The position numbers and the translations under genes are program-made. Positions 1 through 64,000 of a DNA stretch of 64,000 nt are shown here, piece by piece. The stretch is from assembly GCF_018811945.1 (NCBI RefSeq), contig NZ_JACRVU010000001.1:9476-73475 (forward strand), given 5' to 3'. The stretch's first letter is position 1; every line of letters starts with the position of its first letter. The notes beneath the pieces are model-generated. The model worked only from the letters and a program-made list of their open reading frames with translations, had not been told where the DNA came from and made no database searches. This DNA is from Gluconobacter sp. P1C6_b (GTDB lineage: Bacteria; Pseudomonadota; Alphaproteobacteria; Acetobacterales; Acetobacteraceae).

Positions 1-178
1 AAAACCGCCATTTTCTCGCGTTTTTGACCCGAAAGGCGACCGAAACGGTCCCGATTAAGGGGGGTGGGGCAAATCTTCGGCCCGACCCCGGGGGCGTAAC
101 CGCGCCAGTCACACGCGTGAAAAATTTTCCTGAAATTACGAAATGAGGTGCGCACCATCCTGCGCAGGACGGTCCAGA
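1..178. other. Non-coding lead-in to terminase; possible cos/pac region
   Basis: No supported gene. The stretch has G-runs around 59-69 and 89-94, a CACGCGTG palindrome at 112-119, and the first GGTGCGCACC palindrome at 147-156. In HK97/lambda-like phages the packaging site lies just 5' of the small terminase gene, so this is where a cos site would be expected. No cut site can be assigned from sequence alone. Confidence 0.3.
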
Positions 179-378
179 ATGTCGAAGAAACCGCCAGCAA
201 ACTGGGGAGAGATTGCAAGCGCCTACTGCGCGGGAACGCTGTCAAACCGCCAGATTGCCAAGCAGTTCGGGATTGCCGAAAGCACCCTGCGCAAGCGCAT
301 TGTGTCCGAAGGATGGGAGAAAACAGGTGCGCAAAAGGTGCGCACCCGCGCTCCAAAAGTGCGCACCGATGCGCACGC
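147..378. repeat. Phased TGCGCA palindromes in and before terS
   Basis: The perfect palindrome GGTGCGCACC occurs at 147-156 and 337-346. Close variants sit at 326-335 (GGTGCGCAAA), 358-367 (AGTGCGCACC) and 369-378 (ATGCGCACGC). Starts of the last four are 11, 21 and 11 bp apart, about one and two helical turns. They place copies of a binding-site-like element on one DNA face inside terS. Terminase small subunits often bind sites in or next to their own gene, so a packaging recognition site is the natural reading. Function is inferred. Confidence 0.4.
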
Positions 379-766
379 CGGGACGGCTGCGCCAAAACGT
401 GCCGCCCCAATCGTCGCGGAAGCCATACCGGACGACATCGAGGGCCGTCTGCTCTGCCTGGCAGAGCGAATGACCGACGAACTGGAGCAGATCACCGCAC
501 ACCATGGCGAGATCTCGGAAGCCATCGAAATCGAGACGATGGACGACGAAAACCCGCGCCGGCGTGAGGCAATGCAGAAAGCCATTAGCCATCCGGTCCG
601 GGCCAATTCGCTCAAGACGATTGCGCAGACTGTGGCACTGCTGGGCGGCAAAGGTGCCAGCAAAAAGGGCAAGAAAGAGCAGCTGAAGGACGCGGCAGAA
701 ACGGCGTCCTCCGGCCGCTTTGCTCCCATGCATCAGCCAAAGCTCGTGGTGAACAATGGCAAGTGA
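179..766 (+). CDS. Terminase small subunit
   Basis: Predicted DNA-recognition subunit of the packaging motor, 195 residues from the ATG at 179. That start has AGGAC 8 bases upstream; an ATG at 143 in the same frame has no comparable site. The N-terminus (about residues 5-50) is a helix-turn-helix of the type in small terminases, with NRQIAKQFGIAESTLRKRI as recognition helix region. The middle is acidic and helical; the C-terminus is basic and Gly/Lys-rich. The stop overlaps the start of the large terminase by 11 bases. Assignment rests on the HTH and position; sequence is otherwise poorly conserved, as usual for TerS. Confidence 0.8.
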   Translation: MSKKPPANWGEIASAYCAGTLSNRQIAKQFGIAESTLRKRIVSEGWEKTGAQKVRTRAPKVRTDAHAGTAAPKRAAPIVAEAIPDDIEGRLLCLAERMTDELEQITAHHGEISEAIEIETMDDENPRRREAMQKAISHPVRANSLKTIAQTVALLGGKGASKKGKKEQLKDAAETASSGRFAPMHQPKLVVNNGK

Positions 767-2549
767 TGGGACGGTCAAAACCACCTCACGAACGCGGAAA
801 ACTGCGCCAAAGCGGACCGGGGTCAGGAAAGCGGTCAAGCAGGCTGCTGCCATTGGCGCTGCCGTTACCACGCTCACCTGGTCGACAGCCTGTCCGGCCT
901 GGGAAAAGCGCATTTTTGCCGGCGAAAGCCTGATCCCCTGCGCACCGCTTTTTCCTGAAGCGGCCAAGCAGGGCATGGATGTCTTCAATGCCCTGAAGCT
1001 CGTCGACGTGATGGGCGAGCCAACCATCGGTGAGTCCTGCCGGCCCTGGCTGAAGGACTTCGCGGCATCCTTCTTCGGATCCTACGACCCGGACACCGGC
1101 GTTCGGCACATCAGCGAGTTTTTCCTGCTGGTCAGCAAGAAGAACACCAAATCGACCATCGCGGCCGGCGTCATGTTGACCCAGCTGGTGCTGAACTGGC
1201 GTCGATCTGCTGAATTTCTGATCCTGGCACCGACCAAGGAAGCGGCCGACAACGCCTTCAAACCAGCGAGGGACATGGTCCTGAATGACCCGGATCTGGA
1301 CGCGATCTTTCACGTCCAGCAGTACAACCGCATCATCACCCATCGGCAGACCGGGGCGACGCTCAAAGTCGTGGCTGCTGACGGCCAGTCGGTGGTCGGC
1401 AAGAAGGCGACCGGCATTCTCGTCGACGAACTCTGGGAGTTTGGCAAGAAGCCGACAGGCGAGAACATGCTCATGGAAGCCATGGGCGGCATCTCGTCGC
1501 GCCCTGAAGGTTTCGTGATCTATTTGACCACCCAGTCCGAGGAAGAGCCGGCCGGCGTCTTCAAATCGAAGCTGGACTATGCCCGTTCCGTCCGTGACGG
1601 GAAAATCCAGAACAGGAAGTTCTTCCCGGTCATCTACGAGTTCCCGGCCGCGCTGATCGAGGCCGAGAAACACAAGGATCCGGACTACTGGTACGTCACC
1701 AACCCGAACCTCGGCCTATCGGTCGGGACTGAGTTCCTGATCAGCCAGTATGACCAGCAGAAGGAAGCCGGTGAAGGCCCGCTTCGCGTCTGGATGGCCA
1801 AGCACCTCAACGTCCAAGTCGGGCTCTCCCTGCGAGAGAAGGCCTGGGCAGGTGCGAAATACTGGGAACAGCGAGGAAACCCCACCCTCACCCTGGAAGA
1901 CGTGGTCAGCCGCTCCAGTGTTCTGGTCGTGGGCATCGATGGCGGTGGCCTGGACGACTTTCTGTCCATGGCCGTGCTGGGCTGCGATACCGAGACCGAC
2001 GACTGGCTGCACTGGCAGCGAAGCTGGGTATTCCGCGACGTTCTGAAGACCCGAAAAGAGGAAGCGCCTCGCTATCTCGATTTTGAGAAACAGCATGATC
2101 TCGTGCTGGTCGAGGTCATGCAGGACGACATCATCGAGCTGGGCGAAATCGCTGCAGATCTCAATCGGTCGGGCAAGCTGGCGCTGATCGGCCTCGATCC
2201 GGCCGGTGTGGCGGAAATTGTCTTCGAGCTGCGCCGGCAGGGGATCGAGGAAGGCCAGATTGTCGGCGTCAGCCAGGGCTGGAAGCTCACCGGACCGATC
2301 AAGACCCTCGAGCGCAAGCTGGCGGACGGGTCTTTCCACCATGGCGGCCGGCCGATCATGGCCTGGGCCGTTGGCAATGCGAAAGCCCAGGCCAAAGGCA
2401 ACAACATCGAGATCACCAAGCAGCTGGCAGGCGGAAAGAAGATCGATCCCCTGATGGCGTTGTTTGATGCCGTGGCCTGCATGTCCAAAAACCCGGAGCC
2501 GCCCGGATCGAAGAGCATTTTTGATCGTGAGGATCTATGGGATTCCTGA
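756..2549 (+). CDS. Terminase large subunit
   Basis: ATPase-nuclease that drives DNA into the prohead and cuts it, 597 residues, a normal length for the HK97/lambdoid type. An N-terminal ATPase has a Walker A-like segment SKKNTKST near residues 127-134 and a Walker B ILVDE at 221-225 with the catalytic Glu. The C-terminal RNase H-like nuclease begins with a metal-binding segment GIDGGGLDD near residues 393-401, then further acidic residues around QDDIIE and GLDPAG. The gene overlaps terS and portal, so translation is probably coupled. High confidence from motifs plus context. Confidence 0.95.
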   Translation: MASDGTVKTTSRTRKTAPKRTGVRKAVKQAAAIGAAVTTLTWSTACPAWEKRIFAGESLIPCAPLFPEAAKQGMDVFNALKLVDVMGEPTIGESCRPWLKDFAASFFGSYDPDTGVRHISEFFLLVSKKNTKSTIAAGVMLTQLVLNWRRSAEFLILAPTKEAADNAFKPARDMVLNDPDLDAIFHVQQYNRIITHRQTGATLKVVAADGQSVVGKKATGILVDELWEFGKKPTGENMLMEAMGGISSRPEGFVIYLTTQSEEEPAGVFKSKLDYARSVRDGKIQNRKFFPVIYEFPAALIEAEKHKDPDYWYVTNPNLGLSVGTEFLISQYDQQKEAGEGPLRVWMAKHLNVQVGLSLREKAWAGAKYWEQRGNPTLTLEDVVSRSSVLVVGIDGGGLDDFLSMAVLGCDTETDDWLHWQRSWVFRDVLKTRKEEAPRYLDFEKQHDLVLVEVMQDDIIELGEIAADLNRSGKLALIGLDPAGVAEIVFELRRQGIEEGQIVGVSQGWKLTGPIKTLERKLADGSFHHGGRPIMAWAVGNAKAQAKGNNIEITKQLAGGKKIDPLMALFDAVACMSKNPEPPGSKSIFDREDLWDS

Positions 2550-3862
2550 ATACTATTTTCGGCGGCTCTCAGCGTCCTCCCCCGGAGCGCAAAGAGCCTG
2601 TTCTGGCCCAGAGCCTCGAAAACCCCGGCACGCCACTGTCTGACATCGGCAACTGGAGCGAGTTTCTGGGCTTGCCGGGGACCAGTGATGACTGGATTCC
2701 GCCCACCAGTGAGCGCACGGCAATGGCCTGCTCGGCCGTCTATCGCTGCGTCACTCTGGAAGCCGGCGTCATCGCAGGCCTACCCCTGAGGATTTACCGG
2801 CTTTCTGACGATGGCCAGCGCGAAGAGCTGCCGAACCACCGGCTGATTCCGTTGCTTCAGACCGCGCCATTTCCGGGCCGCTCTCTGACGGCGTTCTCCT
2901 GGCGGGAACTCTGGGGTGTGAATGTCCTGCTGTGGGGCAACCACTACAGCGCCATCCGCTATGATGGGGCTGGCCGGGTCATCGGGTTTGAAGCCTTCAT
3001 GCCCTGGCAGGTCCAGGTGGTGCGCCTGCCGGGCAAGGCCGGGGTGAACTTCTACGTCTGCACCCATGATGATGGCACCAGCGAGGTGCTGCATCAGGAA
3101 GACGTGCTGCATATCCCCGGTCCGGGCTTTGACGGAATCAAGGGTCTGTCCCGGATCCAGTCTTTTGCGCGTGGCTCTGTCGGTCTGGCGCGCTCTATGG
3201 AAGAACGCACCGGCCGAGTCCATCAGAACGCCTCAATGCCGAGCGGCATCATGCAGGTACAGGGCAAGATGTCGGATGACGGGTTTCGTCGTCTCAGACG
3301 ACAGCTCCAGGAAGCCCATTCCGGTGTCGCCAACTGGGGAAAGACCGTCATCGCGGATGAAGGGTCGAAATACACGCCCTTTCAGCTGTCGCCGCAGGAT
3401 CTCCAAACGATCGAGGCCAGACGTTACCAGGTGGCCGACATATCGCGCTTTTTCGGCGTACCGCTGCATCTGCTGAACGAGACGGACAAAACGTCGTCTT
3501 GGGGAACGGGTCTGGCCGAGAACACGCTGGCTTATCTGATCTTCTCGCTCGATGCGGACCTGCGCCGGATCGAAAGCGAGCTGAACTACAAGCTGTTCTC
3601 CAACACGCGCCTTTTCGTGGAATTTGACCGCGATGGGCTGCTCTCCATGGATCCGGAGAAAACCGCGACGGTCATGCAGAGCGAGATCTCCAGCGGTGTC
3701 AGCACGATCAACGAGGCACGCCGGAAGAAAAATCGTCCACCCGTGAAGGGCGGCGATATTCCGCTGATCAACAGCACCAACGTGCCGTTGACGACACAGG
3801 CGGCGAAAGGGCCAGACAAGCCTGCGCCTGTTCCTCAACCTTCACCAGGGCAACAGGAATGA
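2537..3862 (+). CDS. Phage portal protein (HK97 family)
   Basis: Forms the dodecameric ring at the capsid vertex through which DNA enters and leaves. The 441 residues match HK97 gp3-type portals in length and layout: an N-terminal segment with SAVYRCVTLEAGVIAGLPL, a central wing/stem region, a conserved stretch around FGVPLHLLNETDKTSSWG (near residues 312-330) typical of this family, and a proline-rich tail. Start overlaps the large terminase by 13 bases and the stop overlaps the protease start in ATGA, the usual head-gene coupling. Confidence 0.95.
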   Translation: MGFLNTIFGGSQRPPPERKEPVLAQSLENPGTPLSDIGNWSEFLGLPGTSDDWIPPTSERTAMACSAVYRCVTLEAGVIAGLPLRIYRLSDDGQREELPNHRLIPLLQTAPFPGRSLTAFSWRELWGVNVLLWGNHYSAIRYDGAGRVIGFEAFMPWQVQVVRLPGKAGVNFYVCTHDDGTSEVLHQEDVLHIPGPGFDGIKGLSRIQSFARGSVGLARSMEERTGRVHQNASMPSGIMQVQGKMSDDGFRRLRRQLQEAHSGVANWGKTVIADEGSKYTPFQLSPQDLQTIEARRYQVADISRFFGVPLHLLNETDKTSSWGTGLAENTLAYLIFSLDADLRRIESELNYKLFSNTRLFVEFDRDGLLSMDPEKTATVMQSEISSGVSTINEARRKKNRPPVKGGDIPLINSTNVPLTTQAAKGPDKPAPVPQPSPGQQE

Positions 3863-4593
3863 AACGCTACAATGCCCAGGCGGGCCGGTTCTCGAACCGG
3901 GCGCTGCTGGCCTTCACGCAGGCAGGGCTTCCACAGACTCTGAGTAGCCGGCCACGGGCCGACGGCCAGCCGGCCGAGATCCTGCTCTATGACGAAATCG
4001 GCTTCTGGGGCGTGACAGCCAAGGATTTCGCCACCCAGCTGGCGCAGGTCGGTCCCGGACCGATCAATCTGCGCATCAACAGCCCAGGCGGTGACGTCTT
4101 CGATGGCCTCGCGATTTATTCGTCGCTCAAGCAGCATGATGGCACGGTCAACGTCATCATCGACGGCCTGGCCGCCTCGGCCGCCTCCTATATCGCCCTT
4201 GCCGGCGATACGGTCTCGATCGCGCCCAATGCCTTCATGATGATCCACAATGCCTGGGGGCTTGTGATCGGCAACAAGGCCGACATGACGGCTACGGCAG
4301 ATGTCATGGGCAAGATCGATGGCCAGATGGCAGCGCTCTACTCAGGCAAGACAGGCCAGAGCGTCGATGACATTTCGGCCCTAATGGATGCCGAGACCTG
4401 GTTTACGGCCCAGGAGGCCCTGGATGCAGGTCTGGCGGACGTCATCATCGATGATGACCGCTCCGGGGGTGGATCTCCCTCAGCCAGGGCAATTCAGCCG
4501 CCGCCTGAGGATCTGCTCGCGCAGGCCGGGGAAATCGCCCTCGCCTCACGCCGGCGCATGGCCCGTCTGGCCGAAGCCGAGAACGCTCTCTGA
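3859..4593 (+). CDS. Prohead protease, ClpP-like (S14)
   Basis: Matures the prohead by cleaving capsid and scaffold segments. The 244-residue protein has a ClpP fold: INSPGGDVFDGLAIY, then GLAASAASYIA with the predicted catalytic Ser107, then MMIHNAWG with His130, and an Asp near 177 in the MDAETWFTAQEALDAGL segment. It is therefore the S14 type of head protease rather than the herpes-assemblin-like HK97 gp4. It lies directly between portal and capsid genes. No separate scaffold gene is seen; the coiled-coil N-terminus of the capsid protein can serve as scaffold. Confidence 0.93.
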   Translation: MKRYNAQAGRFSNRALLAFTQAGLPQTLSSRPRADGQPAEILLYDEIGFWGVTAKDFATQLAQVGPGPINLRINSPGGDVFDGLAIYSSLKQHDGTVNVIIDGLAASAASYIALAGDTVSIAPNAFMMIHNAWGLVIGNKADMTATADVMGKIDGQMAALYSGKTGQSVDDISALMDAETWFTAQEALDAGLADVIIDDDRSGGGSPSARAIQPPPEDLLAQAGEIALASRRRMARLAEAENAL

Positions 4594-4648
4594 CCATGCC
4601 CTGACCGACCTTCCGACGAGGTGGCATCAGGCCATGACTTTTCTGGAA

Positions 4649-4680
4649 TGCCGCGCACGAAGCGCGGCAGGTCCTCCTTT
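4649..4680 (+). promoter_or_regulatory. GC-rich hairpin between protease and capsid genes
   Basis: TGCCGCGC (4649-4656) pairs perfectly with GCGCGGCA (4662-4669) around a 5-base loop, followed by a pyrimidine run TCCTCCTTT. It is 33 bases upstream of the preferred capsid start. With few consecutive T residues it is a weak terminator at best; an mRNA-stabilising or processing hairpin for the highly expressed capsid gene is equally possible. Confidence 0.4.
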
Positions 4681-4701
4681 CATTGCAAAACAGGAATACC
4701 C

Positions 4702-5940
4702 ATGCGTTCCAAGGAACTGCGCGCCAAGCGTGCAAAGCTGATTTCTGACGCCCGCGCTTCGATCAACGGCGAAACCGTCACTGCCGAACAGAACGCCCAG
4801 TTCGATGCCATGATGGCCGAAGCTGACGAGCTCAAGGCGCGGATCGACCGCATCGAGGCCGCAGAGGCAGCCGAAGCAGAACTGGCTGGCCAGATCGCTG
4901 CCCGTGGCGAACACGAAGGCCGTGGCGCTGATGAACAGCGCGACCGTGAGACGCAGGAAGTCCGCGTCTTCGGTGCCTGGCTGCGTGGCGGCATGGACAA
5001 CCTCTCCGGAGAGGACCGTGTGTTCGCGCTGAACCAGGCGCGACTGGGGACCGAGTTCCGCGCTGCCCAGAGCACCCAGACCGGCCAGGCTGGCGGCTAC
5101 CTCGTGCCCCCGCTCTTCGCTGATCAGCTGCTGGTGGCCCTGAAGGCCTATTTCACGGCACTGGATCTGTTCGACGAGATTCCCACCGCAACTGGCGCAC
5201 CGCTGCCCTGGCCGACCAATGACGACACGGCAGCCCGTGCCAAGATCATCGGTGAGAACACCACGATCGGCACCAGCGACCTGAAGTTCGGGATCTCCAG
5301 CGTCCTGGCCTATCTGTATGCCACGGATGCCGTCCTGGTGCCCTGGACGCTGATGCAGGATTCCTTCCTGGATCTGGATGCCTTCCTGCGCACTGCTCTG
5401 GCTACGCGCTTCGGCCGCACGCTGGCAGATGATCTGACCAATGGCACCGGAACGAACATGCCGCAGGGTGTCTGCACGGCCGCTGGCGTGGGTGCAACCA
5501 CGGCAACCGTCGCCATTGGCTATGACGACATCCTCGACCTGCAGCACAGCGTGGATCCGGCCTATCGTCAGGGCGCTTCGTTCATGCTGAACGACACGAC
5601 GTTCAAGGCTCTGCGCAAGCTGAAGGATGACGAAGGCCGTCCGCTGTGGTCTCCGTCCATCGCTGCGGGCGCACCGGACACGTTCGCGGGCTCTCCGCTG
5701 AACATCAACCAGAGCATGCCGGACATCGCGGCCGGCAATAAGGCCATGCTGTTCGGCAACTTCAAGAACTATAAGTTCCGCAACGTGAAGGGCATGTCCG
5801 TCGTCCGCCTCAATGAGCGTTACGCAGACTCCTTGCAGACGGCATTCTTCGGATACGGCCGCTACGGCGGGGGCATGCCGACACCTGGGGCCGCCATCAA
5901 GGCCCTCCAGACGGGCACCGCAGCACCCGCTGGCGGCTGA
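4702..5940 (+). CDS. Major capsid protein (HK97 gp5-like)
   Basis: Main shell protein, 412 residues from ATG 4702, which has AGGAAT 5 bases upstream. The frame is open from 4621, but that earlier stretch contains a hairpin and does not look like capsid sequence. The first 100 residues are a charged coiled-coil delta domain (RAKRAKLISDARASING through the Glu/Ala-rich part) expected to scaffold assembly and be clipped by the protease. The rest is the HK97 fold with typical segments GGYLVPP and DLFDEIPTATGAPLPWP and a C-terminal FFGYGRYGGG. Codon use is strongly biased to C/G-ending codons, as expected for high expression. Confidence 0.95.
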   Translation: MRSKELRAKRAKLISDARASINGETVTAEQNAQFDAMMAEADELKARIDRIEAAEAAEAELAGQIAARGEHEGRGADEQRDRETQEVRVFGAWLRGGMDNLSGEDRVFALNQARLGTEFRAAQSTQTGQAGGYLVPPLFADQLLVALKAYFTALDLFDEIPTATGAPLPWPTNDDTAARAKIIGENTTIGTSDLKFGISSVLAYLYATDAVLVPWTLMQDSFLDLDAFLRTALATRFGRTLADDLTNGTGTNMPQGVCTAAGVGATTATVAIGYDDILDLQHSVDPAYRQGASFMLNDTTFKALRKLKDDEGRPLWSPSIAAGAPDTFAGSPLNINQSMPDIAAGNKAMLFGNFKNYKFRNVKGMSVVRLNERYADSLQTAFFGYGRYGGGMPTPGAAIKALQTGTAAPAGG

Positions 5941-5961
5941 TCCAGTGCAGGAGACTGATCA

Positions 5962-6612
5962 GTGAGAAGCATTTCCGTCGGGTCAGCTCCTGCACTGGTG
6001 CCTCTGGCCTCTCTGGAAGACCTGAAGGCAGATCTGGGCATCACGGATGCCCAGTCTGACCAGGCTCTTCAGCGCTTTCTTATGGATGCCACGCAAGTCG
6101 TCCTGGCATTCATCGGCCGGCCGGTCCTGTCCCAGACCTGGCAGGATCAGGTCTTTGTGCCTCATTTTCCACGCACACTGTCCCTTCTGGTCGGGGCCTA
6201 CCCCGTCCAGAAGGTTCTGGGGATACTCCGCAACGGGACAGCGCTGTCGCAGGACGAAGTCGATGACCTCGTCATCGCGGATGAGTGCGGCGAGATCTAC
6301 CGGCCCGATACGGAACGGCCGTTCTGGCCACCGGGCCGCTATGAGATCACCTATCAGGCTGGATACCAGCCACCGGCCACGCAGGACGATGGCACAGCGC
6401 TTCCCGGGAATATTCCCCGACCGATCCAGCTTGCCATCCGAAGGGTCGCAGCAGCGTCCTATTATGCCGAAGGTCGCGACCCGGCCCTGAAGTCAGAAAG
6501 TGCTCAGGGCATCGGATCGACCAGCTGGGTCACACCAGATCCAACCCTGGGCGGGCTGACACCTGAAGCGGCTGGTCTGGTCCAGCGCTACCAGTCTTCG
6601 GGGATAGGATAA
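5962..6612 (+). CDS. Head-tail connector (gp6-like)
   Basis: Predicted adaptor ring that binds below the portal. The 216-residue protein begins at GTG 5962 with GGAG 8 bases upstream. It has the usual gp6-type start (LASLEDLKADLGITDAQSDQAL, an alpha-helical segment on covering up to 40 residues) followed by a beta-rich domain with PVQKVLGIL and RYEITYQAGY. It sits directly after the capsid gene, the position of HK97 gp6-like connectors. The C-terminal 30 residues extend past the conserved domain. Confidence 0.85.
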   Translation: MRSISVGSAPALVPLASLEDLKADLGITDAQSDQALQRFLMDATQVVLAFIGRPVLSQTWQDQVFVPHFPRTLSLLVGAYPVQKVLGILRNGTALSQDEVDDLVIADECGEIYRPDTERPFWPPGRYEITYQAGYQPPATQDDGTALPGNIPRPIQLAIRRVAAASYYAEGRDPALKSESAQGIGSTSWVTPDPTLGGLTPEAAGLVQRYQSSGIG

Positions 6613-6938
6613 TGGGATATCAGGAAGCCTGCCGTCGCCGGCAGATCCGCAGGAAAGGCCGGCTGATGACGCTGACACGGCCGAGCGGGACCAAACCGGT
6701 CACACTGATGGCCTATGCCGCGCCGCCTGCGACGGCGGCACTGGAAACAGGCGTATCCGTCATGCCTTTCGTGGCGGAAACCCTGAACGACGAACTGGCA
6801 GCAGCAGCCTACGGACAGCCCGCCAACGCGGACATCCTGACGGATGGTGGCCGCCAATACGCGCTGACAGATGCCGCACCCGTCTATGACGGCAGCGAGC
6901 TCTGCGGCTGGAAACTCATTGCAGCAGGTGGAACATGA
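6612..6938 (+). CDS. Probable head closure / head-tail joining protein
   Basis: Small protein of 108 residues lying between the connector and the tail terminator, where head-closure (stopper) proteins are encoded. It starts in a TAATG overlap at 6612; an alternative ATG at 6666 follows a good AGGAAAGG site and would drop the basic leader RRRQIRRKG. Sequence shows short beta-rich segments but I do not recognise a family, so the role is inferred from position. It ends in an ATGA overlap with the next gene. Confidence 0.6.
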   Translation: MGYQEACRRRQIRRKGRLMTLTRPSGTKPVTLMAYAAPPATAALETGVSVMPFVAETLNDELAAAAYGQPANADILTDGGRQYALTDAAPVYDGSELCGWKLIAAGGT

Positions 6939-7357
6939 CCTCACCCGTCGTCTGGCAGGATGCCTTTGATCGCGCCACGGCCGCCGCCACGCCGCTGGGA
7001 CTGGTGGTCAAGGATGCACTGGCACAGGATCAAGAGACGAACAGCAGTCCATGGGTCTATTTCGAGACGGCGAGCGCCTCCTCCGGACGTCTGGGCGTGG
7101 GTGAGATCGTCGACGAAGAAACCGGCCAGATCTGGCTGCACCTGATGGTGCGGCGCGGAACGGGCGCGATCGACGCCATTACGAAACGCAAGGCTCTGTC
7201 CGTCGCGTTTCGGGTTCCGGTCGCGCCGCTGCCTGCCGGTCTGTTCTACGACGATCAGGGCTTCGATCCGCCTGACGACGATCAGACCGGCAACTGGGTC
7301 CGCTTCTCTTTGATGGTGGATTATCGCTACCAGGACATGGTCCTGTCGGCGTCTTGA
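6935..7357 (+). CDS. Probable tail terminator protein
   Basis: The 140-residue protein resembles tail-terminator-like proteins: an N-terminal helix (VWQDAFDRATAAATPLGL), a beta strand WVYFETASA, a central sheet with IWLHLMVRRGTGAIDAI and a C-terminal NWVRFSLMVDYRYQD typical of the fold that caps the tail tube. It is the last gene before an intrinsic terminator and the tail tube gene. Family naming is from fold features and synteny. Confidence 0.7.
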   Translation: MTSPVVWQDAFDRATAAATPLGLVVKDALAQDQETNSSPWVYFETASASSGRLGVGEIVDEETGQIWLHLMVRRGTGAIDAITKRKALSVAFRVPVAPLPAGLFYDDQGFDPPDDDQTGNWVRFSLMVDYRYQDMVLSAS

Positions 7358-7369
7358 AATTCCTGACAC

Positions 7370-7394
7370 AGCCACCTCCGGGTGGCTTTTTTTA
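7370..7394 (+). terminator. Intrinsic terminator/attenuator before tail tube gene
   Basis: GCCACC-TCCG-GGTGGC forms a 6-bp stem with a 4-base loop, followed by seven T residues. The Shine-Dalgarno sequence of the tail tube gene starts a few bases further on, so this separates the head-joining genes from the tail genes unless polymerase is antiterminated. Confidence 0.8.
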
Positions 7395-7405
7395 TGAGGT
7401 GAGAC

Positions 7406-8374
7406 ATGGTCTTTACCGGTGCCACGGCGGGCTATCAGGCCGCCGCGCAGGCGAACGATACCGCCATTTCCTATGCCATGGAGCCAACTTACGGCGTTGC
7501 GGCTACAGGAAATTACCAGCGCACCCGCTTTACGGGTGAAAACTTCAAGCAGACAGACACGACCCAGCGTCCGGACGAAATCAATGCCGATATCGAGGCC
7601 GCACAGGCCGTTCTGACGCAGACCTCCGTGGCCGGCACACTGTCGGGCGCGCTGTCTTACGGTACCTATGACGACATGCTGGCGGCCGTGCTGGGCGCAG
7701 ACTGGGATGACAACGTCGTGCAGAACGGGGCGGTCGTGAAGACCTGGACGCTCATCGAAAAGATGAACGCCAAATGGCTGGTGCGTCCAGGCAGCTACTG
7801 CACCCAGGCGCAGCTGACCTTTGCCCAGGGCAGCTTTGCGTCGACGTCTTTTGACTTCTCCTGCAAGCAGCAGACGCTCGCGGACGCCGATCCGGCCACG
7901 ACCTACACCGACGCGCCCACGGGTCGTGTCTTCAACACGGTCGACAACTTCGTCGGCATGACCGTGAACGGCGTGGCTCCGGATGGCTGCGTCAAGCAGG
8001 TCCAGATCACGCTGGCCCGCGATGGCGCAGGTTCGGATTATGGGATGGGACATGCCGATGCCTGTGGCATCCGTGTCGGTCAGATCCTCGCTTCGGGCTC
8101 GGCGCAGATCTTCTTCAAGACCTGGGACATGTATCAGGTCTGGGCCAATGGCACGCAGGGTCCGATCGTCACTACGGTCAAGGACGCGGACGGCAACAGC
8201 TATGTCCTGACCTTCCTGAATGCGGCGCTGCGTAATCCGGTCATCAATGCCGGCAGCAAGAACACCTCGATCGTCGCCACCTTCGACATCGAGGGCAATC
8301 CGCAGGCTGGCGGTGGCACGTTCAAGATCCAGCGCATCCCGGCGGCACCTCCAGCCGCGCCTTCTGGCGGCTGA
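7406..8374 (+). CDS. Major tail tube protein
   Basis: Predicted subunit of the flexible siphophage tail tube, 322 residues. The start has GAGGTGAG upstream, a strong ribosome site suited to an abundant product. The protein is beta-rich with repeated Gly/Thr/Ser segments (SVAGTLSGALSYGTYDDML, then WLVRPGSYCTQAQLTFAQG) as in lambda gpV-like tube proteins, and it directly precedes the chaperone frameshift pair, the diagnostic neighbourhood. The Ala/Pro/Gly tail at the C-terminus is likely disordered. Confidence 0.88.
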   Translation: MVFTGATAGYQAAAQANDTAISYAMEPTYGVAATGNYQRTRFTGENFKQTDTTQRPDEINADIEAAQAVLTQTSVAGTLSGALSYGTYDDMLAAVLGADWDDNVVQNGAVVKTWTLIEKMNAKWLVRPGSYCTQAQLTFAQGSFASTSFDFSCKQQTLADADPATTYTDAPTGRVFNTVDNFVGMTVNGVAPDGCVKQVQITLARDGAGSDYGMGHADACGIRVGQILASGSAQIFFKTWDMYQVWANGTQGPIVTTVKDADGNSYVLTFLNAALRNPVINAGSKNTSIVATFDIEGNPQAGGGTFKIQRIPAAPPAAPSGG

Positions 8375-8425
8375 TCCCCGGATCTCCGCGCTTTTTATCC
8401 CTCATTTCAGACTGGAAAAATTAAC

Positions 8426-8863
8426 ATGGCCAAGCTCTCTACCTTTTCGCGCGATCTCGCCAGGGTTTCCGAAGGCGAGGAAATCGAAGTCGGCCCGGAA
8501 GGCAGCACCTTCTTCATCACCACGCGCGGCTTCACACCGGCCTATCGTGACACGCTCTATGCGCTGCGTCTCGAAGCCGCCCGCGATCTGAACCGCACTC
8601 AGCGTGCCGGTGCCGGCTTCTACGCGCCCGACGCGCTGCCACCGACCACAGACGATGTCTGTCAGGGCAAGGCGATTGCCCGTGAATGCGTCCAGGGTGT
8701 GCGGGGTCTGGATGGAGCTGATGATCAGCCGGTTTCTGTCGAGGATTTCCGCAGCATGCTGGAAAGCGGCAACTACCCGGCTCTGACCACGCTGGCCATT
8801 ATGGCGGCTGGCCGCGTTGGCAGTGACCGCGCCGAACAGGCCAAGGCCGCAGCGGGAAACTGA
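8426..8863 (+). CDS. Tail assembly chaperone, short form (gpG-like)
   Basis: The 145-residue product lies between the tail tube and tape measure genes, the position of lambda G. It is helical and acidic and ends GN just after a G GGA AAC heptamer (8854-8860) that abuts the TGA. Ribosomes that slip by -1 continue into the frame ending at 9240, giving a 271-residue gpG-T-like fusion. The chaperone is expected to coat the tape measure during tail assembly and leave before maturation. Start at 8426 follows a purine-rich stretch. High confidence from synteny plus the slippery site. Confidence 0.85.
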   Translation: MAKLSTFSRDLARVSEGEEIEVGPEGSTFFITTRGFTPAYRDTLYALRLEAARDLNRTQRAGAGFYAPDALPPTTDDVCQGKAIARECVQGVRGLDGADDQPVSVEDFRSMLESGNYPALTTLAIMAAGRVGSDRAEQAKAAAGN

Positions 8864-8888
8864 TTGCAGCACTCCAGTGGGAACTGGA
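8854..8888 (+). promoter_or_regulatory. Programmed -1 ribosomal frameshift signal
   Basis: The heptamer G GGA AAC at 8854-8860 is in the correct phase for tandem slippage in the frame of the upstream chaperone, and the very next zero-frame codon is TGA. A stem TCCAGT (8873-8878) with ACTGGA (8883-8888) and GGGA loop lies 12 bases downstream and could stimulate slipping. The -1 frame is open from here to 9240. Confidence 0.88.
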
Positions 8889-9240
8889 ATGGGGTGCCTT
8901 TACCGGGGAGAATGAACTCCCCGAACTGCGGGAAACGGCCCTGCAATACCGGGTCCTTCCCGATCCCTGGAACGAAGTCCCCTGGCGGGCGTGGCATGAG
9001 CTCCAGCATGACCGCGTCTGGATCACAGACGGGCTCGGCGCATCGATGGGGATGATCCGCGTCGTCTCACGGCCGGGACCAATCTCCTGGCTGGCGATCG
9101 ATCGCTGGTGTGAGGCCAACCGCGTGACGGACGAGGAACGGGTTTACGTCCATGACCTGATCCGCGCCCTTGATGCCGTCTTCCTGCAGCATCGCAACAA
9201 CGCGATCACTCAGGACATCCAGACCCTCATGAGGAAATGA
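8860..9240 (+). CDS. Tail assembly chaperone, frameshift extension (gpT-like)
   Basis: This frame has no convincing start of its own near its beginning; the first ATG is at 9046, well inside an obviously coding segment. Read by -1 slippage it adds 126 residues to the upstream protein: LIAALQWELEWGAFTGENEL, then an Arg/Trp-rich middle with PWRAWHELQHDRVW, ending QTLMRK. This matches the lambda G-T arrangement, in which the T domain recruits tail tube subunits to the tape measure complex. Annotating only 9046-9240 would truncate it. It ends just before the next gene (ATG at 9242). Confidence 0.85.
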   Translation: MIAALQWELEWGAFTGENELPELRETALQYRVLPDPWNEVPWRAWHELQHDRVWITDGLGASMGMIRVVSRPGPISWLAIDRWCEANRVTDEERVYVHDLIRALDAVFLQHRNNAITQDIQTLMRK

Positions 9241-9241
9241 C

Positions 9242-9886
9242 ATGGCGTCTGCGCGCAGCGTGGCTCGCAATATCCGCCTGTTCCGCGATCAGGCACTGTC
9301 TCCGGCTGCGCAATCCGCACGGCTGGCGGCTGTGGCCATCAAGATGCGGGATCAGGCTGTCCAGAGCGGAGATGCGCCGCCCCACTGGCTCACGATCGTG
9401 GATGGTCGACAGGGCGTGCCAGAAACGGACGTGCGGCCGGACGGCTTCATTCTCTACAAGTTCAACGTCATGGGGCTGGCGGCCAAGGCTGCGCTTCAGC
9501 TGTGCAGGGATCGCTCTCCGGTACGATCGGGCCGCTATCGCGACAGCTGGATGGTTGTCGTCGACGGCAAGCCCTGGACGCAGGACGTGGCGGACATTCC
9601 AGAAGGCGCATCCGTCATGATCGTCAACCCGCAACCCTATGCGCGCAAGATCGATACGGGCGCGATGAAGAACATGTCTGTGCCTCCGGGCATCGTCGAT
9701 GCCGTGCGCAAGCTGGTGCAGCGCAAATTCCCGACCGTGAACGCAGCCCGCGCCTTTGTGAGCATTCCCTCCGGCCTGATGGAAAATGCTCCCTACATCC
9801 TGCGGCGTAGCAAGGGCCGTAGCAAAAGCCGAGCCGCCGGAACGGCCCTGACCTATCCGGCAATGATCCTGACAAAACGCCTCTGA
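9242..9886 (+). CDS. Tail completion protein, HK97 gp10-like
   Basis: The 214-residue protein contains the pattern RSGRYRDSW followed by VNPQPYARKI, typical of HK97 gp10-like tail completion proteins in which a strand-loop with these Arg/Tyr residues contacts the tail tube end. It begins 2 bases after the chaperone extension stops. In most siphophages this gene precedes the tail tube, so its place between chaperone and tape measure is slightly unusual. The C-terminus is basic (RRSKGRSKSR). Confidence 0.65.
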   Translation: MASARSVARNIRLFRDQALSPAAQSARLAAVAIKMRDQAVQSGDAPPHWLTIVDGRQGVPETDVRPDGFILYKFNVMGLAAKAALQLCRDRSPVRSGRYRDSWMVVVDGKPWTQDVADIPEGASVMIVNPQPYARKIDTGAMKNMSVPPGIVDAVRKLVQRKFPTVNAARAFVSIPSGLMENAPYILRRSKGRSKSRAAGTALTYPAMILTKRL

Positions 9887-9898
9887 AGGAACGCGACC

Positions 9899-12800
9899 AT
9901 GGCAACGGTTGAAGAGATCGAAGTTTCCTACCGTAGCCAGATCGCATCACCAGCTCAGGCTGATGCTGCTGCGCTCGATGCGGTCGCGGATAGCCTGGAC
10001 AAGGTCGCCGACAGCGTCGAGGTCACGGATGCAAAAATCCAGCGCAGCACCAAAAGTGCTACGGGATGGGTCAACTCCCTCGATACTGTCACAAAGTCGG
10101 CCAATGCCCTGCAGAATGCGCAGAACAAGCTGGCCGAAGTCCAGCAGACTGTGTCTGACGGCGTGCGCCGTGGTGAGATCACGCAGGCCGAGGCAGCTCG
10201 CACAATCGATGCACAGGCCGCCAAGGTCCAGAAACTGACGCAGGCCCATGAAGCGGCCGTGCAAGCGTCGAAGGGCGCCACGGTCGCTGTGGCCGAGACG
10301 ACAGAGACCGCACGTCTTTCCAGCCAGCAGATGGGTATCCTGGCGGACGAAGCACACAAATTCTTCGATCAGATCATGGCGGGCGGATCCGCGTTCCAGG
10401 CCGCCTTTTACCAGGTGCCGAACATGGTCCAGGTCATGGGTGGGTTCGGCAGCACGATCGAGACCGTCACGGGCTTTCTGATCGGACCGGCCGGTCTGGC
10501 GCTGGCGGGCGCGGCAGCTGCTGCGGCCGTCTACAAGGTCGGATCCTCGGCCGAGGCCGAACAGGAACAGCTGGCGACGCTGTCTCAGCACCTGCGGGCT
10601 ACCCGTGACGATTACACTGCCATGGCCAGCGCGGCGGAATCCGCCTCTCGCCAGCTTTCCGCCAGCAGCGGCCTGTCGCTCGATGACAGTCGCAGCGTGA
10701 CCACGACCTTTGCGGCCGTGCCCACGGTCGACAGTTCCAGCCTGGCGTCTCTGACGCAGGAAGCGCGGGATCTGGCGGAAGTCATGGGAGAAACAGTCCC
10801 GGCAGCTGCCAAGGAAATGGCGGGCGCCTATGCCGATCCTGCCAAGGCGGCGCAGGACTTTGCCGATAAAGGGCTGCTGGGCGTGCATCAGGGGCTGGTC
10901 AGTCAGGTCAAGGATCTTCAGGACAGCGGCAACCGGATGGAAGCCTGGCAGCTTCTGATGGGACAGCTTGAATCGGCCACGCGCGGCGCGGTCGATCAGG
11001 GACTGACACCCTTTCAGCAGGCGGTTCGCAATCTCAAGGATGCCTGGGCCGGTCCGATGGAAGGGGTCGAAAATTACGGCAACAAGATCGGGGACTTCCT
11101 GGTCTCGCAGGCCACCAAAAGCATCGACGGCCTGACGGGCCTGATCAACAAGGTCAAAGAACTCAAGGGCTGGATGGACAGTTTCCAGCCCGCCCATGTC
11201 GCCTATGAGGCCCAGCAACAGCAGATCCAGCAGGGCACCAGTTCGGGCATGTCGGGGCTGATCGATACGGTCGGCCAGCAGATCGGCGCGAACTCGGACG
11301 TTATCTCCCTGGCGCACCGGATCCAGCCGGTCGAAAGTGCGACGGGGCAGTATGATCGCACGGGCGCGGTCGTGATGTCCTCGGCTGGGGCGATCGGTGG
11401 CATGCAGGTCATGCCGTCCAATGCGGCCGGCAATGACCTGACGGATCCGACCGGCAACGTCACGGCGGCCGAGCGTCTTTTGGTCCGGCTCTATTCCAAA
11501 TACGGCGGCAATGAGCAGCTTGTCGCCATGGCCTATAACTGGGGCGAAGGGAACGTCGACAAATACCTGCAAGGACAAGGCGCAGTCCCTCAGTCCGTGC
11601 AGGACTATGCCCAGAAGGTTACGGGCGGCCAGATGTATGGTGCCACCACCATCGCCACGATGCAGGGGAAGGTCGATGACGCGACAAAGACGTCAGATGA
11701 CTCGACAAATGCGAAGTACGAAGAACAGACCAACGCCATCAAGCAGCTGACCTCTGCCCAGGAGGCGCTGGATACGCTGCACAAGGCGGGCGTGGTCACG
11801 GACGCGGATTATGCGGCGAGAACGCAGGCTCTGACCGAACGGCTGATGGCGCATAAAGGCGTACTGAATGACCTGCGGGATCCGCTTCAGGAACTGGCTC
11901 ATCAGCAGCAGCAGGCAACGGATGCCGCCTGGGCTGGTACGGCCGCGCAGAAGGCCATGGTCCAGGTGGATCAGCAGGTCGAGGAAGCCGCTCGCAAGAT
12001 GGGGCAGTCCCATGCAACGGCAGCGCAGGTTCTGGAGGCGGAAGCCAACGAGCAGCAGGTCCTGACGGGCGAGTTTAACAGCAGCATCGAGGCCATGAAC
12101 CGCAAGACTGCGGCCCAGGAGAATGTTCTTAAGGGATATGATGCCAGCAAAGGGAGCCTGGACGATTATCTGCGCTCTGTGGAGGCCTATCAAAGCGTTC
12201 AGGACACATCTCTTCCCAAGGATAAGGAACAGACCAGGCAGATTCAGGAAAAAACTGATGCGATGAAGCGTGCAGCGGAAGTTCAGGGTGACCTTGCTAC
12301 TGCTGGGAAGCTTTACGGCCAGAGCCTCGATCTGGATTACATCAAGGCGGAGACGGCTGCGCTCGGACAGGATTCCGATGCTGTTTCCGTTCAGATGGCG
12401 GTTCTTAGAGAACGAAATGAACTCCTGAAGAACGGCAAAGATCTGACGTCTAAAGCATCGCAGACCGATCTGGAGAACGTCGCAGCGATCCAGACGGCCA
12501 CGAACGCCTATCAGCATCAGCAGGACACGCTGAATGAACTGACCAGCGATATCTCCTCGGCAGCCGACACGCTGTCGAGCAGCTTCACGCAGGCTCTGGT
12601 CAACGCCTCCAATGGCGGGGTGACGTTCAAGTCTGCCATGCAGGGTGTGGAAAGCCAGCTGATCTCCGTGATCGTCAAGCTGGCGCTGATCAATCCGCTC
12701 CTGAGCGCGATCGATGGCAAGAGCCGGACGACACTGGGCGATGTCTCTTCCATTCTGTCTGGTGGCTCGTCGTCTTCAATCAGCTCTGGCGCGGCTGCGA

Positions 12801-14551
12801 TCAGTACAGACACGGGTGGCTGGGGATGGAATCCCCTGACAGCAACGGGCGGATCTGGCGGTTCCACGTCCTGGTTGTCTTCTGGCCTCAAGACCAACCT
12901 GTTCGGCACGGCCACGGTGGGCAACCTCCTCGGCGGCATCGGTGGCGGTTTTGGGATCGGATCGGCACTGTCAGGAATCGGTGGCGGGTCACAGACGAAT
13001 GGTCTTATCGGAAGTGGCTTAGGTGCAGCAGCGGGTGCTGTTGCAGGTTCATTTATTCCGGTGATCGGCACCATGCTGGGTGGCGTCATTGGCGGTGGTC
13101 TCGGCGGCCTGCTCGGCGGCCTCTTCTCCAAGACCCATTATGTTTACGATAGCGTACAAGGATCAGGCGGACAGCTTTCGATCGGCAGCACGCGCACCAA
13201 GCACGCCAGCGACGACGTGACGGCAGGCTTGCAAGGTCAGCTTGATGACCTCAACGGCACCTATGGTGACCTCGGGATTTCAGTCTCCGATGGCAGTTAT
13301 GGTGACGTCGGGCATTATCATAAGGGTAAGCACAAAAGCACAAAGACGCTGGCTGAACTGCTGGGGAATGTGGATCTCACCAGCAGCGATGATACGTTCA
13401 ACAAGGCACTGCAGGGCGGATTGCCGTCCAGCTTTGATAGCGTCGAGAGCTACGAAAGCACTCTGTCATCCCTCAAGCAGACAGCCGATGCGCTGGATAA
13501 TCTCGGTGTGCATGTCACGAAATTTGATAGCGCAACGAAGATCACGGTCGGCCATCTTGATGGCTATACGGGCGATCTCGCCACCATGTTGTCGGGTCTG
13601 GATGGTAAATCCATTTCCACATCTGCTCTGAGTAACGAAATCAGCACGTTAAAAGGCCTGCTCGACATTACCGATAGCGGCTCTGAGAGTTTGACGTCTC
13701 AGGTGGAAGATCTCCAGCGCAGTTATCAGAATGCAGCCCGCGACGCCGCAGCCTATGGGATGGACGCTCAGGTCCTGTTGGATAAAGGCAACGCCATTGC
13801 GAAGCAGATGATCGATGCTGAGACCACGAAACTGGCCCAGTCGGAGCAGTCCGTGCAGGCACGCTATCTGACAGCCACGGGCGATGATGAGGGAGCCGCG
13901 CTGCTTAATCAGCAGGTTTCGGCCGATCAGCAGGTCCAGCAGCTGAAAGACAGCTGGCAGTCTTATCTGGGCGATAGTTACGCCGATAATGCGACCTATC
14001 AGGCGCAAATGACGGATCTGCAAAAAACTCTGGCTGCAGAACGCCTTCAGATTCAAGCGTCCTATCAGGGTACCAGTCTGGCCCAGCAGAAAGAATACCT
14101 GTCGCAGGCCGACCAGTCTGTCGCATCGGTCTTCTCGAATCTGTCCAGCTATGCCCAGGGGCTTTTGACGTCAGATGCTTCTCCGCTGTCCTCACAGGAT
14201 CAGTATCAGGTTGCGAACGACAACCTCCAGTCGGATTACCGGGCGGCAAAGGGTGGAGATTACGATGCGCTGTCGCGGATTCAGAGCGATGCCTCCACCT
14301 ATCTGTCTCTGGCAAAGACCCAGCTGGGATCGGGGACGGCATATGCCAGTGCCTACCAGAAGACCCTGAGCCTGCTGCAGTCCCTGGCCGGAATGGACAC
14401 CCAGAAAGTGACATCCAGCCTGATGCAGAAGCTCGCCCAGCAACAGGTCAATGCCTCCACGCAGACAACGCAGGCCGTCAACGCCCTGAAAACTGCGTTG
14501 CAGACCGAGATCCAGCAGCTGGCACGGGTCATGATTACCAAATCAGCCTGA
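9899..14551 (+). CDS. Tape measure protein with lytic transglycosylase domain
   Basis: At 1550 residues it is the longest gene here and should set tail length. N-terminal coiled coils (1-190) lead to a hydrophobic segment starting near Phe193. Residues about 460-560 form a lytic transglycosylase domain: VES with catalytic Glu479, then SSAGAIGGMQVMP and AMAYNWGEGNVDKYL, so the tail tip can open peptidoglycan on entry. Next come long Gln/Ala-rich coiled coils, a Gly-rich hydrophobic region (about 1000-1085, including GSGLGAAAGAVAGSF), and a further helical C-terminus. It starts 12 bases after the previous gene behind GAAGGAA. Confidence 0.93.
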   Translation: MATVEEIEVSYRSQIASPAQADAAALDAVADSLDKVADSVEVTDAKIQRSTKSATGWVNSLDTVTKSANALQNAQNKLAEVQQTVSDGVRRGEITQAEAARTIDAQAAKVQKLTQAHEAAVQASKGATVAVAETTETARLSSQQMGILADEAHKFFDQIMAGGSAFQAAFYQVPNMVQVMGGFGSTIETVTGFLIGPAGLALAGAAAAAAVYKVGSSAEAEQEQLATLSQHLRATRDDYTAMASAAESASRQLSASSGLSLDDSRSVTTTFAAVPTVDSSSLASLTQEARDLAEVMGETVPAAAKEMAGAYADPAKAAQDFADKGLLGVHQGLVSQVKDLQDSGNRMEAWQLLMGQLESATRGAVDQGLTPFQQAVRNLKDAWAGPMEGVENYGNKIGDFLVSQATKSIDGLTGLINKVKELKGWMDSFQPAHVAYEAQQQQIQQGTSSGMSGLIDTVGQQIGANSDVISLAHRIQPVESATGQYDRTGAVVMSSAGAIGGMQVMPSNAAGNDLTDPTGNVTAAERLLVRLYSKYGGNEQLVAMAYNWGEGNVDKYLQGQGAVPQSVQDYAQKVTGGQMYGATTIATMQGKVDDATKTSDDSTNAKYEEQTNAIKQLTSAQEALDTLHKAGVVTDADYAARTQALTERLMAHKGVLNDLRDPLQELAHQQQQATDAAWAGTAAQKAMVQVDQQVEEAARKMGQSHATAAQVLEAEANEQQVLTGEFNSSIEAMNRKTAAQENVLKGYDASKGSLDDYLRSVEAYQSVQDTSLPKDKEQTRQIQEKTDAMKRAAEVQGDLATAGKLYGQSLDLDYIKAETAALGQDSDAVSVQMAVLRERNELLKNGKDLTSKASQTDLENVAAIQTATNAYQHQQDTLNELTSDISSAADTLSSSFTQALVNASNGGVTFKSAMQGVESQLISVIVKLALINPLLSAIDGKSRTTLGDVSSILSGGSSSSISSGAAAISTDTGGWGWNPLTATGGSGGSTSWLSSGLKTNLFGTATVGNLLGGIGGGFGIGSALSGIGGGSQTNGLIGSGLGAAAGAVAGSFIPVIGTMLGGVIGGGLGGLLGGLFSKTHYVYDSVQGSGGQLSIGSTRTKHASDDVTAGLQGQLDDLNGTYGDLGISVSDGSYGDVGHYHKGKHKSTKTLAELLGNVDLTSSDDTFNKALQGGLPSSFDSVESYESTLSSLKQTADALDNLGVHVTKFDSATKITVGHLDGYTGDLATMLSGLDGKSISTSALSNEISTLKGLLDITDSGSESLTSQVEDLQRSYQNAARDAAAYGMDAQVLLDKGNAIAKQMIDAETTKLAQSEQSVQARYLTATGDDEGAALLNQQVSADQQVQQLKDSWQSYLGDSYADNATYQAQMTDLQKTLAAERLQIQASYQGTSLAQQKEYLSQADQSVASVFSNLSSYAQGLLTSDASPLSSQDQYQVANDNLQSDYRAAKGGDYDALSRIQSDASTYLSLAKTQLGSGTAYASAYQKTLSLLQSLAGMDTQKVTSSLMQKLAQQQVNASTQTTQAVNALKTALQTEIQQLARVMITKSA

Positions 14552-14568
14552 CAGGATATTTCCCAGAC

Positions 14569-16191
14569 ATGACGGTATTTCGGACGGTTGAGCTGGATAT
14601 TGTCCGGCCTGCCACGACGTCGGGAGACGTCACGCCTCCCGGTTACGGAACGCAGCCTCATGGCGTATTGTCCGGAGATCAGGAAGTTCTGGAAAGCGTG
14701 GAAACCCTGCGCTTTTCAGATGCTGGTTTCGTAGATGCGGATGGTATCCCCTATCCTCCCTATGTGGCGGACGCTTTCGCACTCGACCGTGGCCTGACCC
14801 TGACGGCAGATGCCCTGGGAGGTTCGCGTTCGGTGGGATCGATCACTCTGGCCAATCCTGAGGGCGTTCTGGACAGCACAGTCCTGACCCGCGTGAATGA
14901 TCATCTTCCTGTCAGAATCAGGACAGGGCGCAAGGTTTGGGATGCCAGTCGTGGCCTAGATGTCGACCCTGCGATGTCCAGCCTGAAGCCGGTCTTCGCA
15001 GGTCTTGGGAAAGGCTGGGCGATTAACCGTACCAGCGTAGGTGTGGATCTTCTGGATGCCACCTACTGGCTGGCCAGCACCATGCCTGTCAGTCTGTATG
15101 GTGGAACCGGAAAACTGGACGGAGACAGTAACGTTTCCGGCCGTGCCATGCCCCGGCTGCGTGGGACAGCGTGCAACATCACGCCCGTCCTGATCGATAG
15201 CACGAATGATGTTTATCAGGTCTCGGATGGTCCGGCCGACATCACCACGCTCTATGAAGGCGGTTATACCGGAATCGCCTTCTCAGGCGTAGTGGACGAT
15301 CTCTATGCCGCCAGTCCACAGGCCGGAACCTATACGGTCCAGACTGGTCCTGCCGGGACCTGGTTCCGGCTGGGCACGAAACCCGTTTACACCATCACGG
15401 TCGATGCGGTGGGCCGGTTCCGGTCGGGCGCTGCACCGGCAGCTGTTGTGGACATCCTGCGACAGCTACTGTTGGAAGACCTGGTCTTTCCGGCGGCCTA
15501 TATCGATGCGACTTGGGGGGAAACCTCTGTCTGGAATTGGCCGGGAGGCTGGTACTGGGATGGTTCTGCCAGTGTAACGGGCGCGGCAGCCGTCAGTACT
15601 CTCCTGTCAGGACTGGGTCTGTCCCTGGTGCCGACCCGCACTGGCACCCTGCGGCCCATAGTGCTGTCCGTGCCGTCACGGAATGCCGCTCCTGTCGCAG
15701 CCCTGACCTCTGATATGATCACGAACCTGTCAGCCGGGACGCTGGACAGTTCCCTCAGCCCACCGACATGGCGGTGGCGGATCGGTTGGCAGCATAACTT
15801 CACGGTGCAGGACCCCGGCTCCACCCTGCATCCCTTGATCCCGGCCGATCGTCAGTCCCTTGTGGCCCTGGCAGACCGGGCGGCGGTCTGGTGGTCAACG
15901 GATGTGCGTTCCCGCTGGCGGGTGCCAAACGATCCCGCTCTGATCACCACGGCACTTTCCCGGCAGGAAGATGCCATTGCATCTGCCAGTCGTCACGGCG
16001 CTCTATGGGGCACGCAACGGCGACTCTGGGTCGTCGTTGTTCCACAGGATGCGGCTTGGGCTCTGGATCTGGGCGATGCCGTCTGGTTGCAGGCCCCGGC
16101 TCCTGGTCTGACAGGTGGGGCTCCGGGCGTGGTGATCAGCGAACAGATCCGGTCAGCCGATCAGACTGTTACCTTTCAGATATTGGTATGA
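14569..16191 (+). CDS. Putative distal tail / baseplate protein
   Basis: The 540-residue protein lies directly after the tape measure, where distal-tail and hub proteins are encoded. It is beta-rich with a strand-loop pattern (LTLTADALGGSRSVGSITLA, then PVRIRTGRKVWD) that recalls DIT-type galectin-like or baseplate rings, and a second half with ITVDAVGRFRSGAAPAAV and a C-terminal GDAVWLQAPAPGLTGGAPG. No catalytic motif is visible. I cannot name a family; the structural role is inferred from position and composition. Confidence 0.6.
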   Translation: MTVFRTVELDIVRPATTSGDVTPPGYGTQPHGVLSGDQEVLESVETLRFSDAGFVDADGIPYPPYVADAFALDRGLTLTADALGGSRSVGSITLANPEGVLDSTVLTRVNDHLPVRIRTGRKVWDASRGLDVDPAMSSLKPVFAGLGKGWAINRTSVGVDLLDATYWLASTMPVSLYGGTGKLDGDSNVSGRAMPRLRGTACNITPVLIDSTNDVYQVSDGPADITTLYEGGYTGIAFSGVVDDLYAASPQAGTYTVQTGPAGTWFRLGTKPVYTITVDAVGRFRSGAAPAAVVDILRQLLLEDLVFPAAYIDATWGETSVWNWPGGWYWDGSASVTGAAAVSTLLSGLGLSLVPTRTGTLRPIVLSVPSRNAAPVAALTSDMITNLSAGTLDSSLSPPTWRWRIGWQHNFTVQDPGSTLHPLIPADRQSLVALADRAAVWWSTDVRSRWRVPNDPALITTALSRQEDAIASASRHGALWGTQRRLWVVVVPQDAAWALDLGDAVWLQAPAPGLTGGAPGVVISEQIRSADQTVTFQILV

Positions 16192-16195
16192 CTTC

Positions 16196-16957
16196 ATGGA
16201 AAACTGTGGCTTCGGCTGGCAGAACCGTATCCTGGACGCGGCCCTTGCAGCCGATGCCCAGATGCCGCGTCTGCCAGTCTCAAACCTGCGCAGCCAGCAG
16301 GGCGCGCCCAGTCTCGGCTGGCGTATTCCCGGAACAACGGCGGGACTAACGCTGACCCTTACGGATGCCGTGTCCTTCCGCGCGTTTAGCCTGCACCGGA
16401 CCAACCTGACGACTTCAGCCACCTGGTCTGTCACGGCATCTCGTGGCGGTGTCATCATCTGGCGGATGCCAGGAGGGCCGGTGGCCAACGGACAGACCCT
16501 TTTGGTGTCGCCTTCAGTGCTCCTGGCGGACACCGTGAGAATGACAGTTTCAGATCCCACCAATCCCGATGGCTGGCTGGATCTTCCTCTCGCCTATGCG
16601 GGGCCCCTGTTTCAACCGGTCCGCAATTTCTCAACTTCCAGCACGGCGGGCCGCACGCTGGGGCAGGATACGATTACCTCTCTGGCAGGGACGGAGTTCG
16701 TGGAAAGCCGCTGGTTCCAGCGCAAACTGTCTATCGTTCACCAGTCCCTTGGCGACGCAGATGCTGTGGTCATGGACCAGATCCTGCGGGTGGCGGCTAC
16801 TGGCCAGAACATTCTGTTCCTCCCCGATCCCGCTGCCAGTGGTGCGGATCTGGCGGCCAAAGCCGTGTTCGGACGTCTGTCCGGCAATGACCTGTCCAAT
16901 CCTTTTGGCGTGGCCGACCGCCACGCCCTGACCCTCGACCTGACGGAGCGTCTATAA
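16196..16957 (+). CDS. Putative tail tip protein
   Basis: A 253-residue beta-rich protein of unrecognised family, 4 bases after the preceding tail gene and ending in a TAATG overlap with the collar-domain fibre. Segments such as LTLTLTDAVSFRAFSLHRT and a C-terminal GVADRHALTLDLTERL suggest a jelly-roll-like strand pattern. Being locked between two tail genes it is almost certainly a virion tip component. Confidence 0.55.
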   Translation: MENCGFGWQNRILDAALAADAQMPRLPVSNLRSQQGAPSLGWRIPGTTAGLTLTLTDAVSFRAFSLHRTNLTTSATWSVTASRGGVIIWRMPGGPVANGQTLLVSPSVLLADTVRMTVSDPTNPDGWLDLPLAYAGPLFQPVRNFSTSSTAGRTLGQDTITSLAGTEFVESRWFQRKLSIVHQSLGDADAVVMDQILRVAATGQNILFLPDPAASGADLAAKAVFGRLSGNDLSNPFGVADRHALTLDLTERL

Positions 16958-18129
16958 TGGCAGCCCCCCAACTGGCAGATTTCGTTCTGGAAACGGCGAA
17001 CGCGCCCGGCACAGGCGTCATCACGCTCAATGGCGCAGTTGAAGCACGGCGAAGCTTTGCGGCGGCTTTCCCCAAGGGGGGCAGCGTGTTCTATTTTGCC
17101 GATGACGGTGCACAGTCCGAATGGGGGATTGGTACGCTGGACGTGACCGGCCCTGTGACCCTGACCCGTAGCGTGATCAAGGGCAATACAGCCGGAACAA
17201 CTGTCCCGTTAAATTTCACAGGAACAGTGCGGGTCTACAGTGAGGTCCCCGCTGAATCTCTACCGCTTGTGGGTGAAGACGGATTTGTAACAGCAGGCGG
17301 GAAGGTTCTGGCTGATCGGGACTGGATGACCCAGAATTTCGTGGGGCAGCGCGATGGCGCTGTCCGTTCCGATCTCTTCGTGGCTCCCCGCAACAGTACG
17401 GATACCCTCTCTCCCAATATCGGGGCGGGGCTCCTGACGGGAGAAGCTCTGACAGCCCGCGCCTGGCTGACCGTCAATGGTGCCGGATCCGCGCCTTCAG
17501 GCCGTCTAAGGTTTACGGATGGTACGTCTTCGGTGGATCTGGAGATCCTCTCAATCGTCACGCGTGGCTGGGGGCAGCAGCGTCTACCGATCGGGACCAT
17601 TCTCATGTGGTACGGCGCACAGGCCGATGTACCCAAAGGGTGGAGCGTTTGCGACGGCAGCAACGGCACGCCGGACATGCGCGGGCAGCTGCCCATGGGC
17701 GCCTCATCCGACGATGAGAAAGGCTCAAAAACAGGACAGAAGACCTGGTCCGGCAAGACGGGCGATCATACCCTGACGGTGGACGAGATCCCGTCACATA
17801 CGCATCGGTATTCCTATCGCAGCTGGTCGGATTCCGGGCGCGATACGGCCCATAATATTGTGTCTGATGCTACCAGTGCAGCGGGGTCTTTCGATACATC
17901 AGCCACTGGGGGTGGTCAGGCGCATAGCCACGACATTCCGGAGATCGACCTGACACCACCCTCGGTGCGGGTATGGTTCATCATGCGCACCTCCTACCCG
18001 GACAACGATACGACTACGGGGGGTGGCAGCAATGGCGGAGGCGGTTCCGGCTCGGCAGCTGCGGCCGGAACAATGGCTGCGAACCTGACCACCTTTATCC
18101 GCAATTATTCGAATGATTCCCTTTCCTGA
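16957..18129 (+). CDS. Tail fibre protein with phage tail collar domain
   Basis: The 390-residue protein carries near residues 209-250 the collar pattern LPIGTILMWYGAQADVPKGW, then CDG, PDMRGQLPMG. This is the trimeric collar domain found at the base of receptor-binding fibres. The N-terminus (APQLADFVLETANAPGTGVI) is like domains that attach fibres to tail tips. His-containing strands (HTHRY, AHSHDIPEI) typical of metal-stabilised fibre trimers precede a Gly/Ser-rich C-terminus. It is a strong candidate for a host-recognition component. Confidence 0.85.
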   Translation: MAAPQLADFVLETANAPGTGVITLNGAVEARRSFAAAFPKGGSVFYFADDGAQSEWGIGTLDVTGPVTLTRSVIKGNTAGTTVPLNFTGTVRVYSEVPAESLPLVGEDGFVTAGGKVLADRDWMTQNFVGQRDGAVRSDLFVAPRNSTDTLSPNIGAGLLTGEALTARAWLTVNGAGSAPSGRLRFTDGTSSVDLEILSIVTRGWGQQRLPIGTILMWYGAQADVPKGWSVCDGSNGTPDMRGQLPMGASSDDEKGSKTGQKTWSGKTGDHTLTVDEIPSHTHRYSYRSWSDSGRDTAHNIVSDATSAAGSFDTSATGGGQAHSHDIPEIDLTPPSVRVWFIMRTSYPDNDTTTGGGSNGGGGSGSAAAAGTMAANLTTFIRNYSNDSLS

Positions 18130-18147
18130 CATCGGAGGCCGGGACGC

Positions 18148-20817
18148 ATGACACGTACGCCGCATCCCTACACAGCCGATCCGGAGATCTACCTGGTCTC
18201 GGGAGACGGAATCTGTCGCAACAACATGCATTACGAAAGCGGGCGTGCCGGATATCTCCCCAACGACGCTTCCACGTCTGAAAGCCAGGCGCTTCTGGCA
18301 CGCGGCTACGTCCGGCATTATCTGGCGACCGGACGCGCGGCATCCCTGGCAAATGCCCGGACCCTAGCTAATGCCGCCATCCGGTATTTCTTTCTGGGCG
18401 ATCCACCCGATGACCCCTCCACCCCTTGGAATCATCACTGGGTGGTCAATGCCGGAGACAGCTTCAACATCAAGGGGCCCGTCTCCCCCGATGGCCATGC
18501 GTTCGATGGTGTTGTGGCAGCGGATGTGACGTTTACAGACGGCGTAGCAAACCTTCCGGCCACACTCTCGAATGTGTACGGTGTGTTTACGGGGGTGCCT
18601 GTCTGGGGGAATGTTTTCTCCAAACTTCAGGACGGCGGACAGTTCCATGAGATCGACTGTTTTGTCGACCGGGACGGTTATCTGTTTACCTATGTCAGTG
18701 GCGCGGCTGACAGTATCGAATTCAGTGTTCCAAACGAAACCCAGAGTGCGATTGCCCCTGGCACTCTTAGACTGAAGGACACGACGCTCTCGGGAAACTT
18801 CAGGGTCAGTTATGCCCTGTGGGACGATACGATTTCAGTCGACTATGCGGCCCGGTTCGATGCATGGCCGCTGTGGCATGCCGTGGATGACACGACCTTC
18901 AATACAGCACCGGATGCACTTGGTTGGTTTGTGGATCTTTTTGACCTGCTGGCCAGGCATGACACCCTGACACCGACGCGCTGGGGACAGGCCCGTGATG
19001 CCCTTCTGGGCATCTGGCAGAAGGTCTGCGTTCTGACCTCATCAGTTCCATTTCTGTTTCGCAGGGATCCAGACGGGGTCACCTACGACAGCTGGCCTCT
19101 GACCTATCTGAATGTGCTCATGACGGACGGGTCCACGAAAGCCGCCCCCACGTCGGCACTGACCTATGCGCGTGAGGCGGGGAGCGGACTGGCAGTCTTT
19201 ACCTTGCCTGCAGACGTCAACCGGGCTGCGTTCCGGTTTGTCCAGGATGCTGCCAGCCTGTCGCTCGGTGCCGAATCCGGGATCCGTGCAGAGGTCAGCA
19301 GTACTGTGGCGCAGACATTGTCCCTACGTCTGACAGCCCGCCTGGCCACGGGAGAAAGCGGGACCTGGACAGCCTCTCTTCAGGCGACGACAGCCTTGCA
19401 GACCACAATACTGTCTCTGGCAGACTTTGGCATGGGGGGTGTTCTGGCATGGTTGCCAGGGACCACGGAATTCACCTTTGGATCGGTTCAGGCATCGACA
19501 GTGTCTGCGCAGACGGATACGGGCCAGTCTGTCCTGACGCGGACCTATGTCATTGCGGATACAGGCGCCGGAGCGGGTTTCTCGGTTTCGTCTGTTCCGG
19601 GGTGGTCAGACGGAACGGCACCTGTTCTGGCTTATCTGACCTCACAGGTCACAGGTGTTCTGACGGTGGTCGATGCGGCGGGATGGCGGTGGGAATACTC
19701 TCTTCCGTCGCGGAGCACGGCGGATCCTCTGGTTCTGTCGTGGAGCAATTTCCGCGCGTCGTCCTATCAGACGAACACCGGCAGCCCTCCGGCGCAGGCC
19801 GGAACTGCCACGGGAGCGTTGCAGACCATCCAGTGGGGTAACACGTCTGCGACCACGCCCTGTACTCTACAGGTTATCGCGGTTTACAGCGCGGCTCCGT
19901 ACAGTCTCGGAGCCAGGGCAGTCCTCTCCCGTGCAGAGATTGTCGACACGATCACTGATGCCCATACCCTGACTATTGGCGATGTTCAGGTGACCGGGGC
20001 GACAACGGTGAACCAGCCTTACACGCCTGGAGCACTGCCATTTGGATGGGGGTCGTCATCAACCGGTCAGTATGCGTCCGGAGGAGGTGGAACCTGGCAG
20101 GGTCCGGCTTATATGGGCTACCAGCAACCTGCCGTCTGGTTCCTGATTGGCGATTTTGGCGCAGCGAAAAACATGCTCCAGATGATGCGGGACAGCCAGA
20201 AAGCCTACACGGCGCAGTCGCCCAGTGGAGCCAGTGGGCCTTTCGTTCCGACTTGGCTGTTTCATCAGTGGGACTCTGAACAGTATGGCGCGGGCGGTAC
20301 GTTTGTATTTGGTGGTCCGGATCCAAACTGGTTCTGGGGCGGCTACACGTATCGGGCTTTTGCGCATGCGGCCGATTTCTGGCAGCGCTGCATTCTGTCG
20401 GGATATCTGGCCGACACGGGCGGATCTGAGGCTGAGCAGGCCACGGCGCTCGCGCAGGACGTGGCGGGAGCATTTCTGGGATGGCTGAACAGCTGGCTGG
20501 GTCTGAATCCGCAAGCCTTATCTCTACCCACACAGTTTCAGGCCGCGCAGGATCCGTCCGAGGTTATGGCGGAGCCGCATCAGGTGGCACTAGCGCTCAA
20601 GGGTGCCCTGTGGTGCAAGATGGCGGGCTATGACAGCACGGTCTGTGCCACCGTAATCGACCGTCTGATCGGCATGCTCGATGCTGCCGTTGTTACCGTG
20701 GGCGACATGGCAGGATCGCTTTCGCCCAATCCGGACGGACATCAGTTCTACTCATTCTGGGCCGGGGAAATCCTCGATGCCCTGTCTCTGTACATGCTGA
20801 ATTACGGATCGGAATGA
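18148..20817 (+). CDS. Large tail tip protein, possible polysaccharide-active domain
   Basis: At 889 residues this is the last structural gene. The N-terminal 130 residues are Tyr/His/Asp-rich helical sequence (DPEIYLVSGDGICRNNMHY, then GYVRHYLATGRAASLANA). The middle (about 130-560) is beta-rich. The C-terminal 230 residues are helical with many Trp and Asp (GYQQPAVWFLIGDFGAAKNM, FVPTWLFHQWDSEQYG, DPNWFWGGYTYRAF, MAEPHQVALALKGALWC). That pattern recalls six-hairpin glycosidases, so an exopolysaccharide-degrading depolymerase is plausible for a host that coats itself in glycans. No catalytic residues can be fixed with certainty. Confidence 0.55.
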   Translation: MTRTPHPYTADPEIYLVSGDGICRNNMHYESGRAGYLPNDASTSESQALLARGYVRHYLATGRAASLANARTLANAAIRYFFLGDPPDDPSTPWNHHWVVNAGDSFNIKGPVSPDGHAFDGVVAADVTFTDGVANLPATLSNVYGVFTGVPVWGNVFSKLQDGGQFHEIDCFVDRDGYLFTYVSGAADSIEFSVPNETQSAIAPGTLRLKDTTLSGNFRVSYALWDDTISVDYAARFDAWPLWHAVDDTTFNTAPDALGWFVDLFDLLARHDTLTPTRWGQARDALLGIWQKVCVLTSSVPFLFRRDPDGVTYDSWPLTYLNVLMTDGSTKAAPTSALTYAREAGSGLAVFTLPADVNRAAFRFVQDAASLSLGAESGIRAEVSSTVAQTLSLRLTARLATGESGTWTASLQATTALQTTILSLADFGMGGVLAWLPGTTEFTFGSVQASTVSAQTDTGQSVLTRTYVIADTGAGAGFSVSSVPGWSDGTAPVLAYLTSQVTGVLTVVDAAGWRWEYSLPSRSTADPLVLSWSNFRASSYQTNTGSPPAQAGTATGALQTIQWGNTSATTPCTLQVIAVYSAAPYSLGARAVLSRAEIVDTITDAHTLTIGDVQVTGATTVNQPYTPGALPFGWGSSSTGQYASGGGGTWQGPAYMGYQQPAVWFLIGDFGAAKNMLQMMRDSQKAYTAQSPSGASGPFVPTWLFHQWDSEQYGAGGTFVFGGPDPNWFWGGYTYRAFAHAADFWQRCILSGYLADTGGSEAEQATALAQDVAGAFLGWLNSWLGLNPQALSLPTQFQAAQDPSEVMAEPHQVALALKGALWCKMAGYDSTVCATVIDRLIGMLDAAVVTVGDMAGSLSPNPDGHQFYSFWAGEILDALSLYMLNYGSE

Positions 20818-20849
20818 CCGCACAGATGGCTTTCCGATCCTGTCTTCAT

Positions 20850-20872
20850 GCTGCCTCCGGGCGGCTTTTTTT
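20850..20872 (+). terminator. Intrinsic terminator between tail and lysis genes
   Basis: GCTGCC-TCCG-GGCGGC forms a 6-bp stem (one G-T pair), followed by seven T residues. It closely copies the element at 7371: the same TCCG loop and the same TTTTTTTATG end, 12 bases before the next start codon. Confidence 0.85.
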
Positions 20873-20883
20873 ATGGAAAAACG

Positions 20884-21222
20884 ATGCCTGATACCGTCAC
20901 GGCCACACCGACCGACCAAGCCCTCACCGAAAAAGACATCATCATCCGTGCCCTGGAAGATCGGGTTCTCAAGCTGGAAACTTTGGTCTCGGCTCTGGGA
21001 GATAATCAGTCTGATCTGCGAGCGGAGATGCGATCGGAAATCGCATCCCTGCGCAACCAGATCAACGATCTGAAGGAAGATCTGGAAGCCGGGATCAAAG
21101 CGCTCGGCTCCAAGGTCGATCGCGTCATAGGCGGCAAAGCCGTGGTCACGGCGCTCGTCACTCTGGCGACCTCGATCCTCGGATCCGGGGTGGTTCATTT
21201 GGTGGTGTCGATCGGACAATGA
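20884..21222 (+). CDS. Coiled-coil membrane protein, putative holin component
   Basis: The 112-residue protein from ATG 20884 has a long amphipathic coiled coil (about residues 20-85, ALEDRVLKLETLVSALGDNQ onward) and one C-terminal transmembrane segment (AVVTALVTLATSILGSGVVH). The layout is that of XhlA-like holin-associated proteins. The frame is open to 20848, but that part overlaps the terminator hairpin. It overlaps the endolysin-like gene in ATGA, fitting a lysis cassette. Confidence 0.65.
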   Translation: MPDTVTATPTDQALTEKDIIIRALEDRVLKLETLVSALGDNQSDLRAEMRSEIASLRNQINDLKEDLEAGIKALGSKVDRVIGGKAVVTALVTLATSILGSGVVHLVVSIGQ

Positions 21223-21698
21223 CGGGCCTCAATCTTTCACAGATCAAACGTCTGTGGATCCGTCCCGCCTTGCAGGCCATCGGCCTGGACGATCCGGCTC
21301 ACGTCAATATCGTGACGGGCATCGGGCTGGTCGAGAGCGGCTATGTCTGGCTGGAGCAGCTGCACGGTGGACCTGCCAGGGGGTTCTGGCAGATGGAACC
21401 TGCCTCCCATGACGACATCTGGAAAAACTCGTTGCCGGCACCGTGCCGGTCGAAGATCGCGTCCGGATTGAACCGTCTGTTGTACGGCCAGCCTCATTCC
21501 GCCGATCTGATGATCGCGCTCCCGCTGTATGGCGCGGGCATGTGTGCGGTCAAAGTCCTTCTGGCGCCTGAACCGATTCCGGCCGCTGACGACGCGGCCG
21601 GTCAGGCGCGGTATCACAAGCGCTGGTACAACAGCCCGCTTGGCGCGGCCTCTGTGATGGCCAACATCTCGGACTTTCAGGCCGCGATCACCGCCTGA
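21219..21698 (+). CDS. Putative endolysin, transglycosylase-like
   Basis: A 159-residue protein with IGLVESGYVW near residues 35-44, giving Glu39 as likely catalytic acid, followed by RGFWQMEP, the paired pattern of lysozyme/transglycosylase folds. It would cut the peptidoglycan glycan backbone. No signal peptide is seen, so export would need the neighbouring holin. It is translationally coupled to the coiled-coil membrane protein. Substrate specificity is inferred. Confidence 0.65.
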   Translation: MTGLNLSQIKRLWIRPALQAIGLDDPAHVNIVTGIGLVESGYVWLEQLHGGPARGFWQMEPASHDDIWKNSLPAPCRSKIASGLNRLLYGQPHSADLMIALPLYGAGMCAVKVLLAPEPIPAADDAAGQARYHKRWYNSPLGAASVMANISDFQAAITA

Positions 21699-21725
21699 CT
21701 CTTCCTCAAAAATCTGGAGAACACC

Positions 21726-22061
21726 ATGGACTGGACAACCCTGTTCCAGACGGTCCTGCCGTACCTGCCTGCCAAGTATGCCGGCGATCTCGTCTCGATC
21801 CTGACCTTCCTGATCGCGGCGGCCGCACTGGCCATGCGCTTCTGGAAGCCGCCCGCCTTGGGCAGCAAACTGGCGCTGCTCTACAAGGCTCTTTCTGCTC
21901 TGGCACAGTCGAAGGGCTGGAACACCAACGCCTATCAGCCCGATGCCAAGGCGCTGATGATCCCAGCCGATGCCAGCCGCACGATTGAGGCGGTCAAGCT
22001 GGGCCTCGATCCGGCCTCGACCCATCCGAAGTCCGGCGAGCCTCCCAAACCGACCGCCTGA
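21726..22061 (+). CDS. Small membrane protein in lysis cassette
   Basis: A 111-residue protein with one strong transmembrane helix near residues 22-42 (DLVSILTFLIAAAALAMRFW), preceded by a short periplasm-like segment and followed by a polar Pro/Lys tail. It follows the putative endolysin by 27 bases with a GGAG site and is closed by a terminator. A holin or pinholin role fits position and topology, but I recognise no family. Confidence 0.5.
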   Translation: MDWTTLFQTVLPYLPAKYAGDLVSILTFLIAAAALAMRFWKPPALGSKLALLYKALSALAQSKGWNTNAYQPDAKALMIPADASRTIEAVKLGLDPASTHPKSGEPPKPTA

Positions 22062-22105
22062 CCCGAAGGAGATGGGCTTCCGCCTGTCAGACCGCTCTTT
22101 CTTCC

Positions 22106-22130
22106 ACCGCCCTTTGAGGCGGTTTTTTTT
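22106..22130 (+). terminator. Intrinsic terminator in lysis module
   Basis: ACCGCC-CTTTGA-GGCGGT, a 6-bp stem with a 6-base loop and eight T residues. It lies 44 bases after the membrane-protein stop and just before the lipoprotein gene. Confidence 0.85.
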
Positions 22131-22145
22131 GTGTCTGGAGACATC

Positions 22146-22682
22146 ATGCGTAATCTCTTTTCGTTTCTTGAGGGCTGGTTTGGCCGTCCGGCCCGTTCGC
22201 TCTGCGCCCTCCTTCTCGTTGGGTGCTTCGGGCTGGCGGCTTGTCAGACCACGCCGAATACAGCCACCTTCAACACGGCCGCGCTCAACAATGACGCCAC
22301 GGCCATCGCCTATGCCGTGCAGGCGATCGAGGGCATTCCGGAACTGGAAAGCCACCTGTCTGCTGCGGACAAGGCGAAGTTCGACAACCTGATTGCCCAG
22401 ATCAGGAGCGTGACGGCACAGGTCGCCGCCAACTCGAACGGCGCCATCACCGTTTCCACCGGCAGGGACTGGGCCCGGAGCCTCGGAGCCGATCTCGAAA
22501 CCCTGCTGGCGATCGCAACGCCGATCGTGAAGGCCTATTCGCCGTCGACGGCCGGTTACATGAGCACGGTATCCGCAATGATCCCGCTGGTCGAAGCGCT
22601 GGCCGGTGTCACGGCCGCACCCTATGCCGCACCCATCCAGTCTCCGGAGCTGATCCGCGCCCGGATCTATCAGGGGGTTTGA
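22146..22682 (+). CDS. Phage-encoded lipoprotein
   Basis: 178 residues from ATG 22146, preferred over GTG 22131 because CTGGAG lies at a proper distance. An arginine-containing N-region and hydrophobic core end in a lipobox FGLAAC with lipidated Cys33. The mature part is helical and Ala/Thr/Asn-rich (AALNNDATAIAYAVQAIEGI). Being in the lysis region it could act as an outer-membrane spanin, though it is longer than typical o-spanins; superinfection exclusion is an alternative. No family recognised. Confidence 0.55.
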   Translation: MRNLFSFLEGWFGRPARSLCALLLVGCFGLAACQTTPNTATFNTAALNNDATAIAYAVQAIEGIPELESHLSAADKAKFDNLIAQIRSVTAQVAANSNGAITVSTGRDWARSLGADLETLLAIATPIVKAYSPSTAGYMSTVSAMIPLVEALAGVTAAPYAAPIQSPELIRARIYQGV

Positions 22683-22684
22683 GG

Positions 22685-22936
22685 ATGTCGCAGCATGTTT
22701 TTTCCGGTGTTCCGGATGGCCGCCAGTCCGCTGACACTTGTGAAAAGATGTCCAGGTTTCGTCCCAAATATCGAGCGCTTACCGATGAGGAAAAGGAACT
22801 GCACGACCGGCTGAAGGCGAAGGCCGTCGAGCTAGAATCGCTAATCGAAGAGATCAAGCCGGGCCGTTATCGCAGCTTGGCGATGACTGACCTTGAGGCC
22901 GCGATCATGTGGGCGGTGAAGGAACTCACGTCCTGA
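22685..22936 (+). CDS. Acb2/Tad1-like small protein (putative anti-CBASS/Thoeris sponge)
   Basis: An 83-residue protein starting at ATG 22685, two bases after the lipoprotein stop, with AGGGGG upstream. Residues 33-83 form a charged helical hairpin: ALTDEEKELHDRLKAKAVEL, a short turn with KPGRYRS, then LAMTDLEAAIMWAVKEL. The Leu-Ala-x-Thr-x-Leu-Glu-x-Ala-x-x-Trp-Ala-x-Lys signature is that of the Acb2/Tad1 hairpin family, which sequesters cyclic nucleotide signals of CBASS and Thoeris defence. From memory, Acb2 ligand binding needs Tyr11 and Lys26; Tyr29 and Lys44 here have the same 15-residue spacing. Assignment by motif; function inferred. Confidence 0.7.
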   Translation: MSQHVFSGVPDGRQSADTCEKMSRFRPKYRALTDEEKELHDRLKAKAVELESLIEEIKPGRYRSLAMTDLEAAIMWAVKELTS

Positions 22937-22941
22937 CGACA

Positions 22942-22973
22942 GGGGGAGCGGCTTCGGCTGCTCCCCTTTTTTT
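22942..22973 (+). terminator. Strong intrinsic terminator with TTCG tetraloop
   Basis: GGGGAGC pairs with GCTCCCC and the stem continues G-T, G-C, C-G to a TTCG tetraloop, giving ten pairs, followed by seven T residues. It ends the lysis/Acb2-like unit just before the peptidase gene. Confidence 0.92.
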
Positions 22974-22988
22974 GTTTCCGGAGATCCC

Positions 22989-23741
22989 ATGCAGGACAGA
23001 AAACTAGGCAAGCGCGCCCCGAAACACGATCCGCGCACCTATCGCCTCAGCCGGGTGCTGGCCGTGCGTCTGCCAGCCGTACCCGCTGCGCAGGACTGGT
23101 CGCAAAACGTGCCCTATCAGATGTGGGGCAATGACCGCTTCGGCTGCTGTGCCTTTGCGGCTCACGCCGCCCTGGTGGCGACCTGGACGAAGGCCGCACA
23201 GGGTCTGGTCATGCTCTCGACCGAGACGGTGCTGGCGAATTATGCGGCGCTCACGGGCTTCGACCCTGCAACCGGGGCCAATGATAACGGCACCATCCTT
23301 CTGGACGAGCTGAACGCCTGGCGCCGTGAGGGTCTCCTGCGGCCGGGGCAGACGCGCGATTACCTCACGGCCTATGGCTCGATTGTGCCCACGGATGTCG
23401 TCGCAATCCGCCGCGCCATCGCCTATCTCGGCGGCGTGCTGGCCGGTGTGCAGGTGCCACGCGGATTCCTTGAACTGGGTCTCGGCGAGACCTGGGACTG
23501 GAATGCCATCACCGATCACACGCCTGCCGGGGGGCATGCGATCGCACTTGTCGGATACAATCCGGATGGCGTGTTCTTCAATACTTGGGGCGCTCGCACA
23601 TTCATGCCATGGGACACCTTCACGCGGATTGCAGACGAGGCTTACGGCCTGCTGTCGCGGGAGAACTGGCTGGGCGTTCCTGGCACGGCCCCGACCGGTG
23701 AGGACTTCGACGCCCTGCTGGCGGAAGTGAGGGCCGCATGA
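22989..23741 (+). CDS. Papain-like cysteine peptidase (C1-type fold)
   Basis: The 250-residue protein has GNDRFGCCAFAAHAAL (Cys54 or Cys53 as nucleophile), GGHAIALVGY (His183) and GVFFNTWGARTF (Asn198), the ordered Cys-His-Asn triad of papain-like peptidases. There is no signal peptide or pro-domain. It lies past a strong terminator, after the lysis genes, and its stop overlaps the start of a lipoprotein gene in ATGA. Its role is unknown: virion entry, superinfection control or lysogenic conversion are all open. I am sure of the fold-level call, not of the function. Confidence 0.75.
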   Translation: MQDRKLGKRAPKHDPRTYRLSRVLAVRLPAVPAAQDWSQNVPYQMWGNDRFGCCAFAAHAALVATWTKAAQGLVMLSTETVLANYAALTGFDPATGANDNGTILLDELNAWRREGLLRPGQTRDYLTAYGSIVPTDVVAIRRAIAYLGGVLAGVQVPRGFLELGLGETWDWNAITDHTPAGGHAIALVGYNPDGVFFNTWGARTFMPWDTFTRIADEAYGLLSRENWLGVPGTAPTGEDFDALLAEVRAA

Positions 23742-24334
23742 GGACTCTGACGCTTTGCGGCCTGCTGGCTCTGTCGGCCTGTTCGACCGGATCCGTTGCG
23801 CCCGTCACGATCAGTCAGGCGATTGCAGGCGTGCAATCGGACCTGACACAGGCCGGTGTCGTCAGTGTCTCGGGCGTGCAGCACTGGACGGCCGATCAGG
23901 CCGCCCGGTTCGACGCGAACGTCCGGGCGCTTCAGTGCGCGCAGCAGACGTCGGATCCGGTCGTGGCAATGATTGCCGGGCCGGTGACGATGAATCTGTC
24001 AGGGACGTTCAGCCAGTCGGGCTCGTTCTCCGTATCGGCATCGTCGGCCGTTCCGGTCTTCGGGCTCCAGGCCGATGCCAGCCGGACGAAAGGCCAGACC
24101 TTGAACGTGCCCGTCCAGTTCGTGCCGCTTTCCGCCCTGGCTGATGCGGAGGCCGGGCGGCAGGTCGGCTATGCCGGGGCGCTATTGGCGCAGAGTGATG
24201 CCGTGCGGGAGGGAGTGGCTGCTCGGATTGAGGCAGACCGGACGGCACTGGCAACGCATGTCGAGGTGCTGATCTCGTATGTGCTAAGCTGTTTTGATAA
24301 GCAGATCCGAACATTTGTGGGCGTTAAGAAGTAA
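23738..24334 (+). CDS. Lipoprotein coupled to cysteine peptidase gene
   Basis: A 198-residue protein with a short signal sequence MRTLTLCGLLALSAC; the lipobox LSAC puts the lipidated Cys at residue 15. The mature part is Ala/Ser/Val-rich, with a low-complexity beta stretch (MNLSGTFSQSGSFSVSASSA) and a helical C-terminus. It is translationally coupled to the papain-like peptidase, suggesting a joint task at the envelope. The last codons drift towards A/T-rich usage at the border of the AT-rich island. Family not recognised. Confidence 0.6.
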   Translation: MRTLTLCGLLALSACSTGSVAPVTISQAIAGVQSDLTQAGVVSVSGVQHWTADQAARFDANVRALQCAQQTSDPVVAMIAGPVTMNLSGTFSQSGSFSVSASSAVPVFGLQADASRTKGQTLNVPVQFVPLSALADAEAGRQVGYAGALLAQSDAVREGVAARIEADRTALATHVEVLISYVLSCFDKQIRTFVGVKK

Positions 24335-25442
24335 TAGGAATTGTTGCTACTGAGTGGCACATTCGGATTGGGTCGAGAAGTTTATTCAATAATGTATCGT
24401 ATAATAATATAATTATAGTTATTTTATTATACGATAATTATTCTTTATCTTCTTGAATTGTTTTACCATTATTCTTTCTGATTTAACGGCGGTAATAAAT
24501 ATTAATGGTATAATTGCAGAAATTCTTAAAAACCTTATTATATTATTGTGTGGCCCTCCGCCCCTCACTACCATTCCACACAATTTTGTTATGCCATCGT
24601 AAGCAGAAAATACAGGCGATCCGCTAAGCCCATTAATGGGAAATAGTACCGATTTTGGGTTTGTTACCCTAACCTCTGTCAATGCACCATTATCTTTTAT
24701 GTTCGCGCGTTCGCATATCAAACTCCTTTGATCCAACACAATACCCTCTTTTTCGTAGTCTATTGTATTAAAAGCTTCTGGATATCCCGTAACTAGGAAA
24801 AGAAAACATTTTTTTATATCAATTTCTTTTTCTACATAAATATTGTCTATACCTATTTTTCTAGCATCTATCTTAAATACATCTACGTCACCATCAAATG
24901 CATTTGAGTCTGCTTCAAATATAGCTACATCCGAAACATCTTCATCATCATATATATCAATATACTCTTCAACATTCTGAATTGGATGATAAGCGATAAC
25001 GGGAACCCAATCTTGATCAGTGAGTTTTTTTCTATCGATTGTAATTCTTCGTTTTAATATTTTAATTTTGTCTAATGAATCTGAATCAATTGTATTGGTT
25101 AGTCTATTCGATATAACGTGCAATGCTGTTATAATAAAGTATCTCTTTCTTAATCCATAAGACCATTTTATTATGAAGCAAGTTCCCCCTCTCCATGTAT
25201 CAATAAAATCTCCAGTACCACTATGATATATAATAGGCCGGCAGCATCTTTCAGCTCTTTTTATATGTCTTATGTTTAATTTATGTCTTCTCAAATAATC
25301 TTTCATTTATTCGGGCTCTATTCTGTGATATGTTGTAATTTTGGTTAAAATATAGTTTGTTTCTTGATTTCATATTAGAATCTGGATGTTAAAACTTATA
25401 CAATTATTGTCAATTTCCGAGAGGGGCCGATGTAAGAGAACG
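24335..25442. other. AT-rich island inside the prophage
   Basis: Base composition drops sharply from the surrounding GC-rich DNA to strongly AT-rich across this stretch, which holds the serine protease gene and its flanks (84 bases before, 136 after). The flanks contain no other gene that I can support. The change is abrupt on both sides, between the lipoprotein stop and the umuC stop, and indicates a separately acquired cargo segment (a moron). Confidence 0.85.
24419..25306 (-). CDS. AT-rich trypsin-like serine protease, phage cargo
   Basis: A 295-residue protein with the ordered trypsin triad: His63 in FIITALHVIS, Asp126 in DVSDVAIFE and Ser228 in NGLSGSPVF. No signal peptide or membrane anchor is apparent, so it should act in the cytoplasm. 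It runs against the late genes and has codon usage full of A/T-ending codons and Ile/Lys/Asn-rich sequence, unlike every neighbour, so it was acquired from an AT-rich source. Cytoplasmic trypsin-like proteases occur as effectors in several bacterial antiphage systems, making a defence role plausible, but no partner gene is adjacent. Function not established. Confidence 0.75.
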   Translation of the reverse strand: MKDYLRRHKLNIRHIKRAERCCRPIIYHSGTGDFIDTWRGGTCFIIKWSYGLRKRYFIITALHVISNRLTNTIDSDSLDKIKILKRRITIDRKKLTDQDWVPVIAYHPIQNVEEYIDIYDDEDVSDVAIFEADSNAFDGDVDVFKIDARKIGIDNIYVEKEIDIKKCFLFLVTGYPEAFNTIDYEKEGIVLDQRSLICERANIKDNGALTEVRVTNPKSVLFPINGLSGSPVFSAYDGITKLCGMVVRGGGPHNNIIRFLRISAIIPLIFITAVKSERIMVKQFKKIKNNYRIIK

Positions 25443-26705
25443 TTACCAACTTCTCGCCCTTACGATCTCCTCCAGCCTGGTCGTGTAACGCGCCGATAAC
25501 AGAGACTGTCGCGGCGACCATGTCCGCTTCAGTCCCGTTGATCCCGGCCGGAGCGTCCCGCTTCCGAAACGGGCGTTCACCGCATCGAGTGCCGCCATGA
25601 CCGTGGCGGACTGAATTGGATCCCGGGATGCGAACATCAGGCCCTGGCTGCCAGCAGGACGAAGGTCCGACAGGATGACGCCTGCCTTGAAGTAACGATA
25701 GCCCGGGAGCCAGAGGGCGCGGCCGAGTTCTGTCGCATGACGGATCAGATCCCGGGCATCGGACGTGGGCTCGATCGTGATGGCTGCGTGTTTGGCGTAC
25801 CAGGGATCGCCATTGTGCGGATTGGTCTGCATCAGGACGGAGAGATGCGCCGCTTCCAGTCTATCCTCTCGCAGCTTCTCCGCGGCGCGTGTGGCGTAGT
25901 GTGCAATCGCCTCACGGATCTCGTCCCATTTCAGCAACAGGCGACCGAATGTCCGGGTTGAGGCGATACTTTTGCGGGTAGCAGAGATATCCGACAGAGG
26001 CAGGCAGGATTGCCCGCGCAGTTCCGCCTGAACGCGGCCACCCACAACCGTCAGCATCTGCTGAACGCTCTTTGTATCAAGCGCCACGAAATCAGCAATC
26101 GTCTCGATGCCTCTGTCCTGAAGTTTCTGTTTTGTCTGCCGGCCGATTCCCCAGACTTCCTCGATCCCGGTGCGGCGGTACCAGTCCTGGCGTACGACCG
26201 GGTCCATCAGATCGCACAGACCATCCAGATGCGGATGATCCTTCGCAAGACCATTCGCCAGCTTGGCAATCGTCTTGGTCGGCCCCCAGCCGATGCAGGT
26301 GGGGATCTTCGCGTGCTCGGCCACGTCCTGGCGGATCTGACGGCAGCGCTCATGCAGATCTCCGGGCAGGTCACTCAGATCGAGAAACATCTCATCGATC
26401 GAATATGGCTCTACGGCTGGCAGTCGCTCTGCCAGGACCTGATACATTCGCCGCGACATGTCAGCATACAGCGCATAGTTCGAGGAGTACCAGACGACCG
26501 ACTGGCTCTCGGGACGTTTGCGGGCGATGTGCCAGGCATCTCCCATTTTGACACCAAGCGCCTTGGCCTCGCGGGTCCGCGCAATGGCGCAACCGTCATT
26601 GTTGCTGAGCACCACAACGGGCCTGTGCTTCAGGCGAGGCTCAAACGCGCGCTGGCAGGAGCAGTAGAACGAATTGCCGTCGATCAGCCCGTAGACACGC
26701 ATCAC
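25443..26705 (-). CDS. umuC: Y-family DNA polymerase V catalytic subunit UmuC
   Basis: Translesion polymerase subunit, 420 residues, full length. The palm has the catalytic Asp9 in YGLIDGNSFYCS and Asp104-Glu105 in YSIDEMFLDLS; helix-hairpin-helix and little-finger regions follow (EEVWGIGRQTKQKLQDRGIE; ISATRKSIASTRTFG). It ends with the UmuC-specific C-terminal segment (LSARYTTRLEEIV). Its start overlaps the UmuD-like stop in ATGA. Expressed from the SOS-controlled promoter upstream of umuD. Encoded between the AT-rich cargo and the attachment site, so carried by the prophage. Confidence 0.95.
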   Translation of the reverse strand: MMRVYGLIDGNSFYCSCQRAFEPRLKHRPVVVLSNNDGCAIARTREAKALGVKMGDAWHIARKRPESQSVVWYSSNYALYADMSRRMYQVLAERLPAVEPYSIDEMFLDLSDLPGDLHERCRQIRQDVAEHAKIPTCIGWGPTKTIAKLANGLAKDHPHLDGLCDLMDPVVRQDWYRRTGIEEVWGIGRQTKQKLQDRGIETIADFVALDTKSVQQMLTVVGGRVQAELRGQSCLPLSDISATRKSIASTRTFGRLLLKWDEIREAIAHYATRAAEKLREDRLEAAHLSVLMQTNPHNGDPWYAKHAAITIEPTSDARDLIRHATELGRALWLPGYRYFKAGVILSDLRPAGSQGLMFASRDPIQSATVMAALDAVNARFGSGTLRPGSTGLKRTWSPRQSLLSARYTTRLEEIVRARSW

Positions 26706-27082
26706 ACGTCCGTTCGGACCAGGCCGGTGGCCACGGCCCAGATGGCGACATCCGTATCGTCATCGACCTGAACGGACGACGCCTGGGGAGAAGACGACCG
26801 CAGCCACCATTCTCCGGCACGCTGGGTCAGTTCGCAGACCCGCAGCTCATCCCCCACGCTCGCCACGACCACGACGCCAGCCCGGGGGGAGACGGCAGAA
26901 TCAACGACAAGAATGTCTCCGTGCCGGATAGAGCGGCCCAGAAGCGCATCGCCTTCCACCCGGACCGGGTACCGACTGGGCTGCCGAAGATCCAGGGCGA
27001 CCGACATCAGGTCAATCGTACCCTCGATGTTATCGCCTGCGGGGGATGCGAAGCCGGTCGTGCGGTCGCCTTGGTAATTCAT
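26702..27082 (-). CDS. UmuD-like protein lacking the Ser-Lys dyad
   Basis: A 126-residue LexA/UmuD-fold (S24) protein. ATG 27082 is preferred because GGAGG lies 8 bases upstream; ATG 27097 has none. It aligns well with UmuD (GFASPAGDNIEGTIDL, then SIRHGDILVVDSAVS). However, the UmuD catalytic Ser in GDSM is Ala here (EGDALL, residue 46), and the catalytic Lys in VKKL is Cys (RVCEL, residue 83). The N-terminal arm is short, and the cleavage dipeptide Cys-Gly is Thr-Gly. It therefore cannot self-cleave in the known way and may act as a constitutive UmuD'-like partner, similar in idea to phage P1 HumD. Confidence 0.85.
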   Translation of the reverse strand: MNYQGDRTTGFASPAGDNIEGTIDLMSVALDLRQPSRYPVRVEGDALLGRSIRHGDILVVDSAVSPRAGVVVVASVGDELRVCELTQRAGEWWLRSSSPQASSVQVDDDTDVAIWAVATGLVRTDV

Positions 27083-27102
27083 GTTTCTGGCCTCCATAAT
27101 GA

Positions 27103-27117
27103 GAACAGAAAGAGAAC
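27103..27117 (-). promoter_or_regulatory. SOS (LexA) box upstream of umuDC
   Basis: On the minus strand GTTC-TCTTTCT-GTTC, an exact match to the alphaproteobacterial LexA operator GTTC-N7-GTTC, ends 20 bases before the preferred umuD start. A TTGACG hexamer (27129-27134, minus strand) upstream could be the -35 element. It predicts DNA-damage induction of umuDC. Confidence 0.88.
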
Positions 27118-27327
27118 ATATCAGGGCACGTCAATGGTTTTGTGAGAACGATTCTGGGAAGTCATTTGTTTGCAATGGGATAGAGATCCAGCTTTCTCCC
27201 CTACTAAGAATCCATGCTTAGACAGTCTGTGCCAGTGGCCCAGAAAATTCCGTACAGGATGGATAAAACAGCCCTTATTGGATCGCTGGATCTGGGGTTT
27301 TTGGCCGCTTTCCCGGTAAAACAGTGT
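27118..27327. other. Non-coding stretch between umuD promoter and attachment site
   Basis: About 210 bases without a gene that I can support. Short open frames here run on through the tRNA fragment and are not convincing. This is the phage side of the right attachment site. Confidence 0.6.
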
Positions 27328-27373
27328 TTTGGTAAGGGAGAGGTCGACAGTTCAATCCTGTCCAGCAGCACCA
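27328..27373 (+). repeat. attR: 3' half of tRNA-Thr(GGT)
   Basis: The sequence begins in an anticodon loop (TTGGTAA, anticodon GGT at 27331-27333), continues AGGGAG as the 3' side of the anticodon stem, variable loop AGGTC, a T-arm GACAG-TTCAATC-CTGTC, the acceptor strand CAGCAGC, discriminator A and encoded CCA. Nothing upstream pairs with the anticodon or acceptor strands, so the 5' half is missing. This is the classical scar of a phage integrated into a tRNA gene; the intact gene should be at the left end of the prophage. Confidence 0.87.
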
Positions 27374-27386
27374 TTTTTCCTTCTTT

Positions 27387-27500
27387 TCAGAGACTTGGCA
27401 GTTCGAGCAGTCTCAGATCCCCCATCATCGCAGACCGCAGCGCATGGTTGTCGTGAATCACTTCCGCAAGCGGAATGTGGATCATCTTGGCGAAAGCCAT
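27387..27500 (-). CDS. Possible small protein next to attachment site
   Basis: A 37-residue frame (MAFAKMIHIPLAEVIHDNHA onward, ending LRLLELPSL) with a strong GGGGAG site 8 bases before its ATG. It lies just outside the tRNA fragment on the host side. It may be a genuine small protein or the remnant of a longer gene; I recognise no family. Confidence 0.35.
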   Translation of the reverse strand: MAFAKMIHIPLAEVIHDNHALRSAMMGDLRLLELPSL

Positions 27501-27552
27501 CTGCAAAACTCCCCACAATCGCTGAATGATGCCCGGGCAGAAGCAGCGGCGT

Positions 27553-27588
27553 AAAAAAAGCCGCCTCTCCAACCGGAGGGCGGCTTTT
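27553..27588 (-). terminator. Terminator of gcrA
   Basis: On the minus strand GCCGCC and CTCC pair with GGAG and GGCGGC (one bulged base) around a GGTT loop, followed by seven T residues. It ends 17 bases beyond the gcrA stop. Confidence 0.9.
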
Positions 27589-27604
27589 CGGGGTGGTGCG
27601 CCTT

Positions 27605-28297
27605 TTAATCGCGACGGTCGCGGATCTTTACATAGGCAATAGCCGCATGCTCGGCACAATATGGCTTTCCGGGAAGCGGTGTCGCGCCGCAGAAATGAAA
27701 ACCCGGTGTGCCAGGATCGCCGATAGGCCAGCAGCAGGACGGGCCACGGCGGGTCGGGCGGTCGATGCCAGCGGTCGAAAAGCGGGGCGGCATGGCCGGA
27801 CGCGGCACAGGAGCAACGCGGGGTTCCGGTTTGGGGGCTGCAGCAGGCTCCCGACGGGCTGCGACAGGCTCCTTGGCAGCCGCCGGAAGGGGACGTGTGG
27901 CGGCGACGGGCTGGGGCGTCGGCTTTGCGGCTTCAGGGGCGACAGACGGTGCCTTACGGACCGGAGCAGCCGGCTTTTCTGCCACCTTCTCCGCAACACT
28001 TGCAGACACCTTGGCGGGAGCCGCATCCTTATCCGCAAACAGGTCCACTGCCGCAGGTTCGGCAGCCTTGGCGCGAGAGGGGCTTTTACGACGGGGGGTG
28101 GCTTCCGTCGTACCAGTTTCACCGTCCTTAACCTTGCGGTTGCGGATGGGAGACGGGCGGGGCGGCAGGCCCAGACGGTGCGCCTTGCCGACGACGGCAT
28201 TTTTGGTGATGGAGAGCTGGCGGCCGATTTCGGCGGTCGAAAGTCCCTGACTCCACAGATCGCGAAGTCTGGCGATCGTCTCGTCCGTCCACTCCAT
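27605..28297 (-). CDS. gcrA: GcrA family cell cycle regulator
   Basis: Alphaproteobacterial regulator that binds sigma-70 RNA polymerase at promoters carrying CcrM-methylated GANTC sites. The N-terminal domain is diagnostic: WTDETIARLRDLWSQGLSTA, then ITKNAVVGKAHRLGLPPRPSPI. An unusually long Ala/Pro/Lys-rich linker (about 55-175) follows, then the conserved C-terminal Cys/His segment with SCCWPIGDPGTPGFHFCG and YCAEHAAIAY. At 230 residues it is longer than Caulobacter GcrA because of the linker. First host gene with a clear family after the prophage. Confidence 0.93.
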   Translation of the reverse strand: MEWTDETIARLRDLWSQGLSTAEIGRQLSITKNAVVGKAHRLGLPPRPSPIRNRKVKDGETGTTEATPRRKSPSRAKAAEPAAVDLFADKDAAPAKVSASVAEKVAEKPAAPVRKAPSVAPEAAKPTPQPVAATRPLPAAAKEPVAARREPAAAPKPEPRVAPVPRPAMPPRFSTAGIDRPTRRGPSCCWPIGDPGTPGFHFCGATPLPGKPYCAEHAAIAYVKIRDRRD

Positions 28298-28432
28298 ATG
28301 TTCGTTTCCCTGTCCCGCTTCGGTGCCTGAACCGGCCCGATATCCTGTTGATTTTCAATCCCGGACCACCGGACCCGGAACATCTTCGGGACGTTTCTTA
28401 CCAGAAACTCCCCGCCACGTCGAAGGCGGTTC

Positions 28433-29623
28433 TTACGAGGCCGGTTCGGCGACCCGCTGAAGCTCCACAAGGCCGTTCACGACGGCCAGCGCGATTTTAC
28501 CACGGACCAGCGCCTGGGCATCCAGACCGAAAAGTTCGCGACGCCAGCCCTTCAGCGCACCGACATCGGTTTCACCAAGCGCAATCAGGTCCAGATCGTC
28601 CGAAGAAGCCACCAGACGGGGCGCCACCTTGTGCTGTTCACACTTGGCGGCCAGCAGGACCCGCAGAAGCGCCACGAGGGCTGTGGACGGACGGGGCCGG
28701 TCGGATTTGGAAGGGGCCTTGGGAAGCTCGGACTCAGGCAGTTCCTGCGCGATACGGATTGCTTCGAGCAGGCCTTTGCCCATCTTGCCCTCGGCAAAAC
28801 CCCGGGTCACGCCCCGGATGCGGGAGAGAGCCTCGACCGTATCCGGATGAACGGCCGCGATTTCCAGCAGGCTTTCGTCACGGATGACGCGCTGGCGGGG
28901 GATATCGGCGTTCTGGGCCTCCTGTTCGCGCCAGGCTGTGACTTCGCGCAGGATACCGAGCATCCGGCGGTTGCTGGTGCGGGCCTTCAGCTTTTCCCAC
29001 AGGCGACGGGGATCGGGACGGAAGGTCTTTTCTTCCGTCAGGATAGCCTGTTCGGAGTCGGCCCAGTGCAGACGGTCCTGTTCGGCAAGCTGTTTGCGCA
29101 GAGCGTCGTAAACCGTGCGCAGATGCGTGACATCAGCCGCGGCATAGGCGATCTGCGCCTTGCTCAGCGGACGGGCTGACCAGTCACTGAAACGGTGCGC
29201 CTTGTCGATGCTACGACCAGTAATCGCGCCAACCAGACTGTCATAGCCAACCTGATCGCCGAAACCGGCCACCATGGCAGCAACCTGCGTATCGAAAACC
29301 GAGACCGGAAGGCGGTCGAAAATGTGGAGGAAAATCTCAAGATCCTGCCGGGCGGCATGAAAAACCTTGGTGCAGTCTGGCTTGGCCAGCAGCGCGCCGA
29401 GGGGGGCAAGATCAATACCCGGAGCCAGTGTGTCGATCAGGACAACATCTTCAGTTCCGGCAAGCTGGACGAGGCACAGCTCGGGCCAGTAGGTCCGTTC
29501 CCGGACAAATTCCGTGTCGATGGTCACGAAAGGCTCGTTCTGCAGTTTTTCGCAGATACGGGCCACCTCCTCGCTGGAGGTCAGGAGAACGGGGGTCGGG
29601 AAGGTCGGAGCTTTCGAGCGCAT
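28433..29623 (-). CDS. rnd: Ribonuclease D
   Basis: 3'-5' exoribonuclease of tRNA and stable-RNA maturation, 396 residues. A DEDD-type exonuclease domain starts with TIDTEFVRERTYWPELCLVQ (Asp36, Glu38) and continues through FHAARQDLEIF and AYAAADVTHL with the third and fourth acidic residues. An HRDC domain follows at about 215-295 (NADIPRQRVIRDESLLEIA). Convergent in function but separate from trxA; 75 bases lie between them. A full-length, ordinary family member. Confidence 0.95.
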   Translation of the reverse strand: MRSKAPTFPTPVLLTSSEEVARICEKLQNEPFVTIDTEFVRERTYWPELCLVQLAGTEDVVLIDTLAPGIDLAPLGALLAKPDCTKVFHAARQDLEIFLHIFDRLPVSVFDTQVAAMVAGFGDQVGYDSLVGAITGRSIDKAHRFSDWSARPLSKAQIAYAAADVTHLRTVYDALRKQLAEQDRLHWADSEQAILTEEKTFRPDPRRLWEKLKARTSNRRMLGILREVTAWREQEAQNADIPRQRVIRDESLLEIAAVHPDTVEALSRIRGVTRGFAEGKMGKGLLEAIRIAQELPESELPKAPSKSDRPRPSTALVALLRVLLAAKCEQHKVAPRLVASSDDLDLIALGETDVGALKGWRRELFGLDAQALVRGKIALAVVNGLVELQRVAEPAS

Positions 29624-29698
29624 GACATGATCCTACACAAAGCGCAGGATCGTTACCACGCCCTCTAAACGTCCTTCCCTGCCCCGTTTTCGGATCGA

Positions 29699-30025
<327 letters not shown>

Positions 30026-30109
30026 GAGGGTATTCCTTGTGGCGAATGAAGTTTCTGAAAACGGATATCGGCTGCCCTGCCCCTCACTGCAAGGGGCTTT
30101 TGACCTGCA

Positions 30110-33100
30110 TCAAGCTCCGGGACGGACCTGATCCAGCAGCGAGGACGAAAGTGTGACAACGGCCGGTCCTTCCGTCCAGACCAGAGAACAGTGAATGTCG
30201 TAGCCGGGATGAAGTTGCTCCAGCACGGCACGATAGGCCGCCATCTGCCGCAGATAGGCGACCGGCGTACGCTCGGCCCGCAGAGGGGGATTGCGATTCG
30301 TCTTGTAGTCGCAGACCCAGATCTGTCCGTCCCCAATCCGCAGACGGTCCACCTGCCCCAGCACCACGCGCCCCGCGCTGACACCGGAAATCGGCTGCTC
30401 CGCACGACTTCCGGGCGCAAAAAGCCGCGCAAGGTCGGGATGGGACAGGACACCCAGAACCTGCTGGGCCAGACGATCGATTTCCGGTTCCGTCAGGCCA
30501 AGCGCCCGGCGCGACAGCCAGCGCAGAGCCACATCCTCGCGTTCTGCGGCCGGAGCTTCGGGTAGGAGCTGGAGCAGACGATGGATCATCGTACCGCGTC
30601 GCATGGCCTGTTCGCGCACCGGCGTAGGACGACCAGCCAGAAGCTCCAGCGGCGAACGTACAGCCGGAAGATCACCGAACTCCGCACCATCCGGACGACT
30701 GGGCGCGAGCGGACGCGTCATGGCATCCTCATGCGGCGTAATGACAGGCTTCCAGTCCGGCGCATGTCCCATCCAGTCCGGCAGGGTTGCGCAGGGCGGC
30801 TCGACAGATCCGGGCTGGAAAGCAACGGGGGCAAGGGTACGCGCCTCTTCCAAAACAAGACGCTCGCCCTCCCAGCCGAGATTCATCGGTTCGGACCGGG
30901 CATTGGCCAGTTGCTGGAAACCAGCCTCGCACTGCCGATACCAGCTTGTATCCGCAGGCTCGCGTTTGGCCCCGGCCCCGCAGATCACCAGCCAGTCACT
31001 GGCCCGGGTCAGGGCGACGTAAAGCAGGCGATTGCTCTCGGCGCGGGACTTTTCGGCGTCCCGTTCGGACAGGGCAGTCGTGACGGCCGTTCCCATGTCC
31101 TTTTTCGGCACCCAGAGCGGGAGTTCGAGCGACCCCGCCTCTTCCCACAGGAAATCGCTGCCCGGCGGCGGCTTTGACGTCGTGTCCGGCATGACGACCA
31201 GACGCGCCTGAAGTCCCTTGGAGCCGTGCACGGTCATGACGCGAACAGCACCGAGTTCACTTTCAGCTTCGCGCTTGCTGGTGATCTCGCTGGCTTCGAG
31301 CCAGTGCAGGAAACCCTGAAGCGATGGCGGATGCAGCCCTTCATAGCGCAGGGCCGCCGTCAGCAGTTCGTCCACCGGTTCGGCTGCTTCCGGCCCCAGA
31401 CGCCGCAGCAGACGTGTGCGACCGCCATGCTGGCCCAGCGTTTCGGCGAGCAGACGATAGGGAGACGCATAATCAACGCGCGCATAGAGCGTGGACAGCA
31501 TCTCCCAGGCCGCACGCCAGTCCTCGCGCTCCCGATGACGCTCCCGCAGAACGGTCCAGAGCGGCTGTCCTTTCGGGCCGAGGGCATGGGCCGTGCCATT
31601 GCGGGTCGCGAGCGCCATCAGCGAGTCGTCCGTCAGACCACCGAGCGGGGATGTGAGAACGGAAGCCAGCGTCAGATCATCCTGCGGTAGGAGCAGAGCC
31701 GCACAGAGCGTCATAAGATCGCGGACCGCGACCTGCTGCGTCAGCCCGACCCGGACCAGCGTTGCCACTGGCACATTACGCGATTTCAGAGCCCGGATCA
31801 GCGAACGGAGAAACGGCGAGCGTCGGGGGACGAGGATCAGCACGTCTCCTGCGGTCAGAGGTGCCTGTCCCGGTTGCGGGGGGCGCCCGATCTGCTGATC
31901 GATCCATTCCGCAAGGGCTTCGGCAAGACGCTGGGGGGCGCTGCGCTGTCCCGTATTAGCGGAAGGCGCACGCCACGGCGTCAGACCTTCATCGTCATCC
32001 TCGCCCTGCACCACAGGGACGAGCGGCCAGAGTTCCACGCGACCACCCTGCCCCGGCCGGGCCGAGACGTGCGGGCGGAGCGTCTTTTCATCGTCCTGAA
32101 GCAGGCCATGCGCCGCGAGAGGCTGGGAGAATACCGCATCCACAAAGGACAGCACGGGCGGGACCGAGCGGAAGGAGACGTTCAGTTCCGGATCACGCCA
32201 CAGCAGACCGGCATTGCGGACCCGGCTGGCAAATTCATGACGCCAGCGGTGAAACTCCTCCGGCTGGGCGCCCTGAAAGCCGTAGATCGACTGCTTGTAA
32301 TCCCCGACCGCAAAGATGGTGCGAGGACGTGGCCCCATATCCCACGCACCCTCACCTGCGAAGAACTCGGATGTGAGCGCGCCGGCGATTTCCCATTGCA
32401 GGCCGGAATTGTCCTGCACCTCGTCCAGCAGCAGATGGTCGATGCCACCATCGAGCTTGTAGAGCACCCAGGCTGCACCGGGATCGCGCAGGAGATTGCG
32501 GGTTTCCTGAATGAGATCGTTGTAATCGACCAGACCACGGGCGGATTTGCCGTCCTGAAACGCCGTCAGCATGGGCGCGGCCAGACCGAGCAGGGCACGG
32601 TTCAACAGGACAAGACGCGCGCTCTTGAGGCTGGACTGAAGATCTACGAGCCGCTGCGCTTCGTCCTCCAGCAAAGGCACAATGCCCGGAACGGCTTCCT
32701 GCGCCTTTTTGGCGACGATCCGGTTCATCTGCCGCACGGTCCCCTTGTCCGTCAGCAGGCATTTCGCCCAGATTGCGGGCGCACGTTCAGCCGGTTCCGT
32801 CCCGAGCCAGGCTAGCATCTGCTCGACATTAGCGCGCGCAGCAGGTGTCACGAACCCAAGCACGTCACGCAGTCCGGCCCGCAGGTCATCTTCCTTCGGC
32901 GGCTGGCAGGCGAGGCTTTCAAGGTCTTCAAGGCTCTGCTGCCCGGCTTTCAGGGCCTTGCGATAGGCACTGACCACGCTGTCCGGCAGGGTCGCCCAGC
33001 GCTCCAGCAATGGCCGGGCGCGGCTTTCCTCCATGTTCAGCGTGCGGATGCGCTGGAAGAAGCGATCCAGCCCCACCGTGCCCGCGACATCGGCCGCAAG

Positions 33101-33697
33101 CTCCGGCGAACGGGTCAGCCCGTCTTCCATCGCTTCACGCAACGCCAGGGTGGTGTCGGTATCTTCCATCAGCGTAAAATGCGGATCGACCGAGGCTTCC
33201 AGCGGAAAACGGCGCAGCAAAGACTGGCAGAAGGCGTGGATCGTCTCGATCCGCAGGCCGCCCGGCAGATCAAGCACACACAAAAACAGGGCGCGGGCGC
33301 GACGGCGGGTTTCGTCCGTGTTGGGAACGTCGAGGCTTTCGAGCTCCACACCCAGCTTCGCATCCGGCAGCGAGACCCAGCTTCCCAGCTTCTGCTGAAG
33401 GCGGTTGGCCATCTCGGCAGCGGCGGCCTTGGTGTAGGTCAGGCACAGGATGCGCGAAGGATGCGCGCCATCGGCCAGAATGGTGTCACCGTCATCGGTC
33501 TGCACATAGAGCGGCAGCATGAGCCGCAGCAGACGGTCGATCAGCAGCTTGGTCTTGCCCGAACCGGCCGAAGCCGAGACGAACACCGAAGCACGCGGAT
33601 CGGAAGCCTGACGCTGCGTGCGGTCAGCGGCGGCAATGACTTCGTCGCGGGTGATGGGGCGTGTGCCGGGGGGCGTCACAGGCGGCATATCGTTCAT
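30110..33697 (-). CDS. addA: Double-strand break repair helicase AddA
   Basis: UvrD-like helicase-nuclease subunit of AddAB, which processes double-strand ends for RecA. 1195 residues from ATG 33697, chosen because it overlaps the addB stop in ATGA; an ATG 11 codons earlier lies inside addB. Walker A is FVSASAGSGKTKLLIDRL; other helicase motifs include LLLDEVQDNS, IFAVGDYKQSIYGFQGA, RVMTVHGSKGLQARLV and LLYVALTRASDWLVI. The C-terminal RecB-type nuclease has GQVDRLRIGDGQIWVCDYKT. Complete and apparently active. Confidence 0.97.
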   Translation of the reverse strand: MNDMPPVTPPGTRPITRDEVIAAADRTQRQASDPRASVFVSASAGSGKTKLLIDRLLRLMLPLYVQTDDGDTILADGAHPSRILCLTYTKAAAAEMANRLQQKLGSWVSLPDAKLGVELESLDVPNTDETRRRARALFLCVLDLPGGLRIETIHAFCQSLLRRFPLEASVDPHFTLMEDTDTTLALREAMEDGLTRSPELAADVAGTVGLDRFFQRIRTLNMEESRARPLLERWATLPDSVVSAYRKALKAGQQSLEDLESLACQPPKEDDLRAGLRDVLGFVTPAARANVEQMLAWLGTEPAERAPAIWAKCLLTDKGTVRQMNRIVAKKAQEAVPGIVPLLEDEAQRLVDLQSSLKSARLVLLNRALLGLAAPMLTAFQDGKSARGLVDYNDLIQETRNLLRDPGAAWVLYKLDGGIDHLLLDEVQDNSGLQWEIAGALTSEFFAGEGAWDMGPRPRTIFAVGDYKQSIYGFQGAQPEEFHRWRHEFASRVRNAGLLWRDPELNVSFRSVPPVLSFVDAVFSQPLAAHGLLQDDEKTLRPHVSARPGQGGRVELWPLVPVVQGEDDDEGLTPWRAPSANTGQRSAPQRLAEALAEWIDQQIGRPPQPGQAPLTAGDVLILVPRRSPFLRSLIRALKSRNVPVATLVRVGLTQQVAVRDLMTLCAALLLPQDDLTLASVLTSPLGGLTDDSLMALATRNGTAHALGPKGQPLWTVLRERHREREDWRAAWEMLSTLYARVDYASPYRLLAETLGQHGGRTRLLRRLGPEAAEPVDELLTAALRYEGLHPPSLQGFLHWLEASEITSKREAESELGAVRVMTVHGSKGLQARLVVMPDTTSKPPPGSDFLWEEAGSLELPLWVPKKDMGTAVTTALSERDAEKSRAESNRLLYVALTRASDWLVICGAGAKREPADTSWYRQCEAGFQQLANARSEPMNLGWEGERLVLEEARTLAPVAFQPGSVEPPCATLPDWMGHAPDWKPVITPHEDAMTRPLAPSRPDGAEFGDLPAVRSPLELLAGRPTPVREQAMRRGTMIHRLLQLLPEAPAAEREDVALRWLSRRALGLTEPEIDRLAQQVLGVLSHPDLARLFAPGSRAEQPISGVSAGRVVLGQVDRLRIGDGQIWVCDYKTNRNPPLRAERTPVAYLRQMAAYRAVLEQLHPGYDIHCSLVWTEGPAVVTLSSSLLDQVRPGA

Positions 33698-36600
33698 TCG
33701 CCCTCTCCTTCCGCATAAGCCGCGCGCCATTCATCCACGCGGGCAAGCTGGGCATAATCCGTGTAGCGCGGGACATGTCCGGCCCAGGGCTGGGAGCGGT
33801 AGGGCTGATCGGGATTGTCGTATTCGTCCACGAGGGTCCGGAGTTTTTCCATGGCCTCCGCAATCAGGGTGGGCGCGTCCGTGCCGGAACGTGAGCCCGG
33901 CACCTCGCTTTCCTTGCCCGGATCGTCACCGCCGGTCAGGTGCCAGTAGAGCAGCTTCTTCGTCTCGACGGCCGGAACATCCTTGAACGCCCCTTTCGTC
34001 AGCAGCGCGCCTTCGAGCACGAGCTGGACGGACCAGCCTTCCGCCACGTTCTTCCCGCTAGGCGGCTGCCCGGTCTTGTAATCGAAGACTGTCGCCAGAC
34101 CGTCCGCACCAATATCGATCCGGTCCGCACGGCCGCGCAGTTGAAACGGCGCAAACGCCGCTTCAAGACGGAAAGCCGCCTCGACTTCCACGAACCGCCC
34201 CTGCGCCGGGCCACTTTCTTCCATCTCCAGACGGTAAGCCGCTTCCTTTTCCGCCACCCAGTCCGCAATCCGGGCCAGACGCGGTCCCCACCAGTTCACG
34301 AGAGCCGGGCGCATATTGGCCTTGGCCAGTTCCTCGGCAAAAACGCGACGCAGAATGGCGCTCGCATTGGCGGGCCAGCGCTGGGGGAAGTCGCTCAGGA
34401 CGCGTTCCATCGCATCATGCACGATCATGCCGAAATCAGCGTGTTCCGCGCCTTCCTCCAGCGGCTTGAGCGCCCGGAGCTTCAGGACATGCTTGGCATA
34501 GATCGCATAGGGATCGTGCATCCAGGTCTCGATCTCAGTGATGCTGAGACCACGCGGACGCAGAGCAACGGGCGGCCGCGGCTCGGGCGGCGCAACGGCC
34601 TCGGCCCCTGCGAGCGGTTGATCCAGACAACGCTGCCAGTCCAGCGCGGGATGTACCGGCAGGCTCTGCGACCGTCCGCCAAGAAACGCATCCATCCGCA
34701 CCATCCAGCGCGCAGGAACGCCGGGCGCGCCCTCACGCCGGGCCGAACTGGCGAACACGGCCTCCTTCGACGCCAGGATGGTCGAGACGAAATCATGCGC
34801 GCTCACACCCGTCTGCCGCTCCGGAGACGGAAGCCCGACCCGCACACGCATCGGGCGGCTCAGCCAGGGGCCCGGATCGGTCGCGGGCGGCCAGACGCCC
34901 TCGTTCAGACCGCCCAGCACCACGACATCGAATGCCAGAAGCCGCGCCTCCAGCACGCCGAGGATCGAGACGCGCGGATGTGCCAGCTCCACACCCCCGC
35001 GATGGGCCCGCAAACCGGTCAGCATCTGCCCGGCCATGGATGTGTTGAGAAACGAATCCAGATGCGTCAGGCGCTGTGGCGGAAGGATGCCGGTATTGAC
35101 GATCAGCGCCGCTAGATGCCGCGACAGGGCTTCACCGTCCTCACCCAGCCACAGACGCGCGCCCGGATGGCGCGGTTCGTCTTCCGGTGCGTCCAACTCT
35201 TCTGCCGTGGCTGCCAACGCTTCCGCCGTGTGGATCAGGCGTTCAAGCAGTTCCGGCAGAGGCATGGCCCCCTCGATGGACAGGAGCGGATCGAACGCCT
35301 GCTCGATGCGTGCGATGAAGGCAGCAGGGCCTTCCGGCTCATCGGGGGCGTCCGCGCTGGCGCCGTGATCGGGCGCATGTTTCTTCTGGGTGTAGTCGTG
35401 CAGCGCGGCTTTCAGTCCCGCGATGCCCGGCGCAGGAGCTGGTCCACGCAGCAACAGCCGCTCCAACCGCCGAGCAGAGGCGTGGCAGTCACCCGGCGTG
35501 CGGCCCAACGAGGCGAGCGGGTGTTTCAGAACAGACAAGAGCGCCACCGGGGACAGTCGCGCTTCGGCGGCAGTCGCAATCAGACGCAGGAAGACAGCGG
35601 CCGGAGTCTGGGACAGGGACTCGCCCGCACTATCATCGGCATGGATGCCAAAACGCAGAAGCTCGGTGCCCACACGCTGCGCCAGCGCCCGATCCGGCGT
35701 GACGAGCGCACAGGTTTTCCCGGTTTCAGACACGGCATCGCGCAGGATCAGGGCGATGGCCTGCGCCTCCTGCTGCTGGTCCTGCGCGGGGAGAATGGAG
35801 AGGCCGCTGATATCACGGGGGCGACTGTCCTGCCCCCAATGGGCAATGCCGTGCTCCGGCAACAGGACCTCGCGCAGCATCAGTTCGCGCCCGCGATCCC
35901 GGCCGCCATCCCAGTCCGTCAGTTCCTCGCGGGACAGACCCAGATCCGTCAGGATTTCCTTCAGGCCCGCCTGCGGATGCGATGGCGGCAGATCGGCCCA
36001 GATCTCGTCCGCCATACCCAGATCCACGCCCGGCAGGATCACGAGCCCGGCAGGAAGCCGCGCCACCACGGCCAGCACGTCCGACACCGCCGCCGATCCG
36101 TCCGCGAAGCCCACACCCCAGACGGGAGTCAAAGGCGGCTTTTCCGCCCAGGCCTGCGCCTGCGCCTTCAGGCGCGCGATCTGCCGCGCTACGGGATTGG
36201 AGAGCCCCTCTTCTTCCAGCCATTTCGGCCAGACGGCGGTCACGATTTCCAGAAATTTCAGCGTCTGCTGCCAGTGATCGGAGAAGCGCTCCTCCACCGC
36301 GTCCGGCAGACGTTCGGCCAGATCCACACCGCTGCGCTCGGCTTCGTCCATCAGATCCGCCAGCGCCTTGGCGAGCGGCCAGGCGCGGTCGATCCCCTTG
36401 GTGCTGTCCACCCCAACGCTCACGAGCGGCGTCTGGAGGATCAGCATCGACAGCACGGCCAGACGACGCTGCGGCTCCACGGCAGGCGGCAGGACAACGT
36501 CGATCCCGATGGACGCCAGCGCATCCTCGTCCACGTCATTGATCGCGACAATCCGCGGCAGAAGGGCGGCCTGTGTGTCCAGAACCCGCAGGAAGGCTTC

Positions 36601-36744
36601 CATCAACGCACGGCCAGCACGGCGGCTGGGGACGAGGATCAGGCCGGGGCCATCTGTGCCAGCTGCCGGGTCCTGCTCAAGCCATTCCTGCGCCACACGG
36701 TCCAAAAACGGCTCCGTGCCTGCAATGGTGACAACGCCGCTCAT
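33694..36744 (-). CDS. addB: Double-strand break repair protein AddB
   Basis: Partner nuclease subunit of AddAB, 1016 residues. The N-terminal half is a degenerate helicase-like region; VPSRRAGRALMEAFL replaces a canonical Walker A, as in alphaproteobacterial AddB. The C-terminal PD-(D/E)XK nuclease contains LRGRADRIDIGADGLATVFD then YKTGQPPSGKN. It overlaps tsaE upstream and addA downstream by ATGA, so the three are translationally coupled. Confidence 0.96.
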   Translation of the reverse strand: MSGVVTIAGTEPFLDRVAQEWLEQDPAAGTDGPGLILVPSRRAGRALMEAFLRVLDTQAALLPRIVAINDVDEDALASIGIDVVLPPAVEPQRRLAVLSMLILQTPLVSVGVDSTKGIDRAWPLAKALADLMDEAERSGVDLAERLPDAVEERFSDHWQQTLKFLEIVTAVWPKWLEEEGLSNPVARQIARLKAQAQAWAEKPPLTPVWGVGFADGSAAVSDVLAVVARLPAGLVILPGVDLGMADEIWADLPPSHPQAGLKEILTDLGLSREELTDWDGGRDRGRELMLREVLLPEHGIAHWGQDSRPRDISGLSILPAQDQQQEAQAIALILRDAVSETGKTCALVTPDRALAQRVGTELLRFGIHADDSAGESLSQTPAAVFLRLIATAAEARLSPVALLSVLKHPLASLGRTPGDCHASARRLERLLLRGPAPAPGIAGLKAALHDYTQKKHAPDHGASADAPDEPEGPAAFIARIEQAFDPLLSIEGAMPLPELLERLIHTAEALAATAEELDAPEDEPRHPGARLWLGEDGEALSRHLAALIVNTGILPPQRLTHLDSFLNTSMAGQMLTGLRAHRGGVELAHPRVSILGVLEARLLAFDVVVLGGLNEGVWPPATDPGPWLSRPMRVRVGLPSPERQTGVSAHDFVSTILASKEAVFASSARREGAPGVPARWMVRMDAFLGGRSQSLPVHPALDWQRCLDQPLAGAEAVAPPEPRPPVALRPRGLSITEIETWMHDPYAIYAKHVLKLRALKPLEEGAEHADFGMIVHDAMERVLSDFPQRWPANASAILRRVFAEELAKANMRPALVNWWGPRLARIADWVAEKEAAYRLEMEESGPAQGRFVEVEAAFRLEAAFAPFQLRGRADRIDIGADGLATVFDYKTGQPPSGKNVAEGWSVQLVLEGALLTKGAFKDVPAVETKKLLYWHLTGGDDPGKESEVPGSRSGTDAPTLIAEAMEKLRTLVDEYDNPDQPYRSQPWAGHVPRYTDYAQLARVDEWRAAYAEGEGE

Positions 36745-37190
36745 GGGTTCAGTCCCGTCAGGCGCTCTTCGGGCCAGCCCGTCAGTTCCACGACCCGAGC
36801 GTCTTCAGTGTCTCCGGGGGTGAATGTAAGATGCAGCGCGCCTTCCGGCAGCAGATCCCCGGCCCGTTCCGGCCATTCGACCAGCATGATACCTTCGCAG
36901 GCCTCGTCCCAGGCCAGTTCATACAGCGCATCCGCCCCGTCCAGACGCCATAAATCATAATGATGCACCGCCCCTTTGGGGGTCTCGTAAGGCTGGACGA
37001 GCGCGAAGCTGGGGCTGGGCACTTCCATCTGCGGGTCCTGAGCCAGATGACGCAGGAACGCCCGGGCGAACGTGCTTTTCCCGGCGCCCAGTCCCCCCGA
37101 AAGCGCGAGACAGTCTCCGGGCGCGCAGCAATCGGCGATCAGGGCCGCCAGAGTTTCGGTTGCAAGCTGGTCATCGAGGCGTATCTGCAT
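36741..37190 (-). CDS. tsaE: tRNA threonylcarbamoyladenosine biosynthesis ATPase TsaE
   Basis: ATPase of the TsaBDE complex that makes t6A37 in ANN-decoding tRNAs. 149 residues from ATG 37190; an upstream TTG at 37226 is less likely. Walker A is SGGLGAGKSTFARAFLR, followed by VPSPSFALVQPYE and HHYDLWRLDGADALYELAW, then GIMLVEWPERAGDLLPE, all family hallmarks. It overlaps addB by 4 bases. In many alphaproteobacteria a sugar kinase and nucleotidyltransferase pair (amgK/murU) sits between tsaE and addB; it is absent here. Confidence 0.95.
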   Translation of the reverse strand: MQIRLDDQLATETLAALIADCCAPGDCLALSGGLGAGKSTFARAFLRHLAQDPQMEVPSPSFALVQPYETPKGAVHHYDLWRLDGADALYELAWDEACEGIMLVEWPERAGDLLPEGALHLTFTPGDTEDARVVELTGWPEERLTGLNP

Positions 37191-37253
37191 AAACCCCAAT
37201 GTGGCCCGACTGCCCGGAGCCAGCAAGCACGTTTGGGGAACATCCGTGCCCGT

Positions 37254-38333
37254 TCAGCCGGATGTGTGCTGAAGAAGTGTCTTCCACCGCGCCATGACGG
37301 GGCTTTCCTGAAACTCCGCCGCCCGCTGACGGGATCTGACCGACATACGCTGACGCTGTTCAGGAGCGCCCATCAGCTCCAGCAAAGCGACGGCTAGGGC
37401 CTCAGGCTCTTCGGGCGGAACCAGAAATCCGGTCTCGCCATCGCACACGATTTCCGCTGGCCCGGTCTCGCAGTCGAACGCCACGACCGGTACGCCCGCC
37501 GCCATGGCTTCGAGCAGTACCATCGGCAGGCCTTCATAACGCGAGGACGCCACGAACAGCGCGGCACGGGCGTAGTCGGCGTCGATGCCCCCGGTTGCGG
37601 GCGCGATCGTCACATGACGCAGGCCTTCCGCCTGTTGCAGCAGGGCCGCGCGATCGGGGCCGTCCCCGCGGATCAGAAGCTCCCACCCGACACTCCGCGG
37701 GTCCTGCTCCACAATCCCCCAGGCCCGGAGCAGCAGGTCGTAACCCTTCTGCTCCGTCAGCCGTCCCGCCGCCAGAACCAGACGGGACGCTTCCGGATAA
37801 GGCCTGTCCGTCACAGGTGGAGCCATGTTCGGAATGGCGGTCAGCCGCGTCCGTACTCCTGTCCCCTCACGCCACAGAACCGTATCCCGCTGCGTCAGGA
37901 CAACGACATCATCAGCCCAGCGCCCGGCGATCTGCCGCCCCCAGACACGCTTGCGGCGGTTCAGCGTCACGTTGAAGTTGAAATGCTCCCACACAATGCA
38001 GCGCACACCCGCAAGCCGTGCGGCCGCCACGCCGTAAAGCGCGTGGGTGGACTCCACGACGACCAGCGTGTCGATCCGCTCCCGTTTCAGCAGACGCGAC
38101 AGCCGCCAGACGATGCGGAACCAGGAGTTGAAGATCTTCACCGGCCGGTCGAACAGAGACGAGACGGCGATTTCGGGCGACAGCGGAAAGGCCGGCGCAC
38201 CCGCACCCACGAGCTCCACCAGCCGCACGTCACAGCCCTGACGGACCAGCCCGTTCATGACGGCGCAGGCCGAGCGTTCCGTCCCGCCAAGGCCCTTGAG
38301 GTCCTGAATTACAAACGCATATCGTGCCTTCAA
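37254..38333 (-). CDS. Glycosyltransferase family 4 protein
   Basis: Predicted retaining GT-B glycosyltransferase, 359 residues. The N-terminal domain opens VIQDLKGLGGTERSACAVMN, the acceptor-side pattern; the C-terminal domain carries LVLAAGRLTEQKGYDLLL, then SSRYEGLPMVLLEAMAAGVP and PVVAFDCETGPAEI, with the EX7E-type Glu pair that binds nucleotide-sugar. No membrane segments. Likely in lipopolysaccharide or exopolysaccharide synthesis; donor and acceptor cannot be told. Its start region abuts the divergent reductase gene, so the two promoters must overlap the coding ends. Confidence 0.9.
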   Translation of the reverse strand: MKARYAFVIQDLKGLGGTERSACAVMNGLVRQGCDVRLVELVGAGAPAFPLSPEIAVSSLFDRPVKIFNSWFRIVWRLSRLLKRERIDTLVVVESTHALYGVAAARLAGVRCIVWEHFNFNVTLNRRKRVWGRQIAGRWADDVVVLTQRDTVLWREGTGVRTRLTAIPNMAPPVTDRPYPEASRLVLAAGRLTEQKGYDLLLRAWGIVEQDPRSVGWELLIRGDGPDRAALLQQAEGLRHVTIAPATGGIDADYARAALFVASSRYEGLPMVLLEAMAAGVPVVAFDCETGPAEIVCDGETGFLVPPEEPEALAVALLELMGAPEQRQRMSVRSRQRAAEFQESPVMARWKTLLQHTSG

Positions 38334-38362
38334 TGCCCTACCCCAACCCCTTCAAACCGATT

Positions 38363-39397
38363 ATGAAACAGGTCATGACGACTGCACCTCAAACCCTCAA
38401 CACCGATGTCGCGATTGTCGGCGCCGGTCCGACCGCCCTCTTCGCCGCATTCGAATGTGGCATGCTCAAACTGTCCTGCGTCCTGATCGACGCGCTCGAC
38501 AGCGTAGGCGGACAATGTGCGGCGCTCTACCCGGAAAAACCGATCTACGACATCCCGGCCCATCCCGCCATCGAAGGCGGCGCGCTGATCGAGGCGCTCG
38601 AACAGCAGATCGCACCCTTCGACGTACCGCGCCTGCTGGGCTCGCGGGTCGAGACACTGGAAGGCCAGCGCGGGGCGTTCACGCTGAAAACCGCACGGGG
38701 CGACGTCATCACCGCGAAGGCCGCCATCATCGCAGCCGGTGCCGGTGCATTCGGGCCGAACCGTCCGCCGCTCGACGAACTTGAAGCCTATGAGCGCACG
38801 GGGGCCGTGCAGTATTACGTCAAGAAACGCGCCGATTTTGCCGGCAAGCGCGTCGTGGTCGCAGGTGGCGGAGATTCCGCGCTGGACTGGGCCCTGTCCC
38901 TCTCCGAAGTGGCCGCGCAGGTCTATCTCCTGCACCGCCGGGACCGCTTCCGCGGCGCCCCCGAGACGCTCTCGCGCATCGAGCAGCAGATTGCAGCCGG
39001 CAAGATCGAGAAGGTCGTGCCCTATCAGCTCCATGCCCTGCATGGCACGGACGGCGTGCTCTCGACCGTGGAAGTCACGACACTTGAAGGCACGTCCCGG
39101 CATATCGAGGCTGATGCGCTTCTGCCGTTCTATGGCCTGTCCACCGATCTGGGGCCGATTGCGCTCTGGGGTCTGGACACGCATCGCAACACCGTCCCCG
39201 TCACCCCGGCCACGCTCGAGAGCAGCACGCCGGGCATTTTCGCGATCGGAGACGTAGCGACCTATCCGGGCAAGCTGAAACTGATCCTTCAGGGCTTCTC
39301 CGAAGGCGCCATGGCGGCCCATGCCATCCATGCCATCGTCCATCCCGACACGGCCCTGCATTTCGAATATTCGACCAGCAAGGGCGTGCCGGGCTGA
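38363..39397 (+). CDS. Ferredoxin--NADP reductase, thioredoxin reductase-like type
   Basis: FAD enzyme passing electrons between NADPH and ferredoxin or flavodoxin. It has the FAD motif VAIVGAGPTALFAAFECGML, a NADPH motif VVVAGGGDSALDWALSL and a C-terminal IFAIGDVATYPGKLKLI with the FAD-ribityl Asp. The CxxC redox pair of thioredoxin reductases is missing, which marks the type-2 FNR group. The frame is open from 38324, which would overlap the divergent glycosyltransferase; ATG 38363 (344 residues) or 38375 is more likely. Start uncertain, family secure. Confidence 0.9.
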   Translation: MKQVMTTAPQTLNTDVAIVGAGPTALFAAFECGMLKLSCVLIDALDSVGGQCAALYPEKPIYDIPAHPAIEGGALIEALEQQIAPFDVPRLLGSRVETLEGQRGAFTLKTARGDVITAKAAIIAAGAGAFGPNRPPLDELEAYERTGAVQYYVKKRADFAGKRVVVAGGGDSALDWALSLSEVAAQVYLLHRRDRFRGAPETLSRIEQQIAAGKIEKVVPYQLHALHGTDGVLSTVEVTTLEGTSRHIEADALLPFYGLSTDLGPIALWGLDTHRNTVPVTPATLESSTPGIFAIGDVATYPGKLKLILQGFSEGAMAAHAIHAIVHPDTALHFEYSTSKGVPG

Positions 39398-39421
39398 CGG
39401 AGCGGGGCAGACAGGTTTTTT

Positions 39422-39433
39422 CTCAGCGCTGAG
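39422..39433. promoter_or_regulatory. 12-bp palindrome upstream of dadA
   Basis: CTCAGCGCTGAG is a perfect palindrome 55 bases before the dadA start, just after a run of six T residues. It could be an operator for a dimeric regulator or a small hairpin. No partner regulator is visible nearby. Confidence 0.3.
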
Positions 39434-39487
39434 CTGGCTTTCATGGCTTCAGGGCGGTTTCACGAACGACAACACAGCAGGACAGAT

Positions 39488-40744
39488 ATGAAAGTCATCG
39501 TTATGGGCGCCGGCGTCATCGGCGTGACAACGGCCTGGTATCTCGCTCAGGAAGGACACGAAGTCGAAGTCATCGACCGCCAGCCGGGTGTGGGTCTGGA
39601 AACGTCCTTTGCCAATGCGGGTCAGGTCTCTCCGGGCTATTCGACTCCCTGGGCCATGCCGGGACTGCCGTTCAAGGCCGCGAAGTGGATGTTCGAGAAG
39701 CACAGCCCGCTCGTGATCCGTCCGCGTCTCGATACGGCCATGTTCCGCTTCATGGGCGAACTGCTCATGAACTGCACGGAAAAAGCCTATGACATCAACA
39801 AGGGCCGGATGCTGCGGATCGCGGAATATGCGCGTGACCGTCTGGACACGCTGCGTGCGGAGACCGGCATCACTTATGACGGCGCCCAGAAGGGTCTGAT
39901 CCAGCTGTTCCGCACCGACAGCCAGATCGAATACGCTGCCGAAGACATGCGCCTGCTGGCTGAAAGCGGCGTCGAGCACAAGCTGCTGACTGTGGACGAA
40001 ATCCTCGCCCGCGAGCCCGGCCTTGCCCATGCGCGGCACCTGCTTAAGGGTGGCCTGCTGCTGCCGGGCGACCAGACGGGCGATGCGCATCTCTTCACGC
40101 GCCGTCTGGCCAAGATGGCCGAGGAGAAGGGCGTGAAGTTCCATCTCGGCGTCAATATCGAGGCTCTGGAAGCCGCCAGCGATGCCATCGTCAGCATCCG
40201 TACAAGCGCCGGCCGCATGACCGCCGACCGCTATGTGCTGGCCCTCGGCAGCTACTCCCCGCGCTTCCTCAAGCCGCTGGAACTGCGTCTGCCGATCTAT
40301 CCGGTCAAGGGTTACTCCCTGACCATGCCGATCACGGATGAAAGCCGTGCCCCTGTCTCGACCGTCAATGACGAGACGTACAAGGTCGCCATCACGCGCC
40401 TTGGCGACCGCATCCGCATCGGCGGCACGGCGGAGCTGAACGGCTTCAATCTGCGCCTCAGCCCGGATCGTCGCGAGACGCTGGAACTGTCCTTCAGCGA
40501 AATGTATGGCGGCGGCGACCTGTCGTCCGCGAAATACTGGACGGGCCTGCGCCCCTGCACGCCGGACGGCACGCCGATCGTCGGCCCCTCCCCGCGCTAC
40601 GGCAATCTGTGGCTCAACACCGGCCACGGCACGCTGGGCTGGACGATGGCGGCAGGCTCCGGCCAGATTGTCGCAGACCAGATCTCCGACCGCCAGACCG
40701 CCATTCCGTCGCTCGACCTGTCGCTCGACCGCTACGGCGTCTGA
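39488..40744 (+). CDS. dadA: D-amino acid dehydrogenase
   Basis: Membrane-associated FAD enzyme that oxidatively deaminates D-amino acids (mainly D-Ala) and feeds electrons to quinone. 418 residues from ATG 39488, which has an AGGACA site; the frame is open from 39443. N-terminal FAD motif VIVMGAGVIGVTTAWYLAQE and the DadA-specific segment ETSFANAGQVSPGYSTPWAM; C-terminus has YWTGLRPCTPDGTPIVG and NTGHGTLGWTMAAGSG. Full length. No alanine racemase gene is adjacent, unlike enterobacterial dadAX. Confidence 0.95.
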   Translation: MKVIVMGAGVIGVTTAWYLAQEGHEVEVIDRQPGVGLETSFANAGQVSPGYSTPWAMPGLPFKAAKWMFEKHSPLVIRPRLDTAMFRFMGELLMNCTEKAYDINKGRMLRIAEYARDRLDTLRAETGITYDGAQKGLIQLFRTDSQIEYAAEDMRLLAESGVEHKLLTVDEILAREPGLAHARHLLKGGLLLPGDQTGDAHLFTRRLAKMAEEKGVKFHLGVNIEALEAASDAIVSIRTSAGRMTADRYVLALGSYSPRFLKPLELRLPIYPVKGYSLTMPITDESRAPVSTVNDETYKVAITRLGDRIRIGGTAELNGFNLRLSPDRRETLELSFSEMYGGGDLSSAKYWTGLRPCTPDGTPIVGPSPRYGNLWLNTGHGTLGWTMAAGSGQIVADQISDRQTAIPSLDLSLDRYGV

Positions 40745-40752
40745 AGTCCGTT

Positions 40753-40776
40753 CCCGTCCGTAAATCTACGGACGGG
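40753..40776. terminator. Convergent hairpin between dadA and the next gene
   Basis: CCCGTCCGTA pairs perfectly with TACGGACGGG (10 bp) around an AATC loop, placed at the meeting point of convergent genes; it overlaps the last codons of the leftward gene. There is no clear T-run on either side, so it may terminate weakly or protect 3' ends. Confidence 0.55.
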
Positions 40777-42889
40777 AGAGGAACGCCCGGACATCCTGCA
40801 TCGAGACGGTTCCGTCCCGGCGCAGGAGTTCCTCCTTGCCGCCCACATGGTGCGGCATGACCATCAGCGGCGTGCCTTCATCCATGAAGCGGATCCGCAG
40901 ATCGTTCCAGCGCGGCGCCACGAACCGCCGGAACGACTGAACGAGCGCGCACTGATCGATGCACCAGTTCGTTGGATTGGCCGGATCATACGCGACCTGA
41001 AGATAATCGTGCAGGAAGGCCGCAATCTCCGGCAGCCTGTCCGTTTCCCCGAACCATGAAATCCCGGCCCCAAAACCCCACGGCTCGCCAAACGTCTGAC
41101 GCCCTTCATGATTGTAGGCATAAAGCCGGAAGCCATAATCAGCGGTATTCCTGAGGTCATCGAACAGCGTCAGGAAGTCTTTCGGGAAATAACCGTCACA
41201 ATCGGCGGTAATGACCGGGCACGGATAACGGCGCACCACTTCGGGCAGCATCAGATACCGGATCGCCGTGTAGGTCGCAGCATCACGCCATGTCAGCCGG
41301 CCATGAGCCAGAGTAACATCGAGGCCGAAATCCCTTTTCGAGACGGCGTCCATCAGTTCGCGCATGAAAGCAAGCTGCTCCGGCGTCGGCGTATCGATCC
41401 CCAGACACAGCCGGATCCGGAACGCCGGGTCCGGGCGGCTGGCACAGACCCTGAGCAACGACAGCAGCAGCTTGGGCAGGAAACGGAAATATCCGGAATC
41501 GCATCCGAAAACGAGACAGAGCGCGGGCAACTGCGCACCCGGAACAGGCCCCGGAGCAATACTGGCCTCCCAGTCCCATCCTCCCATGCCCAGACGATCA
41601 GGAACCGGCTGCTCCATACCCTCACGCGCAGCCCCGCCCAGCCAGGACAGCACGCCACAGTTATAATGGATCGGCATGAGCCCGGTCCGAATGGTCAGGG
41701 CCTTGGCGGCCGCATACTGCTCGTCAGCGGCATCCACATTGCCCGCAAGCCAGAACTGATGCCCACTGCAAAGAGCACTCCAGTAACTGTCCCCGTTAAA
41801 ACGCCGGTCCAGTTCCAGCAGGGCCTGCCGGGGTTTTTCCCCAAGACGCAGGGACGTCTCCTCGAAGCGATGTCCATAAGCCTGCCGGACGTCCCGCCCA
41901 TCGCGTTCCGAAAGCGGCATGGGCGTCAGAACCCGTTCGAACAGTTCGTCAAAGGGCGTCAGACGGAGATGCCGCAGGCGATCCGGCACCAGGAACAGGG
42001 CGTTTTCACCCTGACGTAAGCGTGCGTCGAGATCCTGCATCCGCTGCGGAATACTGCCCTCCGGGAAGCGCTTCAGCAGGGCCGCCTGCAGCAGCTCAGC
42101 CGCCCGGATATGATGACCGCAGCGCATTGCCAGAAGGGCTGAGAAATACAGCATGTCCGCGCCATCATCGGCCCGACGCGCCAGTTCCAGCGCACGCTCC
42201 GCCAGCACCAGTTCGCCACAATCCACACAGATCAGCGCCAGATATCGCAGGCGGGACAGATCCTCGGGATACAGGGCAACCTTGAAGGCCTCGGACTGAA
42301 GGCTCGCAAACGAATCCCGGATACGGGTCCAGGGCGCCTGATCTCCGCGCCGCACGACATCCCGCACATCTTCCAGAAGAGCCACCACTGCGGGCGACGG
42401 ACAGGGCTCCAGCCGCAGGAGAGGCACATTTTCGCCCCTCAGAAGGACGGAGCCGTCTTCCTTCACCTGCACACTGAGCGTTTCCAGAGGAGCCGCCCAG
42501 TCCCCGACCCGGAGTTGGAAATCCTGTATCGCAGGGCGCAGGGCCGGAAAGGGTTCAGCAGCAACATGCCAGTGACGCGATACCAGCCGCTGCAGTGCCG
42601 GCAGACCCGCGACCGGCAGGGCAAGGAACTGCTCCCAGCCCTGGATCTGCGATGCGGTCCCACATCCATGGCCGGGTGCCGCTGTCAGAAAGACATTACC
42701 AGCCCGTACCGCGTACAGGGGACGTCCCCCGGACGGATCGATCGGCTGGAGTTCCACGAGACCGCCGCCCCCGCTCAGCGAGACAGGGTCCGCCATCCCT
42801 GCGATCACATCGGACAGGGACGCCAGAGACAGCGAGAAACCACGCTGCGCGACAATCGAGCCATGCCAACTCAGAAGACAGGAAGTCAT
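40766..42889 (-). CDS. Large protein with TPR-like region and GT-A glycosyltransferase-like C-terminus
   Basis: 707 residues from ATG 42889 (MTSCLLSWHGSI); the frame extends 20 residues further but that part looks non-coding. An N-terminal domain of about 200 residues is unrecognised. A helical repeat region follows (LALICVDCGELVLAERALEL, then MLYFSALLAMRCGHHIRAAE), TPR-like in pattern. The C-terminal 250 residues contain PALCLVFGCDSGYF, ITADCDGYFPKDF with a DxD motif (Asp563, Asp565) and NPTNWCIDQCAL, consistent with a GT-A nucleotide-sugar transferase. Cell-surface glycan synthesis is likely. Exact family not recognised. Confidence 0.65.
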   Translation of the reverse strand: MTSCLLSWHGSIVAQRGFSLSLASLSDVIAGMADPVSLSGGGGLVELQPIDPSGGRPLYAVRAGNVFLTAAPGHGCGTASQIQGWEQFLALPVAGLPALQRLVSRHWHVAAEPFPALRPAIQDFQLRVGDWAAPLETLSVQVKEDGSVLLRGENVPLLRLEPCPSPAVVALLEDVRDVVRRGDQAPWTRIRDSFASLQSEAFKVALYPEDLSRLRYLALICVDCGELVLAERALELARRADDGADMLYFSALLAMRCGHHIRAAELLQAALLKRFPEGSIPQRMQDLDARLRQGENALFLVPDRLRHLRLTPFDELFERVLTPMPLSERDGRDVRQAYGHRFEETSLRLGEKPRQALLELDRRFNGDSYWSALCSGHQFWLAGNVDAADEQYAAAKALTIRTGLMPIHYNCGVLSWLGGAAREGMEQPVPDRLGMGGWDWEASIAPGPVPGAQLPALCLVFGCDSGYFRFLPKLLLSLLRVCASRPDPAFRIRLCLGIDTPTPEQLAFMRELMDAVSKRDFGLDVTLAHGRLTWRDAATYTAIRYLMLPEVVRRYPCPVITADCDGYFPKDFLTLFDDLRNTADYGFRLYAYNHEGRQTFGEPWGFGAGISWFGETDRLPEIAAFLHDYLQVAYDPANPTNWCIDQCALVQSFRRFVAPRWNDLRIRFMDEGTPLMVMPHHVGGKEELLRRDGTVSMQDVRAFLSRP

Positions 42890-42961
42890 GCGAGCAGCGT
42901 AGTGAGGGCTGCGGGCGCATGCAAATGCCTGCACACACCCTGCCAGCATGTGACGGAGTCA

Positions 42962-42994
42962 TAAAAAAAACGGGGCCTGCCTGAGCAGACCCCG
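42962..42994 (-). terminator. Terminator of the His/Lys-rich protein gene
   Basis: On the minus strand CGGGG-TCTGC-TCAG-GCAGG-CCCCG forms a long GC stem followed by eight T residues, 43 bases beyond the stop. Confidence 0.9.
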
Positions 42995-43036
42995 TTCCGT
43001 GTCCTATGGCCCTGCGATAGGCCGGAAGACATGTCC

Positions 43037-43336
43037 TCAGTTGGACGGAGCAGCTTCGGTCGGAGCGGCGTCCGTGGCAGCGGAGGTCTTCTTGTGGTGC
43101 TTGTGCTTGTGGTGGTGCTTCTTGCCCTTGCCGTGATGCTTCTTCGTGCCCGTCTCCGTGGCAGCATCGGACTCGGCGGCAGGTGCAGCAGGCGTGGCTT
43201 CGGCAGCCGGGGCGGCAGGAGCTTCAGCGGCAGGCGCAGCAGGAGTAGCCGTCGTGGCGGGATCGGCGAACGCCGGAGCAGCCGTCAGGGCCAGGGCGGA
43301 AACGGCAGCGATCAGGGAACGGTTGAAAAGACGCAT
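43037..43336 (-). CDS. Secreted Ala/Pro and His/Lys-rich small protein
   Basis: 99 residues from ATG 43336 (MRLFNRSL). A clear signal peptide ends at AFA-D. The mature protein has Ala/Pro/Glu repeats (PAAPAAEAPAAPAAEATPAA) then a tight His/Lys block (KKHHGKGKKHHHKHKHHKK) and an acidic-Ala tail. Low complexity points to a periplasmic metal-binding or polyanion-binding protein rather than an enzyme. Similar small His/Lys-rich exported proteins are common in acetic acid bacteria, but I know no function. It has its own terminator. Confidence 0.75.
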   Translation of the reverse strand: MRLFNRSLIAAVSALALTAAPAFADPATTATPAAPAAEAPAAPAAEATPAAPAAESDAATETGTKKHHGKGKKHHHKHKHHKKTSAATDAAPTEAAPSN

Positions 43337-43521
43337 CTGGAAACGGAGCTCCACAACAGAATAAAGACAAGCCAGCTTTCAGTTTTCCCGAAGTGGCCTT
43401 GGCCGCAACATTATCATTCCTGTCGGGCACGGTCGCGCATTAACTTTATGAAATTTCAGTCCCGCTTCCGTGCAATACACAAAGACGCCTCAATTCAGAC
43501 AAACTCCATTATGCACTCATG

Positions 43522-43560
43522 AAAAAAGGCGTGCCCCGGAAGTTCCGGGACACGCCTTTT
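43522..43560 (-). terminator. Terminator of typA
   Basis: On the minus strand GGCGTG-TCCCGGAA pairs with TTCCGGGG-CACGCC in a very long stem, followed by six T residues, 28 bases beyond the typA stop. Confidence 0.92.
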
Positions 43561-43588
43561 CCATGAAACCAGTCCTGAAAAGGACGGA

Positions 43589-45409
43589 TCAGCCCTCGCG
43601 GGACTTGGATGCACGCTTGCGCTCGTGCGGATCCAGATAACGCTTGCGGATCCGGATGGCAGACGGCGTGACTTCGACCAGTTCATCGTCCTCAATGTAG
43701 GCAATGGCCTGCTCGAGACTCATGCGGCGCGGCGGCGTCAGAAGCAGAGCTTCATCCTTGCCGGATGCACGCATGTTGGTCAGCTTCTTTTCGCGGACCG
43801 CGTTGATGTCGAGGTCGTTCTCGCGGGAATGCTCGCCAAGGATCATGCCCGTGTAGATCTTCTCGCCGGCATCGACGAACATCGTGCCGCGGTCCTGAAG
43901 GGCAAACAGCGCATACTGCGTCGTCTGACCATCTTCAGCCGAGATCAGCGAACCGTTACGACGGCCTTCGATCGGGCCGACATACGGCAGGTAGCCATGG
44001 AACAGACGGTTCATCAGGCCCGTACCGCGCGTGTCGGTCAGGAACTCGCCGTGATAGCCGATCAGGCCACGCGACGGGATCAGGAACGTCAGACGGACCT
44101 TTCCGCCACCGGACGGACGCATGTCCTGCATGACGCCCTTACGCAGGGACATCTTCTCAACGACGACACCGGAATACGGCTCGTCCACGTCAACCAGGAC
44201 TTCTTCGAACGGCTCTTCGCGCTCGCCTGTTTCTTCGTTGTTGCGGAACAGCACGCGCGGACGGCCGATCGTCAGCTCGAAGCCTTCACGACGCATCGTC
44301 TCGATGAGAACGCCAAGCTGAAGTTCGCCACGACCAGCGACTTCGAACGCTTCGCTTTCCGGGCTTTCCGTAACCTTGATGGCCACGTTGCCTTCGGTTT
44401 CCTTGAAGAGACGGTCACGGATCTGGCGCGACGTCACCTTCTTGCCTTCACGACCGCCCAGCGGGCCATCGTTGATGCGGAAGGTCATGGACAGGGTCGG
44501 CGGATCAACCGGACGCGACGGCAGGGGAGCCTCGACAGACGGATCGGCGATTGTGTCGGGAATCGTGGCTTCGGACAGACCGGCCACGGCGACGATGTCA
44601 CCGGCTTCGGCTTCGTCCACGGGCACGCGGTCCAGGCCACGGAAAGACAGCAGCTTCGTCAGACGGCCGGTCTCGACAACCGTGCCATCCGGACGCAGCA
44701 CGCGCACCGGCATGTTCACCTTCGCACGGCCCTGGTCGATACGACCTGTCAGGATACGGCCCAGGAAGTTGTCGCTCTCGAGAATGGTGGAGACCATTCC
44801 GAACGGCGCGTCCTTGTCCACGTTCGGCGTCGGCACATGGCGCAGCACCAGGTCGAACAGCGGGGCCAGATCCTTCTTCGGTCCGTCCAGCTCCAGATCG
44901 GCCCAGCCCTGACGGCCCGAAGCGTAAAGCATCGGGAAGTCGAGCTGGTGCTCGTCGGCGCCGAGGGAGGCGAACAGATCGAAGATCTCTTCGTGCACTT
45001 CGTCCGGACGGGCGTCGGAACGGTCGATCTTGTTGACGACCACGATCGGACGGATGCCACGGGCCAGCGCCTTGCCAAGCACGAACTTGGTCTGCGGCAG
45101 CGCGCCTTCAGCGGCATCGACGAGGATGATCGCGCCATCCACCATGCTCAGGATACGCTCGACCTCACCGCCGAAATCGGCGTGGCCCGGCGTATCGATA
45201 ATGTTGATGCGGGTTTCTTTCCACACAACGGACGTGCACTTGGCGAGAATGGTGATGCCACGCTCGCGTTCGAGGTCGTTGCTGTCCATGGCGCGATCAG
45301 CAACATGCTGATTGTCACGGAAAGAGCCGGACTGTTTGAGAAGCGCGTCAACCAGCGTGGTTTTGCCATGATCGACGTGCGCGATGATGGCGATATTACG
45401 GAGTTCCAT
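43589..45409 (-). CDS. typA: Translational GTPase TypA/BipA
   Basis: Ribosome-binding GTPase for late 50S assembly and stress growth, 606 residues from ATG 45409 ([18 protein letters not shown]); an open upstream stretch of 44 codons is not part of the family. G1 is [10 protein letters not shown]2/G3 have RGITILAK and [15 protein letters not shown]4 is [14 protein letters not shown]. Domains II, III and V are present, and the TypA-specific C-terminus includes [18 protein letters not shown] and [16 protein letters not shown]. Length is normal. Own promoter and terminator; divergent from queF. Confidence 0.97.
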
Positions 45410-45578
45410 GTGGTCTTCCAGACGGGAGGCATCGAAGAGAGGATTTGCGCCGTCTTCTGCACTGAATCCCGCCAATATGCAAACTCTGTCACTGTCTTTT
45501 CGTCCTGAAGATGCCTTGAGCCAGCGGGAAAGCTGGGCCACATCTCACAAAACACCGCCCCTTTGAGGAACTCAGACC

Positions 45579-46067
45579 ATGCCCGACCACCAGCCCACTG
45601 GTCCTTCCGCACCCGGCACCGACGCCCTCAGCCAGCTCGGCCGCGCCACCACCACGCCGCAGAGTCCCGAGGAAGCCGTCCTCGAACGCGTCCCCTCTCC
45701 CCATCAGGGCCGGCAGTATGTCGTGCGCTTCACGGCGCCAGAGTTCACCTCGCTCTGCCCGGTCACCGGCCAGCCGGATTTCGCGCATATCGTCATCGAC
45801 TACATCCCCGGCAAATGGATCGTAGAGAGCAAGTCTCTCAAGCTCTTCCTGACCAGCTTCCGCAATCATGGCGCCTTCCATGAAGACTGTTCCATCGCCA
45901 TCGCCGAGCGTCTGGTCGCGCTCCTCGATCCGCAGTGGCTGCGCATCGGCGCATACTGGTATCCACGCGGCGGCATCCCGATCGACGTGTTCTGGCAGAC
46001 AGGCGAGCCGCCGAAGGGCGTGTGGATTCCCGCGCAGGACGTGCCCGGCTATCGCGGTCGCGGCTGA
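45579..46067 (+). CDS. queF: NADPH-dependent 7-cyano-7-deazaguanine reductase QueF
   Basis: Reduces preQ0 to preQ1 in queuosine synthesis. A 162-residue unimodular QueF: nucleophile Cys60 and Asp67 in [13 protein letters not shown], the substrate-binding Glu83 in [12 protein letters not shown], then [10 protein letters not shown]. It has the short-form layout of Bacillus rather than the tandem E. coli form. No other queuosine genes are in view. 9 bases separate it from the acetyltransferase start, so the two may be cotranscribed. Confidence 0.96.
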
Positions 46068-46075
46068 ACCGGACC

Positions 46076-46885
46076 ATGACCGAAGCTGCCGCCATTGCCC
46101 GCTCCAGCGGTCCCGTCACGCAGGCACGGCTTGTGGTGGACTTCCAGCGTCTCGGGATCACGCCCGGCATGACGCTGCTGGTCCATGCGTCGCTAAGCCG
46201 GATCGGGTGGGTCTGCGGCGGCGCGCGGACCGTGATCGAAAGCCTGCTCCTGGCGGTCGGCCCGGAGGGCACCATCGTCATGCCCGCGCAGTCTTGCGAA
46301 CTGAGCGATCCGTCAGGCTGGTGCGATCCGCCGGTGCCGGAAAGCTGGTGGGAAACGATCCGTGCGACCATGCCGCCTTATGATCCGCGCCTGACCGCCA
46401 CGCGCGGCATGGGGCAGATCGCCGAAACCTTCAGGACATGGCCCGGCGTGCGGCGCAGTGCGCATCCGCAGGTCTCGTTCACGGCGCTTGGCCCGCTGGC
46501 CACGGACATCCTCTCCCGACAACCGCTTGAAGATCCGTTTGGTGTGGCTTCTCCGCTGGCGGTCCTGGCGGACAGGGACGCCCATGTCCTGATGATCGGA
46601 ACGGGATGGGAAAGCTGTACGGCGTTCCATCTGGCCGAGCGCCTCGCCGAGCCCGATGGCCCGACGCAGGAAGATGGAACTGCCATTATGGTGGATGGGG
46701 AGCGGCGCTGGGTCCGCTTCCACACACCCAGCACCACGCCCGAACGTTTCCTCCCGGCGGGCGCCGCACTGGATGGGCATGTCATGCTCCGGCATGGGCA
46801 TGTGGGGTCAGCCCCGTCCCGGCTTTTCCCGCTCGGCGAAGCAATCCGGCAGATTGCTTCGGTCTGGACGTCTTTCAGGCCCTGA
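46076..46885 (+). CDS. AAC(3)-family N-acetyltransferase
   Basis: Acetyl-CoA-dependent transferase of the antibiotic AAC(3)/YokD fold, 269 residues from ATG 46076. Family signatures: LLVHASLSRIGWVCGGA, then GPEGTIVMPAQSCELSD, PRLTATRGMGQIAETFR, RRSAHPQVSFTALG and GTGWESCTAFHLAE. The start lies 8 bases after queF; the frame open upstream inside queF is not used. Members include true aminoglycoside 3-N-acetyltransferases but also chromosomal enzymes with other substrates; its house-keeping context favours the latter. The 3' end overlaps the convergent PepSY gene by 11 bases. Confidence 0.88.
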   Translation: MTEAAAIARSSGPVTQARLVVDFQRLGITPGMTLLVHASLSRIGWVCGGARTVIESLLLAVGPEGTIVMPAQSCELSDPSGWCDPPVPESWWETIRATMPPYDPRLTATRGMGQIAETFRTWPGVRRSAHPQVSFTALGPLATDILSRQPLEDPFGVASPLAVLADRDAHVLMIGTGWESCTAFHLAERLAEPDGPTQEDGTAIMVDGERRWVRFHTPSTTPERFLPAGAALDGHVMLRHGHVGSAPSRLFPLGEAIRQIASVWTSFRP

Positions 46886-48467
46886 CCCTCTCCTCCATAC
46901 TGCTGCCTGCCAGTGCACGCGTTGCCCGCATGGCCGTCAGAACCAGCGCCAGACCATAAACCAGGGCGACAATATCCACGCCGATCACGTTTCCCGTGAT
47001 CGGCCGTGCCAGCAGCAGCAGTCGCGACAGACCATCAGTTACGGGGATCAGCAGGGTCAGGACACCCGCCAGCCCCACAAGCGGACGCGTGCTGCGCTCG
47101 CCCCCCAGCCAGACCGCCATAACCACACATCCGAACAGGACAGCGTAAAACAGGGCCTCGATGTTCTGATAATGCCCCCCTTCCGGCAGCAGGGGAACAG
47201 CCGCAAAAACGGCTGAAACACCACAGACGCATCCGAGCATCCCTCCCGCCGTGAGCACCGAAAGCAGACGTGTGCCGAGACTGTCCTGCGACAGTCCGGC
47301 ACTGCGCTCCCGACGGCGCCGCGACGACAGCCACAGACGGTTTCCGGAATAGAACAGGAAGGCCCCGCCAAAGCCGAGCAGCGCGTAACCTGCACGCCCC
47401 CACAGACCACCGAACGTCCCGAAATGCAGCGCATAGATTGTGGTCAGCGCCAGAAAGCCTCCCCCCTGATGACCAGGCAGGAAATCCGTGGACGTGATGC
47501 GGCCGCCGCAAGGATCAACGTCCACATAGCCGCCATCGGGACGCCGGGTAACGTGGCGCGTATCATGTCCGGTCACGCGGAGGGAGAGTTTGCCGTTGCG
47601 GGTGGAATAGACGAGCGCGTCCGGCTCGAAATCCGGAACCTGCTCTGCCAGAGACGCGACCAGCGCTCCCGGCTCCAGAAGCGGCCGGTCAATTCCCGGG
47701 TGCCCACTCCCGTGATGGTGGGCATGGGCTCCATCGCGTCCCCCTTGCGTACTTTCAACAGACAGGGCCGGACGGAAAAGGTTCTGCTCCAGGGTCATAA
47801 TCGGGCGCTGGAAGGCAAATCCCGCAGCCGTCGCCGCCATGACAATATGGAAAGGAAGCGAACACACGCCCAGAAGCGTGTGAAAATCCAGCCACATCCG
47901 GCGCAGGCTTTCTGTCAGACGCAGCGCGAACAAATTCCGGAGCAGAGAGGGCAGCACCATCACTGTCCCCGATACCAGGGCCACCGCATAAAGCAGCGCC
48001 ACGATCCCCATGACCAGACGGCCGGATTCCCGCCCCAGCGGCAGTCCGATACGCTGATGCAGGATATTGATGAAACTGGCCGCCTGTGAGGGGGTCTGTG
48101 TCCGCGTTATCAAACTGCCGTCCGGGGCCAGACCGGCATACATGGTCCGTGCGGGACCATGTTCACGGTCATGGGATGCAGACCACATCAGACTGGAGGG
48201 ATGGGCAGCGTCGGGATACAGAATTACCGTATGATTTGCCACGGCAGACGGATCGGCCGCGAAGGCCTTCTGCAGAAGGTCAGGAAGATGATCCACCGAG
48301 ACAGCCGCAGGCAACGCGGCCGGCCGGGCGGACCAACTTTCCACCACGCCCTCGAACATCGTCATGCCACCGGCATAGAACGCGACAAACAGAAACAGCC
48401 CGGCCATGATGCCGACCCAGCTGTGAACATTCCGGTACAGCCGGACGATATCGCCACGGATCTTCAT
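46875..48467 (-). CDS. PepSY-associated membrane protein, iron-uptake reductase-like
   Basis: 530 residues from ATG 48467, which overlaps the upstream gene stop in ATGA. The N-terminus is the classical PepSY-TM start, RLYRNVHSWVGIMAGLFLFV, with about four main transmembrane helices, a large periplasmic loop with PepSY-like parts, and a His-rich stretch DGAHAHHHGSGHPG. Conserved histidines in helices (FHTLLGVCSLPFHIVM; LHFGTFGGLWGRAGYALLG) suggest haem ligation. In TonB-receptor operons this family is thought to reduce ferric siderophores in the periplasm. Last gene of the Fur-controlled operon. Confidence 0.88.
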   Translation of the reverse strand: MKIRGDIVRLYRNVHSWVGIMAGLFLFVAFYAGGMTMFEGVVESWSARPAALPAAVSVDHLPDLLQKAFAADPSAVANHTVILYPDAAHPSSLMWSASHDREHGPARTMYAGLAPDGSLITRTQTPSQAASFINILHQRIGLPLGRESGRLVMGIVALLYAVALVSGTVMVLPSLLRNLFALRLTESLRRMWLDFHTLLGVCSLPFHIVMAATAAGFAFQRPIMTLEQNLFRPALSVESTQGGRDGAHAHHHGSGHPGIDRPLLEPGALVASLAEQVPDFEPDALVYSTRNGKLSLRVTGHDTRHVTRRPDGGYVDVDPCGGRITSTDFLPGHQGGGFLALTTIYALHFGTFGGLWGRAGYALLGFGGAFLFYSGNRLWLSSRRRRERSAGLSQDSLGTRLLSVLTAGGMLGCVCGVSAVFAAVPLLPEGGHYQNIEALFYAVLFGCVVMAVWLGGERSTRPLVGLAGVLTLLIPVTDGLSRLLLLARPITGNVIGVDIVALVYGLALVLTAMRATRALAGSSMEERVRA

Positions 48468-48781
48468 ACCAGGATGCCTCGCAACAGCAGATAGGCGGCC
48501 CAGACCACCCCGTTCAGAACGCCCAGCGTTGTCCAGGCCCGCACGGGAGAGCGGAAAAGGAAGGACAGGGCCAGAACGACACCCCAGACAGGACCGGGAA
48601 ACCAGCGCAGGATCTGCGCGGCAGCCGTCCTGAACTGGGCATCGGCATGAAAGAGCAGGCCGAAAATACCCATAAGCCCCGTGGCCAGGGTGGCTCCGAG
48701 AACAAGCCCCGCCAGCCCTTTGCCTGCCCATCCCCGTCCATCCAGCGGAGCGTTGCGCGACTCTTGCACAGTATCGGTCAC
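48464..48781 (-). CDS. Small membrane protein of siderophore operon (DUF3649-like)
   Basis: 105 residues from GTG 48781 (VTDTVQESRNAP), which overlaps the previous stop as GTGA; the longer open frame lies in the upstream gene. Three hydrophobic segments (GLAGLVLGATLATGLMGIFG; VWGVVLALSFLFRSPV; GVLNGVVWAAYLLLRG). Position between a TonB receptor and PepSY protein matches small DUF3649 membrane proteins of iron-uptake operons. The family name is from memory of layout and synteny. Confidence 0.7.
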   Translation of the reverse strand: MTDTVQESRNAPLDGRGWAGKGLAGLVLGATLATGLMGIFGLLFHADAQFRTAAAQILRWFPGPVWGVVLALSFLFRSPVRAWTTLGVLNGVVWAAYLLLRGILV

Positions 48782-49059
48782 AGGCTGCGTCCCTCCCGTT
48801 TTCCGACTGCGACCAGAAGCGTGACCCCGATGCAGGACACCATCAGAAGCGTCATGACGATCAGTATCGCGGCCACAGGCTGGAGAACGCGACTGAAGAG
48901 GATCGTTCCGGCAATCAGGCATCCCAGACCACACAGCCATCCGGACCGCCCGGGCAGTGGCGTCTGCCGCAGGCGCTGGGAGGGCACGGACATGTAGAAC
49001 AGGACAGCCGACAGAACGACAGCCATGGTTGCGAGGATCAGGACAACCAAGATGGTCAC
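48778..49059 (-). CDS. Small membrane protein of siderophore operon (DUF3325-like)
   Basis: 93 residues from GTG 49059, which overlaps the TonB receptor stop codon as GTGA. Three hydrophobic helices (TILVVLILATMAVVLSAVLF; WLCGLGCLIAGTILF; AAILIVMTLLMVSCIGVTLL) separated by a basic loop SQRLRQTPLPGRSGW. Members of this type sit beside DUF3649 and PepSY proteins in proteobacterial ferric-siderophore clusters. Precise function unknown. Confidence 0.65.
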   Translation of the reverse strand: MTILVVLILATMAVVLSAVLFYMSVPSQRLRQTPLPGRSGWLCGLGCLIAGTILFSRVLQPVAAILIVMTLLMVSCIGVTLLVAVGKREGRSL

Positions 49060-51239
49060 CAGCGATAGGAAAGGGTTACGAACACTGCCCGGCCCGGAGC
49101 CCATGCACAAGCAACCGAACGCGTACAGACCGCAACATAATGGCGGTTCGCAAGATTGGTCCCGTTGAACTGCACCCCGAAACGCTGATAGTCCACATGG
49201 GCCTGAAGGTCCCAGACAAGCTGGCTGGGAACGGAGAAGGTCTCGGGAAGTGCGCCGGCTGTATTCCCCGTATAGCGAACACCGCCGCCGATCCCTGTCA
49301 TCCAGTCCTTCGTCAGCCGGAAATCCCGCTTGAGAAAGAGCGATGCCATATGGGACGGAATAGCGACCGGCCGCTGATTGAGCTGTGCGGCAACGGTCGT
49401 TTTGGTAATCCGCGGATCCTGATAGGTAAACGAGGCCAGCATATCGATGCGATACGGCAGGCGCCCCACGCCTTCGGCCTCGAAGCCCCGGGTGCGCTGT
49501 TCGCCGGTCTGAATGTCATAGGTCGAATCTTCAGGATCCGTCGTCAGGACATTCGTCTCGACGAGATCGAAGAAATCCGCAGTCAGCATGAAATCCTCGC
49601 CCCACGGCGTTCCATGCGGCGGCTTGTATTTCAGACCGGCCTCGATCTGCCGCCCGCGCGTTGGCAGATAGGGCGTGTTCAGACGCGTCGTGCCGACCTG
49701 CGGCTGAAATGACGTGGCGTAGGACACATAGGGCGACAGGCCGATCGGCGATTTGTACAAAAGCCCCACGCGGCCTGTGAAGGCAGTGTTCTGCTGCGGC
49801 GTGCGGCCGGCTGTCAGGTTATCGACCGTCAGGCTCTGGGTGAAATCTCCCCGCCCGGACAGTGTCAGGTAGAAATCATGCCACCGGGCCTGTTCCTGGG
49901 CATACACACCCGTCTGGGTCTCGGTTTCATTGGTATTGGTCTTGGTTCCGTAGCCTGGCCAGGAGATGGGCCTGTAGACCGGATTGTACAGATCCAGAGA
50001 CGGGGCCGTCTTCTGTCCACGACGGTTGGCCATGAAGTCGCTCCGGAAATCCACGCCAAACAGGATTTCATGCCGGACCGGCCCCGTCCGCAGCTTCAGG
50101 TCCGAACGCGTGTCCAGTGTGACATTGTTGTAGTTTGCAGACTGGAGAAGCGCCTGACGTGTCAGCGTCCGCTGGTCAGCAGACAGGGCAACGGCCGTCA
50201 CATAGCGGTAAGACAGGTCCAGATGGGCGTAACGCATGTTCTGATTGATGGTCCAGTTGGGAGTCAGACGCCGCGTGAAACTGTATCCGATTGCGGCCTG
50301 CCGTTTCGAATAGACATCATAATCCGCATCGCTGTTCAGGAAATTGCGCGCGATATATCCATACGGGCTGGCATAGATCGTACCATCCGCTGGCAGGAAC
50401 TGGGCCGTCGAACCCGCATCGAGCTGTTCATAGCTCGCCAGAATCGTGAAATCCGTCCTGTCATCCGGGCGCCAGCTCAGAGACGGCGCAACATAGACCT
50501 CATTGTTCTTGATGTTCTTCGCATAGGTATCGGATTTCCGGAGCAGCCCGTTGAAACGCCAGAGCAGCGTTTTGGACCCGTTGAGTGCGCCACCAACATC
50601 TGCCGCCCCCTGAACGCGACTGTAGGATCCTGTCTGGAACGCGACCTGATTCTGCTGGTCCACGCGCGGGCGCTTGCTGACGGCATTGATAATCCCGCCG
50701 AGTTGTCCGGAACCATAAAGCGCCGAAGACGCCCCGCGCAGCACGTCCATTTCTTCCAGCCCCCAGGGCTCAATACTGAAGGACTGGGAACTGGACGCAT
50801 CCGGCGTCCGGGTGCCATCCAGATAGATATCCGGAGAAAAGCCCCGGATCGTGCCCAGATAGCCGCGCGGGTCATCCTTGGAGCCGTAATCGGAAACACC
50901 AGCCGCGTATCGTACCGCTTCGGAGAGGCTGCGCGAGTTGAGCATCGACATCCGGGCCTGTGTGATGACCGTCAGGTTCTGTGGAACGTCCTCAAGGGGC
51001 GTGGACGTCTTGGTCGCGGCATTCCCGTTCGCGGCCAGCAGACTGGCATGACTGGCATGAACCCGGACCGTCTCCACGGCTCCGGCACGGGAAGAAGAGA
51101 GCCGTTTCTGGGCATGAGATGCCCCCGGAATATGCTGATGGCGGTCCGTCCCGCCCTCCAGATCCTGCGCAGATACAACACCTGCGGGCAGCCCGATCAG
51201 GATCGCCGCACAGGGAATAAAACATGCATGCACCCGCAT
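49056..51239 (-). CDS. TonB-dependent siderophore receptor
   Basis: Outer-membrane ferric-siderophore importer, 727 residues from ATG 51239 behind GGAG. The signal peptide ends near VVSAQ. A TonB-box-like ETVRV precedes the plug, which contains LEDVPQNLTVITQARMSMLN, VRYAAGVSDYGSKDDPRGYL and FSIEPWGLEEMDVLRGASSA; the barrel follows and ends LSYRW with terminal aromatic. LEDVPQ and RGASS are typical of the siderophore (FhuA/FpvA-like) subgroup. First gene of an operon with a Fur box in front. Ligand unknown. Confidence 0.94.
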   Translation of the reverse strand: MRVHACFIPCAAILIGLPAGVVSAQDLEGGTDRHQHIPGASHAQKRLSSSRAGAVETVRVHASHASLLAANGNAATKTSTPLEDVPQNLTVITQARMSMLNSRSLSEAVRYAAGVSDYGSKDDPRGYLGTIRGFSPDIYLDGTRTPDASSSQSFSIEPWGLEEMDVLRGASSALYGSGQLGGIINAVSKRPRVDQQNQVAFQTGSYSRVQGAADVGGALNGSKTLLWRFNGLLRKSDTYAKNIKNNEVYVAPSLSWRPDDRTDFTILASYEQLDAGSTAQFLPADGTIYASPYGYIARNFLNSDADYDVYSKRQAAIGYSFTRRLTPNWTINQNMRYAHLDLSYRYVTAVALSADQRTLTRQALLQSANYNNVTLDTRSDLKLRTGPVRHEILFGVDFRSDFMANRRGQKTAPSLDLYNPVYRPISWPGYGTKTNTNETETQTGVYAQEQARWHDFYLTLSGRGDFTQSLTVDNLTAGRTPQQNTAFTGRVGLLYKSPIGLSPYVSYATSFQPQVGTTRLNTPYLPTRGRQIEAGLKYKPPHGTPWGEDFMLTADFFDLVETNVLTTDPEDSTYDIQTGEQRTRGFEAEGVGRLPYRIDMLASFTYQDPRITKTTVAAQLNQRPVAIPSHMASLFLKRDFRLTKDWMTGIGGGVRYTGNTAGALPETFSVPSQLVWDLQAHVDYQRFGVQFNGTNLANRHYVAVCTRSVACAWAPGRAVFVTLSYRW

Positions 51240-51279
51240 CACACACTCTCGCTCCATAAGAGGCGCGGGGTTTATCACG

Positions 51280-51296
51280 AATGATAATTATTCTCA
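51280..51296 (-). promoter_or_regulatory. Fur box
   Basis: On the minus strand TGAGAATAATTATCATT, close to the Fur consensus GATAATGATAATCATTATC and nearly an inverted repeat, 40 bases upstream of the TonB receptor start. It predicts iron repression of the four-gene operon. Confidence 0.85.
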
Positions 51297-51367
51297 ACTA
51301 AATCAGAAAAGCCCTTCCTTCCATTCCCTCCCGCCCCCTGATCCGGGAACGGGAGCAGACGAACGGA

Positions 51368-51844
51368 TCAGAGCGTAATGCCGAGCTGACCCTGGAAATA
51401 CAGCAGCGGCGGCCGGTTCTCATCGAGTTCCAGTGCAACGGGACGCGCCATGAACAGGGCATGCGTGCCCCCCTGGAAGGTCTCGACCAGTTCGCAGTGC
51501 ATCTTGACCAGTGAATCGCGGACGAAGGCCGTGCCATCCGCCGCGCGCTCGATCACGTCCGACCCGAACTTGTCGGCCGTGCGGCTGGCGAACAGCATTG
51601 CCACGTCCTTGTGGTCGTTGCCCAGAATGCTGAGGCCGAACACCCCGGCTTCCGCAATCGCACGATAGGTCGCGCTGGCCCGGTTAAGACAGATCAGCAG
51701 CAGGAGCGGATCGAGGGAGACGGACGTCAGGGCGCTGATGGTCGCGCCCTGCTCGCCTTCGCTGCCTTTGGCCGTCACCACGGCAACACCCGTGGCGAAA
51801 TGGGACATGGCTTTGCGGAAATCGGTTTCGTTCGGAGTCGTCAT
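51368..51844 (-). CDS. Flavin reductase family protein
   Basis: 158 residues from ATG 51844 with GGAGG upstream. It has the FMN-binding split-barrel pattern of HpaC/NtaB reductases: FRKAMSHFATGVAVVTAKG, then GATISALTSVSLDPLLLLIC and LNRASATYRAI, GVFGLSILGNDHKDVAMLF, and GGTHALFMARPVALEL. It supplies reduced flavin to monooxygenases. No monooxygenase gene is adjacent. Standalone gene between the iron operon and a porin-like gene. Confidence 0.93.
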   Translation of the reverse strand: MTTPNETDFRKAMSHFATGVAVVTAKGSEGEQGATISALTSVSLDPLLLLICLNRASATYRAIAEAGVFGLSILGNDHKDVAMLFASRTADKFGSDVIERAADGTAFVRDSLVKMHCELVETFQGGTHALFMARPVALELDENRPPLLYFQGQLGITL

Positions 51845-51887
51845 GACAACCTCCTTGCCATAATCTGGCAGCAAGCGCACCTCCCCT

Positions 51888-53153
51888 TCAGAACCCCAGC
51901 GTCATGTCCGCCCCGAACAGGATACGCCCCATGTGATGCTGGTCATCGAACGGCCGCGTATTGTTAAGCGAGCGGTCAAAGCGCAGCTCCGGCCGGAACT
52001 GGAGCAGCTTGACGTGATGCCCCACATCCGGCCGCCAGACAGTATTGAGTGTCAGGGCCCCATACGTCGTGGCGGGCGCGGATTCCGAACGCGTCGGATT
52101 GCCGAGCAGGGCCTGCGCATAACCTTCATTCTCCGCAAAACTCGCCACGAAACTCCCGGTATTGTCCCGATACAGCTCGGCACGCGCATTGACGGTCAAA
52201 TTCGGACGAATGTGCCACCCGCCCCAGACGACCGCACTGTATGTATCGGCGCGCAGGCCTTCGTCATGAAGCTGGTTCAGCTCCGCCGTGACGCTCCATT
52301 TTTTCGAGAACGTCCAGGTCCCGTTCAGATCGTTCCAGTACCGCATGGCGCCATTCGCACGAGCGCCCAGCGACCGCACGGCATTTTCCGGCCCGACCCG
52401 CAGCAGATAGGTGAAGGACAGATGCCCGTCCGCCAGATTATTGCCCGTGACACCGATATAGCCGGCAGGACGACCATTGTTGTCGCCGCGTCCGAAAGAC
52501 GTCTGGTTGCCGGTATCCGCACCGAACTGAAGATCGAAATGGTCATCCAGATGGAGCTGGAACATGCCGCCCACATGCTCGAACGGCGTGGAATATTCAG
52601 TCGTATAGGCCAGCGTATAGAAAGCACGGGTCGAGGGATCGAGCGCCTCCACACCCATGGGAGAGGTCAGGATACCAATCTGCCCATCCAGCCCTTTGGC
52701 CGTAAACCAGGGCATGTGGATCGCAACATTCGCGAAGACCGGCATGGCCTGATAGCGGCCGTTGATCCAGCGGTCTGAAACACCGGCAATCGTGTAGCTG
52801 CGGGCGTCGGAGCCATAGAGCATCCGCAGGTTCATCCCCAGACCATACCCGCCACCGATCGGATCGACCGGTTTGGTGAGCGTGAAGGTCAACTGGTTCA
52901 GCGTCGCCTGATCGGCATAGGGGGAAAGGAGCTGGCCGAAATTGAGGTTGCTGGCGGGATGGCTGGAACTGCCCATCACCCCCCCTTCGATCTGGGCGCC
53001 AAAGGAGACATCGGAAAACCACTGATCCGTCCAGGCCTTGCCCTGCCCGGTCGTGGTCTGCTCCCCCACGGTCTGGGCACCGGCAGCGGAGACTCCGAGC
53101 CCTGCAAAAACCGCCAGTATCGCCCCAAAACCCCGACTGAAACGCTGCCTCAT
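51888..53153 (-). CDS. Outer-membrane beta-barrel protein, porin-like
   Basis: 421 residues from ATG 53153 (MRQRFSRG) with a signal peptide ending at AAGAQ. The mature protein alternates polar and aromatic residues with many Gly-Tyr/Phe turns (GGYGLGMNLRMLYGSD, YTTEYSTPFEHVGGMFQLHL, GRILFGADMTLGF), ending in the terminal Phe required for barrel insertion. It fits outer-membrane beta-barrel proteins of the BBP2 type common in Acetobacteraceae; substrate unknown. The 3' end lies 43 bases from the flavin reductase. Confidence 0.85.
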   Translation of the reverse strand: MRQRFSRGFGAILAVFAGLGVSAAGAQTVGEQTTTGQGKAWTDQWFSDVSFGAQIEGGVMGSSSHPASNLNFGQLLSPYADQATLNQLTFTLTKPVDPIGGGYGLGMNLRMLYGSDARSYTIAGVSDRWINGRYQAMPVFANVAIHMPWFTAKGLDGQIGILTSPMGVEALDPSTRAFYTLAYTTEYSTPFEHVGGMFQLHLDDHFDLQFGADTGNQTSFGRGDNNGRPAGYIGVTGNNLADGHLSFTYLLRVGPENAVRSLGARANGAMRYWNDLNGTWTFSKKWSVTAELNQLHDEGLRADTYSAVVWGGWHIRPNLTVNARAELYRDNTGSFVASFAENEGYAQALLGNPTRSESAPATTYGALTLNTVWRPDVGHHVKLLQFRPELRFDRSLNNTRPFDDQHHMGRILFGADMTLGF

Positions 53154-53234
53154 GCCATCCACCTTCCGGTTGCATGAGGCAGCCCATAGCACAGACCTGA
53201 TTTTTTACTTAATGTTGCTAAAGGGGAATATTCC

Positions 53235-54074
53235 TCAGAATTTCGCCGTATTCGGATCAGCGCCCATCCGGCCATCCTTGCGGTCCATCTGTTCGATGGT
53301 CTGCATGTCATCCCCATCCAGCACGAAGCCGAACACATCCAGATTTTCAGCCAGACGCTTCGGATTGACCGATTTCGGAATGACGATCAGCCCGTTCTGA
53401 AGATGCCAGCGGATCACGACCTGTGCCGGAGTCCGGCTGTGCTTTTCGGCGATCTTCCCGATCCGCTCATCGCTCAGAACGCGCCCCTTGCCCAGCGGAC
53501 GCCAGGACTCAGTGCGGATGTTATGTTTCTCATGGAATTCCCGCAGGGCGCGCTGCTGGAAATCGGGATGCAGCTCGATCTGGTTGACGACCGGCACGAC
53601 ACCCGTGGCATCCATGATCCGTTCCAGGTGCTCCGGCTCGAAATTGGACACGCCGATGGACTTCACACGGCCGGATTTCTTCAGCTCGACCAGCGCCTTC
53701 CACGTCTCGACATACTGCCCCTGAGCCGGCATCGGCCAGTGGATCAGATACAGATCCAGCACTGGACGACGCAGCAGCCGCGCACTTTCGTCATAGGCAC
53801 GCATGGTCTTGTCATAGCCCTGCTCGTCATTCCAGAGCTTGGTCGTCAGGAAGACATCCGGATGGTCTTCCAGACCTTTGCCGACACCTTCCTCGTTCTT
53901 GTACAGGCGCGCCGTATCGACAGACCGGTAACCGAGCTTCACGGCCTCCTTCACGACCTCGGCCGTCTCATCCGGCGGCGTTTCCCAAACCCCCAGCCCG
54001 ATCTGGGGCATGGTGTGACCGTCATGAAAGGAAATCACGGTCTGGGCCTCGGCGGATGGAACCTGTGACGACAT
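53235..54074 (-). CDS. Aldo/keto reductase
   Basis: NADPH-dependent carbonyl reductase, 279 residues, of the 2,5-diketo-D-gluconate reductase type by length and sequence. The catalytic tetrad is visible: Asp53 and Tyr58 in GYRSVDTARLYKNEEGVG, Lys79 in FLTTKLWND, His112 in LYLIHWPMP. Cofactor-binding pattern IVIPKSVNPKRLAENLD is near the C-terminus. In an organism oxidising sugars to ketogluconates, a cytosolic reductase of this type would return ketosugars to the pathway; the substrate is an inference. Confidence 0.94.
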   Translation of the reverse strand: MSSQVPSAEAQTVISFHDGHTMPQIGLGVWETPPDETAEVVKEAVKLGYRSVDTARLYKNEEGVGKGLEDHPDVFLTTKLWNDEQGYDKTMRAYDESARLLRRPVLDLYLIHWPMPAQGQYVETWKALVELKKSGRVKSIGVSNFEPEHLERIMDATGVVPVVNQIELHPDFQQRALREFHEKHNIRTESWRPLGKGRVLSDERIGKIAEKHSRTPAQVVIRWHLQNGLIVIPKSVNPKRLAENLDVFGFVLDGDDMQTIEQMDRKDGRMGADPNTAKF

Positions 54075-54150
54075 GTCTGTCTCCCTGCAAAGATGAAAAC
54101 CATAGGCACAAAGCCTGCTGACTGACCAACGCCCGCGCCGAATGCCGGGT

Positions 54151-57100
54151 TCAGTCCCCTTTCAGCAGAACAGCCAGTTTCCGGCTGAATGCCGCAACCG
54201 TGAACGGCTTGACCAGCAGCGCACAACCCGGCAGCAGGGCCTGATCGCCCAGAACACTCTGTTCGGCATAGCCCGTGATGAACAGCACTTTCAGCCCGGG
54301 CCAGCGTTTCAACATCTGCTCGCCCAGCTCCCGGCCGTTCATGCCACCCGGCATCCCGATATCACTGACGAGAACCGCGGGCGGCACCCCCTCCGCGGCC
54401 AGCGCCTCAGCTGACGGCCCATCGGACGCCGTCAGCACGATCCCGCCCAGATCCGTCACCATGTCCGACACGATCATCCGCACGGCCTCTTCGTCATCCA
54501 CGACGAGAACGCGCTGCCCCTCCAGAAGGCGCGGCTGGGACGCAACAGACAAAGAGGGCGGTTCGGGACGGATGGTTTCCTGCCCCTGATAGCGTGGCAG
54601 CCAGAGCGAAACGACGGTCCCCTGCCCCGGCGTGGAGTGGATCTCCACCTGTCCGCCTGACTGCTGGGTAAAGCCGTAGATCATGCTCAGCCCCAGCCCT
54701 GTCCCCTCCCCCAGCGGCTTGGTCGTGAAGAACGGGTCAAAGGCGCGCTGCACGATCTCGGGAGGCATGCCGCAGCCTTCATCCTGCACCGTCAGCACAA
54801 CATAATCGCCCGCCCGGATGGACATGTCAGTGGCGACATCAGCCGTCAGAACCCTGTTGGCACTCTCAAGCCGCAGCATTGTCCCGCGGTCATGCATGGC
54901 ATCGCGGGCATTGATGCACAGGTTCAGGATCGCGTTCTCAAGCTGATTCGCATCCACCCGCGTCAGCCACAGGCCCGGCTGCAGATCGAAAAGGAGCTCT
55001 ATGCCCGGCCCGACCGTCCCGCGCAGCAGACTTTCCAGCCCCCGAACGAGCACATTCATGTCCGTGGGTGTGGGATCAAGGGTCTGACGCCTCGAGAAGG
55101 CCAGAAGACGGTGCGTCAGCGACGCAGCCCGGCGGACCGCATCCTGCGAGGCCGCGATGTAACGCCCCAGCCCGTCTGTCCGCCCCTGCGCCAGCCGCAG
55201 TCCGATCAGTTCCAGCCCGCCCCCGATCCCGGCGAGCAGATTGTTGAAATCATGCGCCAGACCGCCCGTGAGCTGTCCGACAGCCTCCATTTTCTGCGCC
55301 TGGCGGAGCTGCTCTTCCAGTTCGTTGCGCTCGGTCAGGTCACGCCCGACCGCATAGATCGCATCGCCCTCATCGTTGCAGTTCCAGTTATAGGTCCGCC
55401 AGCTGCCGTCCGATCGCCGCATCCGGACATCCAGCCCCGCCGTCGGCCAGGGCGTCCCCGCCAGCAGACGCTCGAACGTATCCAGCACCATGCGTCTGTC
55501 ATCCGGATGACACAGCGCATCCAGCCGCAGACCTGCCAGCTCGTCGACCCTGTAGCCCTGCGTCTCTTCCCAGCTCGGGCTGACCGCAACGTAATAGCCG
55601 CGACGGTCGATGATGATGAACAGATCGCGGGCAATGTTCCACAGTCGGTCACGCTCGCGGGTGCGCTGCAGGATCCGCTCTTCGAGCATGACGTTGAGAT
55701 CGCGGATCTGCTGCTGCGTACGGGCCTGCCGCATGGACGCATGGGTGCGGTCCGCCACGGCGCGGGTGAAAACGATTTCCTCGTCCGTCCAGATATGGGG
55801 CGCATCGTGGCAGACGAACATCAGCCCCACGAAACGCCCGAACTTGAAGATCGGAACGCAGAGGATCGCCACGATACCCTCGGCGTCATAGCGGGCATCA
55901 TAACCCGCCGTCAGGGCGTCGGTATGAACATCGGCGATGGCCACGGGCTCACCCCGCCCCAGGATCGGCCTGAACTCGCCATAATCCGCGAACATCCGCA
56001 CGCCCACCAGAGGCCGTGTGACCTCCGGCGCGCCGCCAACGGTCATGCCGGTCCAGTCATCATTGACGACGCCATAGCCCGCGCCACTTGCATCCAGTTC
56101 ACGGCAGATGATGCGGGCCGCGACCTCTTCCATCATGCTGGTATCATCCAGCGCGCGAAGCTGGTCTCCCAGCTCGACCAGCGCGGCCTGACGCAGGGCC
56201 TGCCGCTTGCTCCGGTCGATATCGAAGACAATGCCGGGAAAGCGGGCCACGCGCCCCTCATCCCCCAGGTCGCAGCGTCCGTTGCCTTCGAACCAGCGCT
56301 GCCCTTCCGGCGTGTCCACCCGGAACTCGAACCGGCATTTTCCGCCCCGCCGCGTCGCCGCCGTGACGGCCTGAACCACGGCGAACCGGTCCCGCGGGTC
56401 CACCGAATCATAAATGACATTCGGCATGACGCCTTCGCGCATCCGGGCCGGATCCAGCCCAAGCGTCTGCGCAAGCCGGGCATCCCCGGTCATGCGGGAC
56501 GTGCTGTCATCCCACATCCAGGTCCCCGCGATCGCGCCTGCCTCAAGTGCGAGCTGGAGCCGCTCGGCGGACTGGTTGGCTTCCGTCAGGTCACGCCCGA
56601 TCGCCAGCAGACGCCGCACATCGCCGTCCTCGCCAAAGACCGGCGTAACGGCCACGTCCCAGAACCGGCGCTGCCCCCGCATGGTCATGGCATAACCCTG
56701 AAACCGTGCGGTCTCACCCGCCAGAGCAGTCTGCACTGCCAGAGCGGCCCGGCGGCGCGGCTGCCCCCGCCACAGATCGACCCAGGGCAGGCCGTGCATG
56801 ATGATCGGGCTGTCCATTTCCATGGACCGGATACCGCCTTCATTCACAAAGCGGATGCAGCCCTCGCAGTCGAGGATGTGGATGCAGTCCGGCAAACTGG
56901 ACAGAAGCAACCGCGTGAATGCCTCGCTGGACCGCAGGGCTTCCGCCGTCATGGAGGCGGAAGACACATCCATCGCCAGCCCGACGCTGCGGCGGCTGTC
57001 GGGCCGGCTTTCATCTTCCCGCCACCCGCGCAGCAGAACATGCCGCAGCAGGGAACTGCGGGGGGAGCGGGACTGCGCCTGTCCTGAACCGGGCACGGAC

Positions 57101-57783
57101 GGGGATGAGACCAGAATCCGGAACCGCAGCTCGTAACAGCCCTCATCCCGCAGTTCGTCCTCAAGGCTGCCGTCATAGACCAGCCGGTCATCGGGATGCA
57201 GGAACATCAGCAGTTCGTCTATCGGCACACCCACGGCCAGCCGCTCGGGCGGCAAGCCCCAGAGGCTCGCGAAACGCGCGTCCCCCGTCACCACGCGGGT
57301 TGCGAAATCGCAGCGGTAGAACGCGACATCCGCCGTGTCCGCCATGCGCTGCATCCGCAGTTGCATGCGTTCCACAAGCTCATGCTCACCCGATGGCGGG
57401 GCCGCGGCGCGCTCGCGCAGCAGATCATCCACCTGCAGGGCGCACAGGGCCAGGACATGCTCGAGCGCAGGCGCATTGCGCCGCACACACAGCCAGACCT
57501 CAACCGCACCGGAGCGCACCGGCAGGAGCCGCACGGTGCAGGCATCGAGGGACTGTCCATCCATGAGGCAGGCCGCGCCTTCCGCGGCGATCGCACTTCC
57601 CTCGCCGCCCAGAACACGCACGCCATCGGCATCGCGCAGCAGAAGCGCAGCCTCCCCCCCGCCTTCCGCAGCGGCCAGGGCCAGAAGATGGACACACAGG
57701 ATGGACGCACGGCCGACAGCAGGCGCCGGAGGCAGCATCAGCGCTCCGGAGGCCTTTTCAGTGCCCTCCACAAGATCCATCAT
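54151..57783 (-). CDS. Hybrid sensor histidine kinase with PAS/GAF array and receiver
   Basis: A 1210-residue kinase without transmembrane helices, so it senses inside the cell. Order: N-terminal GAF-like part (20-130), PAS domains (about 150-280, 285-410, 415-540), a GAF domain (about 560-715, [14 protein letters not shown] onward), another PAS (740-830), a HisKA with phospho-acceptor His844 in [13 protein letters not shown], HATPase with [10 protein letters not shown] and [11 protein letters not shown], and a C-terminal receiver with Asp1141 in [10 protein letters not shown]. The GAF resembles redox or phytochrome-like types but no bilin Cys is obvious. No partner response regulator adjacent. 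Confidence 0.92.
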
Positions 57784-57955
57784 TCCTCCCTCTCAGCGCC
57801 TGCATCCTGACACATCCTGTTTCGGAAGTATGTCACAGCAATAGCAGATCCCGTATGCGTCGCATCCTGTCACGAAACCTCTACAAAAGAATGTGCCACT
57901 TTCCCGCCTCCCTGACGTTCCTGTCGGGACACGATCACATTTTCAGGAGTCTCCC

Positions 57956-58750
57956 ATGCTGAACCTCGATCTGAGCGGCCGCACCGCCCTCGTTACCGGC
58001 TCGACCGGCGGGATCGGCCTGGCCATCGCCCGGAAACTGGGCGAGGCAGGAGCCACAGTCATCATCAACGGCCGCAAACAGGAAGGCGTTGATGGCGCCC
58101 TTGAAAAACTGGCCAAGGCCGTTCCGGGCGGCGCGTTCCGCAGTGTCGTCGCCGATGTCGGAACCGCCGAGGGCTGCAAGGCGCTCTTCGAAGCCGAAAG
58201 CAGCGTGGATGTCCTCGTCAACAATGCCGGCATCTTCGGACCGAATGATTTTTTCCAGACGACAGATGAAAGCTGGGAGCACCTGTTCGAGGTCAACCTG
58301 TTCTCCGGCGTACGCCTGTCCCGCGCCTATATGCCGGGCATGAAGGAGCGCAACTGGGGCCGCGTGCTGTTCATCGCATCGGAATCCGCGCTGAACATCC
58401 CGGTCGAAATGGTGGATTACGGCGTCAGCAAGACCGCCATGCTGGGTCTGGCCCGCGGGCTGGCCAAGCTGATGGCGGGCACGAACGTGACGGTCAATTC
58501 GGTCCTGCCCGGCCCCACACTGTCCGAAGGTGTGGAGGACATGCTCAAGGCCCAGAACCCCGACAGCACCCGCCCGGTCGCGGAACTGGCGGCAGATTTC
58601 GTGCAAAAGCACCGCCCGAGCAACATCCTGCGCCGCATGGCCACGGTCGATGAAGTGGCCAATCTTGTCGCCTATGCCGCCTCGCCCCTGGCATCCGCCA
58701 CCACGGGCGCGGCCCTGCGTGTCGATGGCGGCACCGTCGACACCATCTGA
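57956..58750 (+). CDS. Short-chain dehydrogenase/reductase
   Basis: 264 residues from ATG 57956, which has AGGAG 8 bases upstream; the frame opens at 57893 but that part is untranslated. Rossmann motif TGSTGGIGLAIARKLG, NNAG at 89-92, Ser142/Ser144 in FIASESALNI, Tyr155-x3-Lys159 in VDYGVSKTAM: a complete classical SDR. The Gly40-Arg-Lys after beta-2 (NGRK) suggests NADPH. Substrate unknown. Its stop directly abuts the stop of the convergent FUSC gene, TGA|TCA at 58748-58753. Confidence 0.94.
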   Translation: MLNLDLSGRTALVTGSTGGIGLAIARKLGEAGATVIINGRKQEGVDGALEKLAKAVPGGAFRSVVADVGTAEGCKALFEAESSVDVLVNNAGIFGPNDFFQTTDESWEHLFEVNLFSGVRLSRAYMPGMKERNWGRVLFIASESALNIPVEMVDYGVSKTAMLGLARGLAKLMAGTNVTVNSVLPGPTLSEGVEDMLKAQNPDSTRPVAELAADFVQKHRPSNILRRMATVDEVANLVAYAASPLASATTGAALRVDGGTVDTI

Positions 58751-60592
58751 TCAGCCAGACGGGGGCACATCCCCCGCCAGCCGCTGCAATGCGGTCCGGA
58801 CGTCAGGTTCGACGGCCGGATCACTGCGCAGGGACAGGAAAACAGTCTGCGCCAGCGGAGCCGCACCGTCTCCCTTGCGGAACCATGCCCGCAGGAAAAC
58901 CTGCAGACGCTTGCGGACGGATACGGGCGTAGTCTCCCGTGCGGCGGCATCGCGCAGTTCGATCACCCACAGCCCCAGCGCCATCGCATTAAGATGCCGC
59001 GCCATATAAGCGAGCATCACATCACGCGGGACGCCCTGACAGCTCCGCACAGCGCGCACCATGCTGGCAGCGTTGATCGCCAGCCACTGGTGAACCGTCT
59101 GCCCGCCGCCCCGCGCGATGAAACGGAGCTGCTGCTCGACCCAGGCCGACGTACGCCGCAAATGGCTGTCAGCGCGGAACGGAAATACCACGCCGAACGT
59201 GACGCGCGTGAAGATGACCGCCCCCAGAAAGGCACTGGCGCCGTTAAGAAACGACACCTCGTCATAACGCATGAGATTTGACGGCCCGATCAGAACAGGC
59301 AGGAACATGTTGAACGAAAACGCATGGTTCACGAGCTTCGGCGCCCGGGCGGCCAATCCGCCAATTACCATCGGAATCAGCAGAAGCAGCGCCAGATATT
59401 CCGGCGCCGTGACGGCGGGCACAACGAAAAACGCATAGATCCCGGCCACACCCGCGCACCACACCGCCCCGCGATAAAAGCCGGACGACGCCAGTGCGGG
59501 GATCTCCCGGGTCGCCAGCAGGCCGTAAACCAGCGCCACGAAAGACACGAAGGCCGGCCCGGAAGGCCAGGCCGTCACTTCCCATAAAAGCCAGGCCCCC
59601 ATGATACCGGTCGCAGCCCGCAGTCCGTTCAGGACCGCCTCGAGGATATGGCGCGGAGAGCGTGTGCGGAACGCGAAACGGTCATGACGCGGCGGAGCGA
59701 TGATCGCCTGAATGTGATTTCGTGCGGCCTCGAGGTCCCGGTCCACATCAATGCCCGTCGCGCCGCCCTGCGCCCGGGCCAGAACGGCGAGCAGACGCGC
59801 CAGAACCGCCCTTGCATGATCCGCGCTGCGCCGGGTGCCCGACCCCATTTCAAGAACATCGAACTCGATGCGCGTATTGGCGTCCACCAGTTCGGCCAGC
59901 AGACGCCCCTCGGTTTCCGGATCGAACCGTCCCGCCCGCAGCACATCCGCATGGGACGCCACCTTTGCCGTGACCTGCTGAAGCTTTCCGAGCAGCCGCG
60001 TGCGGGCTTCTTTCTGCACATTCGGCAGGAACAGGACCGCCAGCCCCGCTTCGCAGACCGTACCCAGCATGATGTACGTGCCACGCGCCATCGCGACATT
60101 GAACACATCGTCAGGCTGGCTGATCGCGCCGGTCGCCACGATGGCGGAGGTGAAGCTGATGACCAGAAATCCGTACCGGCGATAACCGTCCAGAAACGTC
60201 GCCCAGCCGCAGCACAGCCCGATCCAGAGCGCCAACGCGATGAAGAACAGTCCGGCCTGCTGGGGGAACGCCGCAATCAGGGCCACGCCCATGCAACCCC
60301 CGATGATCGTGCCCGCGAACCGCCAGCGCGCCTTGGACAGGCTCTCCCCGCGCGAGGCCGTCGCCACCACCCAGACGGTCAGTGGCGCCCATTGCGGGCT
60401 GTCCAGTTCCATCCACATGGCAATCAGCAGGGACAGGATCGCCGCCACCGACGTGCGGACGGCAAAACCCAGATCCTTCGCAGACGGCGCAAACAGCCAT
60501 CCCCAGCGCTGGATCAGGATATCCCGCAGCTCCGATCCGAATGTTGATCCCGACACCGCGAGATCAGCCGCTCTCCCGCCCAAACCTGACAC
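58751..60592 (-). CDS. FUSC family membrane protein, aromatic compound exporter type
   Basis: 613 residues, close to fusaric-acid-resistance/AaeB-like proteins. Two sets of about six transmembrane helices: first set (VRTSVAAILSLLIAMWMELD, QWAPLTVWVVATASRGES, GGCMGVALIAAFPQ), then a cytosolic domain, then a second set (GPAFVSFVALVYGLLATRE, YLALLLLIPMVIGG). The pattern SPQWAPLTVWVV is the FUSC hallmark. These proteins export aromatic acids, usually with a membrane fusion protein, which is absent here. Convergent with the SDR and 94 bases from the LysR gene. Confidence 0.9.
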   Translation of the reverse strand: MSGLGGRAADLAVSGSTFGSELRDILIQRWGWLFAPSAKDLGFAVRTSVAAILSLLIAMWMELDSPQWAPLTVWVVATASRGESLSKARWRFAGTIIGGCMGVALIAAFPQQAGLFFIALALWIGLCCGWATFLDGYRRYGFLVISFTSAIVATGAISQPDDVFNVAMARGTYIMLGTVCEAGLAVLFLPNVQKEARTRLLGKLQQVTAKVASHADVLRAGRFDPETEGRLLAELVDANTRIEFDVLEMGSGTRRSADHARAVLARLLAVLARAQGGATGIDVDRDLEAARNHIQAIIAPPRHDRFAFRTRSPRHILEAVLNGLRAATGIMGAWLLWEVTAWPSGPAFVSFVALVYGLLATREIPALASSGFYRGAVWCAGVAGIYAFFVVPAVTAPEYLALLLLIPMVIGGLAARAPKLVNHAFSFNMFLPVLIGPSNLMRYDEVSFLNGASAFLGAVIFTRVTFGVVFPFRADSHLRRTSAWVEQQLRFIARGGGQTVHQWLAINAASMVRAVRSCQGVPRDVMLAYMARHLNAMALGLWVIELRDAAARETTPVSVRKRLQVFLRAWFRKGDGAAPLAQTVFLSLRSDPAVEPDVRTALQRLAGDVPPSG

Positions 60593-60686
60593 TCTTCCGT
60601 CCGAAAAGCCGCAATTTTCGAAGAACGGTCAGGCCCTGTCCAACACATTGTCATGATTGCATCATAAGTCACACTTATGACTTTCA

Positions 60687-61592
60687 TCAGACGGTCAGGG
60701 CATCTTCCAGAACGAGCTGCGTCGCGATTTCCCAGCTCCGGGACATCAGGGCCGTCTGCACCGGCTGCTTCAGCCGCACCAGCCCAACCCCCGGCGAAGG
60801 GCATGACGCAAGCCGCCGGATCTGCAGCGGCATGGCGGGGTCGCGCTGGTGCGGCAGGGCCGCGACGGGCAGGATCGTCGCCAGACGCCCGGCCAGCAGC
60901 TCCACATACAGCAGTTCGAGCGCATTGGTCTCCAGCAGCACATTGGGCCTGACCCCGGCCTTCGCAAAGCACTCATCCACGATCTGCCGCGTCCGCATGG
61001 AATGGCCCAGAAGGCCCAGCGGATGTTCGCCCGCATCCGCCCAGCTGAACGTCCTGCGGGACGGCAGCTCCATCCGGGATCCCGCTACAAAGACATACTG
61101 TTCCGCATAAAGCTGGTGCGTCTCGAAACGGCCGTCTTCGGGAACCTGATCCAGATAGATCAGCCCCATCTGGAGGCGTTGTTCGGTCAGATCATGCAGG
61201 ATGTCGGTGTTGGCGGACACCGTCAGTTCGATATGGAGTGCCGGCACAGCGGCCCTGAGGCTTTCCATCAGCAGCGGCATGATCTGGATGGCGGGCGGGA
61301 TGGTGCCGATGGAAAGCGTGCCACCTGCGACTTCATGCGCGAAATCGGCTTCCTGACGCAGACCGTCCAGAGCCGCAATCGTCTGCCGCGCCCAGGCCAG
61401 CACGCGCTCGCCTTCCGGGGTCAGCCCCAGAACACGCCGGTTGCGCCGGACAATGGGCACGCCAAGTTCATGCTCGAGCTGACGGATCGCCATTGACAGC
61501 GCGGGCTGCGACACGTTGCAGTGTTCCGCGGCCCGGGAAAAATGCCGGTACTGGTCGAGAGCGATGAGATAGGTCAGCTGACGCAGGAACAC
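60687..61592 (-). CDS. LysR-family transcriptional regulator
   Basis: 301 residues beginning at GTG 61592 (FLRQLTYLIALDQYRHFSRA). The winged-helix HTH occupies 1-60, with the conserved AAEHCNVSQPALSMAIRQLE. The substrate-binding domain fills the rest (GGTLSIGTIPPAIQIMPLL, MGLIYLDQVPEDGRF). Next door to the FUSC exporter on the same strand and divergent from the sugar transporter, so either could be its target; shared orientation with FUSC and divergence with the transporter leave both open. Confidence 0.93.
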   Translation of the reverse strand: MFLRQLTYLIALDQYRHFSRAAEHCNVSQPALSMAIRQLEHELGVPIVRRNRRVLGLTPEGERVLAWARQTIAALDGLRQEADFAHEVAGGTLSIGTIPPAIQIMPLLMESLRAAVPALHIELTVSANTDILHDLTEQRLQMGLIYLDQVPEDGRFETHQLYAEQYVFVAGSRMELPSRRTFSWADAGEHPLGLLGHSMRTRQIVDECFAKAGVRPNVLLETNALELLYVELLAGRLATILPVAALPHQRDPAMPLQIRRLASCPSPGVGLVRLKQPVQTALMSRSWEIATQLVLEDALTV

Positions 61593-61914
61593 GAGGGCTT
61601 GTCCATGAACACGGAAAGGGTAGGAAGTGTGTCGCCCTGATCCATCCGTGGCAATCCGTCAGGCCGCGCGGAAGCGCGTCCCCGCCTCCCCATCTGTGAC
61701 CTGATTGCATCAGGACAGAAAATCCAGCCGATTATCACATATAGTTTTGAATATTTTCCCAATTATGCGTTATACTTTAGGGCTCAAGATGGCGAATCAT
61801 CGTGCCTGTCACAGAAGAGCCTTCCCCTCGATCCCCGGCACAGGCTGTTCTGTCCGGTTTTTTCTGCCTTTCCCCTGACAGGTCTGCCCTGCGGGTCGCC
61901 GGAGTTTTCCCGTC
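61593..61914. promoter_or_regulatory. Divergent promoter region of lysR and sugar transporter genes
   Basis: A 322-base stretch without a convincing gene. It includes an AT-rich core around 61735-61785. On the plus strand TTGAAT (61747-61752), 18 bases, then TATACT (61771-61776) reads as a good sigma-70 promoter for the transporter, giving a leader of about 130 bases. LysR regulators usually bind such divergent regions, but no clear T-N11-A palindrome was pinned down. Confidence 0.55.
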
Positions 61915-63333
61915 ATGAGCGACACAGTGCTCAACCCCTCCCCCGCCCCTTCTGCTGCCGCAACCAAGGCGCCCATGGTCGGGCGCATGATGTTCGCTGT
62001 TGCGCTGGCTGCGATTGCAGGCCTGATGTTCGGACTGGATGTGGGCGTCATTTCCGGCGCACTCGGCTTTATCCGTGACGAATTCCATGCTTCCGAATTC
62101 GAGCAGTCCTGGATCGTATCATCCATGATGTTCGGCGCGGCCGTGGGGGCCGTGGGCGCGGGCCGCATGTCCTATGCGTTTGGCCGCCGCCGCTCCCTGA
62201 TCTTCAGCGCATTCCTGTTCGTGGCGGGAGGACTCGTCTGCGCCCTCGCATCCTCTGTGTCCGAACTGATCATCGGGCGCACCATGCTGGGTCTGGCGAT
62301 CGGTATCGGAAGCTTCGTGGCTCCGCTCTACATTTCCGAAGTCTCGGACATCTCGCGGCGCGGCAGTCTGGTGTCGATGTACCAGCTGATGATCACGCTG
62401 GGCATCCTGCTGGCCTTCGTGTCCAATGCCATTCTGTCTTACAGCGGCTCATGGCGCTGGATGCTGGGGATTATGGCCATTCCCGGCACGTTCTTCCTGA
62501 TCGGTTCGTTCTTCCTGCCCGACAGTCCGCGCTGGCTGATGCTGCGTGGCCGTCATGAGGAAGCCCTGTCGATCATGAAGGAACTGCGTCACAACCCTGA
62601 ACTCGCCCATCAGGAAATCCGCGACATCCAGGGACAGATCCATGACCGTCAGCGCGGTCTGGCGATGTTTCTGGAGAACCGCAACTTTCGCCGCGCCGTC
62701 ATGCTTGGCATTGTGCTTCAGGTCATGCAGCAGCTCACCGGCATCAACGTGGTCATGTACTACGCGCCACGCATCTTCCAGGAAGTCGGCTTCGGGGCGA
62801 GCGGCCAGATGTGGGGCACGGCCATCGTCGGCGTGGTCAACTGGCTCGCCACGTTCATCGCCATTGCCTTTGCGGACAGCTGGGGCCGTCGTCCGATGCT
62901 GATCACGGGATTTGCCATCATGTCAGCCGGCCTCGCGGTTCTGGCGACCATCATGTCGGGTGCCGTCGGCAATACGGACCTGTCGCATTACCTCGCGATC
63001 TCGGTCCTGCTGTGCTTCATCGCAGGCTTCGCCTTCTCGGCCGGTCCGCTGGTCTGGGTTCTGTGCTCGGAAGTCATGCCGCTGCAGGGGCGCGATTTCG
63101 GCATCACCTGCTCGACCGTCACCAACTGGGTCACGAACATGGTGGTGGGCGCCACGTTCCTCGGCCTGCTCACGACACTCGGGGCCTCACACACCTTCTG
63201 GCTCTATGCCGGACTGAATGCGCTCTTCATTTTCATGGTTCTGTTCTTTGTCCCGGAGACGAAGGGCGTGTCTCTGGAATCCATCGAGACGAAGCTCAAT
63301 CAGGGCGTGACCCTGCGCAATATCGGCCGCTGA
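61915..63333 (+). CDS. Sugar porter MFS transporter
   Basis: 472 residues, twelve transmembrane helices, proton-linked sugar symporter. Signature patterns: GLDVGVISGALGFI in helix 1, GAAVGAVGAGRMSYAFGRRR, YISEVSDISRRGSLVSMYQL after helix 4, PDSPRWLMLRGRHEEAL, MQQLTGINVVMYYAPRIF and the C-terminal PETKGVSLESIE. This places it with galactose/xylose/arabinose permeases of E. coli type. Start ATG 61915 is preceded by a purine-poor leader, so expression may be modest or regulated. Exact sugar unknown. Confidence 0.95.
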   Translation: MSDTVLNPSPAPSAAATKAPMVGRMMFAVALAAIAGLMFGLDVGVISGALGFIRDEFHASEFEQSWIVSSMMFGAAVGAVGAGRMSYAFGRRRSLIFSAFLFVAGGLVCALASSVSELIIGRTMLGLAIGIGSFVAPLYISEVSDISRRGSLVSMYQLMITLGILLAFVSNAILSYSGSWRWMLGIMAIPGTFFLIGSFFLPDSPRWLMLRGRHEEALSIMKELRHNPELAHQEIRDIQGQIHDRQRGLAMFLENRNFRRAVMLGIVLQVMQQLTGINVVMYYAPRIFQEVGFGASGQMWGTAIVGVVNWLATFIAIAFADSWGRRPMLITGFAIMSAGLAVLATIMSGAVGNTDLSHYLAISVLLCFIAGFAFSAGPLVWVLCSEVMPLQGRDFGITCSTVTNWVTNMVVGATFLGLLTTLGASHTFWLYAGLNALFIFMVLFFVPETKGVSLESIETKLNQGVTLRNIGR

Positions 63334-63365
63334 ACCCAGCCCCTCAATGGGGCCCTTACCGCACA

Positions 63366-63405
63366 AAAAAAGCCTCCGCTCCAGTCAGGAACGGGGGCTT
63401 TTTCA
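63366..63405 (+). terminator. Terminator of sugar transporter gene
   Basis: GCCTCCGCTCC pairs with GGAACGGGGGC (one mismatch, one G-T) around AGTCA, followed by five T residues and preceded by seven A residues, so it may work in both directions for the convergent small gene as well. Confidence 0.85.
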
Positions 63406-63416
63406 TGTCCGGAGCG

Positions 63417-63602
63417 TCAGCCGCGACCGGCAGCGATCTTGCGATCGGTATTGTACTGGCTCAGCGCATAGACCGACCAGATGGCAGCCGGGATCCAGCC
63501 GATCACCGTGACCTGAAGGACCAGACACACCAGACCGGCAAACGGACGGCCGATGGTGAAGAACTGCAGCCAGGGCAGAAGCAGGGCAAGAATGAGACGC
63601 AT
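63417..63602 (-). CDS. YqaE/Pmp3 family membrane peptide
   Basis: 61 residues with the two-helix hairpin of the Pmp3/UPF0057 family: LILALLLPWLQFFTIGRPFA, then VLQVTVIGWIPAAIWSVYAL, and a short polar tail YNTDRKIAAG. The start has AAGGAGAG upstream. Family members affect membrane potential and salt/cold tolerance in plants and yeast; the bacterial role is little known. Monocistronic with a terminator shared with the convergent transporter. Confidence 0.9.
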   Translation of the reverse strand: MRLILALLLPWLQFFTIGRPFAGLVCLVLQVTVIGWIPAAIWSVYALSQYNTDRKIAAGRG

Positions 63603-63721
63603 GATGCTCTCCTTTCACAAAGATGCTCTGACATCAGTGATCGTTGAGAAACGCTCGGGATGCAACTCCGGTTCATGAGGACCCGCGCGAACGCAGGCCC
63701 CAGAACGCCTGGAGTGACAGT

Positions 63722-64000
63722 TCAGAGCGACTGGCCAACCGGCTTGGACGTCGCCGTCTTGGTCCGCATCCATCCACCTTCGAAACCCGCGCGCTCCAGC
63801 CCGGTCCGCAGATAGGCGTTCTTCTTCATCGTGTTCCACACAAGGCCGCTGCGCCAGTTTTCCAGCATCAGCAGGATCGGCCCCTGATCGATGCCAAGCT
63901 GCTGCCCGTCGACCCAGTAGCTTTTCTGGTCCGCAAAGGACGGATTGAAAGCGTCGAGGAACCCGTATTTGTTGTAAATCCGGTCCCCGTAACGGGCGCG
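63722..64000 (-). CDS. Glucoamylase-family protein, C-terminal part (cut by window edge)
   Basis: The last 92 codons of a leftward gene that runs off the right edge. The visible part reads RYGDRIYNKYGFLDAFNPSF, then GIDQGPILLMLENWRSGLVW and GLERAGFEGGW. This is the C-terminal pattern of the glycoamylase (Pfam Glycoamylase) family, whose members act on beta-1,2-glucans or related glucans. GIDQGP with ENWRSG is especially characteristic. Whether a signal peptide or other domains exist cannot be seen. Confidence 0.8.
   Translation of the reverse strand, partial: RARYGDRIYNKYGFLDAFNPSFADQKSYWVDGQQLGIDQGPILLMLENWRSGLVWNTMKKNAYLRTGLERAGFEGGWMRTKTATSKPVGQSL

Follow-up and report, generated by a model that had tools for sequence, protein, structure and literature searches.

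Does a small gene in the late region of a Gluconobacter prophage encode a sponge for the nucleotide signals of bacterial immunity and, if so, for which signal? The gene lies in a window (here, the whole 64,000-nt stretch of DNA analysed) from Gluconobacter sp. P1C6_b, corresponding to positions 9,476–73,475 of contig NZ_JACRVU010000001.1 in assembly GCF_018811945.1. It occupies 22685..22936 on the + strand and consists of an ATG start, 83 codons and a TGA stop. The initial annotation had described an 83-residue Acb2/Tad1-like hairpin protein at this place, and the ORF, the motif LAMTDLEAAIMWAVKEL and the pair Tyr29/Lys44 with its 15-residue spacing were all recovered as described. A probable ribosome-binding site, AGGGGG, can be read at 22672..22677 (+), and the ATG start is supported because relatives of the protein align from about residue 4 on. 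When the ORF is compared with six relatives, differences are most numerous at third codon positions in all six (for example, 7/8/31 differences at the three codon positions against relative L034 and 16/10/29 against L031).

Residues 28–79 of the protein match the Pfam family PF24729 (Acb2/Tad1, hairpin domain) with an E-value of 2.3e-17 and a score of 63.4 bits, above the cut-off of 27. This profile search had been proposed with the initial annotation as a check, to which an absent match would have been the damaging answer; the match is clear, and all 57 rows of the subfamily alignment described below (A2) also match PF24729 with E-values of 0.01 or lower. A control HMM was built from four Acb2-type proteins only (PaMx33, T4 Vs.4, L112 and L019) and searched against 877 stop-to-stop frames of the window and 500 shuffles of the hairpin protein. 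For the hairpin frame the E-value was 1.2e-4 (1.2e-3 for its best single domain), compared with 3.8 for the next window frame and 2.2 for the best-scoring of the 500 shuffles. Profile–profile alignment of the subfamily with the same four proteins extended over the whole hairpin (probability 96.6, E 6.6e-10). A wider family profile found Acb2 homolog 43 (E 1.1e-5) and Tad1 (E 3.4e-4) in the PDB; this profile contained PaMx33 Acb2 and Vs.4, so that the PDB rows of those two are circular and only the homolog 43 (9PTQ) and Tad1 rows are independent. Simpler searches gave less: a profile of close relatives only reached E 0.07 for Acb2 and 0.34 for Tad1, and phmmer of the protein directly against the PDB was suggestive only (E 0.03). 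PHROG 1454 (5.7e-9) and PHROG 717 (4e-5), which match the protein, are both of unknown function, and neither NCBIfam nor PADLOC has a match for it at E 0.01. We regard membership of the Acb2 hairpin family as very nearly certain. The protein is one more member of a known family, and its unusual feature is a conserved N-terminal arm.

AlphaFold2 predicts a confident antiparallel two-helix hairpin, with helix 1 at residues 34–55 and helix 2 at 61–82 (block pLDDT 91–98). The structure prediction, also proposed at the outset, thus returned the hairpin as a monomer model. The arm (residues 1–28, about 27 residues) is modelled as low-confidence coil with one two-residue bridge. In a Foldseek search of the PDB, the first 14 rows are Acb2, Vs.4 and Tad1 chains; Foldseek and VIA searches alone do not separate the protein from generic hairpins. 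None of the matches listed from a viral structure library was as good as E 0.001; of the 50 rows shown, 17 carry the name 'Acb2/Tad1 hairpin domain-containing protein'.

Relatives with the same arm are frequent in viral contigs. Proteins with 58–71% identity occur at twelve IMG/VR loci and on one Rhodospirillaceae MAG contig, and a profile-guided scan of IMG/VR found 109 stretches encoding relatives, the best 80 loci of which show 55–72% identity over nearly full length. From 93 loci, 67 distinct relatives were taken, and A2 contains the window protein and 56 of these 67 (57 rows). Nine were left out as similar to rows that were kept (L033, L070, L073, L079, L087, L089, L097, L101 and L102), as were L011, in which the contig end cuts the protein, and L012/L013, which lacks both the arm and the tyrosine. 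In the arm, D11, R13, Q14, F25, R26 and P27 are invariant (57/57). The same holds beyond the arm for Y29, R30, L32, H40, D41, K44, G60, R61, Y62, L65, T68, L70, E71, M75, W76, K79, E80, L81 and T82. The combination of D-x-RQ, FRP-x-YR-x-L and the lysine is retained in 66 of the 67 distinct relatives, the L012/L013 form being the one with neither arm nor ligand tyrosine; this form (4998–5192) starts differently and is either decayed or a shortened version of the protein. Mean majority identity is 0.72 for residues 4–28 and 0.80 for residues 29–83. By comparison, the ligand tyrosine is preceded by 7 residues in Vs.4 and 10 in PaMx33 Acb2, and the arm is absent in both. The D-x-R of the arm is retained in distant relatives (Manatee Spring podovirus, Sinorhizobium phage Aussie, virus SI2, L017 and L018) and absent in those of Mycobacterium phage Darrell and Paenibacillus phage Sitara. 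Because distant relatives retain it, the arm may in part predate the subfamily. Three of them, the short proteins of Manatee Spring podovirus, Aussie and SI2 (37–41% identity), have D-x-R, Y-R-x-L and MW in common with the window protein; their arm is about 6 residues shorter and lacks the SRFRP segment.

The ligand residues of PaMx33 Acb2 are Tyr11 and Lys26, the pair named for Acb2 in the initial annotation, and alignment places them on Tyr29 and Lys44. The wider set Y11, K26, R67, T74 and R85 of PaMx33 aligns with Y29, K44, R61, T68 and K79. Acb2 of the Pseudomonas phages PaMx33/PaP2 (p26; PDB 8H2J, 8H2X, 8IXZ) belongs to the same hairpin family, gives the best Foldseek rows and aligns by profile over the whole hairpin. 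The window protein differs from PaMx33 Acb2 in lacking 24 residues between the aligned helix parts, in having 28 residues ahead of the tyrosine instead of 10, in lacking the QP-x-x-F tail and in having MW in helix 2. T4 Vs.4 (PDB 7UQ2) is closer in helix 2, with the pattern T-x-L-x-x-A-x-M-W-A-x-R/K, and its Y8 and K23 are retained, whereas the window protein has Leu for H11, Thr for F82, a shorter hairpin and the extra N-terminal arm. A T-x-L-E-x-A-x-x-W-A-x-K helix had been taken as shared across the family: this is true of Vs.4 (TKLKEASMWACR), whereas PaMx33 Acb2 has no Trp there.

The Vs.4 study lists Y8, H11, K23, R79 and F82 as contacts of cGAMP (PMC10097602). These align with Y29, L32, K44, K79 and T82 of the window protein, and each of the five columns is uniform in A2 (Y, L, K, K and T, 57/57 each). 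The tyrosine and the lysine are therefore retained in every row and R79 is conservatively replaced by Lys, whereas two of the five ligand residues, H11 (Leu) and F82 (Thr), are changed throughout the subgroup. PaMx33 Acb2 likewise has neither His nor Phe at these columns, so H11 and F82 of Vs.4 do not define the Acb2 family. For the hexamer interface, the same study names L29, A66, A73 and A77, and reports that A77I clashes (PMC10097602). The aligned residues here are L50, A66, A73 and A77. In A2, position 50 is L in 49 of 57 rows, position 66 is A in 36 and G in 20, and position 73 is S in 39 and A in 18. Position 77, Ala in the window protein, is I in 31, T in 19 and A in 6 of the 57.

Judged from the sequence and the model, the protein is probably a sponge of the Acb2 kind that takes up a nucleotide signal, be the ligand CBASS-type or cADPR. 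We favour CBASS signals as the ligand, at about even chances. A sub-case of the sponge reading, in which the messenger is Thoeris-type 3'cADPR or another signal instead, is a tentative second choice. It draws on PDB entry 9PTQ, titled 'Acb2 homolog 43 in complex with 3'cADPR', a protein of 69 residues in the structure library that has a similarly short hairpin and 21% identity to ours. This title indicates that ligand use in the Acb2 family extends beyond cyclic di- and trinucleotides; literature searches for 9PTQ, for Acb2 homologs and for Acb2 with cADPR or anti-Thoeris activity found no paper describing the entry. The homolog 43 chain, at 69–76 residues, has no room for the arm of the window protein. 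Replacement of two Vs.4 cGAMP residues throughout the subfamily points the same way as 9PTQ, and the conserved arm could reshape the pocket, so that the ligand is possibly shifted relative to known Acb2. Against a 3'cADPR-type ligand stands the retention of Tyr29 and Lys44, the cyclic-dinucleotide residues of Acb2.

A further point against such a ligand is that, among 26 genomes of the genus, ThsB_TIR matched none and TIR_2 one. CBASS profiles fared no better, with 0 matches for SMODS and 0 for CBASS_cyclase_a in the 26, and in the own genome SMODS and ThsB_TIR gave 0 and 0; the profiles used cover part of the CD-NTase and TIR range, with Panoptes and Pycsar outside it, and leave room for other cyclases or strains. 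A Cas10 palm2 profile matched 8 of the 26 genomes (2 above the cut-off), own genome included. The own-genome match was discarded: it is a GGDEF protein (431-residue ORF, RIGGDEF motif), not a Cas10.

The setting of the gene bears on a different possibility, that the hairpin fold has been kept for another phage job, such as that of a small virion or lysis accessory protein. The prophage location given earlier is borne out by upstream genes for TerS, TerL, portal, head protease, major capsid, tape measure and tail. Also upstream of the hairpin gene are presumed lysis-type genes of 124, 159 and 111 aa (20848..22061, +), for which a lysis role is suggested by position, and a 183-aa gene with a lipoprotein-like signal by eye (22131..22682, +), the stop of which is 2 nt before the hairpin gene. 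The four genes at 20848–22682 have no Pfam match at E 0.001 and one PHROG match (21219–21695, phrog_3108, function unknown); the 183-aa gene itself matches neither Pfam nor PHROG at E 0.001. The location at the end of a lysis module, as first annotated, therefore stands as a late-gene region, with the lysis label weak and resting on position only.

The 183-aa gene and the hairpin gene are likely co-transcribed. A strong terminator-like stem-loop with 12 pairs and a T-tract (22941..22968, +) directly follows the hairpin gene and another (22106..22123, +) precedes the pair; with such sites on both flanks, the two genes may be a small transcription unit. The region 20700–24500 contains five terminator-like sites, compared with a mean of 2.7 (sd 1.7) in shuffles, and no sigma-70-like promoter was found in it. 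An Rfam sbrA hit overlying the terminator was discarded (32.3 bits, cut-off 45). Adjoining the hairpin gene on its other side, 22989–23741 (+) encodes 250 residues in which the motifs GCC-x-A, GGHAIALVGY and NTWG suggest, by eye, a papain-like cysteine peptidase; it matches PHROG 19005, of unknown function, and has no Pfam match. At the end of the late region, the AT-rich gene at 24419–25306 (-) runs in the opposite orientation, has a serine-protease-like NGLSGSPVF by eye and a weak PADLOC match to PDC-S45 (E 0.0085), and is a moron candidate. UmuC-like polymerase and UmuD-like genes lie at the right end of the prophage (25443–27097, -; phrog_1268, phrog_811).

Genomic neighbourhoods of relatives were compared by clustering mechanical ORFs up to 2.5 kb on each side of 72 loci (93 minus 21 near-identical). 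The largest neighbour cluster comprises 6 of the 72 loci; 3 of 82 upstream ORFs scanned match one terminase family, and the 25 upstream families shown out of 106 are a scatter that includes HNH, primase, polymerase, head and tail proteins and one endolysin family with a single member. Some loci do suit a virion or lysis role: the L017 relative comes directly after a homolog of 21219–21695, the presumed lysis gene, and the Aussie relative lies among head–tail connector genes, as the window gene lies in a late-gene region. Lysozyme-like ORFs, judged by eye, precede L010 and L019 some way off; the Manatee Spring relative has recT and exonuclease genes nearby. The Aussie gene (L025 3468–3704, 'hypothetical protein') sits between head-to-tail adaptor and head-to-tail stopper genes, an unusual position for a counter-defence gene. 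With neighbours that differ in this way, one endolysin family among the 25 shown, and with the ligand-residue columns conserved, another phage job is unlikely. The protein is conserved while its location varies, a pattern consistent with a counter-defence gene that moves on its own. Its position in the lysis module seems incidental, because neighbourhoods are not common among relatives, and late expression in competition with lysis, which had been suggested for this gene, does not hold as a rule: no neighbour cluster is common to more than 6 of the 72 loci.

Among 60 genomes (own, genus, family and class), the hairpin family was found in the own genome only; in a set of 385 genomes of the class there are 7 with a match at E ≤ 0.001, counting the own genome, and 6 that score above the cut-off. 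A plasmid collection gave no match at E 0.01, and 42 records of a phage collection match the protein, 36 of them Paenibacillus phages. Among the 40 phage-collection rows shown, most are labelled 'hypothetical protein' and some 'phosphomannomutase' (L028 1974–2177 and its relatives). A megablast search of the phage collection with 24 kb of the prophage found no match. The contig starts inside the prophage, so the left prophage end is off the contig. On the right, a tRNA gene 3' end (T-arm and CCA, by eye) at 27346..27373 (+) is the probable attachment site, attR; ARAGORN finds no tRNA in the window or the preceding 9.5 kb, and no second copy of the 3' end was found in the contig to its left. 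An ORF in those 9.5 kb resembles XerC/D tyrosine recombinases but scores under the curated cut-offs (137 bits; XerC cut-off 335). A decayed or inactive prophage remnant could be read into the missing left end and the empty SMODS and ThsB_TIR searches of the own genome, yet the ORF is intact, its identity to the fetched phage relatives is 55–72% over nearly full length and its differences are biased to third positions, which makes decay very improbable.

The Tad1 half of the earlier family name does not survive, the Acb2 half does. An anti-Thoeris protein of the Tad1 type, which has an N-terminal beta domain (PMC12043709), is scarcely credible here: Tad1 (PDB 7UAV, 8KBF) has the same Pfam hairpin family name and a helix-2 motif that ours resembles (LT-x-x-EEA-x-MW), whereas the window protein lacks the beta domain, offers 28 low-confidence residues where four Tad1-like proteins have 65–85 (counted before the first helix motif), and aligns with those four at an hhalign probability of 52, confined to 22 columns of helix 2.

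We therefore return to the Acb2-type sponge. Its subunits would assemble into an oligomer, as in the hexamers of PaMx33 Acb2 and Vs.4, and pockets between subunits would bind and hold a cyclic-nucleotide immune messenger. With the messenger held, defence effectors would not be switched on during phage replication after induction or infection. CBASS-type cyclic di- or trinucleotides would be the most likely ligands, with Thoeris-type cADPR as the main alternative, and the N-terminal arm may pack beside the ligand tyrosine and shape specificity. We also put forward, more speculatively than either ligand assignment, that these proteins form an armed Acb2 subfamily in which the arm (D-x-RQ ... FRP-x-YR) folds onto the ligand-tyrosine strand and completes a pocket for a messenger outside the known set of Acb2 ligands, perhaps a cADPR isomer, perhaps an undescribed signal. 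If true, this would explain both why the subfamily is frequent in phage contigs and why it occurs in a genus with 0 CBASS cyclase or ThsB matches for the profiles tried.

Acb2-family sponges point to bacterial immune messengers: once the ligand of a sponge is known, the defence can be inferred. The subfamily described here has a member in a genus where the profiles tried detected no usual messenger producers. With 109 viral-contig stretches, a conserved arm and two replaced ligand residues, it is well suited as a probe for a messenger or specificity not yet recorded.
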